A DNA stretch of 35,373 bases from Alistipes sp. (GTDB lineage Bacteria > Bacteroidota > Bacteroidia > Bacteroidales > Rikenellaceae), in NCBI GenBank assembly GCA_017630455.1, contig JAGBVG010000057.1, positions 1-35,373 on the forward strand. Reading direction: 5' to 3'. The notes beneath the pieces are model-generated. The model made no database searches. It had not been told where the DNA came from and saw nothing but the letters and a program-made list of their open reading frames with translations. Numbering within the stretch: position 1 is the stretch's first letter; each line of letters opens with the position of its first letter. The position numbers and the translations under genes were made by a program. Below, piece by piece: positions 1 through 35,373 of the stretch.

Positions 1-101
1 CGCCTCAGACCGAAGCGCTGAATAAGTTGATTAAGAATGTTGTAGATTATCTTGATGATAAGGGGTATATATCGTTTATGCTACACAGCATAATAGACTA
101 A
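1..101 (+). CDS. C-terminal end of a probable polysaccharide deacetylase (partial)
   Basis: Only the last 32 residues are in the window, read in the frame starting at base 3 and stopping with TAA at 99-101; the other two forward frames stop early. The protein ends DKGYISFMLHSIID. The FMLHS stretch resembles the last strand of NodB-type polysaccharide deacetylases of Bacteroidota, which remove acetyl groups from cell-surface glycans, and a glycosyltransferase lies directly downstream in convergent orientation with only 5 bases between the stop codons. That resemblance is a weak basis, so the product name is tentative; that this is the tail of a real gene is more secure. Confidence 0.5.
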   Translation, partial: PQTEALNKLIKNVVDYLDDKGYISFMLHSIID

Positions 102-106
102 ATCGC

Positions 107-1243
107 CTATTTCGTAAGGCGGTATACCTCCTCGATTTTGTTGCACATAGCACTCCACGAGAAGCGTTTGCGCTCCTCTTTCATCGCCTCCGAGAAACGT
201 GCGATAGTATTCCCCTCATATATCTTCGTGATAGCATTGTAGACACCATCTACCGTTGGCTCGCAGACATAACCCACCTCGCCATCGGGGACAATCTCTG
301 CAAGACCCCCGACATTCGTGACGATAACTGGCGTGCAGAAGTTATAGCATATCTGTGTCACGCCACTCTGAGTTGCAGTCTTATATGGCAGCACCACGCA
401 CTCCGCAGCCGAGAAGTAGTATTTTACATCATCATCCTTTACGAAGAAGTCGTGAAGCACGATGTCATCCTCGATGCCGAGGTCGCGGATTAGTTGGATA
501 TATTTCTCGCGTGAGGCGTAGAACTCTCCGGCAATGAGTAACTTATGTCCATCGCGGTGGAACTTCTGCCACGCCTTGAGTAGCGTATCCAAGCCCTTAT
601 AGTCGCGGATAAGGCCGAAGAATAGGGTATAGCGCACCGCAGGGTCAAGCCCCAATTTTTTGCAAGCCTCCTCGCGGTCTACACGCGCTCCGAAGTTCTC
701 GAACATAGGGTGCGGCGAGAAGAGTGCTGGTGCGGAGGTGTACTCCTTTAGCTCGCTATGCACCTGCTCCGACATATATACAAAGCCGTCCATCGAGCCG
801 AGGAAGTAGCGGTTGAAGATGCGGTCTGTAATGTGATGCTCGTGAGGCTCCACGTTGTCAATTTGGCATATCGTCTTTGTCGTGCCATTACCTCTTGCGA
901 TGCGCGCTATAGTTCCGAAGCAGGGCGCCATAAACGGAGTCCAATACTTCATAAGTACGATGTCGGGTTGCGCCTTGCGCAACTCCCTACCCACCGAGAT
1001 CCACGACAATGGGTTTACGGTCGAGACGCGGCGTGTGATACTCAAATCCGCGGGCGGTGGGGTATCTACGGTTTGGCTCTTACCGGGGAATAGAAACTCG
1101 GGATATTGGAGCGTGAAGGTTAGGATGCGCACGTCATAGCCGCGCGACTGATACTCGCGAGCCATACTCTCCATAATCGCAGCCAAGCCTCCGCGGTAGG
1201 GGTGCGCAGGGCCTACGATAGCTATCGTCAACCTCCTCTCCAT
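107..1243 (-). CDS. Glycosyltransferase, GT4 family (GT-B fold)
   Basis: A 378-residue GT-B glycosyltransferase that would transfer a sugar from a nucleotide-sugar donor onto a glycan or lipid acceptor at the cytoplasmic face of the membrane. The N-terminal domain opens with IAIVGPAHPYRGGLAA, the glycine-rich loop of GT4 enzymes. The C-terminal domain holds FFGLIRDYKGLDTLLKAW and, near the end, PVIVTNVGGLAEIVPDGEVGY, the donor-binding region; the first acidic residue of the usual E-x7-E motif is not evident. The frame is open to 1279, but I choose the ATG at 1243: it is preceded by AAGGAG about 8 nt upstream, gives the expected family N-terminus, and leaves 5 nt after the stop of the upstream thioesterase gene instead of an overlap. 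It is probably co-transcribed with that gene. Donor and acceptor cannot be told. Confidence 0.88.
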   Translation of the reverse strand: MERRLTIAIVGPAHPYRGGLAAIMESMAREYQSRGYDVRILTFTLQYPEFLFPGKSQTVDTPPPADLSITRRVSTVNPLSWISVGRELRKAQPDIVLMKYWTPFMAPCFGTIARIARGNGTTKTICQIDNVEPHEHHITDRIFNRYFLGSMDGFVYMSEQVHSELKEYTSAPALFSPHPMFENFGARVDREEACKKLGLDPAVRYTLFFGLIRDYKGLDTLLKAWQKFHRDGHKLLIAGEFYASREKYIQLIRDLGIEDDIVLHDFFVKDDDVKYYFSAAECVVLPYKTATQSGVTQICYNFCTPVIVTNVGGLAEIVPDGEVGYVCEPTVDGVYNAITKIYEGNTIARFSEAMKEERKRFSWSAMCNKIEEVYRLTK

Positions 1244-1248
1244 CGTCG

Positions 1249-1977
1249 TTACTCCTTGAACTCTATCTTCGCGCGACACAACTTTTTGCCGCTATCTGAC
1301 GAAATCTCAAACTGCCATACGCTGCCCTCCGATCTCCAGCCGATGGTTAATACCTCACCATATAAAGCCTCGGCTATGAAGTTGATATCAAGGCGCATAC
1401 CATTGTTCTTCTCAACAAGTTCTATAGGTAGCGCGTCGAAGATAAGATCTACGTAACGTAGTGTGTTTACGTGGCGGTTGAAGTCGATATCGCTATATAC
1501 CACAGGACGCGAAACACTCGCCTGAGACTCTATGTCGCGCAGGCGTGCTGGTGCTGCAATTGGCGATGGCTCGGCAACCATAGCGCTATCGTAGACATCC
1601 TTCAAAAGAGTCATATCCACAGCCTGACGTGTCTCCATATTGAGCATACACCACTGCGATACTCCCGCTGCGATGACATCCTCGCCGATGCGCATCTTGA
1701 AGTTTCGCGTCGAGGATAGGCGGTTAAACTCATTCACCCACGTATCTATCTCGATGTCGGTGTATTGGCGTGGTTGGGTGTTGATATCCACCGCCAGACG
1801 CGACAACACCCACGTGAATGAGTGGCCCTGCAACGCTGCTACGCCGAAGCCTTTGCGGTGGGCATCGGTACCTGCAACGTTGAGCATATAGCTGATGATG
1901 GATGATACCGAGGCGCGGAGTGTGAAATCCACATTCTCGGGCAGAATGGTAAATGGATATGATGATATTGAAGCCAT
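1249..1977 (-). CDS. Acyl-ACP thioesterase (FatA/FatB-like)
   Basis: A 242-residue double-hotdog thioesterase of the acyl-ACP thioesterase family, which hydrolyses fatty acyl-acyl carrier protein to release free fatty acid in the cytoplasm. The diagnostic segment is in the second half: SDIDFNRHVNTLRYVDL, matching the D-x-N-x-H-V-N motif whose Asp, Asn and His form the active site of plant FatA/B and their bacterial relatives. The first half carries the other hotdog, with the central helix region AGTDAHRKGFGVAALQGHSFTWVLSR. The length is usual for bacterial members. It starts the unit that continues into the glycosyltransferase 5 nt downstream. A palindrome overlaps its predicted transcription start, so it is likely under repressor control. 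Confidence 0.9.
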   Translation of the reverse strand: MASISSYPFTILPENVDFTLRASVSSIISYMLNVAGTDAHRKGFGVAALQGHSFTWVLSRLAVDINTQPRQYTDIEIDTWVNEFNRLSSTRNFKMRIGEDVIAAGVSQWCMLNMETRQAVDMTLLKDVYDSAMVAEPSPIAAPARLRDIESQASVSRPVVYSDIDFNRHVNTLRYVDLIFDALPIELVEKNNGMRLDINFIAEALYGEVLTIGWRSEGSVWQFEISSDSGKKLCRAKIEFKE

Positions 1978-2001
1978 AGCGTAGTAATTAATAGTTTAGT
2001 C

Positions 2002-2022
2002 GCAATATGAAATTCATATTGC
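2002..2022. promoter_or_regulatory. Perfect 10-bp palindrome, candidate operator
   Basis: Half-site GCAATATGAA is followed by a single A and its exact inverse TTCATATTGC. It lies between the divergent acyl-ACP thioesterase and DUF454 genes. It covers the predicted transcription start of the thioesterase gene (its -7 box is at 2027-2034). A protein-binding operator is the simplest reading; a hairpin at the 5' end of the thioesterase mRNA is the alternative. Confidence 0.55.
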
Positions 2023-2026
2023 ATCA

Positions 2027-2034
2027 CAAAAATA
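2027..2034 (-). promoter_or_regulatory. -7 box of the acyl-ACP thioesterase gene
   Basis: TATTTTTG on the minus strand matches the Bacteroidota -7 consensus TAnnTTTG. No clear -33 TTTG is seen about 20 nt upstream. The predicted start falls near 2022, inside the palindrome. Confidence 0.5.
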
Positions 2035-2056
2035 AGAAAAAAATCATAATATTTAC

Positions 2057-2064
2057 TATCTTTG
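2057..2064 (+). promoter_or_regulatory. -7 box of the DUF454 gene
   Basis: TATCTTTG, an exact match to TAnnTTTG, ends 7 nt before the ATG at 2072, so the mRNA leader would be only a few nucleotides. No convincing -33 element is seen. Confidence 0.5.
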
Positions 2065-2071
2065 CGACGCA

Positions 2072-2440
2072 ATGAGAATATTTCTTATAATAATTGGCAG
2101 TGTGTCGCTTGTGTTGGGGCTTTTGGGGGTCTTTATCCCCGTGCTTCCCACAACACCCTTTTTGCTGCTCTCGGCGGCGGTATGGGTCAAGGCGTCGCCA
2201 CGTCTGTATGAGTGGCTACTCAACCATAAACTCTTTGGCGAGTATATTCGCAACTTCCGTGAACATAAGGCAATACCCCTCCACGCCAAGATTATCTCTG
2301 TGGTGCTGCTCTGGGCAACGATGAGTTACTGCATCTTCGTTATAGTTAACGAAAAGCTGTGGTTGCAGATTGTTTTGGCCGCGCTTGCTACGGCTGTCAC
2401 GTGGCATATACTCTCATACGCAACGCTGAAGAGAGGGTAA
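2072..2440 (+). CDS. DUF454 (YbaN-like) inner membrane protein
   Basis: A 122-residue protein of the DUF454/YbaN family, whose biochemical role is unknown. It opens with a hydrophobic helix (about residues 3-22) that runs into the family signature GVFIPVLPTTPFLLLSA, then a short amphipathic region (SPRLYEWLLNHKLFGEYIRNF), and two C-terminal hydrophobic stretches at about 76-92 and 97-112. The length is typical of the family. It is transcribed away from the acyl-ACP thioesterase, shares the intergenic palindrome with it, and stands alone on the plus strand before the M16 peptidase. Confidence 0.88.
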   Translation: MRIFLIIIGSVSLVLGLLGVFIPVLPTTPFLLLSAAVWVKASPRLYEWLLNHKLFGEYIRNFREHKAIPLHAKIISVVLLWATMSYCIFVIVNEKLWLQIVLAALATAVTWHILSYATLKRG

Positions 2441-2540
2441 TTATTGCAATTTTCTCTCCCCCAATACATACTACGTTGCTATTTTTGTCGTTAAGCTGAA
2501 AATAAATGATTAAAATAGTAGAGAATTAAGCAAAAAATAG

Positions 2541-2548
2541 TATCTTTG
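2541..2548 (+). promoter_or_regulatory. -7 box of the M16 peptidase gene
   Basis: TATCTTTG lies 67 nt before the ATG at 2616, predicting a leader of roughly 60 nt. A second match, TATTTTTG, is at 2480-2487 and could be an alternative start. Neither has a clear -33 TTTG at the right distance. Confidence 0.5.
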
Positions 2549-2615
2549 CTTGAATAATTGTGCAAACTGTACGAAACGAAAACAATTTTTATAAACTTAA
2601 TTAACTAACAGATCT

Positions 2616-5435
2616 ATGAAAAAACTTATTTTTTCACTCGTAGCACTCTTCATTGGTGTGTCGAGTATCTGTGCGCAGATGATTGAGGAGTTGCCTTTGG
2701 ATCCAGCTGTTCGTGTTGGCAAGTTGGACAACGGTATGACCTACTACATCCGCCACAATGAGAAACCTAAGGGTCAGGCAAGCTTCTATATCTACCACGA
2801 TGTAGGTGCTATCCAGGAGGAGGATGACCAGCAGGGTTTGGCTCACTTCCTCGAGCATATGGCTTTCAACGGCTCTGAGAATCTTCCTGAGAAGGCTATG
2901 ATCGAGCAGTTGGAGACTATCGGTGTTCAGTTCGGTTTGAACCTCAATGCCTTCACATCTTGGGACTGCACAGAGTATATGATTAAGGATTGCCCTGTAA
3001 CTGAGGAGAAGAACCTCGACTTGGCACTTCTTATCCTCCACGACTGGTCACAGTTTATCTCTTTGCAGGATGAGGAGATCGACTCTGAGCGTGGTGTGAT
3101 TATGGAGGAGTTGCGTACTCGCGATGGCGCAGGTCTCCGTGCTCAGAACGATATGATCAAGAACTTGTTTAAGGGTACTCTCTATGAGCACCGTAACCTT
3201 ATCGGTTACCTCGATGGCTTGAAGTCTTTTGAGCGTTCATCATTGGTAAACTTCTACAAGAAGTGGTATCGTCCAGAGTATCAGGCTTTGGTTATCGTTG
3301 GTGATGTAGATGTTGACCAGGTAGAGGCTAAGATTAAGGCTCTTATGGCTGACATCCCTGCTTCACCAGCAGATGCTGCTCAGAAGGAGGTTATTATGGT
3401 GCCTGCAACCCAGGAGCCTATTATCTCTGTGTTCACCGACAAGGAGATGACTCAGTCAAGCGTTATGATGTTTGCTCGTCGTGAGGCTCTTCCAAAGGAG
3501 TTCCAGAATACATCTGTAGGTTACTCTTACAACCTCATCAATACCTTCGTTTCAGTGATGATGGGTGCTCGTTTCGACGAGATCGCACAGGCTGCCGATG
3601 CTCCATTCTTGAGCGGTGGTATGAGCGAGGGTAGCATTGGTATCTGCCCAACTTTGGAGTCTACAATGTTCTCTGCAACAGCTCACGAGGGTCGCACCGA
3701 CGAGGCTTTCCGCGCTATGTACACCGAGATGGAGCGTATGCGTCGCCACGGCTTCACAGCAGGTGAGTTTGAGCGTGCTAAGCAGGAGATCTTGCGTTGG
3801 TCAGAGCGTCAGTACACTAATCGCAATGATGTTCACAACGACTCATACGCACAGCGTTACCTCGACCACTATGCTAAGGGTACTCCTATGATGGATGCTG
3901 AGACAGAGTGGCAGCTCGACCAGATGTTCATCAACCAGCTCAATGTTGACGTTATCAACCAGGCATACGCTCAGATGGTACGTCCTAACGAGAACCTTGT
4001 AATCCTTGTTCGCTCACCTAAGAAGGAGGGTGTTGCAGTTCCTACTGCTGAGGATATCAAGGCTATAATCGCTGAGGTAGAGGCATCGGAGATCGCGGCA
4101 TACGAGGATAACACTGTTATCGAGCCACTTATCGACGCTAAGACTAAGCTCAAGGGCTCGAAGGTTAAGGCTACAGCTCAGAACGAGTCTCTCGGCTACA
4201 CTGAGTGGACTTTGAAGAATGGTATCAAGGTTATCGTTCGCCCATCTACACTCAAGGCTGACGAGGTTACTATCTCTGCAGTATCTAAGGGTGGTCTCTC
4301 ATTGCTCTCTGACGAGGAGTACTATCAGGGTGCGTTCCTCGGTATGATTATGGGTAACTCAGGTATTGGTAAGTTCTCTTCTACTGAGCTCTCAAAGCAG
4401 CTCTCTGGTAAGTCTGCTTGGGCTTCTGTAGGCACTTCTTCTTACGAGCACGCTGTAAACGCTGGTGGCTCACCAAAGGATATCGAGACTATTCTTCAGT
4501 TGATGTACTTGAACTTCACATCTCCACGTTTCGATCAGACCGACCTCGACAATATGAAGAAGATGTATATCCCATACTTCACAAATATGGAGTCTGATCC
4601 TAACTACATCTGCTCACGCGAGCTTCAGAAGACTCTCTACGGCAACAACCCACGCCGTCAGATGACTTCAGCTGCTCAGATCGAGGCTTTGAACATCCCT
4701 GCTTTGCAGAACGTTCACGCAAAGATGTTCTCATACGCTGAGGACTTCCGCTTCATCATCGCTGGTAATGTTGACCTCAATACTTTGAAGCCACTCGTAG
4801 AGAAGTATATCGGTTCACTCCCAACCTCTAAGGATGTTGAGTATGCAGTTGTTGACGATGGCGTTCGCTATGCTGGTAACGTAACTAATGAGTTCCGCAC
4901 AAAGATGGAGCAGCCTAAGGTTTCTGTACGCCTCATCTACACAGGTGCTATGGAGGATAACGCTAAGAACCGTCTTATCGTTGACTTGTTGAGCCGCGCT
5001 CTCGACTCACGCTATATGGTCTCTATCCGTGAGGAGAAGGGTGGTACATACGGCGTATCTGTTCAGGGTGCTATCGACGAGTATCCTACTGAGAACTACT
5101 TTATGGCTATCGTATTCGATACCAACGACCAGTTGGCTGACGAGTTGGTTGAGATCTGCGACAAGGAGATCCGCAAGATCGCTGAGGAGGGTCCTTTGGC
5201 AGACGACGTAGCTAAGGCTAAGGAGTTCTTGCAGAAGAACTACGCTAACGTTCTCGATAACAACAGTGGCTGGGTATCAGCTATCACACGTTGGTACGAG
5301 GAGGGTTACAACTACAAGGAGGAGTACCTTGGTATCTTGGAGAGCGTAACTTTGGAGGATGTTAAGGCATTCGCTCAGAAGATGCTCGACGACAACAACC
5401 GTACTCTCGTTATGATGCGTCCAGAGGTTGAGTAA
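2616..5435 (+). CDS. Secreted M16 (pitrilysin/insulinase) family zinc peptidase
   Basis: A 939-residue exported metallopeptidase. An N-terminal signal peptide (MKKLIFSLVALFIGVSSICA, cleavage likely after residue 20) sends it across the inner membrane. The zinc site is the inverted motif HFLEH at 77-81, where the two His bind zinc and the Glu is catalytic; the downstream glutamate of the family is expected in ERGVIMEEL (about 162-170). The chain has two M16 repeats: the active half is about residues 30-500, and a second, catalytically silent half about 520-939 (starting near YTEWTLKNGIKVIV), so it is a single-chain, PqqL-like enzyme that would close around peptides in the periplasm. Codon use is strongly biased (GAG, AAG, GGT, GCT), suggesting high expression. 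A strong terminator follows. Confidence 0.95.
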   Translation: MKKLIFSLVALFIGVSSICAQMIEELPLDPAVRVGKLDNGMTYYIRHNEKPKGQASFYIYHDVGAIQEEDDQQGLAHFLEHMAFNGSENLPEKAMIEQLETIGVQFGLNLNAFTSWDCTEYMIKDCPVTEEKNLDLALLILHDWSQFISLQDEEIDSERGVIMEELRTRDGAGLRAQNDMIKNLFKGTLYEHRNLIGYLDGLKSFERSSLVNFYKKWYRPEYQALVIVGDVDVDQVEAKIKALMADIPASPADAAQKEVIMVPATQEPIISVFTDKEMTQSSVMMFARREALPKEFQNTSVGYSYNLINTFVSVMMGARFDEIAQAADAPFLSGGMSEGSIGICPTLESTMFSATAHEGRTDEAFRAMYTEMERMRRHGFTAGEFERAKQEILRWSERQYTNRNDVHNDSYAQRYLDHYAKGTPMMDAETEWQLDQMFINQLNVDVINQAYAQMVRPNENLVILVRSPKKEGVAVPTAEDIKAIIAEVEASEIAAYEDNTVIEPLIDAKTKLKGSKVKATAQNESLGYTEWTLKNGIKVIVRPSTLKADEVTISAVSKGGLSLLSDEEYYQGAFLGMIMGNSGIGKFSSTELSKQLSGKSAWASVGTSSYEHAVNAGGSPKDIETILQLMYLNFTSPRFDQTDLDNMKKMYIPYFTNMESDPNYICSRELQKTLYGNNPRRQMTSAAQIEALNIPALQNVHAKMFSYAEDFRFIIAGNVDLNTLKPLVEKYIGSLPTSKDVEYAVVDDGVRYAGNVTNEFRTKMEQPKVSVRLIYTGAMEDNAKNRLIVDLLSRALDSRYMVSIREEKGGTYGVSVQGAIDEYPTENYFMAIVFDTNDQLADELVEICDKEIRKIAEEGPLADDVAKAKEFLQKNYANVLDNNSGWVSAITRWYEEGYNYKEEYLGILESVTLEDVKAFAQKMLDDNNRTLVMMRPEVE

Positions 5436-5458
5436 CGACTCACCCTGCATATAATGAT

Positions 5459-5494
5459 ACTGCCCGATACTACGGTGTCGGGCAGTATTTTTTT
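5459..5494 (+). terminator. Rho-independent terminator after the M16 peptidase
   Basis: A 12-bp stem (5459-5470 with 5475-5486, ACTGCCCGATAC arm, one G-U pair), a 4-nt loop TACG, and a run of T directly after. Confidence 0.92.
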
Positions 5495-5542
5495 TGTGGC
5501 GCGATTAATGCATTATAGCCAAAGGAACTAAAATTTTAAGTT

Positions 5543-6613
5543 ATGAGAGAGTTTACAAAAGGGTTATTGTTGGGTGCCGCTGCGGTTGTTGGAGGCACCT
5601 ACCACAGTGTTGCGTGTACGGGAATATCACTCACGGCGGCGGATGGCAGCTACGTCCAGGCGCGAACTATAGAGTGGTCGCACAGCACGCTGAGTAGCGA
5701 GTATGTCATCATACCGCGCGGTGAGGCGCTCAAATCCTATACGCCAACGGGTCTTAATGGTATTACGTGGGTGACGAAATATGGCGCGGTGGGTATGGCT
5801 GTTGTCGAGAAGGAGTTTATTGCTGAGGGTATCAACGAGAAGGGACTCTCGGCAGGATTGTTTTTCTTTCCCGATTATGGTGGTTATGTGGCGTATGATA
5901 GTGCCTATAACAGTCGCACTCTTGCCGATTTGCAGGTGGTGCAGTGGTTGCTTACGACGTGTGCTACGATAGAGGATGTAAAGCAGGCAATGAGTGAGGT
6001 CTCGGTTGTCGGAATTGAGAAGTCGTCGGTGGTGCATTGGCGCATCGGTGAGCCGTCGGGTAGACAGGTGGTTATGGAGATTGTGGGTGGCGCGGTACAC
6101 TTCTACGATAACCATATAGGTGTGATTACTAATGCTCCGGGTTTCGAATGGCATCTCACGAATCTTAATAATTATGTCAACTTGCACGCTGGAAATGCCG
6201 CGGCGCATAAGCTTGGTGATGTGCAACTAACGCCCATAGGTGGTAGCTCGGCGATGCTCGGACTACCGGGTGATTTCACACCTCCTTCACGCTTCGTTCG
6301 TGCTGCCTTCTTCCGCAACACCGCGCCGCAGCGCGCTACGGGTGTGGAGACGGTGTTGGAGTGCTTCCATCTGCTCAATAACTTCGATGTGCCGATTGCC
6401 ATTGAGAATCCCGATAATAAAACCCTCCCGAGTGCTACGCAGTGGACTTCGGCCATCGACCTCACAAACCGTAAGGTGTATTACAAAACGGCATACAATA
6501 GTGCCATCCGCTGCATCGATCTTCAGACGATAGATTTTGCCAAGGTAACGTATCAATCCCATCCGCTGGATATCGTGCAGCAGGAGAGTATCGAGGATGT
6601 TAGGATACATTAA
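5543..6613 (+). CDS. Choloylglycine hydrolase family (Ntn) amidase, exported
   Basis: A 356-residue linear amide C-N hydrolase of the family containing bile salt hydrolase and penicillin V acylase. The signal peptide (about residues 1-24) ends SVA before Cys25; cleavage there exposes Cys25 as the N-terminal nucleophile, as in mature enzymes that begin CTG. Other expected active-site segments are present: DGSYVQARTIEW (conserved Asp and Arg), VITNAPGFEWHLTNL (Asn) and PPSRFVRAAFF (Arg). The VAC could also be read as a lipobox, but acylating the nucleophile would kill the enzyme, so a periplasmic Ntn hydrolase is preferred. It stands alone between two terminators. Whether it acts on conjugated bile acids, penicillin V-like amides or N-acyl signals cannot be decided by eye. 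Confidence 0.9.
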   Translation: MREFTKGLLLGAAAVVGGTYHSVACTGISLTAADGSYVQARTIEWSHSTLSSEYVIIPRGEALKSYTPTGLNGITWVTKYGAVGMAVVEKEFIAEGINEKGLSAGLFFFPDYGGYVAYDSAYNSRTLADLQVVQWLLTTCATIEDVKQAMSEVSVVGIEKSSVVHWRIGEPSGRQVVMEIVGGAVHFYDNHIGVITNAPGFEWHLTNLNNYVNLHAGNAAAHKLGDVQLTPIGGSSAMLGLPGDFTPPSRFVRAAFFRNTAPQRATGVETVLECFHLLNNFDVPIAIENPDNKTLPSATQWTSAIDLTNRKVYYKTAYNSAIRCIDLQTIDFAKVTYQSHPLDIVQQESIEDVRIH

Positions 6614-6617
6614 ATTA

Positions 6618-6647
6618 AAATGCGAGTAGCCGCGGCTACTCGCATTT
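6618..6647. terminator. Bidirectional terminator, perfect 30-nt palindrome
   Basis: Each 15-nt arm (6618-6632 and 6633-6647) is the exact inverse of the other, with core GCGAGTAGCCG. T-rich sequence follows on both strands, weakly on each. It would end the Ntn hydrolase transcript from the left and the sigma factor/small ORF transcript from the right. The stop codon of the small ORF lies in its centre. Confidence 0.8.
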
Positions 6648-6776
6648 ATTGCACTTAAAGAGGTCGGTGAGGTAGGTGTCTAAGAAGAGTAGGTCGACAT
6701 CATCCTGCACCACATCGTTGAGAAGTAGATGCTCCTCGCTGTAAAGTTGCAGTGTTCGCGGGTCAAGTTCACTCAT
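6636..6776 (-). CDS. Candidate 46-residue acidic small protein downstream of the sigma factor
   Basis: An ATG-started frame (begins MSELDPRTLQLYSEEH, ends CNKCE, stop TAG at 6636-6638) lies 69 nt after the sigma factor stop on the same strand. It is rich in Leu and Asp and strongly acidic, with a C-x2-C pair at its end. Its last codons form one side of the terminator stem and its stop sits in the palindrome centre. A bulged 11-bp hairpin is just upstream of the ATG. No Shine-Dalgarno is visible, which is normal in this phylum. I do not recognise a family. The position behind an ECF sigma factor would suit a regulator of it, but that is speculation, and the frame could be chance. Confidence 0.4.
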   Translation of the reverse strand: MSELDPRTLQLYSEEHLLLNDVVQDDVDLLFLDTYLTDLFKCNKCE

Positions 6777-6785
6777 AGGCAAATG

Positions 6786-6814
6786 GTTTATGTTTGTGAT
6801 TTCAAACTATAAAC
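6786..6814 (-). other. Hairpin between the sigma factor gene and the small ORF
   Basis: Arms 6786-6796 and 6803-6814 form 11 base pairs with one bulged base and a 6-nt loop. It ends 9 nt before the ATG of the small ORF. There is no U-tract, so it is not a standard terminator; mRNA processing or translational control are possible. Confidence 0.45.
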
Positions 6815-6845
6815 GTTGCCTGTTGAGCAAATATTGCCCTTTGTG

Positions 6846-7430
6846 CTAACTTAATACAATATTTTTCTCCTTTATCATCCTGCGGAGGTTGATAAGGGCA
6901 TAGCGCATACGTCCGAGGGCAGTGTTTATGCTCACCTCGGTCTGCTCGGCAATCTCCTGAAACGAGAGCTTGGAGTAGTAGCGCAGGCGTACCACCTCCT
7001 GCTGCTCCTCGGGAAGAAGGTCGATAAGGTTGCGGATGGTCTGCTCCATCTCCGTATGCATCATATCATCCTCTGTCGTAGGCTCCGCGAAGCGCATAGT
7101 GCCTATAACATCATATCCCGCCTCCGACTCGTTGACCTGTTTGCTCGCCTTTTCGCGGCGAAAATGGTCCAATACGCGGTTGTGTGCGATGCGTAGCACC
7201 CACGATAAGAATTTGCCAGAGTCGGTATAGCGACCCTCGTCGATAACCTTCACGGCTTTTATAAATGTCTCCTGGAAAATATCGTCGGCGATGGCATCAT
7301 CCTTCACCATCATACCTATGTAGCTACGCACTCGCTTTGCGTGACGCTCTATAAGTTCAGATATAGCACTCCTATCTCCCAAAAGGTAGTTGTTAAGCAA
7401 TACACAATCGCTCAATACATTCACGTTCAT
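6846..7430 (-). CDS. ECF-type RNA polymerase sigma factor
   Basis: A 194-residue sigma-70 family factor of the extracytoplasmic function type: region 2 is at about residues 25-95, with DDAIADDIFQETFIKAV as region 2.2-2.3 followed by WVLRIAHNRVLDHFRR as 2.4, and region 4 at about 130-185, with LPEEQQEVVRLRYYSKLSFQEIAEQTEVS leading into the recognition helix. The linker has no region 3, as expected for ECF factors. It would direct RNA polymerase to an alternative promoter set. There is no recognisable transmembrane anti-sigma gene next to it; the only same-strand neighbour downstream is the 46-residue ORF. The promoter at 7512-7543 has a consensus -33 but a degenerate -7. Confidence 0.93.
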   Translation of the reverse strand: MNVNVLSDCVLLNNYLLGDRSAISELIERHAKRVRSYIGMMVKDDAIADDIFQETFIKAVKVIDEGRYTDSGKFLSWVLRIAHNRVLDHFRREKASKQVNESEAGYDVIGTMRFAEPTTEDDMMHTEMEQTIRNLIDLLPEEQQEVVRLRYYSKLSFQEIAEQTEVSINTALGRMRYALINLRRMIKEKNIVLS

Positions 7431-7511
7431 ACTCTTCTATTTTAGTTGTTCAAGAGTAGAATTTTTCGATAGGCAGTACAGTTTTTAGTTAGTTAATATC
7501 TTAATTCGTTT

Positions 7512-7543
7512 GCAAGATACGAAATAATTTTTTAATCTGCAAA
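7512..7543 (-). promoter_or_regulatory. Promoter of the ECF sigma factor gene
   Basis: On the minus strand TTTG (7540-7543), a 20-nt spacer and TATCTTGC (7512-7519), a 6-of-8 match to the -7 consensus. The leader would be about 75 nt. The rest of 7431-7697 holds no gene I can support. Confidence 0.5.
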
Positions 7544-7697
7544 ATTATTTTTGTCGCTTAAATTCTTTCGCCCACCCAAATATTCTTGGTGTTTCGAGGC
7601 AAAATCTGTGCCACACAGCGTACAGGAGCTGTTTTTGTGGTTCTCGATGAGCACTTGCTGCGGCGGTGAAACGACCAAAAAGGAGGGTGAATTTAGG

Positions 7698-9524
7698 CTA
7701 CTTTTCTCTGTTATCGCCAAAGTAGGTTAGTATAGCCTCGGCACGTTTAGCTCCCACAATCTCGGTCAGTTGCTCGTGTGATGCTTTGCGCACGGCACGC
7801 ACAGTCTTGAAGTGGCGCAATAGTGCCGTGAGACTCTTGTCGCCAATGCCCGGGATATGGCTTAGCTCACTGTCGATAAACGACTTGGTGCGTTTGTGGC
7901 GGTGAAAGGTGATGCCAAAGCGGTGTGCCTCATCGCGGAGGTGGCATATAACCTTCAGCGGCTCGCCAGTGCGACTGAGGTAGTATGGTGTTGGGTCGCC
8001 AGGGTAGAAGACCTCTTCCAAGCGTTTTGCGAGACCTACAATAGGCACGCGATTCTCGATGCCCAACTCCTTGAGTATGGCGTATGCGCTCGAGAGCTGT
8101 CCCTTACCTCCGTCGACAATTATGAGGTCGGGGAGCTCAGCACCCTCGGATAGTAGGCGTGAGTAGCGGCGATGGATGATCTCTCGCATCGAGGCAAAGT
8201 CGTCGGGACCCTCTACGCTCTTGATGTTGAAGTGGCGGTACTCACTCTTTGAGGGTTTGCCATTGCGGAATACCACACACGAAGCTACAGGGTTGGTACC
8301 CTGGAGGTTAGAGTTGTCGAAGCACTCTATATGTCGTGGCTGTTTGGCGAGGTGAAGCTCCTTGCGCATCGCCTCCATAAGTCGCTCGGTGTGACGCTCG
8401 GGATTCTTAATCTCCATATTTTTGAGCACCTCGGCGCGGTAGATGCGTGCACTGCGAAGTGAAAACTCCAACAAATCGGCCTTCTCTCCACGCTTGGGAG
8501 TTGTAAATGTAATGCCATCGAAGAGTAGCGCTGCCGATGGAGTTACTGGCACTATCACCTCGCGCGCGAGTGTTATGCCGAGGTTATCCACGATATGCTC
8601 TATGGCGCGAGACAGAAGCTCCTCGTCGCTATCCTCCACGCCGGGCTTCATACGCATAGTCTGCACCGCGACGATAGAGCCGTGGCGGAGACTCAGGAAG
8701 TTGCAATAGACAGTGTCGTCATCGTCGCGCAGGAGCGAGAATATGTCGCAATCTACGATTTTCGAGCTGACAATTACCGAACGAGATTGGTAGTCCGAGA
8801 GTGCCTTGAGACGATGTTTGTAGTGCTCGGCAACTTCGAATTTAAGCTCCGCGGCGGCACACATCATCTCCCTCTCGAGCCATTCGCGCACTGGACGTAG
8901 GTCGCCCTTGAGGATAGATTTCACAAGGTCCACGCTCTCGGCATACTCCTCCTCGCTCTGATGTCCCACGCAGGGGGCTTTGCAGTTGCCGAGGTGATAC
9001 TGCAGGCAGACATTGTGCTTACCAGCCTTGATGGATGTTGCAGAGAGGTTTAGTTTGCAGGTGCGCAGCGGAATAACATCGCGTATGAACTCCAATATCG
9101 AGCGTTGCATCGACACCGAGCTGTATGGGCCGAAGTATTGCGAGCCGTCGCGAATCAGTTGGCGAGTGGACTCCACACGTGGAAACGGCTCGCGGCGTAT
9201 CACAATCCAGGGGTAGGTCTTGTCGTCCTTAAGTAGGATGTTGTAGCGCGGTTGCAGGCTCTTAATGAGCGAATTCTCGAGAAGAAGCGCATCCTGCTCA
9301 GTGTCAACCACGATGTGGCGGATATCGACAACTTGACGTACCAAGACCTTAACCTTGGCGGAGTGCTCCTTGCTCTCCACGAAGTATGACGACACGCGGC
9401 GCTTCAAGTCCTTCGCCTTGCCGACATATATGATCTTCTCGTTTTTATCCACAAACTGATATACGCCCGGAGTGTGGGGTAGTGCAGAAACAAGATCTTT
9501 TATATGGCTCTTCAGTTCGCTCAT
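7698..9524 (-). CDS. uvrC: UvrABC system protein C (excinuclease)
   Basis: A 608-residue UvrC, the subunit that makes both incisions around a DNA lesion after UvrA and UvrB have located it. The N-terminal GIY-YIG nuclease is at about residues 14-95 (PGVYQFVDKNEKIIYVGKAKDLKRR), a UVR motif that binds UvrB at about 205-240, the RNase H-like 5' nuclease in the second half (IECFDNSNLQGTNPVASCVVF and DLIIVDGGKGQLSSA, with catalytic acidic residues), and a helix-hairpin-helix pair at the C-terminus (LSHIPGIGDKSLTALLRHF). Length and domain order are standard. It starts 30 nt after the stop of the GH29 fucosidase gene without a visible promoter, so the two are probably co-transcribed. Confidence 0.97.
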   Translation of the reverse strand: MSELKSHIKDLVSALPHTPGVYQFVDKNEKIIYVGKAKDLKRRVSSYFVESKEHSAKVKVLVRQVVDIRHIVVDTEQDALLLENSLIKSLQPRYNILLKDDKTYPWIVIRREPFPRVESTRQLIRDGSQYFGPYSSVSMQRSILEFIRDVIPLRTCKLNLSATSIKAGKHNVCLQYHLGNCKAPCVGHQSEEEYAESVDLVKSILKGDLRPVREWLEREMMCAAAELKFEVAEHYKHRLKALSDYQSRSVIVSSKIVDCDIFSLLRDDDDTVYCNFLSLRHGSIVAVQTMRMKPGVEDSDEELLSRAIEHIVDNLGITLAREVIVPVTPSAALLFDGITFTTPKRGEKADLLEFSLRSARIYRAEVLKNMEIKNPERHTERLMEAMRKELHLAKQPRHIECFDNSNLQGTNPVASCVVFRNGKPSKSEYRHFNIKSVEGPDDFASMREIIHRRYSRLLSEGAELPDLIIVDGGKGQLSSAYAILKELGIENRVPIVGLAKRLEEVFYPGDPTPYYLSRTGEPLKVICHLRDEAHRFGITFHRHKRTKSFIDSELSHIPGIGDKSLTALLRHFKTVRAVRKASHEQLTEIVGAKRAEAILTYFGDNREK

Positions 9525-9554
9525 AATCTCTCAAATGTTGCTGTCCCCGAGACT

Positions 9555-11006
9555 TTATATCGCTAATGGCTCAGCGTAATGGAGGCTTGCAGTTTTGATA
9601 TTTGCCGTGCCGCGCGACGAATCTATCGTTATGCGCAGACGCTCAGCCTTGCACTCTGGGAAGCGTAGCAGACGTTTATAGCCGATGGTTGTGCCGCCGG
9701 TGATATAGTGCCACGCACCATTGCTGTATGCCTCCACCGAGAACTTCTCCACACGCTGACCACGTGTAATATCCTCCTGAATGAGCAGAGTGTTGAATGT
9801 CATATTGCTATCTGCTTTGAGTTCGTGACTCTCGCCCGCCTCAGCGCACCACGACGCCTCTTTGTCGGTAATGGCATTTGTCGAGAATGTCTTGGTGAGG
9901 TATGCTGAGAACTCCTTGATGCGTTCAGTGTCTATCTCGTGGATAAGTCCGCGTCTGTCGGGTGGGATATTTAGCAGCAGCACTGAGTTGCAGCCCACCG
10001 AGCGGTAGTATATATCCACAAGGTTGGCAAGCGTGCGTACTTCACCATCCTGCTCCGCGTGGTAGAACCATCCGGGACGTATAGATACATCCACCTCTGA
10101 TGGATACCAATATATCTCCGAGGCCTGTGCCACCAACTCTCGGCTGCCGAGATCTGTCGATGTCTCCTCTATGCCGAGGGCCTTGTTGGCCTCCTGTTTG
10201 TGGGTGTATGACCCTGGAGCCAGTACTGTTGTGCTCCACTCTGTCTCGCGTCCGAGGCCTCCCTCGTTGCCCACCCAGCGTACATCGCAACCCATAATCG
10301 CTGTCACGGCATTTGGCTGCAGGGTGTGGATTGTTCGAAGTATCGACTCCCAGTCATACTCCTGCTTACGTCCGTTAGGACCCTCGCCGCAAGCACCATC
10401 GAGCCACACTTCGTCCACTGCTCCATAGCTGGTGAGAAGCTCGGTAAGCTGCTCGATGAAGAGCTTGTTGTAGGCTGGTGAGTCGCCATAGCACTCCGCA
10501 TTACGATCCCAAGGCGATAGGTAAAAGCCAAACTTGATGTCATACTTCTCGCACGCATCGCGCAACTCACGTACTACATCACCACGACCATCGCGCCACG
10601 TTATGTTTTTAACGCTATAGTCTGTTGTCGCCGTTGGCCAGAGACAGAAGCCGTCGTGGTGCTTGGCTGTGAGGATCGCCATCTTGAAGCCGCCATCCTT
10701 CAGCGCGCGCACCCACTGCTCGCAGTCGAGTTCCGTTGGGTTGAAAAGATTGGGGTCATCGCTACCACTGCCCCATTCGCTGCCCGTGAAGGTGTTGATG
10801 CCGAAGTGGAGAAATGCTGTAAGCTCCATCTGCTGCCACGCCAACTGCTGTGGCGAGGGCACTACACGTGATGCGATGTCGATCTTCTTATCTGTTGTGG
10901 CATCGGCTGGAAACTTCGCGTATTGCTGATAATAGCTCTCGCGTGGCGCACCTGCGCACGCTGTCATTATCGTTGCAAGGAGTATCGTGAGATGTTTAAA
11001 AGTCAT
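9555..11006 (-). CDS. GH29 alpha-L-fucosidase, lipoprotein
   Basis: A 483-residue glycoside hydrolase of family 29, releasing L-fucose from fucosylated glycans such as mucin or milk oligosaccharides by a retaining mechanism. A signal ending IMTAC places a lipidated Cys at 17, so the enzyme is anchored in the periplasm or outer membrane. The (beta/alpha)8 domain holds the signature AILTAKHHDGFCLWPT (about 110-125) and EVWLDGACG, in which Asp203 is the expected nucleophile. After about residue 345 comes a beta-sandwich resembling the F5/8-type C-terminal domain of the family. It opens the unit that continues into uvrC. The tRNA-Leu terminator lies just upstream; a promoter of its own is not obvious. 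Confidence 0.94.
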   Translation of the reverse strand: MTFKHLTILLATIMTACAGAPRESYYQQYAKFPADATTDKKIDIASRVVPSPQQLAWQQMELTAFLHFGINTFTGSEWGSGSDDPNLFNPTELDCEQWVRALKDGGFKMAILTAKHHDGFCLWPTATTDYSVKNITWRDGRGDVVRELRDACEKYDIKFGFYLSPWDRNAECYGDSPAYNKLFIEQLTELLTSYGAVDEVWLDGACGEGPNGRKQEYDWESILRTIHTLQPNAVTAIMGCDVRWVGNEGGLGRETEWSTTVLAPGSYTHKQEANKALGIEETSTDLGSRELVAQASEIYWYPSEVDVSIRPGWFYHAEQDGEVRTLANLVDIYYRSVGCNSVLLLNIPPDRRGLIHEIDTERIKEFSAYLTKTFSTNAITDKEASWCAEAGESHELKADSNMTFNTLLIQEDITRGQRVEKFSVEAYSNGAWHYITGGTTIGYKRLLRFPECKAERLRITIDSSRGTANIKTASLHYAEPLAI

Positions 11007-11049
11007 AGCTTAATGTTTTGCGGTGCACTAATGTGTGATCGGAACTAAT

Positions 11050-11082
11050 AAAAAAACGGGAAAAGTTTTTCAACTTTCCCCG
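11050..11082 (-). terminator. Terminator of tRNA-Leu
   Basis: On the minus strand an 11-bp stem (CGGGGAAAGTT arm, one G-U pair), a 4-nt loop and a run of seven T. It begins seven nucleotides after the mature tRNA end. Confidence 0.88.
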
Positions 11083-11088
11083 CTACAG

Positions 11089-11172
11089 TACCCAGAGCCG
11101 GGGTCGAACCGGCACAGGGGTGAACCTACTGGTGTTTGAGACCAGCGCGTCTACCGATTCCGCCATCTGGGC
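11089..11172 (-). tRNA. tRNA-Leu (anticodon CAA)
   Basis: An 84-nt class II tRNA on the minus strand. The acceptor stem GCCCAGA pairs with TCTGGGT (the first pair is G-U) and A is the discriminator. The D-loop carries GGTAGACGC, the anticodon stem CTGGT/ACCAG encloses the loop CTCAAAC, and the T-arm has GGTTCGACC. The CCA end is not encoded. The anticodon reads UUG codons. Confidence 0.95.
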
Positions 11173-11196
11173 ATCAGATATCTCTGAATTGCGGTG

Positions 11197-11227
11197 CAAA
11201 TATACTACTTATTTCTGTATCTGCAAA
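11197..11227 (-). promoter_or_regulatory. Promoter of tRNA-Leu
   Basis: TTTG (11224-11227), a 19-nt spacer and TATATTTG (11197-11204) on the minus strand fit the Bacteroidota consensus exactly. The start would be about 20 nt before the mature 5' end. The core is identical to the tRNA-Gln promoter at 20502. Confidence 0.8.
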
Positions 11228-11304
11228 TTTTTTGAGGACTTTTTTTGATAAATTTATGTCAAATAATATGTCGTACGCTGTTTGTCAGATACTTACGTAT
11301 TAGT

Positions 11305-11661
11305 CTATTTGTGGCTGCCGCACTCGTGGTGTGAGCATCCCTCGCCCGAATCTTTGATAAGACCAATGAGGTAGGCTCGGACAACCATCTCGATATTGCC
11401 ACGGCAGCCACGCACAACCTTAATGTTGTGGCTCTCGAGTTTATTCTTTGCCCCCTCGCCCATATTTCCTGCGAGCATAACGCTGATGCCCATAGCCTCC
11501 ATATCGGCTGCAATACCCGATTTGCAACCGCAACCCTGTGGCGACTCGAGGCGTGATGAGTTTACAATCTCGTTGTTCTCAATCTCGAAGATTGTGTAGT
11601 AGGCGCAGTGACCGAAGTGGTCGTCGATAACGCCGTCGCGTGTTGGAACTGCTATTTTCAT
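11305..11661 (-). CDS. NifX/NifB-type (dinitrogenase iron-molybdenum cofactor fold) small protein
   Basis: A 118-residue protein of the family that includes NifX, NafY and the NifB C-terminal domain, small cytoplasmic proteins that carry metal clusters. The fold's opening strand and loop are clear: MKIAVPTRDGVIDDHFGHC. It continues with PQGCGCKSGIAADM and LAGNMGEGAKNKL, typical of stand-alone members in anaerobes. Cysteines lie in the CGC motif, in RGCRGN, and in an unusual tail CSHHECGSHK that looks able to bind metal. No nif gene is nearby, so a nitrogenase role is not supported; iron-sulfur or other metal handling is the likely theme. It is downstream of malate dehydrogenase but separated from it by a strong hairpin. 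Confidence 0.85.
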   Translation of the reverse strand: MKIAVPTRDGVIDDHFGHCAYYTIFEIENNEIVNSSRLESPQGCGCKSGIAADMEAMGISVMLAGNMGEGAKNKLESHNIKVVRGCRGNIEMVVRAYLIGLIKDSGEGCSHHECGSHK

Positions 11662-11716
11662 AATAAACTATTGTGTTGTTAACTTGTGATTAGTTGTAGG
11701 TAGATACAAAGCTCGG

Positions 11717-11772
11717 CAAAAATCCCGACGATGGGCTGTACTTAGTCGTACTGCTCATTGTCGGGATTTTTG
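11717..11772. terminator. Long hairpin terminator after malate dehydrogenase
   Basis: Twenty-base arms (11717-11736 and 11753-11772, core AATCCCGACGATG) followed inward by a mismatch and GTAC/GTAC around a 6-nt loop. T5 lies at the 3' edge on both strands. It should end the mdh transcript on the minus strand. The two imperfect positions are G-U pairs only in plus-strand RNA and A-C mismatches in minus-strand RNA. Confidence 0.8.
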
Positions 11773-11799
11773 CTATCGGCAGTAGATGCCTGCAAATAA

Positions 11800-12792
11800 T
11801 TACAAGTTAGGGTTAATCTTTGACCACTCCTCGATTGCAGGAACGATACCCAAAGTTACCAACTCGTCACGCATCTTGCAGAGGTGTGCGTATGAAGCGT
11901 CAAGCTTCGCAAGCTCCTCCTCAGTACCCACAGGCATCTTGTATGAGCAACCGTTCTGGTCGAGAACAGTGTCCATAGCCATCATAATGTGGTTGTACTT
12001 CTCGTTAGATACGTATGTACCTGCAGGGAAACGGAATGGCTCGCCACCCATAACCGAGCGAATCATCTCTACAGAGAGGTTAGATGGGCTCTGGAATGAT
12101 GAACGACCGCGGAGCTTGATGATAGCAGCACCACCCTGTGTTACATCCTTCTTCATCTGCTCCCACTCCTCAGCTGGGAACTCCTCAGTACCGATGATGT
12201 CAGTAAGGTTGCGGCCAGCGATCTTCACTGCGCTGCCGAATACTGCCATCTGCTCGCCGTGACCACCGTATGTAGCGCAGCCCTCAATCTCTGACTGCAT
12301 AACGCCAAACTTCTTAGCAAGTGCGCTCTTGAGACGTGTAGTGTCCAAACCAGCGAGTGTAGTAACCTGACCTGGCTTCAAACCAGAGTACAACAAAGTT
12401 ACAAGACCAGTGAGGTCAGCAGGGTTGAAGATGATAACAACGTGCTTAACATCTGGACAGTAAGTCTTGATGTTCTTACCGAGCTGCTCAGCGATCTCGC
12501 AGTTACCCTTCAACAAATCCTCACGTGTCATACCCTCCTTACGTGGAGCACCACCAGAAGAGATGATATATTTAGCATCCTTGAATGCCTCAGCTACGTC
12601 GGTTGTAGCAGTGATGTTTACGTTGTCGAAGCCGCTCTGGCGCATCTCCTCAGCAACGCCCTCTGGTGAGAATACGTCGAAAAGGCAGATGTTGTTAGTA
12701 AGACCCATCATAAGGGCTGACTGTACCATATTTGAGCCGATCATACCAGCTGCACCTACGATAACGAGCTTGTCGTTAGTTAGAAAAGCCAT
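11800..12792 (-). CDS. mdh: Malate dehydrogenase (NAD-dependent)
   Basis: A 330-residue member of the LDH/MDH family that interconverts malate and oxaloacetate with NAD(H), part of the reductive branch leading to fumarate and succinate in these anaerobes. The Rossmann loop IVGAAGMIGSN is near the N-terminus. The substrate loop reads GGAPRKEGMTRED; an Arg in the specificity position, where lactate dehydrogenases carry Gln, argues for malate. VIIFNPADLTGL, LDTTRLKSALAKK (substrate-binding Arg) and ATYGGHGEQMAVF (catalytic His) follow. Codon bias is strong, as in the M16 and ribosomal protein genes, suggesting abundance. It is monocistronic, diverges from aroB across an AT-rich 174-bp gap, and is closed by the hairpin at 11717-11772. 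Confidence 0.93.
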   Translation of the reverse strand: MAFLTNDKLVIVGAAGMIGSNMVQSALMMGLTNNICLFDVFSPEGVAEEMRQSGFDNVNITATTDVAEAFKDAKYIISSGGAPRKEGMTREDLLKGNCEIAEQLGKNIKTYCPDVKHVVIIFNPADLTGLVTLLYSGLKPGQVTTLAGLDTTRLKSALAKKFGVMQSEIEGCATYGGHGEQMAVFGSAVKIAGRNLTDIIGTEEFPAEEWEQMKKDVTQGGAAIIKLRGRSSFQSPSNLSVEMIRSVMGGEPFRFPAGTYVSNEKYNHIMMAMDTVLDQNGCSYKMPVGTEEELAKLDASYAHLCKMRDELVTLGIVPAIEEWSKINPNL

Positions 12793-12841
12793 AGTTTTAA
12801 TCTTTTTTTAAGTTGTTTATATTTTTGATGTAATAGCTTCT

Positions 12842-12887
12842 TTGCAAATATCCTTGCAAAATTAACAAACATTTAAACCATTTGCAA
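12842..12887. repeat. Three TTGCAA motifs in the mdh-aroB intergenic region
   Basis: The self-complementary hexamer TTGCAA occurs at 12842-12847, 12854-12859 and 12882-12887 in the upstream region of mdh. It could be a cluster of regulator sites, or chance in AT-rich DNA. Confidence 0.3.
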
Positions 12888-12920
12888 GCAAAACCACAAA
12901 AATATTATCTATTATCGGTG

Positions 12921-12950
12921 TTGACCTTTTACCACTTTTTAGTATCTTTG
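12921..12950 (+). promoter_or_regulatory. Promoter of aroB
   Basis: TTG (12921-12923), a 19-nt spacer and TATCTTTG (12943-12950). The predicted start is near 12954, giving a leader of about 13 nt. Confidence 0.75.
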
Positions 12951-12966
12951 CGAAAAATAGCAGATT

Positions 12967-13962
12967 ATGATTCCGACAAAGTTATATTTCGGTCACGCGG
13001 CGGAGATTCTCGGCGAGGTGCTGCCTAAGGGTAGGGTGGTGGTGATTACAGATGAAAATCTCCTCAGACTCTATCCCGAGTTGGTTCGTAGCTACGACCA
13101 TATAATAATAGGTATAGGCGAGGAGGTAAAGAGTCTCTCTACTGTGGCGCGTATCTATGACGAGCTTATGGCTATGGGTGCAGATCGCTCTACGTTTCTG
13201 TTGGGTATAGGTGGCGGCATAGTGACCGACATCACAGGTTTTGTGGCCTCGACATATATGCGCGGTGTGGCGTTTGGCTTTGTCTCAACCACGTTGCTCG
13301 GTCAGGTGGATGCCTCGGTTGGCGGTAAGAATGGTGTGAATTTTGACGGATATAAGAATATTGTGGGAACCATCACGCAGCCGCAGTTTGTTGTGTCGGA
13401 TGTGGAGATGCTCCGAACGCTGCCCGAGAGGGAGTTGCGTGCTGGTATGGCCGAGGTTGTGAAGAGTGCTGTGGTGGGTGATAGGGAGCTGTTCGACTTC
13501 TTGGTGCGATGTGACTATTCGGATATTTGTAGCTCGGTGGAGAGTTTGCGATATATCGTTAGCCGTGCTATGGAGGTGAAGATGGCTATTGTGGAGGAGG
13601 ATGAGCGCGAGTCGGGAAAGCGTCGCCTGCTGAACCTGGGACACACCATAGGTCACGCTATTGAGAAGTGCAGTAGCTGTTTGAATCACGGCGAGGCTGT
13701 GGCGGTTGGTATGTCGCTCATAGCTCGTGCTGCGTGTGGACTTGGTGTATTAAAACCATCTGATGCAGAGGTGATTGATAGCCTTTTATTGAAGTTGGGC
13801 TTTAATCTCGATACGCCTGTTTCGATGGCTGAAATTTTGGTGGCTGTGCGTGGTGATAAGAAGAGGAATGAGGAGTCTATAAATGTCGTGCTGCCTGTCG
13901 CTATTGGAGAGTGCGAGGTGCGCAAGATGAGGTTTGAAGAGTTCGAAAAATTGTTCGTATGA
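12967..13962 (+). CDS. aroB: 3-dehydroquinate synthase
   Basis: A 331-residue AroB, the NAD- and divalent-metal-dependent enzyme that cyclises DAHP to 3-dehydroquinate in the second step of the shikimate pathway. Motifs in order: GIGGGIVTDITGFVASTYMRGV (NAD-binding glycine-rich segment), TTLLGQVDASVGGKNGVN (substrate site), the metal-binding Glu in AGMAEVVKSAVVGD, NLGHTIGHAIE (metal-binding His) and LNHGEAVAVGM (metal-binding His). The N-terminus is a little short compared with longer orthologues but the fold's core is complete. The stop codon overlaps the start of the DJ-1 family gene by 4 nt (ATGA), so the two are translationally coupled. Confidence 0.96.
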   Translation: MIPTKLYFGHAAEILGEVLPKGRVVVITDENLLRLYPELVRSYDHIIIGIGEEVKSLSTVARIYDELMAMGADRSTFLLGIGGGIVTDITGFVASTYMRGVAFGFVSTTLLGQVDASVGGKNGVNFDGYKNIVGTITQPQFVVSDVEMLRTLPERELRAGMAEVVKSAVVGDRELFDFLVRCDYSDICSSVESLRYIVSRAMEVKMAIVEEDERESGKRRLLNLGHTIGHAIEKCSSCLNHGEAVAVGMSLIARAACGLGVLKPSDAEVIDSLLLKLGFNLDTPVSMAEILVAVRGDKKRNEESINVVLPVAIGECEVRKMRFEEFEKLFV

Positions 13963-14507
13963 AAGCGTATATATTAGTTGCCGAGGGCTTCGAATGTGTG
14001 GAGACCCTCTCGCCAATAGATGTCCTGCACCGTGCGTGTGTCGAGGTTGTAAGGGTTGCCGTGGGTGGTAGTTTGGTGGTGCGTTCGTCGCATAATCTTA
14101 TGTCGCTCGAGTGTGATGTGCTTGTCGAGGAGTGCGATTTTGCAGATGGCGCTGCGTTGATTCTCCCGGGTGGAAATCCTGGTTATATAAATCTTCGTGA
14201 GTCGGAGTTGGCGTTGCGCGCAGTGCGTGATTACTACGATAGTGGACGCTTGGTTGCAGCCATCTGTGGAGCGCCTACGGTGTTGGCTGCGGCAGGTGTC
14301 GCCCGAGGATGCCGCGTGACGTGCCACGCCTCTGTAGTGTCGGAGATGGATGGGTATCAGCTTGTTAGTGAGTCAGTTGTGGAGGACGAAAATCTTATTA
14401 CCTCAGCTGGTGCTGGCATCTCGATAGATTTTGCACTTGCTATAGCTAATCGCCTTTGTGATAAAGAGACTATGTTTCGGGTACGACAGGGAATGATGGT
14501 GATATAA
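13959..14507 (+). CDS. DJ-1/PfpI superfamily protein (YajL/ThiJ-like)
   Basis: A 182-residue cytoplasmic protein of the DJ-1/YajL group. It opens KAYILVAEGFECVETLSPIDVL, with the conserved Glu of the active site in the first helix, and has the nucleophile elbow RLVAAICGAPTVLAAAG around the reactive Cys, followed by VVEDENLITSAGAGISIDFAL. Family members are linked to oxidative-stress protection or carbonyl detoxification; some are annotated in thiamine metabolism for historical reasons only. It overlaps the end of aroB by 4 nt, and the shared terminator at 14507 ends the pair. Confidence 0.9.
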   Translation: MKAYILVAEGFECVETLSPIDVLHRACVEVVRVAVGGSLVVRSSHNLMSLECDVLVEECDFADGAALILPGGNPGYINLRESELALRAVRDYYDSGRLVAAICGAPTVLAAAGVARGCRVTCHASVVSEMDGYQLVSESVVEDENLITSAGAGISIDFALAIANRLCDKETMFRVRQGMMVI

Positions 14508-14542
14508 CAATAAACGCGAGCCGTGGAGCTCGCGTTTATTGT
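14507..14542. terminator. Bidirectional terminator between the DJ-1 gene and pheT
   Basis: A perfect 15-bp stem (14507-14521 with 14528-14542, arm ACAATAAACGCGAGC) and a 6-nt loop between two convergent genes. The flanks are AT-rich but true T-tracts are short. Confidence 0.82.
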
Positions 14543-14558
14543 TTATATTTGGTGGAGA

Positions 14559-17024
14559 TTATTTACGAATCTCAGCACCTGTCTTCTGCTCAAGCTGAGT
14601 CTGGATGTTTGCCATAGTGCGCTCGATCTGCTTGTCGGTGAGGGTCTGGGTCTTATCCTCGAGGATGAAGCTCAAGGCGTATGACTTCTTGCCCTCTGGG
14701 AGCTTGTCACCCTCATATACGTCGAACAACGATACCGACTTGAGGAGCTTCTTCTCTGTAGCAAAGGCGATAGAACGCAACTGCGAGAATGTAACGCTCT
14801 TGTTGACCAACAACGCCAAGTCGCGCTTAACCTCTGGGAACTTCGACAACTCCTTGAACTGCACCTTCGACTTCTTGGTCATCTTAACGAGCTGGTCGAA
14901 GTCGATCTCGGCGTAGTATACATCCTGCTTAATGTCGAACTTCTTGCGAACGATAGGCGATACAACACCCATACGCAACACCTCCTTAGGACCCTGCTTA
15001 AATACGATAGCATCGGCATAGAGATCCGACTCCAACGACTCGCACTGCAAAGTGTAGAAGTCGATGCCAAAGCGCTTCAATAGCTTCTCGACCATAGCAC
15101 GGAGTGTGAAGAATGATGCACCCTCGGCCTTGCTGTTCCACGAAAGCTGCGTAGCGAGACCTGTAACGGTGATACCCATACGCATTCCCTCCTCGTACTT
15201 GGCAAGGGCATTCTCCTCCTCAGCCTTTGCGGCGTCGAAGAAGTAGCAGTTACCCACCTCATACATCTTCAGGTTGCCGTTGCGACGGTTAACGTTCAAC
15301 TCTACAGCCTCCAAGGCGTTGAAGAGCAGTGTCTGACGCATAACGTTTAAGTCCTGAGAGAGCGGGTTAAGGATTCTCACGCAACGCTCCACAGGGAATG
15401 TTGTGCAACCCTCGTAGTACGATGACTTGGTGAGTGAGTTTGACATAATCTCGGTGTAGCCATTTGCCGAGAGGTAGTCTGCTGCCATATTCTGCAAGCG
15501 ACTCTTGTTAGGCTTTGGAGCGTAAGAGAGTGTTGAGTTTACGTGGTCTGAGATCTCGATGTTGTTGTAGCCATATACGCGGAGAACATCCTCGATAAGG
15601 TCAGCCTCGCGCTGTACGTCCACGCGGTATGGGGGCACTGCAACGCTCAATACCTCGCCATCGCGACCGCGTACCTCGACATCCAAAGCCTCGAGGATGG
15701 TCATAAATGTCTCCTCTGGGATATCCTTGCCGATGAGTTTGCGAGCACGCTCCAACGAGAACTCAAACTCGAAGTGCTGCGCTGGGGTAGGGTTGATGTC
15801 GATAATCTCCGAAGTGATGCGACCACCTGCCAACTCCTGCATAAGCATAGCCGCGCGCTTCAAGGCATATACCTGAATGTTAGGATCTACGCCGCGCTCG
15901 AAGCGGAATGATGCGTCGGTGTTGAGACCAAAACGCTTAGCAGTCTTACGAACCCATACAGGATGGAAATATGCGCTCTCGATGAATACGTTTACAGTCT
16001 CATCCGAGATACCAGAGTCCTGACCACCGTATACACCTGCGATACACATAGGACGCTCCGCAGAGCAGATCATAAGGTCGTTTGCTGTGAGTGTGCGCTC
16101 TACGCCATCCAAGGTCACGAACTTCTCGCCCTCAGAGGCAGAACGTACTACCACTTTACCTCCCTCGATCTTATCAGCGTCGAAGGCGTGGAGTGGCTGT
16201 CCCAACTCGAAGAGAACGTAGTTGGTGATATCTACAAGGTTGTTCTTAGGGTTGATACCTGCAGCACGAAGCTCATTCTGCATCCACTCTGGTGATGGGG
16301 CGATTTTGCAGTCGCTAACTGTGATACCAGCATAGCGTGGTGCAGCCTCCGCGTTTACAACCTCTACCTCTATGGTGCGTGATGTGTCGTCAACCTTGAA
16401 GCCATCAACTGATGGGAGCTTAAACTCTACGCGCTCGCCACGGCTCTTGAGATATGCCGCGATGTCGCGTGCAACACCGATGTGCGATGCAGCATCCACA
16501 CGGTTAGGGGTAAGACCGATGCCAATGAGGTAGTCGTCAGCGATGTGGAGATACTCCTTAGCAGGTGTGCCTACTACTGCCTCTGCAGGAAGCTCCATAA
16601 TACCCTCGTGGTTGCGGCCGATGCCAAGCTCATCCTCTGCGCAGAGCATACCGAGTGACTCCACGCCACGAATCTTGCTGCGCTTGATCTTGAACTCCTC
16701 TTCAGAGTCGATAGGGTACAATGCCGCACCTACGGTGGCGCACATAACCTTCAAGCCCTTGCGGCAGTTGGCAGCACCACAGACAATCTGGAGTGGTGCC
16801 TCCGCACCAACATCCACAGTGGTGATGTGGAGGTGGTCCGAATCTGGGTGATCCTCGCAGGTGAGAACCTCGCCTACTACAACACCCTTCAAGCCACCCT
16901 TGATAGTCTCAATCTTCTCGAACTCCTCAACCTCGAGACCGAGTTCGGTCAATATTTCGGCCATACGCTCCGCAGACAAATCAGTGTCGAGATAGCGCTT
17001 TAGCCAGTTATAAGATACGTTCAT
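14559..17024 (-). CDS. pheT: Phenylalanine-tRNA ligase beta subunit
   Basis: An 821-residue beta chain of the alpha2-beta2 phenylalanyl-tRNA synthetase, which charges tRNA-Phe. Domain order is standard: N-terminal B1 (MNVSYNWLKRYLDTDLSAE), the tRNA-binding OB fold at about 40-155 (VVVGEVLTCEDHPDSDHLHITTVDVG), B3/B4 editing domain at about 210-400 (with NPKNNLVDITNYVLFELGQPLHAFDADK), B5 at about 410-485, the catalytic-like core at about 490-700, and the C-terminal ferredoxin-like anticodon-binding domain at about 725-821 (FKELSKFPEVKRDLALLV). pheS is not adjacent, so the two subunits are encoded apart here. The -7 box directly abuts the terminator of the preceding lipoprotein gene. Confidence 0.97.
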   Translation of the reverse strand: MNVSYNWLKRYLDTDLSAERMAEILTELGLEVEEFEKIETIKGGLKGVVVGEVLTCEDHPDSDHLHITTVDVGAEAPLQIVCGAANCRKGLKVMCATVGAALYPIDSEEEFKIKRSKIRGVESLGMLCAEDELGIGRNHEGIMELPAEAVVGTPAKEYLHIADDYLIGIGLTPNRVDAASHIGVARDIAAYLKSRGERVEFKLPSVDGFKVDDTSRTIEVEVVNAEAAPRYAGITVSDCKIAPSPEWMQNELRAAGINPKNNLVDITNYVLFELGQPLHAFDADKIEGGKVVVRSASEGEKFVTLDGVERTLTANDLMICSAERPMCIAGVYGGQDSGISDETVNVFIESAYFHPVWVRKTAKRFGLNTDASFRFERGVDPNIQVYALKRAAMLMQELAGGRITSEIIDINPTPAQHFEFEFSLERARKLIGKDIPEETFMTILEALDVEVRGRDGEVLSVAVPPYRVDVQREADLIEDVLRVYGYNNIEISDHVNSTLSYAPKPNKSRLQNMAADYLSANGYTEIMSNSLTKSSYYEGCTTFPVERCVRILNPLSQDLNVMRQTLLFNALEAVELNVNRRNGNLKMYEVGNCYFFDAAKAEEENALAKYEEGMRMGITVTGLATQLSWNSKAEGASFFTLRAMVEKLLKRFGIDFYTLQCESLESDLYADAIVFKQGPKEVLRMGVVSPIVRKKFDIKQDVYYAEIDFDQLVKMTKKSKVQFKELSKFPEVKRDLALLVNKSVTFSQLRSIAFATEKKLLKSVSLFDVYEGDKLPEGKKSYALSFILEDKTQTLTDKQIERTMANIQTQLEQKTGAEIRK

Positions 17025-17071
17025 AGTATGATGTTTTTAATTATTTGTCTCTACAAATGCCTTTAATCGCA

Positions 17072-17079
17072 CAAAGATA
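17072..17079 (-). promoter_or_regulatory. -7 box of pheT
   Basis: TATCTTTG on the minus strand, one nucleotide after the T-tract of the terminator at 17081-17121. A -33 TTTG is not seen at the usual distance. The leader would be about 45 nt. Confidence 0.6.
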
Positions 17080-17080
17080 C

Positions 17081-17121
17081 AAAAAAAAGTGAAAGTTGAT
17101 AATCCAAACTTCCACTTTTTT
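17081..17121 (-). terminator. Terminator of the carbohydrate-binding lipoprotein gene
   Basis: A 10-bp stem (17088-17097 with 17107-17116, one G-U pair on the minus strand), a 9-nt loop and eight T on the minus strand. Confidence 0.82.
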
Positions 17122-17141
17122 ACTCCTATTGTATATTTGTA

Positions 17142-19124
17142 CTATGGTCTGCCGGGCCATCCTCCGCCACCTCCAGGCCAGTCGCCACCGCCGCCAGGAC
17201 CGCTGCCTGAGTTACCAATGGTTGTTACGGTGCTTGTTGGGGTGAATGTTGTGAGAGTCGTGCCGCCGCTCCACGCGCCACCGTCGTACCATCCTTGCCA
17301 GAAGTCGTTATAGCCTGCTATCGTGCCACCCGATGAGATTGTGTATGTCACGCCGTTGCTGATCTCGGGTGTCGAGAAGCATAGGGTGGAGTTGCTCATC
17401 GCCTGTGGTAACTCAAACGCTAAGAGCGTGTTGTTCGAAGCATCCAAAACCGCTATGTTGCTACCCTGAGTCGCTGTTGCTCCACCATATACCACGGAGT
17501 ATTGCTTGCTCGAGGTGGATGGCTTGCCCATCATCGTGCCACCAATGCCTATCACCGTGCCGCCGTTGATTACCAGCGAGGTACTGTTGTCTACGTCGAT
17601 GCCACCTTCAGGTTCGCGCGAGCCGATGCCTATCATCAAGCCTCCGTTTATTGTCATTGTGCCGTTGGAGTCTATGCCGTCGTTGTTCGTAGCGCGGGCG
17701 TAGACCTTGCCGTCGTTCAGGACAATTGCCTTAGCGGCGTTTATAGCATCGTCGTAGGCGTTGATGATTGTCTCGCCGCCGTTGAATGTGAGTGTCATCT
17801 TACTCTCGAGACCCTCCGAACCCTCGCTTGCTCCCGTCACCGAGATGTTGATGTCTCCGCCGTTGATGGTTATGTTGCCATCTACGCGTATGCCCTTTGA
17901 AGATGAGGTTAGAGAGTTGGAGTAGCGGTATTGTCCGCCTGTGGTGGCGATGTTTATGTCGCCACCCATAACCTCAAGATTACCATCGCAGCTGATGCCC
18001 TTACCTCCTGTACCACTTGAGCTAAGACTTAGGCTGCCGCCATTGATATGGATATCTGTGTCGCTCTTGAGACACGATGCCGAAGAGGTATCCTTGTCCT
18101 CGCTGTCGTAGGTGGCGTTGCCAGATGTGCGGATGTCGAATTTTCCACCATCAACAACTATATCCATATCGCACTTTATGCCCTTGCCAGCAGTGGAGCC
18201 TACGGATGCTGTTATAGCGCCACCCTTGATGACTATGCCTGTGTTATCGTCGCTGTCGCCCTTGACGTGGATGCCATTTTTTGCACTCTCGGTGATAGCT
18301 ACCGTTACGCCAGGACGCTGGTAGTAACAACCGTCGGTTACTATGGCGTGCTTATATTTTCCCGCAACGACTAACGCTCCGTAGCCGCTAAGGATAATGT
18401 TTCCCTCGGCAAAGAGAGATCCCTTTCTATCTTCGTCAACCGCACCAGGTATTGTATAGCTATCCTCACTATATGTAGTGCAGTCGGTTAGGCGGTTTGT
18501 GGTGCCATCTGTGAGGTGTATGTAGACGCGCTTCTTCGACTGAGAGTTGATTGCAGGGCCGCGCTGCGAGGTTATATCAACGCCGCTAAGTGTAAGTTTG
18601 TATTTGTTGTCGCTATAGACCTTGAGGCCACCGTCGTTGGTTACGCCCACGGCGATAATCTCCACGTTGCTCACAGCTCTAAGGTCGAGAGTTACGTATG
18701 CTCCGGTGATGTGGCTAACTACGGAGTTGTTGCTACTCTGAACAGTCGCTTTGTCGTTGTTGAATACCACCTTTACCACATTGCCAAAGGAGTTTAGTTC
18801 GTGGAAAAAGTCGTTGTTGTCTCCGACGATGTCTGAACTGCTGTCGTCAGCCCACAGACCACTCCACTTCTCAATGTCGAAGTTTGCCTCCACATCGGTG
18901 TTAGTGTCATCTTCGGAGTTGTTGTCCTCTGGATCATTCTCCTCAGGATCATTCTTCTTGGAGTTATCACCATCGGGGGTCTCCTTATCCGAAGGGTCTT
19001 CATCTTGTGATGGTGTCTCAATAACCTCCTGTGTAGTATCAATAGTTATGTCGCACGATACGACACTTACAACGAGGATGAATGAGACAATTATACCAAA
19101 AATTTTGTTAATGATGGGGTACAT
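17142..19124 (-). CDS. Carbohydrate-binding beta-helix lipoprotein (Cthe_2159/DUF4353-like)
   Basis: A 660-residue exported lipoprotein: hydrophobic signal then VVSC with the lipidated Cys at 24. Residues 30-85 are an acidic, Asn/Asp/Glu-rich linker. From about 85 onward the chain shows repeated turns of the type hh-INGG-x-hxI (VDGGKFDI, INGGSLSL, MGGDINIAT, INGGDINIS, FNGGETIINAY, INGGLMIGIG, INGGTVIGIG), indicating a parallel beta-helix. This matches the Cthe_2159 family, described as polysaccharide-binding and probably calcium-dependent. The last 25 residues are a Gly/Trp/Pro-rich tail (GGGGDWPGGGGGW). It is the third gene of the unit with the two-TM protein (13 nt gap) and the 5'-nucleotidase. 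The ligand is unknown. Confidence 0.85.
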   Translation of the reverse strand: MYPIINKIFGIIVSFILVVSVVSCDITIDTTQEVIETPSQDEDPSDKETPDGDNSKKNDPEENDPEDNNSEDDTNTDVEANFDIEKWSGLWADDSSSDIVGDNNDFFHELNSFGNVVKVVFNNDKATVQSSNNSVVSHITGAYVTLDLRAVSNVEIIAVGVTNDGGLKVYSDNKYKLTLSGVDITSQRGPAINSQSKKRVYIHLTDGTTNRLTDCTTYSEDSYTIPGAVDEDRKGSLFAEGNIILSGYGALVVAGKYKHAIVTDGCYYQRPGVTVAITESAKNGIHVKGDSDDNTGIVIKGGAITASVGSTAGKGIKCDMDIVVDGGKFDIRTSGNATYDSEDKDTSSASCLKSDTDIHINGGSLSLSSSGTGGKGISCDGNLEVMGGDINIATTGGQYRYSNSLTSSSKGIRVDGNITINGGDINISVTGASEGSEGLESKMTLTFNGGETIINAYDDAINAAKAIVLNDGKVYARATNNDGIDSNGTMTINGGLMIGIGSREPEGGIDVDNSTSLVINGGTVIGIGGTMMGKPSTSSKQYSVVYGGATATQGSNIAVLDASNNTLLAFELPQAMSNSTLCFSTPEISNGVTYTISSGGTIAGYNDFWQGWYDGGAWSGGTTLTTFTPTSTVTTIGNSGSGPGGGGDWPGGGGGWPGRP

Positions 19125-19137
19125 TTTTAATGGTATT

Positions 19138-19410
19138 TTATTGTTGTTTGCTCTTGAACCATTTTTTTACTCTGTGCCACCCCTCCACGCCGATGATTGC
19201 CAATCCGGTGTATTGTGTTGTCTTGGCCAGACCAAAGAGGATGACCCAGAGTGCACTTTTTGCAGTGGCGGAGATGGGTAGTGCCATCTGTGCAAAGGAG
19301 AGGATGTAGAAAGGTATGCACAACGATAAGACTATTACTCCTGTGCGAAATGATAGTCGGCTAAGTAAAACCTTGATATTGTTGAGTATACCTATCAAAA
19401 AACTCTTCAT
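19138..19410 (-). CDS. Small two-helix membrane protein
   Basis: A 90-residue protein with a short basic N-terminus, two hydrophobic segments at about residues 23-43 and 50-72 separated by a short loop (LPISATAKS), and a basic tail (WHRVKKWFKSKQQ), consistent with an inner-membrane hairpin whose ends are cytoplasmic. The pattern around the second helix and the following charged segment faintly recalls the 'transporter suffix domain' proteins, but I cannot confirm that. It begins 3 nt after the 5'-nucleotidase stop and ends 13 nt before the lipoprotein start, so all three are likely translated from one mRNA. Function unknown. Confidence 0.75.
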   Translation of the reverse strand: MKSFLIGILNNIKVLLSRLSFRTGVIVLSLCIPFYILSFAQMALPISATAKSALWVILFGLAKTTQYTGLAIIGVEGWHRVKKWFKSKQQ

Positions 19411-19413
19411 CTC

Positions 19414-20331
19414 CTACTCGTTGGTGATTCCCATAGGGATGTGTACCGCAGGGACGTTTCGCAAGTGGTCGAGGTGCGACATCTGGTCGTCGAAGAAGAT
19501 ATGTGGGCGCATAATCTCCAATACACGATCCTTGGAGATACCTCCCAAGAAGAAGGCCTCGTTAACCTCCACGCCCCAACTCTTGAGGGTGTTCACCACG
19601 CGCTCGTGAGCCGGAGCATTGCGAGCCGTGACGATCGAGATTTTCAACTTGCGTCGATACTCTGTATCCTGTGCCATACGTGCTATCTCGAGTTTCTGCA
19701 GATTCGAAATCTTTATAAGCAGGTCCGCCAAAGGACCGGGGTCGAGAGGCGTGCTTGTTGATGCTTCGTGTTTATGGAAAGCCTTGAGACCCTGCTCCTG
19801 ATATATCTTTTCGCTATCGTCGTCCGCGATAACGCCGTCAAAGTCGAAGGCTATGCGTAGCTCGTCGTCGTAGACATCGTCCATAACCTCGCTGTCGAGA
19901 ACTCGGCCTGCGGCATAGCCAGCGTCGCAAGCACGCTTAACATCGCGCTCCGAGGCTGATAGAAACAATGAGGCGTTGAAGGCTGGGAGGTATTTGTATG
20001 GCGACTCACCTGAGAAGAACGAGGCACGCGAAATATCTAAGCCATAGTGGTTTATGGTGCGGAATACGCGGAGTCCTGTCTCAGGGGAGTTGCGCGAGAG
20101 GAGCACCACCTCCACGGGCATCTCTTCGCAGAAAAGCTCATTGAAACTTAGGAGTCGCTTTACGAATGGAAATGCCACTCCCTTCTCCAGTGGAGTGTCG
20201 ATATTTTGTTCCTGGTAGCGTCGATACTCCTCGAGGCCGCGCTCGGTGTAGACCTTGTCGGACTCCGAAAGGTCGAAGAGTGCAGAGGATGATACTGCCA
20301 CTACGAGTTTATTCTCTATAGGGTATGCCAT
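19414..20331 (-). CDS. Cytosolic 5'-nucleotidase (NT5C1-type, HAD fold)
   Basis: A 305-residue protein of the 5'-nucleotidase family related to mammalian cytosolic 5'-nucleotidase I, which dephosphorylates nucleoside monophosphates. The HAD motif is RIAFDFDGVIADDDSEKIY; the first Asp of DFD should be the phosphorylated nucleophile. Further segments are KISIVTARNAPAHERVVNTLKSWGV (motif II, Thr) and HIFFDDQMSHL (motif IV acids). The frame is open to 20370, but the ATG at 20331 gives the expected start (MAYPIENKLVVAVSSSALFDL) and lies just downstream of a -7 box at 20359-20366, so the longer form would leave little room for a leader. It is the first gene of a three-gene unit with a membrane hairpin protein and a carbohydrate-binding lipoprotein. 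Confidence 0.9.
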   Translation of the reverse strand: MAYPIENKLVVAVSSSALFDLSESDKVYTERGLEEYRRYQEQNIDTPLEKGVAFPFVKRLLSFNELFCEEMPVEVVLLSRNSPETGLRVFRTINHYGLDISRASFFSGESPYKYLPAFNASLFLSASERDVKRACDAGYAAGRVLDSEVMDDVYDDELRIAFDFDGVIADDDSEKIYQEQGLKAFHKHEASTSTPLDPGPLADLLIKISNLQKLEIARMAQDTEYRRKLKISIVTARNAPAHERVVNTLKSWGVEVNEAFFLGGISKDRVLEIMRPHIFFDDQMSHLDHLRNVPAVHIPMGITNE

Positions 20332-20358
20332 AAAAGTTGTTGTATTATATAATGATGC

Positions 20359-20366
20359 CAAAGATA
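20359..20366 (-). promoter_or_regulatory. -7 box of the 5'-nucleotidase operon
   Basis: TATCTTTG on the minus strand, three nucleotides after the T-tract of the tRNA-Gln terminator. It supports the start at 20331, with a leader of about 25 nt. Confidence 0.6.
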
Positions 20367-20368
20367 GC

Positions 20369-20400
20369 AAAAAAATCCGATAAGCGAATGCCTATCGGAT
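20369..20400 (-). terminator. Terminator of tRNA-Gln
   Basis: On the minus strand an 11-bp stem with one G-U pair (outer arm ATCCGATA), loop ATTC, and a run of seven T. Confidence 0.88.
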
Positions 20401-20410
20401 AATTTTGAGG

Positions 20411-20481
20411 TTGAGCTACCGAGATTCGAACTCAGAATAACAGAACCAAAATCTGCTGTGTTACCATTACACCATAGCTCA
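20411..20481 (-). tRNA. tRNA-Gln (anticodon UUG)
   Basis: A 71-nt tRNA on the minus strand. The acceptor stem TGAGCTA pairs with TAGCTCA, followed by discriminator A. The D-arm has TGGTGTAATGGTAACA, the anticodon stem GCAGA/TCTGT encloses the loop TTTTGGT, and the T-arm has GAGTTCGAATCTC. The CCA end is not encoded. Confidence 0.95.
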
Positions 20482-20501
20482 ATCGTTGCTCGTAAGCGGT
20501 G

Positions 20502-20532
20502 CAAATATAGTGTAAAGATTTGAAACGACAAA
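20502..20532 (-). promoter_or_regulatory. Promoter of tRNA-Gln
   Basis: TTTG (20529-20532), a 19-nt spacer and TATATTTG (20502-20509) on the minus strand. The -7 box and the next six bases (GCACCGC context) are the same as at tRNA-Leu. Confidence 0.8.
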
Positions 20533-20570
20533 ATTTTTTGCTATTTCTGTGCCTGAAATCGAACTCTTTG

Positions 20571-21473
20571 CTACTTTCTTCTTCTGCTTCGGAATTGACC
20601 CGGGGTGATGCCAGTATTCTTCTTGAATACACGTGTCAGGTGGTGTGGGTATTTGAAGCCGAGGTGGTAGGCTATCTGTCCGATACTCATAGTGGTATAG
20701 TCAAGCAGTCGCTTAGCCTCGCCGACGATGAAGTTCTGTATGTAGCTGTGTGCCGATATCTTTATGGTGTTGCGTACCACGTCGCCGAGGTAGTTTGCCG
20801 AGAGCCCCATCTCCGAGGCACACGACGCCACGGTGGGTATCTTCCTGCTGATGCTCGGCGGGGTGTTGATATATCTGTCGAGAATATTGTTCAGCGAGGA
20901 GATGATGTTCTGCGCGCTGTTGATAGGTTTCTGGATCTGACGCTCGTAGAAGCGCATACAGACGTTTAGCAGTACGGCAATGCCCGATGCCAAGATTTGT
21001 GACGAGTATTTATCCTGGGCGTTATTTATCTCCTCGTTGATGCTATTCATACAGTTGTATACCATATCTCGCTCGTCGCGTGATAGGCGTATGATGTTGT
21101 CGGTCGGGTTACTGAAGAATGGGTACTCGTCGATACGATTTTGGAGAAGTGTCTCGTGCAGCAGCTCCTTGTCAAAAGCCAAAATATACCCTTCGGGGTG
21201 ATGCGTTGCGCCACTTGAGTGTCTGCCGTAATATCCTGGTGCATAGAATGCTAATATGGCACGTCGTTCATCATCGGGGTTTGATGAAGCTTCGCAGTTT
21301 TCGTCCCAATAGCAAGCTATTGAGTGTATGCCGAATTGCTTAGGAATGTGATGGACAACCTCAATATTGTTAAGGTTGATGATACTCACTAAGGGATTTA
21401 ATGTTGTAGTACCAAAAAAGTTGTTAACATCCTCAATACTATCAAATCTTTCGAATGAATCATCTTGTACCAT
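20571..21473 (-). CDS. AraC family transcriptional regulator
   Basis: A 300-residue regulator with the C-terminal double helix-turn-helix of AraC/XylS proteins (about residues 205-298): the first HTH includes SEMGLSANYLGDVVRN, the second is IGQIAYHLGFKYPHHLTRVFKKNTGITPGQFR, which matches the family signature closely. The N-terminal 170 residues would form a cupin-like sensing domain of the type common in Bacteroidales regulators, with an unknown ligand. No clear target gene sits beside it: the next gene on its strand is tRNA-Gln, and upstream lie the candidate small RNA and a FlK-like thioesterase. An imperfect inverted repeat (ATACTTATTTG / CATAAGTAAAT) lies upstream of its start and may be an autoregulatory site. 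Confidence 0.93.
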   Translation of the reverse strand: MVQDDSFERFDSIEDVNNFFGTTTLNPLVSIINLNNIEVVHHIPKQFGIHSIACYWDENCEASSNPDDERRAILAFYAPGYYGRHSSGATHHPEGYILAFDKELLHETLLQNRIDEYPFFSNPTDNIIRLSRDERDMVYNCMNSINEEINNAQDKYSSQILASGIAVLLNVCMRFYERQIQKPINSAQNIISSLNNILDRYINTPPSISRKIPTVASCASEMGLSANYLGDVVRNTIKISAHSYIQNFIVGEAKRLLDYTTMSIGQIAYHLGFKYPHHLTRVFKKNTGITPGQFRSRRRK

Positions 21474-21491
21474 ACCTCGTCAACTTTATGC

Positions 21492-21499
21492 CAAAAATA
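21492..21499 (-). promoter_or_regulatory. -7 box of the AraC-family gene
   Basis: TATTTTTG on the minus strand, 18 nt before the ATG at 21473. No clear -33 element. Confidence 0.5.
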
Positions 21500-21573
21500 C
21501 TTATTTGAATAAAAGTGTCTGTGAAAAATATAACACATAAGTAAATTTGGTGTTTTTTTCAGTAAATTGTCTA

Positions 21574-21604
21574 TTGTGTGGAACGCCCAATCGCTCTACT
21601 TTTG
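21574..21604 (+). promoter_or_regulatory. Plus-strand promoter of the candidate small RNA
   Basis: TTG (21574-21576), a 20-nt spacer and TACTTTTG (21597-21604), an exact match to TAnnTTTG. It points away from the AraC gene and toward the 3' end of the FlK-like gene, so neither neighbour can use it for sense transcription. Confidence 0.65.
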
Positions 21605-21607
21605 CAG

Positions 21608-21709
21608 CGTGAATTTTTAGCCAGTGTGTTATATCCTTACAATCGGGTTGATGAGGCTTTCATTTGGGTAATGATTGTTTGGATTATGGGGGAGCACACT
21701 GGCTTTTTT
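21608..21709 (+). ncRNA. Candidate small RNA: rod-like hairpin with terminator
   Basis: A predicted transcript of about 100 nt folds into one long imperfect hairpin. The base stem is AGCCAGTGTG (21619-21628) with its exact inverse (21695-21704), followed by six T at 21704-21709. Further in, ATATCC (21631-21636) pairs with 21681-21687 with one bulge, ACAATC (21639-21644) pairs exactly with GATTGT (21673-21678), and GATGA (21650-21654) pairs with 21660-21664 around a 5-nt loop. A consensus promoter lies just upstream. Both flanking genes are on the other strand, so it cannot be their leader or terminator. No reading frame fits the interval. I do not recognise it as 4.5S, 6S, tmRNA or RNase P RNA. 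Possible roles are a trans-acting regulator or a protein-binding RNA. Confidence 0.6.
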
Positions 21710-21727
21710 GTATCCCTAAGTCAGCTG

Positions 21728-22099
21728 CTAAAGCTTGCTGAGAAACTTCTCACGATTCACAATAAAACGTATGTGCTCACCCTCGCCAATGAGAGTGTCG
21801 CCATCGTATGCCATAATCTTGAATGTGAGCTTTCTACCCTCTATAGCAGTGAGTTCGGCAATCGCGCTTATCGCAGCACCTACCTTCGATGGTTTGAGGT
21901 GAGATGTAGATATCATAGAGCCTACGGTGGTGTCACCCTCGTCGAGGTGTAGGGCAACAGCAAGCATCGCGGCGTTCTCCATCAGTGCCACCATTGCTGG
22001 AGTGGCAAGCACCGCCATATCGCCCGAACCTATAAACTCTGCGGTGTTACCATCCATAACGCGCATCACACTTTGGTGTTTTAGTCCTATCTCTAACAT
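21728..22099 (-). CDS. FlK-like hotdog thioesterase
   Basis: A 123-residue single-hotdog thioesterase of the fluoroacetyl-CoA thioesterase (FlK) type, found as short stand-alone proteins in many anaerobes. The active-site region is VLATPAMVALMENAAMLAV, containing the Thr and Glu of the Thr/Glu/His triad, followed by VGSMISTSHLKPSKVGAAI with the His. It would hydrolyse a small acyl-CoA in the cytoplasm; fluoroacetyl-CoA itself is unlikely to be the natural substrate here. It is monocistronic, with a -7 box at 22125-22132 and its stop 18 nt from the end of the convergent candidate small RNA. Confidence 0.88.
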   Translation of the reverse strand: MLEIGLKHQSVMRVMDGNTAEFIGSGDMAVLATPAMVALMENAAMLAVALHLDEGDTTVGSMISTSHLKPSKVGAAISAIAELTAIEGRKLTFKIMAYDGDTLIGEGEHIRFIVNREKFLSKL

Positions 22100-22124
22100 A
22101 ATAATTGTATTTGGTTATATATTA

Positions 22125-22132
22125 CAAAGATA
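22125..22132 (-). promoter_or_regulatory. -7 box of the FlK-like gene
   Basis: TATCTTTG on the minus strand, 26 nt before the ATG at 22099. The upstream DNA is very AT-rich. Confidence 0.6.
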
Positions 22133-22257
22133 AAAATAAATTTTGAAAAAAATAATTTTCTGACACTAAAATCGTTATCTTTAGTAAGATATTATACGCT
22201 TATGGCAGTAAATGAATAATAATGGCGTCGGAAGCGATGAAATCTCAATGTTATTCG

Positions 22258-22265
22258 TATATTTG
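22258..22265 (+). promoter_or_regulatory. -7 box directly before the DUF4294 start
   Basis: TATATTTG ends 4 nt before the ATG at 22270. No -33 TTTG is seen. A second candidate, TATCTTTA at 22176-22183, would give a leader of about 85 nt instead. Confidence 0.4.
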
Positions 22266-22269
22266 TGGT

Positions 22270-22863
22270 ATGAAAAGTCTTAGCATCATACTCATTGTGG
22301 TATTAACCATAATCGCGGATGTTGGAGAGGTGGCAGCGCAACGTTACTTCCCCGTGCGTGGTGCGCGTAGCATTGAGTGGGGTGTCGATAGGAATGGCGA
22401 TTCGGTGCTCTATGTCAGGCTTCAGGAGGTGAGGATCTATCGCCGCAAACGCGACTTTAAGGAGTATCAGCGTATGGTGCGTGCTGTGAAGAAGGTCTAT
22501 CCGTTGGCTATCGAGGCGTCGAAGCGTATGGAGAATCTCGATGCGGAGCTTGCGAAGTTCGATACGCGCAAGGATAGGAAGGCTTACACCGAGGAGATTG
22601 AGAAGGCGTTGAAGGCGGAGATCTCGCCAGTGCTCTGGAAGATGACGCGCTACGAGGGAATGATTCTTCTGAAGCTTATCGACCGTGAGACTAACCATAC
22701 GGTTTTCAATATTATAAAGGATTTTCGTTCGGGGTTTACGGCGGGATTCTACCAGATGCTTGCCAAGCTCTTTGGCAATAACCTAAAACTCGAGTATGAC
22801 CCTGATGGCGAGGATGCGATTCTCGAGAAGATTGTAAAATACTACAACGCGGGATTGTTGTAG
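22270..22863 (+). CDS. DUF4294 exported protein
   Basis: A 197-residue protein of the Bacteroidota-specific DUF4294 family, function unknown. The frame is open to 22222, but the ATG at 22270 gives a normal signal peptide (MKSLSIILIVVLTIIADVGEVAAQ) and lies 4 nt after a -7 box. The family core runs from about residue 65: YPLAIEASKRMENLDAEL, a charged helical stretch around DTRKDRKAY, then the strongly conserved ILLKLIDRETNHTVFNIIKDFRSGFTAGFYQ and LFGNNLKLEYDPDGED. It is followed 56 nt downstream by dnaG, which has its own -7 box. Confidence 0.88.
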   Translation: MKSLSIILIVVLTIIADVGEVAAQRYFPVRGARSIEWGVDRNGDSVLYVRLQEVRIYRRKRDFKEYQRMVRAVKKVYPLAIEASKRMENLDAELAKFDTRKDRKAYTEEIEKALKAEISPVLWKMTRYEGMILLKLIDRETNHTVFNIIKDFRSGFTAGFYQMLAKLFGNNLKLEYDPDGEDAILEKIVKYYNAGLL

Positions 22864-22907
22864 GTAGAGATAGCTGGGTAAATCTTTTTCTTTTCACACT
22901 TTTTTTA

Positions 22908-22915
22908 TATCTTTG
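22908..22915 (+). promoter_or_regulatory. -7 box of dnaG
   Basis: TATCTTTG ends 4 nt before the ATG at 22920, predicting a transcript that starts at or next to the start codon. A T-rich tract lies where the -33 element would be. Confidence 0.6.
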
Positions 22916-22919
22916 CGCG

Positions 22920-24911
22920 ATGATTGATCGCGAAACCATAGACCGAATATATGCTGCTGCCAATATCGTAGATATTGTCGGCGACTATGTCACGCTTCGT
23001 CGCAAGGGTACAAACTACGAGGCTTGCTGCCCTTTTCATCAGGAGAAAACACCTTCGTTCAAGGTGTCGCCTCAGCGCGGTATATACAAATGCTTCGGCT
23101 GCGGAAAGACTGGAAATGCCATAAACTTCGTGATGGAGAGCGAGAGTGCTACCTATCCCGAGGCGTTGCGCATCATTGCCAAACGTTATGGCATCGAGGT
23201 GCGTGAGGAGAAGATGACCGACGAGGATATAGCGCGCAACAACACTCGTGAGAGTATGTTTGCCCTCAATGCCTGGGCGGCGGAGTACTTCCAGAGGTAT
23301 ATGATGTACGAGGAAGAGGGACGTAGTGTAGGTCTCTCCTATTTCTCGTCGCTGCGTGGCTTCACCGATGCCACCATCAGCCGCTTCGGTCTCGGTTTCT
23401 GCCCATCGAATGGTGCGCGATTCTCCGAGGAGGCACGTGCCGCGGGATATAAGAGTGAGTTTCTGCTCTCTACGGGTTTGAGCATAGAGCGCGAGAGCGA
23501 TGGCTCGCTCAGGGATAGGTTCTACGACAGAGTGATATTCCCGATACACAACATCTCGGGACGTGTCGTGGGCTTTGGTGGCCGTACGCAGCGCACCGAT
23601 AAGAAGGTTGCGAAGTATCAGAACTCTCCCGAAAGCGACATCTACAACAAGCGTCGCGAGGTGTATGGTCTTTTCTTTGCCAAGAAGGCTATAGGTCAGG
23701 AGGATAACGCCATTTTGGTGGAGGGATATGCCGATGTTATCTCTATGCACCAGGCGGGTGTGGAGAATGTGGTGGCGTCGTCGGGAACCTCTCTTACGGA
23801 GGATCAGATACGTCTTATCAGCCGCTTTACAAACAACATCACGCTTATGTTCGACGGCGATAGCGCAGGTGTCAAGGCTGCGTTGCGCGGTGTCGATCTC
23901 ATCCTTAAAGAGGGTATGAACGTGCGCATTGTGCTTCTCCCCGAGGAGCACGACCCAGATACCTTTGCGCGCGCCAATAGTTCGGAGCAGCTGCGCGAGT
24001 ATATCACGAAAAATGCTCAAGACTTCCTGGCGTTCAAGGCACGTTTGTTGCTTGGCGAGGCTACGAATGACCCTCTGAAACGTACCGAAGCCATTAACGA
24101 TATGGTCCACTCCATCTCGCTCATATCAGATCAGATAAAGCGCTCGGAGTATGTGCGTTACTGTGCGGAGATTATGAATACCGACCAGCAGACATTGGCT
24201 GTTGCCGTGGCGCGTAAGGTGGATGGTGTAGGTGGCGACTCCGAGGCTCAGGATTTCCTGCGTCGTCAGCAGTTTAGGGAGCGTCAGCAGGCAACACCAT
24301 CGTCGTTATATGTCGCGCCTCCGGTAAATGAGCAGGGTGTGCCCACTAAGGTCGAGCTCTCGGGAGGTACGACGATCGAGACTTTGGAGCGCGAGTTAGC
24401 GAAATACCTCATTAAGTACGGACATAGGAATTACCACGTGCTTGATGGTCGCGACTTTGTGGAGTATAACGTGGCACAGTTTATTTTCGATGAGCTCGAT
24501 GCTGATGAACTTCAGTTTAGTGTCGAGGTTTATCGCACCATTTTGGAGTGCTATCGCAAGGAGTGGGAGAGTCTTGGTGTAGGTGCTGAGGTGCCTATGC
24601 ACATCTTTATCAACCATCACAACCCCGATGTCAGCCGTGTGAGTATCGAGTTGCTCACCTCTGATGACAACTATGTCATAAGCAAGATATGGGAGAAGAA
24701 GGATGTGCATATCGAGAGTGACGAGGAGCAGCTTGCCGAGGGTGTGCCAAAGGCTATGGTGCTCTTTAAGTGGCGAACCTTGGACAGACGTATTGCAGAG
24801 CTAAATGCGCGTCTGGCTACGGACGAGGATCTTGAGGGAGTGTTGGCGCTGCTTACGAAGTATCAGGCGGCACGTGTAGCTATTGCCAAGACTGCAGGGC
24901 GACTTATTTAA
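22920..24911 (+). CDS. dnaG: DNA primase
   Basis: A 663-residue DnaG that lays down RNA primers for lagging-strand synthesis, recruited by the replicative helicase DnaB. The CHC2 zinc finger is intact (Cys37, His40, Cys58, Cys61, in CCPFHQEKTPSF and KCFGCGKTG). The RNA polymerase domain follows with RDRFYDRVIFPIHNISGRVVGFGGR, and the TOPRIM core has Glu268 in LVEGYADVISMHQAG and the DxD pair at 312-314 in LMFDGDSAG. The last 200 residues are the variable helicase-interaction region. The start is secure because MIDRETIDRIYAAANIVDIVGDYV is the usual DnaG N-terminus, which makes the near-zero leader implied by the -7 box noteworthy. Confidence 0.97.
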   Translation: MIDRETIDRIYAAANIVDIVGDYVTLRRKGTNYEACCPFHQEKTPSFKVSPQRGIYKCFGCGKTGNAINFVMESESATYPEALRIIAKRYGIEVREEKMTDEDIARNNTRESMFALNAWAAEYFQRYMMYEEEGRSVGLSYFSSLRGFTDATISRFGLGFCPSNGARFSEEARAAGYKSEFLLSTGLSIERESDGSLRDRFYDRVIFPIHNISGRVVGFGGRTQRTDKKVAKYQNSPESDIYNKRREVYGLFFAKKAIGQEDNAILVEGYADVISMHQAGVENVVASSGTSLTEDQIRLISRFTNNITLMFDGDSAGVKAALRGVDLILKEGMNVRIVLLPEEHDPDTFARANSSEQLREYITKNAQDFLAFKARLLLGEATNDPLKRTEAINDMVHSISLISDQIKRSEYVRYCAEIMNTDQQTLAVAVARKVDGVGGDSEAQDFLRRQQFRERQQATPSSLYVAPPVNEQGVPTKVELSGGTTIETLERELAKYLIKYGHRNYHVLDGRDFVEYNVAQFIFDELDADELQFSVEVYRTILECYRKEWESLGVGAEVPMHIFINHHNPDVSRVSIELLTSDDNYVISKIWEKKDVHIESDEEQLAEGVPKAMVLFKWRTLDRRIAELNARLATDEDLEGVLALLTKYQAARVAIAKTAGRLI

Positions 24912-25036
24912 AAAAGGGTGTCCTCGGTTGCTAACGTATCACTACGCTTCGCGGTGTGCAAACAGAAAATAAACTTAAAAGATGTGTAAAACATATCAAA
25001 GATAAAAGAATTAGTTACCTTTATCCGAGAACACCC
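24910..25036 (-). ncRNA. Structured intergenic element between dnaG and smpB (strand uncertain)
   Basis: A 12-bp stem joins 24916-24927 (GGGTGTCCTCGG) to 25025-25036 (CCGAGAACACCC). The one odd position is a G-U pair only in minus-strand RNA, and on that strand six T follow the stem (24910-24915), as in a terminator. Inside are a hairpin at 24940-24958 (CAC..CGC TTC GCG..GTG), flanked by GTTGC/GCAAAC, and a 7-bp hairpin at 24981-24997; the latter pairs fully only in plus-strand RNA. A minus-strand TATCTTTG is at 24997-25004 within the element. It may be a small RNA, an RNA switch, or a tiny non-autonomous mobile element with terminal inverted repeats; I see no target-site duplication. Confidence 0.4.
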
Positions 25037-25105
25037 ACATCATCAAGTGGCAAAAGATGTGCCGAAAATGTAGTTTTTTGAGAGAAAGGTAGTAGGAAAA
25101 TAGTT

Positions 25106-25567
25106 ATGGCAGATTTTAAGAATGTAAATATACGTAACAAGCGCGCTACGTTCGACTACGAGATTATCGAGGAGTATATCGCGGGTATCGTGCTTGTGGG
25201 AACGGAGATAAAGTCGTTGCGCTTGGGCAAGGCGTCGCTTGTTGACTCTTATTGCTACTTCGAGCGTAACGAGTTGTGGATTCGCAATGTGAACATAGCG
25301 GAGTATACGTGGGGCACGTGCAACAACCATATCCCCAAGCGCGACCGTAAGTTGCTGCTCAACCGCAAGGAGTTGAATAAGTTGCAGCGTGCGTTGCAGG
25401 ATAGGGGACTTACGGTTGTGGGTTTGCGCCTCTTTATCACTGAGCGAGGCTTGGCAAAGGTGGCTATAGGTCTTGCGCGCGGTCGTAAGGCTTACGATAA
25501 GCGCGAGTATATCAAGGAGAATGATGCTAAGCGCGAGATGGACAAGGCAATGAAGAGTTTTAAATAG
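25106..25567 (+). CDS. smpB: SsrA-binding protein (trans-translation)
   Basis: A 153-residue SmpB, which binds tmRNA and brings it to ribosomes stalled on broken mRNAs. The OB-fold core is clear: [40 protein letters not shown], then [26 protein letters not shown], and the family's [34 protein letters not shown]. The basic C-terminal tail (about 128-153), which enters the mRNA channel, is present. No tmRNA gene is in the window. It starts 194 nt after dnaG, beyond the structured element, and tsaB follows after 6 nt. Confidence 0.97.
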
Positions 25568-25573
25568 AAGATT

Positions 25574-26284
25574 ATGGCACTTATATTATCTATAGAGACA
25601 GGTACGGATATTTGCTCGGTGGCATTGGCTAACGATGGCGAACTTATGGCACTCAGGGAGAGCGACGAGGGTCGTGACCACGCCAAGAAGGTTGCGGTGT
25701 TTGTCGATGAGTTGCTCAAGGAGACAGGTGTGCAACCTGACGACCTCGATGCTATTGCTGTGGGTAAAGGTCCTGGCTCATACACAGGTTTGCGCATCGG
25801 TGTGTCGTTTGCCAAGGGTATGTGTTATGCACTGAATATTCCTCTTATCGCCATCGGCTCGCTGGATGCTCTCACGGAGGTGGCGCGTGAGGATTATGAC
25901 GCAGGTATTCTCGATATTGAGGATGAGGAGTGGGCCAAGGCGCGTCTCTGTCCTATGGTCGATGCACGCCGTATGGAGGTCTATGCCCAGGTCTTTGATA
26001 ATCGCGGCGTGGCACTCTCGGATGTAGCTGCTGAGGTTGTCGAGGAGGGTAGTTTCAAGAGGTGGCGCGAGGATGGGCGCTTGGTAATTTTTGGTAGTGG
26101 CGCAGCAAAGTGCTCGGAGGTGCTCGGCGATGCACTTCTTGTTACTGTAGCACCATCGGCACGTGGCATTGTGCGTCTTGCTGAGGAGGCGTTTAACAAT
26201 GGTAAGTTCGAGGATTTGGCATACTTTGAGCCATTTTATCTTAAGGATTTCATCGTTATCCCTTCTAAGAAAAAATTGTTATAA
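25574..26284 (+). CDS. tsaB: tRNA threonylcarbamoyladenosine biosynthesis protein TsaB
   Basis: A 236-residue TsaB (YeaZ), the inactive ASKHA-fold partner of TsaD in making t6A at position 37 of ANN-decoding tRNAs. The first strand and phosphate loop are LILSIETGTDICSVALANDGE, then DLDAIAVGKGPGSYTGLRIGVSFAKGMCYAL, the best conserved block of the family. The C-terminal part is shorter and divergent, as in other TsaB proteins. It is 6 nt behind smpB and ends just before the bidirectional terminator shared with recN. Confidence 0.94.
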   Translation: MALILSIETGTDICSVALANDGELMALRESDEGRDHAKKVAVFVDELLKETGVQPDDLDAIAVGKGPGSYTGLRIGVSFAKGMCYALNIPLIAIGSLDALTEVAREDYDAGILDIEDEEWAKARLCPMVDARRMEVYAQVFDNRGVALSDVAAEVVEEGSFKRWREDGRLVIFGSGAAKCSEVLGDALLVTVAPSARGIVRLAEEAFNNGKFEDLAYFEPFYLKDFIVIPSKKKLL

Positions 26285-26329
26285 GGTTTTGCCTATACAA
26301 GCGACAACTTTGAACATTTGCGGGATATG

Positions 26330-26363
26330 AAAAATCCTCTTGGTTTAGGCCAAGAGGATTTTT
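26330..26363. terminator. Bidirectional terminator between tsaB and recN
   Basis: A perfect 14-bp stem (26330-26343 with 26350-26363, arm AAAAATCCTCTTGG) with a 6-nt loop; T5 lies at the 3' edge on both strands. The stop codon of recN (26345-26347) is in the loop, so the stem doubles as the last codons of recN. Confidence 0.92.
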
Positions 26364-27985
26364 GCTTGCTTGCGGGCAGCATCAGTAATGGAGCTGCCCG
26401 ATATCATTGTTGCGATTTCGTCCACGCGCTCCGCTTGTGTCAGGCGGCGGATATTTGAGCGACCATCAGCCTTATATACCACAAAGTGCGCGCCACGCTT
26501 TGCTGCCACCTGCGGTAGGTGGGTGATGTCGATAATCTGCATCGACTGCGAGAGATTGGCGATGATATCACCCATAGCGTCGGCAATACGTCCCGAAACT
26601 CCGGTGTCTATCTCGTCGAAGATCACCGTCGGAAGCATCTTCTTCTCGGCGAGTATGGCCTTTATAACCAGCATTATACGCGACATCTCACCACCCGATG
26701 CTATGCGCTCCACGGCTCCAGGCTTGGCAGTTCTGTTCGACGAGAATAGGAACGTAACGCTATCAGTGCCCGTTGCTGTAAACTGCTCCGTAGGCTCTAT
26801 GCGCACCACAAACTGCGCATCCTCCATACCGAGGAGCTGCAGCATTCGGACCATACGCTGCTCAAATGCCGATGACACCTCGCAGCGTCTGTCGTGAAGT
26901 TGTTGTGCCACGCCACGACACTCTGTCTCCGCCTCGGCAATACGTGTCTCCAGAGCCTTCAGCTCCGTATCGCTGTTGTCAATGGTTGCCAGGCGCGCCT
27001 CAAACTCGGCATACTTCGCAAGGAGATCGTCATACGACTCCGCGCGATGCTTCATCTCTAGTGAGTAGATGGTGTTGAGTCTGTCGCTGAGTTGCTGCAG
27101 ACGCTCAGGCTCGGCATCTATACGCTCCACCTCGTCGGCGGCGTATGCGCTTATATCTTTCAACTCCGCAACTACCGATCTTAGACGCTCGGCAAGGGCT
27201 GCCCCCGCGGCGTATTTATCGCCTAAACTCTCCAAGTCACGACCTGAGCGCGACAGGAGAAGTATTGCTCCCATCTCCTCATCATCCAGTGAGTTACGTA
27301 GTGCGGTGAGGGTTTCGTTTATGCGGTCGGCACTCTCGAGTGTTGCAAGCAGCTGCTCCACCTCGGTCTTCTCGCCGCTCTTCAACTTCGCAGCGCGAAA
27401 CTCCTCTACGGTATAGCGTAGCCACTCTTCGTCCTTGCGTGCCGCCTCCATCTCGCTGAGCATCTTGCGGTGCTTGGAGCGTAGTGCGTTGACCTTTGTA
27501 AGTAGGGTAGTGTATGTTGCAAGAGTATCGCCATTTTCGGCAATGGTGTCGAGTGTCGAGATGCGGAAATCCTCGTTCGCGAGAATAAGGTTCTGATGTT
27601 GCGAGTGGATATCCACGAGATGCGCACCCAACTCCTTGAGGAGTGTTAGCTGCACAGGCATATCATCAACAAAGGAGCGGCTCTTACCCGCAGGGGTGAT
27701 GACGCGGCGGATGGTGATCTCATCCGAATAGTCGAGGTCGTTATCCTCGAAGAATGCCTCGAGGTTATGACCTTTGATGTCGAACGTAGCCTCTACGACA
27801 CAGTTGCGCTCGAGGTCCTTGGTTGCCTGACCCTCGTTCTTAGCACCGAGCAGCAAGCCCAACGCGCCGAGAAGAATAGACTTTCCCGCACCTGTCTCAC
27901 CAGTGATGATGTTCAGGTGCTCGTCCCACTCCACGCTGAGACTCTCAATGAGTGCATAGTTTCCTATCGTAAGACTCTTTAACAT
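26345..27985 (-). CDS. recN: DNA repair protein RecN (SMC-like ATPase)
   Basis: A 546-residue RecN, which helps hold and process DNA ends in double-strand break repair. The Walker A motif is ITGETGAGKSILLGALGLLLG (about 27-47). The central section (about 150-380) is charged coiled coil, split by a short hinge region. The ABC signature is RIASGGEMSRIMLVIKAIL, followed by Walker B in PTVIFDEIDTGVSGRIADAMG. The length is typical of the family. It is the last gene of the bamD-rpoZ-coaBC-recN cluster, 6 nt after coaBC. Confidence 0.97.
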   Translation of the reverse strand: MLKSLTIGNYALIESLSVEWDEHLNIITGETGAGKSILLGALGLLLGAKNEGQATKDLERNCVVEATFDIKGHNLEAFFEDNDLDYSDEITIRRVITPAGKSRSFVDDMPVQLTLLKELGAHLVDIHSQHQNLILANEDFRISTLDTIAENGDTLATYTTLLTKVNALRSKHRKMLSEMEAARKDEEWLRYTVEEFRAAKLKSGEKTEVEQLLATLESADRINETLTALRNSLDDEEMGAILLLSRSGRDLESLGDKYAAGAALAERLRSVVAELKDISAYAADEVERIDAEPERLQQLSDRLNTIYSLEMKHRAESYDDLLAKYAEFEARLATIDNSDTELKALETRIAEAETECRGVAQQLHDRRCEVSSAFEQRMVRMLQLLGMEDAQFVVRIEPTEQFTATGTDSVTFLFSSNRTAKPGAVERIASGGEMSRIMLVIKAILAEKKMLPTVIFDEIDTGVSGRIADAMGDIIANLSQSMQIIDITHLPQVAAKRGAHFVVYKADGRSNIRRLTQAERVDEIATMISGSSITDAARKQAKILLA

Positions 27986-27991
27986 AGCGAT

Positions 27992-29179
27992 TTACAGTTT
28001 CTCAATCTTGTCAACAATCACACGTGCCACATCCACCTTCGACATCAGCGGATGCTCCTCACGACCGTTGCGGTCTATGAGCGTGACCTTATTGGTGTCG
28101 CCGCGGAAGCCAGCACCAGCATCGCGCAGAGAGTTCAACACCACGAAATCGAAGTTCTTGCGCTCCAATTTACCCTCGGCATTAGCCTCCTCGTTGTCGG
28201 TCTCGAGAGCAAAGCCAACGAGGATGCGACCACCCTTCGTTGCTCCCAACTCCTTGGCGATATCCTTGGTGCGCTTCAACTCTATGCGCATATCGTCGTC
28301 GGACTTCTTCAGTTTCTTGTCGGCAACGACGACAGGGGTGTAGTCCGCTACGGCTGCGCACATAACACCTCCGTCAGCCTCCTGCCACGCCGCTGTAGCA
28401 GCGCGATACATATCCTCTGCCGATAGCACATCCACACGCTCCACCCCCTTAGGCACTGGGAGCGTAGTGCGGCCCGAGATAAGTGTAACCTTTGCGCCAC
28501 GCACCGCCAACTCCTCGGCAATGGCATAGCCCATTTTGCCCGTAGAGTGGTTAGTGATGTAGCGTACAGGGTCTATAGCCTCGATGGTAGCACCTGCAGT
28601 GACGATGTAGTGCTTACCTTCTAAAGTTTTTTTTTGTGGCTCGAGGATTCTCTTCACCTGCTCCACAATCTCCTCTGGCTCAGCCATACGACCCTTGCCC
28701 ACCAAGCCGCTTGCCAACTCTCCAGCCTCGGGCTCTATGATAGCTACGCCACGCTCTGCAAGTGTGCGGATGTTGCTCTGCGTCGTAACGTGGGCATACA
28801 TATCGAGATCCATAGCTGGTGCTACGGCAACCTTGGCACGTGCCGAAAGATATGTAGTAAGTAGCAGATTATCAGCTATGCCCGTAACCATCTTGGCAAG
28901 GGTATTAGCTGTTGCTGGGGCTATAAGCATAAGGTCGGCCCACTCGCCAAGCGACACGTGGGAGTTCCACTCGCCATTCTCAGGGTTGAAGAACTCCACG
29001 AGGATAGGGTGCTTGGAGAGGGTTGCCATAGTGAGAGGGGTGATGAACTGCTTAGCAAGAGGGGTCATAATAACCCTCACCTCGGCACCCTCCTTCACTA
29101 AAAGACGGCACAGCATAGCTGCCTTGTAAGCTGCTATGCTGCCTGTAATTCCGAGTATTATGTGCTTTCCGTTAAGCAT
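27992..29179 (-). CDS. coaBC: Bifunctional phosphopantothenoylcysteine decarboxylase / phosphopantothenate-cysteine ligase
   Basis: A 395-residue CoaBC (Dfp) catalysing two consecutive steps of coenzyme A synthesis. The flavin-binding CoaC half is at about 1-185 (LGITGSIAAYKAAMLCRLL, the catalytic His in NSHVSLGEWADLMLIAPATANT). The CoaB half is at about 190-395 (IVTAGATIEAIDPVRYITNHSTGKMGYAIAEE). Two CoaC positions differ from E. coli Dfp: the motif PAMN reads PAMD here, and the substrate-flap Cys before GxGRM is replaced (ELASGLVGKGRM). As I recall, other Bacteroidota share this, so it is probably a lineage feature and not a defect. It lies between rpoZ (29 nt) and recN (6 nt). Confidence 0.95.
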   Translation of the reverse strand: MLNGKHIILGITGSIAAYKAAMLCRLLVKEGAEVRVIMTPLAKQFITPLTMATLSKHPILVEFFNPENGEWNSHVSLGEWADLMLIAPATANTLAKMVTGIADNLLLTTYLSARAKVAVAPAMDLDMYAHVTTQSNIRTLAERGVAIIEPEAGELASGLVGKGRMAEPEEIVEQVKRILEPQKKTLEGKHYIVTAGATIEAIDPVRYITNHSTGKMGYAIAEELAVRGAKVTLISGRTTLPVPKGVERVDVLSAEDMYRAATAAWQEADGGVMCAAVADYTPVVVADKKLKKSDDDMRIELKRTKDIAKELGATKGGRILVGFALETDNEEANAEGKLERKNFDFVVLNSLRDAGAGFRGDTNKVTLIDRNGREEHPLMSKVDVARVIVDKIEKL

Positions 29180-29208
29180 ATTGTTACTCTATTATGTTTT
29201 CGAAGATA

Positions 29209-29529
29209 CTACTTCTCAGCACCGTGGCGGAAGTAAAGATCGCCATCGAGGAACTCCTCTGTTGCGATAAGCGCAGGCTTTGGCAGGCGCTCGTAGTAGC
29301 GAGAGATCTCAATCTGCTCGCGGTTCTCGAAAGTCTCCTCTACGGCGCTGTCGGTTGGAGCTGAGAAGTCTGCCAACTTACGGTTGAGCTCGGTCTTAAG
29401 CTCGGTAGCAATCTGATTTGCACGGCGTGCAATGATGTTGATGCTCTCGTAGATGTTACCTGTTGGGGTGTCGAGGTCTACCAACTTACGTGTAACGGTG
29501 TTGTTTGGAACGTTCTTCTTAATATCCAT
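29209..29529 (-). CDS. rpoZ: RNA polymerase omega subunit, Bacteroidota type
   Basis: A 106-residue omega subunit, the small assembly factor of RNA polymerase. The Rpb6-like core is in the first half: TGNIYESINIIARRANQIATELKTELNRKLADF, with the conserved helix that wraps the beta' C-terminus. The rest (ENREQIEISRYYERLPKPALIATEEFLDGDLYFR) is the extension seen in Bacteroidota. Its place between bamD and coaBC is the usual one in this phylum and supports the call. Confidence 0.88.
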   Translation of the reverse strand: MDIKKNVPNNTVTRKLVDLDTPTGNIYESINIIARRANQIATELKTELNRKLADFSAPTDSAVEETFENREQIEISRYYERLPKPALIATEEFLDGDLYFRHGAEK

Positions 29530-29580
29530 AACTATATCGTGTTAATTTCTTATTATTCATAACTTTTCGTTGCCGCACTG

Positions 29581-30414
29581 CTAATCCTCTATCTCGGATG
29601 TTGTGCGGTTCTTGTCTATGAAGTTTCGCGCATCCTTAGCCATTCGCTCCAACTCCTTCAGGCGTTTCGACTCGGGATACTCTGCGAGGAACGAGTAGTA
29701 GTTGTCGAGCATAGCAAGATATCGGTCGAGCTGCTTCGACTCCACGGAGTTTGACGCCAGACGGTATGCCGAAACAGTCATATAGTACATCATATCCTCG
29801 GTGTGGGGCGATGTAGGGTGCTGCTTTATAGCGTTCTTGAATGCCACGATAGCCGACTTGTAGCGACCTATCTTATAATAGGTATAGGCATTCATATAGC
29901 TCTTTTTCATCAGACGCTCCGAAAGCTCCTCGAGCATATCCTCAAACTCATCGGCATTATCGGAGTTGGGATAGCGCGACAGAAACTCGGTGATGGCGAT
30001 TATGGCCTGCGACGTCACAGTCTGGTCGCGCTCGGGTGGCGGCGACATAAAGTAGTGACACAGTGCATACATACCCTCAGCCTCCTCGATAAATGCGCTG
30101 CGGCCAAACTTGCGGCGGAACTCATCGAGCTGCGTAGCTGCCACATCCCACTCGTGGGCCTTGAACTTGCAACGTGCGTTGTAGTAGGATAGCGAGTCCT
30201 CGCGTGGCGAACCCATATAGATGTGTCGGCACGCCTCGAAGAGTGTTGATGCCTGATCCCACTTACCCTTTTCGTAGAGCATAAGTGCTTGGTCGTAAGC
30301 GTATTTGGGGTCTCCAGATTTGAGCGCGGTGTTTACTACGCTACACGAAACCACCATCATCGCAGTCACTACCAATGTGAGTATGTATCCAAAAATAGGC
30401 TTCATTATCATCAC
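29581..30414 (-). CDS. bamD: Outer membrane assembly lipoprotein BamD
   Basis: A 277-residue lipoprotein of the BAM complex, which inserts beta-barrel proteins into the outer membrane. The signal ends VVSC with lipidated Cys24. The remainder is alpha-helical tetratricopeptide-like repeats: KYAYDQALMLYEKGKWDQASTLFEACRHIY, SYYNARCKFKAHEWDVAATQLDEFRRKFG, and so on, typical of BamD/YfiO. The start could be 30414 or the third Met at 30405; the mature protein is the same. It leads the unit containing rpoZ, coaBC and recN, and an 18-bp dyad lies between its -7 box and start codon. Confidence 0.92.
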   Translation of the reverse strand: MMIMKPIFGYILTLVVTAMMVVSCSVVNTALKSGDPKYAYDQALMLYEKGKWDQASTLFEACRHIYMGSPREDSLSYYNARCKFKAHEWDVAATQLDEFRRKFGRSAFIEEAEGMYALCHYFMSPPPERDQTVTSQAIIAITEFLSRYPNSDNADEFEDMLEELSERLMKKSYMNAYTYYKIGRYKSAIVAFKNAIKQHPTSPHTEDMMYYMTVSAYRLASNSVESKQLDRYLAMLDNYYSFLAEYPESKRLKELERMAKDARNFIDKNRTTSEIED

Positions 30415-30423
30415 TGTTTCATT

Positions 30424-30441
30424 CGCTTATGTGCATAAGCG
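30424..30441. promoter_or_regulatory. Palindrome at the predicted bamD transcription start
   Basis: Half-site CGCTTATG, a 2-nt centre and the exact inverse CATAAGCG. It starts 2 nt after the -7 box and ends 9 nt before the first bamD start codon, so it is either an operator at +1 or a hairpin at the very 5' end of the mRNA. Confidence 0.5.
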
Positions 30442-30443
30442 CA

Positions 30444-30451
30444 CAAAGTTA
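30444..30451 (-). promoter_or_regulatory. -7 box of the bamD-rpoZ-coaBC-recN unit
   Basis: TAACTTTG on the minus strand, an exact TAnnTTTG match, 29 nt before the start codon. No clear -33 TTTG. Confidence 0.55.
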
Positions 30452-30529
30452 CACATAATTTTTCAATTAACGAACTATCTCGGTAAATTATTGTTTGATA
30501 AATTTCGCAATTCACGCACAATCACGCAT

Positions 30530-30558
30530 AAAAAAAGACACTCGCCGAAGCGAGTGCC
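30530..30558 (-). terminator. Terminator of the large surface lipoprotein gene
   Basis: On the minus strand a 9-bp GC-rich stem (GGCACTCGC arm, one G-U pair), tetraloop TTCG and seven T. Confidence 0.92.
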
Positions 30559-30584
30559 TTTTGAAAAGTATTCAATCAATTTAC

Positions 30585-33500
30585 TTAGTCAATGTAAGTA
30601 ACCTTGATAGCAGCAATGTATGCACGGTGGTTCTTATCAGTACCTGTACAAGTAATCTTTACCTCGGTAGCATCACCTGTCCAAGTACGAGTTGTAGCCT
30701 CCTCGGTAAGCTCGCCGCTATCAGCAGCTACATAGTACATGTTGCTACCAAATGTAATCTCCATAGACTTGATGGTCTTACCATTTGCTGATACTGTCAT
30801 ATATGCACCATTCTGGTAGAGACGTACAGCCTCACCTGAAGTGTAGTATGCAGGAGCTGTAGAAGCGCCACCCTGGAAGAACTTAACTGTTACATTATCA
30901 TCGATCTTAGCCTCTGTAACAGCGGCAGAGTTAGCCCAACCAAAGTCCTTCATTGTAGCCTCAGCAACCACCTCAGTGCCGCCACCTACTGATGCGCCAC
31001 CCTGAGCAACAGTGATAACCTGCTTCAAAGCGCCAGCAGTAACAGTGATGTTGCCATTAATAGTATCTGTAGTAGTATTCTCAGCTGCATAGATAGTCAA
31101 CTTGCCATCAGCATACTCACCAGTAAACTGTGCGTTGTCAGAAGCAACAGTGATAGCGTCAGTCAAGTTGTAAGCCTCAACATCGATAACCTGCTCACCA
31201 CCAACTGATGTGAAAGTAGTAGCTGTCTTAGAGAATGTCCAGAAAGCAAGTGTACCAGGTGAAGTAAGACCCATAAAGCGAGCCGAACCAGCCTGTGCTG
31301 AACCATTATACTCATCACGCTTTGCGCTGATCACGATATCATCACCAAGCTTTGCGCCTGAAGCAGCCCAATACTTGCTTGTAACACCATCCTCGCTGTA
31401 AAGACCATAAACATAGATAGTGCCAGTCTCGTCAGTAAGATCGAAGTTGCCGTAAGAAGTGTTAGCAACACGAGTAATAGTACCCTTCAATGTGTAGAAT
31501 GTAGTGTCATCGATCTCAGCAGCCAAGAACTCAGCTACGGTTGTGTAAGTAGGACCTACAACTGGAGCAGCCTCGGTAGAAACAGTTACAACAGCAGCCT
31601 CTGAAACTGCGAACTTCTCCTCGTCAGCAGGAACTGCAACAACATTGAATGTGTACTCTGTCTCATACTCGCCAGTGAATACATATGTAGTCTCCTCAAC
31701 GAATACAGGCATCTCGGTACCTACGGTGATACCATACTGTGCAGCGTTCTCAACAGCAGCCCAAGTCAAGGTAACAACGTTACCCTCAACCTTAGCATCA
31801 ACCTCAGGAGTTGCAAGAGCAACAGGCTCAGTAGGCTCTACAACAGCAGGAGTGTAGGTGTCCCAAGTGCCGCCACCCTTGTCCCAAGTACCCTCCTTAA
31901 CAGTATAGCGGTTCTTACCATCGGTTGGGGTCTTGAGGTCAGATGTCTGGTTCCACTTGTTGTTCCAGTTGTTGGCAGTAGTACCGGGGTTCATACGGCA
32001 GAAGATGATATCACAGCCGTAGTCGTAACCCTCAGGGAGGTTAACCTGATATATACCATCCTCAACAGCGGTCATACTTACCCACTTCTCACCTGGTGCA
32101 CCATTGAAGAAGTAAGCAGCAAAACGAGCACCGCTCTCTTTCCAGTTAGCGTTAGGCTTGAGGTAAACAACCTTCTCAGTCACCTCAGGCTCCTCCTGCT
32201 TAGGCTCCTCGCCGTTTACAGTCTGCTCAGTAGCCTCAGCATAAGCCTTACCACTCTCCATTACATAGAGAGCCTTGGTAGAGATGTTGAAATAGATATC
32301 GTATGTACCGTCAGCCTCGAGACACATATCACCACCATCCTTAGTAGTTGTGATATAGTGGTTAGCCTTGATGTAGTTTACTCCACCAGCACCATACTTA
32401 TCAGCCCACTCAGTTGATGGCTTGCGTACGAGGAAGCCCTCTGCAGCCTTCATCTCAACCTTCTCCAAAACAACAACATTTGCATCTGGAGTTGTGTACA
32501 TAGCCTGATCAGCCCAAGAGCTAAATACACCTACAACAGCCCACTCAGAAGCCTCTGGCTCGAATGCAGGCTCCTTATCAGTAGTAACGGTGAATACTGC
32601 AGTAGCTGGTGAATAAGCGTTCTCGTCCTCAGGAAGAGCAGTAACCTGGAATGTGTACTCAGTCTCGTACTCACCAGTGAATACGTATTTAGGCTCCTCT
32701 ACGACTACAGGCATCTCAGTACCAACAGTTACGCTATAGTTGTATGCGTTTTCAACAGCAGCCCAAGTAAGAGTTACAACATTACCCTCAACCTCAGCCT
32801 CAACCTTTGGAGTTGCAAGTGCAGGAGTATCAGAATCGTAGTTGAAACCATAATCTGGATCATCGAAGTCGTCGTTAACATCAATTGTGATATTTGCCTG
32901 AGTAGTAAGAAGATCACCAATAATAGTAGTAAGGTGGTTACGTTGAACTCTAACTGAAGTGCAGAAATCTATAGAGTGGATTTCACGACCACCTTTGCTC
33001 TCGTAAACATTCATCTTAAAGCTAACAGGAATATCCTCACCCTCCTTAGCCAAGAGGTAATCAGCGAAGAGAGTCTGCTTAGAAAGATCTGCATCATGGC
33101 CCTGGTTGTATGGAGTCCACTTAGCAATGTTGTAACCATACTTAAGCTCATTATTAGACATATATGTCTCGTTAAGCTTACCAGTTACAGCGTTAAATGA
33201 CTTGTATACATTGTTTGTGTGATACTCGATCTCAACATAACCTGGATCTGCATAACCCCTAACCTGGTCAATATCAGTAGTGACTACGCGCAACTTACCG
33301 AATGGACGCTTAAGTATAAGGGTCTTTTGGAAATTCGCCTTAACATCATTCGCAGAAACGTTCTCCTTGATGAAGTAAGCATCACGAACCTCATTCATTG
33401 CAGTCCAAGATGCAGTACCTGTTATACAAGAAATGTTGTGCAAATCTTTAGTGTCGTAGAAAAGGTCAGCAATAGCGAGTTTGTCCTCAGCCTCTGCAGA

Positions 33501-33893
33501 GCCCTCTGCAACGTAATCTGCAAATACCACGAACTTGTAGTCACGGTTAGGAACAAGGCGCAACTTGAAGTTTGTTGGAGCGTACTTGTCCAAGCAGTTA
33601 ACCATACGCTGGCCTACAATGTGATCATTGTCCTGAGCATCCTTAGAGTATACCTCAAGGATGTAACGAATGTCGTAGTTAGCCCAGTCAGCATCGGTCA
33701 TAAAGTCGATACCACCATAAGCACTGTTACCGCCATTCTTGCCGTCGTTGTCGGCACGAGTTGCGTCAAGCTCAGGAGCCTCAAGGTTGAGAACAACGTC
33801 AACAAGGTCGGCGTTGCTAACACCTACCTCCTGATCGTTCTGGCAGGCAACAAAACATAGTGCCAAAGCCAAAATAGATAAAAGCTTTTTCAT
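30585..33893 (-). CDS. Large mosaic surface lipoprotein (fimbrillin-like, Fn3, SusE/F-like, OB-fold, BACON modules)
   Basis: A 1102-residue lipoprotein: signal then FVAC with lipidated Cys17. Residues about 20-350 resemble the Bacteroidales fimbrillin-like domain family (DUF6562-type). Two fibronectin-III-like modules follow at about 356-434 and 691-774; they are near copies (shared EGNVVTLTWAAVENA, FTGEYETEYTF). Between them are two beta modules at about 445-545 and 575-680, the latter (VVYLKPNANWKESGARFAAYFFN) resembling carbohydrate-binding modules of starch-utilisation proteins. An OB-fold-like domain is at about 779-881 (FYTLKGTITRVANTSYGNFDL), a BACON-like domain at about 898-961, and a final jelly-roll-like domain at about 975-1102. 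It likely binds glycans at the cell surface. No susC/susD pair is adjacent. Module boundaries are approximate. Confidence 0.82.
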   Translation of the reverse strand: MKKLLSILALALCFVACQNDQEVGVSNADLVDVVLNLEAPELDATRADNDGKNGGNSAYGGIDFMTDADWANYDIRYILEVYSKDAQDNDHIVGQRMVNCLDKYAPTNFKLRLVPNRDYKFVVFADYVAEGSAEAEDKLAIADLFYDTKDLHNISCITGTASWTAMNEVRDAYFIKENVSANDVKANFQKTLILKRPFGKLRVVTTDIDQVRGYADPGYVEIEYHTNNVYKSFNAVTGKLNETYMSNNELKYGYNIAKWTPYNQGHDADLSKQTLFADYLLAKEGEDIPVSFKMNVYESKGGREIHSIDFCTSVRVQRNHLTTIIGDLLTTQANITIDVNDDFDDPDYGFNYDSDTPALATPKVEAEVEGNVVTLTWAAVENAYNYSVTVGTEMPVVVEEPKYVFTGEYETEYTFQVTALPEDENAYSPATAVFTVTTDKEPAFEPEASEWAVVGVFSSWADQAMYTTPDANVVVLEKVEMKAAEGFLVRKPSTEWADKYGAGGVNYIKANHYITTTKDGGDMCLEADGTYDIYFNISTKALYVMESGKAYAEATEQTVNGEEPKQEEPEVTEKVVYLKPNANWKESGARFAAYFFNGAPGEKWVSMTAVEDGIYQVNLPEGYDYGCDIIFCRMNPGTTANNWNNKWNQTSDLKTPTDGKNRYTVKEGTWDKGGGTWDTYTPAVVEPTEPVALATPEVDAKVEGNVVTLTWAAVENAAQYGITVGTEMPVFVEETTYVFTGEYETEYTFNVVAVPADEEKFAVSEAAVVTVSTEAAPVVGPTYTTVAEFLAAEIDDTTFYTLKGTITRVANTSYGNFDLTDETGTIYVYGLYSEDGVTSKYWAASGAKLGDDIVISAKRDEYNGSAQAGSARFMGLTSPGTLAFWTFSKTATTFTSVGGEQVIDVEAYNLTDAITVASDNAQFTGEYADGKLTIYAAENTTTDTINGNITVTAGALKQVITVAQGGASVGGGTEVVAEATMKDFGWANSAAVTEAKIDDNVTVKFFQGGASTAPAYYTSGEAVRLYQNGAYMTVSANGKTIKSMEITFGSNMYYVAADSGELTEEATTRTWTGDATEVKITCTGTDKNHRAYIAAIKVTYID

Positions 33894-33966
33894 TTGTGTA
33901 GTGTTAAAAAGTTAATAATTGTTTGTTATTTGTAAGTTTTTTTTGTGTTTTTTATTCAGTTGCCAT

Positions 33967-33984
33967 ATATGCACAATATGCACA
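33967..33984. repeat. Tandem 9-bp repeat in the lipoprotein leader
   Basis: Two exact head-to-tail copies of ATATGCACA. They lie about 75 nt upstream of the lipoprotein start codon, inside the predicted leader. Confidence 0.6.
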
Positions 33985-33988
33985 AAAT

Positions 33989-34012
33989 GGGTTAAGGTGC
34001 TTACCTTATCCC
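33989..34012 (-). other. Hairpin in the lipoprotein leader
   Basis: Nine base pairs with one internal mismatch around loop AAGC on the minus strand (arm GGGATAAGGT). No U-tract follows, so it is not an ordinary terminator. Confidence 0.5.
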
Positions 34013-34090
34013 GAAAAAATGAGTCATATTAGCTAATAGCTTGATAATTAGGCGTTTGTGCTTGAATTATCCTGCCGATTTAAATCACTA

Positions 34091-34122
34091 CAAAAATATG
34101 AATTTTCTTTGAATCTGCCAAA
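34091..34122 (-). promoter_or_regulatory. Promoter of the large lipoprotein gene
   Basis: TTTG (34119-34122), a 20-nt spacer and TATTTTTG (34091-34098) on the minus strand, a full consensus. It implies a leader of about 190 nt. Confidence 0.72.
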
Positions 34123-34205
34123 TATTTTGTGGCCAAAGAGTAGGGTGGGCTGCGGAAAATCAACCAATACCCCTAAATTCATTACGAATAGGATGGTATG
34201 CTGCG

Positions 34206-34238
34206 AAAAAAAAAGAGCCTGTCCAATGGACAAGCTCT
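34206..34238 (-). terminator. Terminator of the rpsF-rpsR-rplI operon
   Basis: On the minus strand an 11-bp stem (AGAGCTTGTCC arm, one G-U pair), 3-nt loop and a run of at least eight T. Confidence 0.92.
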
Positions 34239-34275
34239 TATATAGATGGCATCGAAATGCCTATGCTACGCTTAA

Positions 34276-34713
34276 TTACTCAGCTACAACAGCGAACTTG
34301 ATAGTAGCCTTAACCTCGCGGTGAAGCTTTGCAACAGCCTCGAACTCACCAAGAGTCTTAACAGAATCTACAGTGATGTTCTTGCGGTCTACCTCTACAC
34401 CCTTCTCGAGAAGTGCAGCTGCAAGGTCAGCAGCGGTGATAGCACCAAAGATCTTCTCCTCCTCAGCCTTAGCTGTGAGAGTGAGGTGAAGGTTGTTGAT
34501 AGTCTCAGCCAAAGCCTGAGCATCAGCAAGGATCTTAGCGTCCTTGTGAGCACGCTGACGAAGGTTCTCAGCAAGTACCTTCTTTGCTGAAGCTGTAGCA
34601 GCCTTAGCAAAACCCTGAGGAATCAAGTAGTTGTTGGCATAGCCAGGACGTACGTTAACGATGTCGTTTGCGTAGCCCAAGTTCTCTACGTCTTTGATAA
34701 GAATTACTTCCAT
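34276..34713 (-). CDS. rplI: 50S ribosomal protein bL9
   Basis: A 145-residue L9, which binds 23S rRNA at the base of the L1 stalk and spans outward to influence reading-frame maintenance. The N-terminal domain has the family signature MEVILIKDVENLGYANDIVNVRPGYANNYLIPQGFA. A long connecting helix at about 42-75 and the C-terminal globular domain (EEKIFGAITAADLAAALLEKGVEVDRKNI) follow. It is the last gene of the operon, 18 nt after rpsR, and is followed by a strong terminator. Confidence 0.97.
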   Translation of the reverse strand: MEVILIKDVENLGYANDIVNVRPGYANNYLIPQGFAKAATASAKKVLAENLRQRAHKDAKILADAQALAETINNLHLTLTAKAEEEKIFGAITAADLAAALLEKGVEVDRKNITVDSVKTLGEFEAVAKLHREVKATIKFAVVAE

Positions 34714-34731
34714 AGTCTCTCCTCCTCTTTA

Positions 34732-35013
34732 TTATTTCATATTATCGGTTACGAATGGAAGGATTGCGAGGTGACGAGCACGCTTAACTGCCTGAGCAAC
34801 CTTCTTCTGGAACTTCTGAGAAGTACCGGTGAGACGGCGTGGCAAAATCTTACCCTGCTCGTTAAGGAACTTCTTCAAGAACTCACCATCCTTATAATCT
34901 ACGTACTTGATACCAAGCTTCTTAAAGCGGCAGTACTTCTTCTTCTTAACATCAACTGATACTGGGTTGAGATAACGGATCTCTGATGCACCCTGCTGTG
35001 TGTTCTCTGCCAT
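34732..35013 (-). CDS. rpsR: 30S ribosomal protein bS18
   Basis: A 93-residue S18, which binds the platform of the small subunit as a partner of S6. The core [37 protein letters not shown] followed by [21 protein letters not shown] is typical. There is an extra, acidic and polar N-terminal stretch of about 20 residues ([17 protein letters not shown]) before the core. It starts 3 nt after the rpsF stop. Confidence 0.97.
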
Positions 35014-35016
35014 AGT

Positions 35017-35364
35017 TTACTCCTCCTGTGATTTGTTAGCAAGCTTTGCACGACGCTTCTGAGAGTACTCAACAGCGAACTTGTCCTGCTTGAAAGTTAA
35101 GAAACGGATTACACGCTCGTCACGACGATACTGAGTCTCGAGAGTGTTGATAAGTGAGCCCTCACCAGTGAACTCTACAAGGAAGTAGAAACCGGTAGTC
35201 TTCTTCTGAATAGGGTATGCAAGCTTCTTCAAGCCCCAGTTCTCCACATTCACAATCTGACCGCCGTTCTCGGTGATTACGCCCTGGAATTTGTCAGCAA
35301 CCTCCTTTACCTGTGCGTCTGAAAGGACGGGAGTGACAATGAAAACGGTTTCGTAATTGTTCAT
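35017..35364 (-). CDS. rpsF: 30S ribosomal protein bS6
   Basis: A 115-residue S6 with the ferredoxin-like fold that pairs with S18 on the 30S platform. [53 protein letters not shown] and [11 protein letters not shown] are the conserved blocks, and the basic C-terminal tail is present. It is the first gene of the operon. The start codon is only 9 bases from the window edge, so the promoter and any S6:S18-binding leader lie outside. Confidence 0.97.
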
Positions 35365-35373
35365 ACGTTTAAA

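Follow-up and report, generated by a model that had tools for sequence, protein, structure and literature searches.

Comparative evidence for an unlisted small RNA family in Alistipes, encoded divergently from a probable AraC-family regulator

The comparison of 27 loci indicates that an unlisted family of small RNAs (sRNAs) is real in the genus Alistipes, and that it probably has a dedicated regulator of the AraC family. The member described here occupies positions 21541-21709 of the window (the whole stretch of 35,373 nucleotides that was analysed, one contig of a 2.0-Mb genome), and this element is almost certainly a small-RNA gene of an Alistipes-like genome, as judged from its conservation in relatives. 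As a whole, the account that we consider fairly probable is that of a stand-alone sRNA with a dedicated AraC activator, acting in trans via its apical loop. Within this account, control of the sRNA by the divergently encoded AraC protein is very likely, and base-pairing through the apical loop is slightly favored.

The locus, the fold and its distribution

The sequence-only reading had proposed an independent sRNA gene with its own promoter, a rod-like fold and a terminator, and the compensatory change and synteny found in relatives support this proposal. On the plus strand, the rod is preceded by TTG-N20-TACTTTTG and a 15-nt stretch, and it lies between the gene of a 300-aa AraC-family regulator (20571-21473, minus strand, divergent from the sRNA; Pfam HTH_18, E 2.4e-18) and that of a FlK-like hotdog thioesterase (21728-22099, minus strand, convergent with the sRNA; Pfam FlK, E 4.6e-34). 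The promoter is as had been described, with TTG at 21574-21576, a gap of 20 nt, and TACTTTTG at 21597-21604 as a -7 element of the Bacteroides sigma-ABfr type (TAnnTTTG); the first arm of the stem was also correctly placed within 15 nt of TACTTTTG, and starts at 21620. Upstream, on the same strand, are two putative operator repeats, namely repeat 1 (GTAAATTTGGT, 21541-21551) and repeat 2 (GTAAATTGTCTATTG, 21562-21576), which stands exactly 21 bp past repeat 1 and whose 3′ end is the -33 TTG.

We infer that the gene is transcribed into a plus-strand RNA of ~100 nt (21609-21711, with a predicted 5′ end), which would form one long hairpin that serves as its own terminator. From the base upwards, this hairpin consists of helix P1 (5′ arm, 21620-21629), helix P2 (5′ arm, 21633-21644), the apical loop (21645-21672), the 3′ arm of P2 (21673-21684), an asymmetric internal loop (21685-21693) that contains GGGGGA (21688-21693), and the 3′ arm of P1 with the T run (21694-21709), where the base of the rod doubles as an intrinsic terminator. 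The second arm (21694-21703) runs directly into six T (21704-21709), as claimed. The basal stem had been called a perfect stem of 10 bp, and this description holds when the stem is counted from A21619 (10 Watson-Crick pairs), but counted from G21620 it has nine pairs plus a G-U. The 6-bp ACAATC/GATTGT helix was found at 21639-21644/21673-21678, and the further pairing announced outside it is present in the outer TCC/GGA part. The small apical hairpin of 5 bp was without support from covariation, with 0 compensatory changes and 8 mismatching cells out of 108, and it was omitted from the models.

The inferred transcript has a folding energy of -33.3 kcal/mol and a z-score of -4.13, which was equalled by 0 of 200 shuffles, and four homologues (L060, L062, L068 and L151) gave z-scores of -4.1 to -4.8. 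The full 136-nt interval of the earlier reading was only mildly better than its shuffles (z -1.8, equalled by 12 of 200). We regard the covariation over the 27 loci as decisive for a real fold. In the 27-row alignment, 99.3% of the cells of P1 (10 pairs) and 92.6% of those of P2 (12 pairs) were paired, and both sides had changed in 8 of the 10 pairs and in 11 of the 12 pairs, respectively. Cells with double changes numbered 134 in these 27 distinct sequences; shuffles had 35, with none of 500 reaching the observed number, and slid controls had 12-30. This alignment had been fitted to the covariance model and thus leans to structure. When 11 sequences were aligned by MAFFT on sequence only, there were 31 double-change cells against 12 (0 of 500 reached), and 89.1% of the cells were paired against 31-40% in the slid versions; further pair types were not in excess over shuffles in this alignment of 11 sequences (461 of 500 reached). 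The covariance model R2 retained 21 of the 22 pairs. The 3′ end is T-rich in 27 of 27 rows, with 3 to 6 T across the last six columns, so that compensatory change and an intrinsic terminator, by which we judge a sRNA structure, are both found in the 27 rows. Conservation of the paired arms in syntenic relatives had been suggested as a check, and in the 27 loci the arms are indeed kept through compensatory change. Both the gene and its fold are, in our judgment, established by this comparison.

The distribution of the RNA was analyzed with the loop and with the fold. A 19-nt stretch of the loop, allowing two mismatches at most, was found in 21 of 180 genomes of the same genus, against 2 of 180 for the reversed-pattern control. 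The covariance model, built from eight of these 21 genomes, matched 27 of the 180 genomes at E <=1e-5, with one match each; two more matches in the genus (E 0.65 and 0.92) were treated as chance. Among 250 genomes of the family there were 25 matches, all in this genus, plus one weak match of 36 nt (E 0.003), and among 295 genomes of the order the window alone was a strong match, with four weak ones (E 0.003-0.07). A contig scan with the loop pattern gave 19 loci from named genomes, 18 being Alistipes or Rikenellaceae MAGs, of which 16 carry a ruminant label. The archaeal contig L040, in which the loop stretch alone scored (17.9 bits), was dropped as a chance match. The earlier statement that the element resembles no standard RNA stands, since Rfam 15 at the gathering threshold matched only two tRNAs in the whole window and no family at the sRNA; in a permissive Rfam scan of 331 bases, the one match was to a snoRNA, which scored 15.6 bits where the threshold is 64, and it ended 5′ of the RNA. 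The window carries genes for tRNA-Gln (TTG; 20409-20481, just 3′ of the AraC gene) and tRNA-Leu (CAA; 11088-11172), both on the minus strand and both ordinary.

The apical loop and its candidate partners

Loop and helices are conserved in different ways, so that in the loop the sequence is fixed, whereas in the helices the sequence is free and the pairing is kept, a contrast that is in favor of an action in trans. In the near-invariant core of the loop (21651-21670, ATGAGGCTTTCATTTGGGTA), our candidate functional site, 11 of the 20 positions do not vary among the 27 rows, six are identical in 25 or 26 rows, one in 24 rows, and two (21653 and 21655) in 21 rows, so that 18 of the 20 are conserved in at least 24 rows. 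The GGGG located 3′ of the apical loop is present in all 27 sequences, and the complete GGGGGA in 25 of them. The sRNA would present two elements, the loop ATGAGGCTTTCATTTGGGTA and the purine internal loop GGGGGA, of which the apical loop would most likely pair with one or a few mRNAs. This pairing in trans might occur at start codons, and the complement of the loop contains the start-codon context CCCAAATGAAAGC. GibS of Bacteroides pairs with translation initiation regions, according to the accessible part of PMC11697453.

Complements of the loop of 11, 12 and 14 nt were used to scan the sRNA genomes, the 11-mer being searched in 25 of the 27 and the 12-mer in 10 of the 27. With one mismatch at most, ACCCAAATGAAAGC had 6 non-self matches in 27 genomes and its reversed control 8; for CCAAATGAAAGC, in 10 genomes, the numbers were 32 and 55. 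Exact matches to CCAAATGAAAG were more frequent than in the control (28 non-self matches in 25 genomes against 8), and 22 of these 28 belong to one multicopy palindromic repeat. No conserved target gene with 11-14 nt of complementarity to the loop was found among all 28 matches of the 11-mer and the 22 of 32 matches of the 12-mer that were read. The match at L184 (G176) falls at the beginning of an ORF of 337 codons, and this gene was not common to any other compared match. The matches at L169, L236 and L249, which are antisense and have a common sequence context opposite long ORFs, were rejected as mRNA sites. It is possible that the target has a short or gapped seed, or that the partner is a protein or a ligand.

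The palindromic repeat itself is an intergenic element of ~120 bp with the ends AATTTCTTGTCA...ACAAGAAATT and interchangeable stems, and part of it is complementary to the sRNA loop over 11 nt. It was observed in relatives at L163-L168, L170-L178, L180-L182 and L187-L190, with several copies in some genomes and sometimes beside variants; within the window's own genome the 11-mer matches no copy. Its appearance is that of a MITE or a terminator-like mobile element.

A diverged locus, L151 of genome G038, was identified through its AraC protein (197.8 bits on the N-domain profile described below), and its sRNA was missed by the covariance model. At this syntenic locus, repeat 1 stands exactly 56 bp from a TACTTTTG and TCTATT is kept; the second GTAA is absent. 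The RNA has a P1 of 12 bp (GTGCCGATATAC/GTATATCGGCAC, 1484-1569 of that locus) and a P2 formed by ATTCTGC/GCAGAAT, and folds at z -4.6. Both flanks of the loop (GGTTAATG and TATT) and the GGGGGA are kept, and the interior of the loop has been replaced, as would be expected of a swappable targeting segment.

These observations also bear on a different role for the RNA, in which it would bind a protein or a small molecule through the apical and GGGGGA loops, as a sponge, a mimic or a sensor, and would not bind mRNAs. The presence of ~20 near-invariant nt in one loop together with a distant conserved purine loop, the length of the invariant run, which exceeds that of a usual seed, and the three complementarity searches (11-14 nt) that yielded no conserved target are all in favor of such a partner; however, the replacement of the loop interior in L151, with scaffold and GGGGGA kept, would be odd for a ligand pocket. 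We consider protein or ligand binding unlikely.

The operator and the divergent AraC gene

In order to describe the operator, the 27 loci were anchored on the -7 box and compared without gaps. As observed in 27 of 27 loci, the GTAA of repeat 1 stands 56 bp, and repeat 2 stands 35 bp, 5′ of the -7 box, with 21 bp between the repeats. Repeat 1 has the consensus GTAAwATTGGT, its GTAA and GGT being invariant in 27 of 27 loci; repeat 2 starts with GTAA in 24 loci, GTTA in 2 and GTAG in 1, and the -33 position is TTG in 22 loci and TTT in 5. The -7 element fits TAnnTTTG in 27 of 27 loci, which on sequence grounds points to a promoter of the sRNA's own. Mean pairwise identity was 0.89 in repeat 1, 0.95 in the GTAA and 0.89 in the TCTATTG of repeat 2, and 0.90 in the -7 element, against 0.47 between the repeats; the 17-nt spacer, at 0.30, is at the background level of the far-upstream segment (0.29). 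The element went undetected in a generic sigma-70/terminator scan; its promoter is of the Bacteroides type and its terminator has a long loop. In AraC/XylS activators (araI, Pm), as here, two direct repeats stand two helical turns apart, and the proximal one touches the -35 region. By the accessible text of PMC7366714, TAnnTTTG at -7 and TTTG near -33 make up the consensus of the Bacteroides primary sigma factor.

We infer that the AraC protein binds the two direct repeats located 21 bp apart and activates the sRNA promoter. Since repeat 2 runs into the -33 element, we propose that the bound AraC would recruit RNA polymerase, with the AraC ligand switching the sRNA on. Apart from those at the sRNA promoters, the operator pattern had 23 matches (reversed control, 17), and its genome-wide specificity is partly circular, the pattern having been derived from the same 27 loci. 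In 23 of the 27 sRNA genomes the sRNA promoter is its sole match, and G131, G145, G041 and G170 have one extra match each; the one of these four that was read, in G041, falls within an ORF. In L070 and L071, an extended 5′ leader upstream of the rod has TTACTTAATAGCAAGT in common, and L069, L072, L073, L076 and L077 also have longer leaders, with differing sequences.

An AraC homologue is divergent from the sRNA in 27 of 27 loci, the matched region beginning 131-196 bp 5′ of P1. The AraC neighbour in the window has the C-terminal AraC-type HTH (Pfam HTH_18, residues 219-297; HTH_AraC, residues 261-295). With a profile of the N-domain, the 27 sRNA neighbours scored 210.7-274.1 bits, against 201.5 bits at most for all others in the 180 genomes; the profile was trained on 17 of the 27, and the 10 held out scored 210.7-261.6 bits. 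The sRNA is distributed in one clade, and therefore the co-occurrence of AraC and sRNA is not phylogenetically independent. The AraC neighbour, whose part had been overlooked in the sequence-only reading, is not incidental to the sRNA: both genes are together in 27 of 27 loci, the FlK side is rearranged in two loci, and an AraC-like operator stands on the sRNA promoter. We take the operator geometry and the AraC linkage to be established by the comparison of loci.

The two repeats are also upstream of the AraC gene, so that they might serve only the autoregulation of AraC, or might serve another regulator, with AraC not driving the sRNA. Repeat 2, however, enters the -33 box of the sRNA at a fixed distance of 35 bp from the -7 box, and several homologous AraC genes elsewhere in the genus have similar repeats beside their own start, which makes this explanation improbable. 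Such a GTAA...GGT-21-GT(A/C)A-like site, with two mismatches at most, was found near the AraC start in the sRNA-less loci L149, L152, L153, L157, L158, L160, L143 and L145. The AraC of L149 (41% identity with a clade member) faces an operon for an aldo/keto reductase and CMD that has repeats of the same kind in front, and it is the only AraC homologue that Pfam showed facing an aldo/keto reductase operon. That of L145 faces a phosphoesterase and then a cupin/CMD-like protein that scored under the cut-off for CMD. The AraC gene of L143 has an EamA transporter gene beside it, encoded on its own strand. In L142, L148 and L150 the pattern stands ahead of operons for CMD or alpha/beta-hydrolase, and the fetched 4 kb or less contained no AraC. 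The pattern had no match near the AraC homologues of L155, L156, L159, L161 and L162, and in L154 the ORF search found no AraC. The sites in L142, L148, L149, L150, L152, L153 and others suggest an operator shared by an AraC subfamily across the genus.

Of the 26 loci that extend as far as the FlK-like gene, 24 have it next to the sRNA (the contig of L078 ends before FlK). FlK and DUF4294 have been inverted in L074 and L075 without any disruption of the AraC-sRNA pair; hence, the FlK-like gene is not needed for the pair. In the window, the DUF4294 gene (22222-22863, plus strand) is directly ahead of the dnaG primase gene. We then analyzed FlK in 30 further genomes (29 sRNA-less genomes and G038), and found it in 29 of them. 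Without G038, these are 28 sRNA-less FlK loci, in which neither an AraC match nor an operator was detected in the fetched flank, the contigs of L203 and L214 ending less than 500 nt away on the AraC side; DUF4294 neighbours FlK in 20 of the 28. The identity of FlK to that of the window is 74-98% in the other sRNA loci that extend to it and 85% in G038, against 66% at most in the remaining genomes, and therefore the AraC-sRNA pair marks one clade and is an addition at this place.

The end of the RNA near the FlK-like gene could also be read as a cis element, i.e., an antisense RNA or a terminator for the FlK-like or the AraC gene with no role in trans. As had been noted, 18 nt lie between the T run and the stop codon of FlK, and FlK is the usual neighbour. 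Against a role confined to cis, a conserved promoter and operator belonging to the RNA itself are present in 27 of 27 loci, it is intact in L074 and L075, where FlK has moved off, there is no minus-strand T run after the stem in the window, and its most conserved part is a loop; this reading is thus highly improbable. That the RNA is a short mRNA is hardly credible: a 6-codon ORF, ATGAGGCTTTCATTTGGGTAA, exists in the window, but the start codon is missing in 6 of 27 rows, the stop is lost in rows with GGGTAT (e.g., L056), conservation extends over all codon positions, and this ORF was rejected.

Known systems and the meaning of the pair

In enterobacteria, the transcription factor gene is divergent from the sRNA that it controls in the SgrR-SgrS, OxyR-OxyS and GcvA-GcvB systems, in which the regulators are of other families than here and the sRNAs SgrS, OxyS and GcvB use Hfq. 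A similar arrangement involves Rsp of Staphylococcus aureus, a regulator of the AraC/XylS family (PMC7241556, accessible part), which is divergent from the SSR42 non-coding RNA and is called a primary activator of it (PMC12153306, accessible part). Both cases have an AraC-family regulator divergent from a non-coding RNA. They differ, by description only, in that SSR42 belongs to another phylum and is said, in the accessible part of PMC12153306, to exceed all other non-coding RNAs of its cell in length, whereas the RNA described here is a rod hairpin of ~100 nt. As far as our searches can say, neither the RNA nor its setting in Bacteroidota has been described before, and the divergent regulator-sRNA arrangement is already known in kind, from Rsp-SSR42. 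No report of an AraC-paired sRNA in Bacteroidota was found among the matches listed in the literature search, the coverage of which excludes bioRxiv preprints and most subscription papers.

Within Bacteroidota, GibS and FopS of Bacteroides thetaiotaomicron are, like the present RNA, sRNAs with a terminator hairpin, and FopS is transcribed from canonical sigma-ABfr promoters (accessible part of PMC11697453). By the family description given there, FopS has its seed in a single-stranded 5′ stretch that is followed by the terminator hairpin, whereas here the leader is short and the conserved segment is the apical loop, within the long rod of the terminator. Membership of the FopS family was rejected by comparison with that description, no single-stranded 5′ seed stretch being found. 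FopS also has 14 paralogues in that account, in contrast to one match per genome here.

Enzymes are the output of another AraC-family activator that is divergent from its target, YqhC of E. coli, which activates an aldehyde reductase and an aldo-keto reductase (PMC5297802, accessible part), whereas the divergent output here is an RNA; that both systems respond to a common signal is only a guess, as is an electrophile or redox signal for the AraC protein, by analogy with YqhC. It may be speculated, with a low probability, that an AraC sensor, some relatives of which apparently control redox or detoxification enzymes, swapped an enzyme operon for an RNA with a rod scaffold, a replaceable loop (one swap, in G038) and a GGGGGA that docks an RNA-binding protein, in bacteria that have no obvious Hfq; the outcome would be a switch made of one regulator and one RNA. 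If true, this would be a lineage of AraC regulators that changed its output from enzymes to RNA.

Bacteroides is without an obvious Hfq homologue, and how the sRNAs of Bacteroidota act without obvious Hfq or ProQ is an open question, in the accessible text of PMC7366714. Among the matches listed, the literature on Bacteroidota sRNAs deals mostly with Bacteroides thetaiotaomicron. In the present family, covariation has proved the fold, the operator is fixed and there is a candidate for a dedicated regulator, so that both halves of the circuit are directly testable, and the conserved fold, promoter and regulator gene, taken together, suggest a sensor protein that switches on an RNA.
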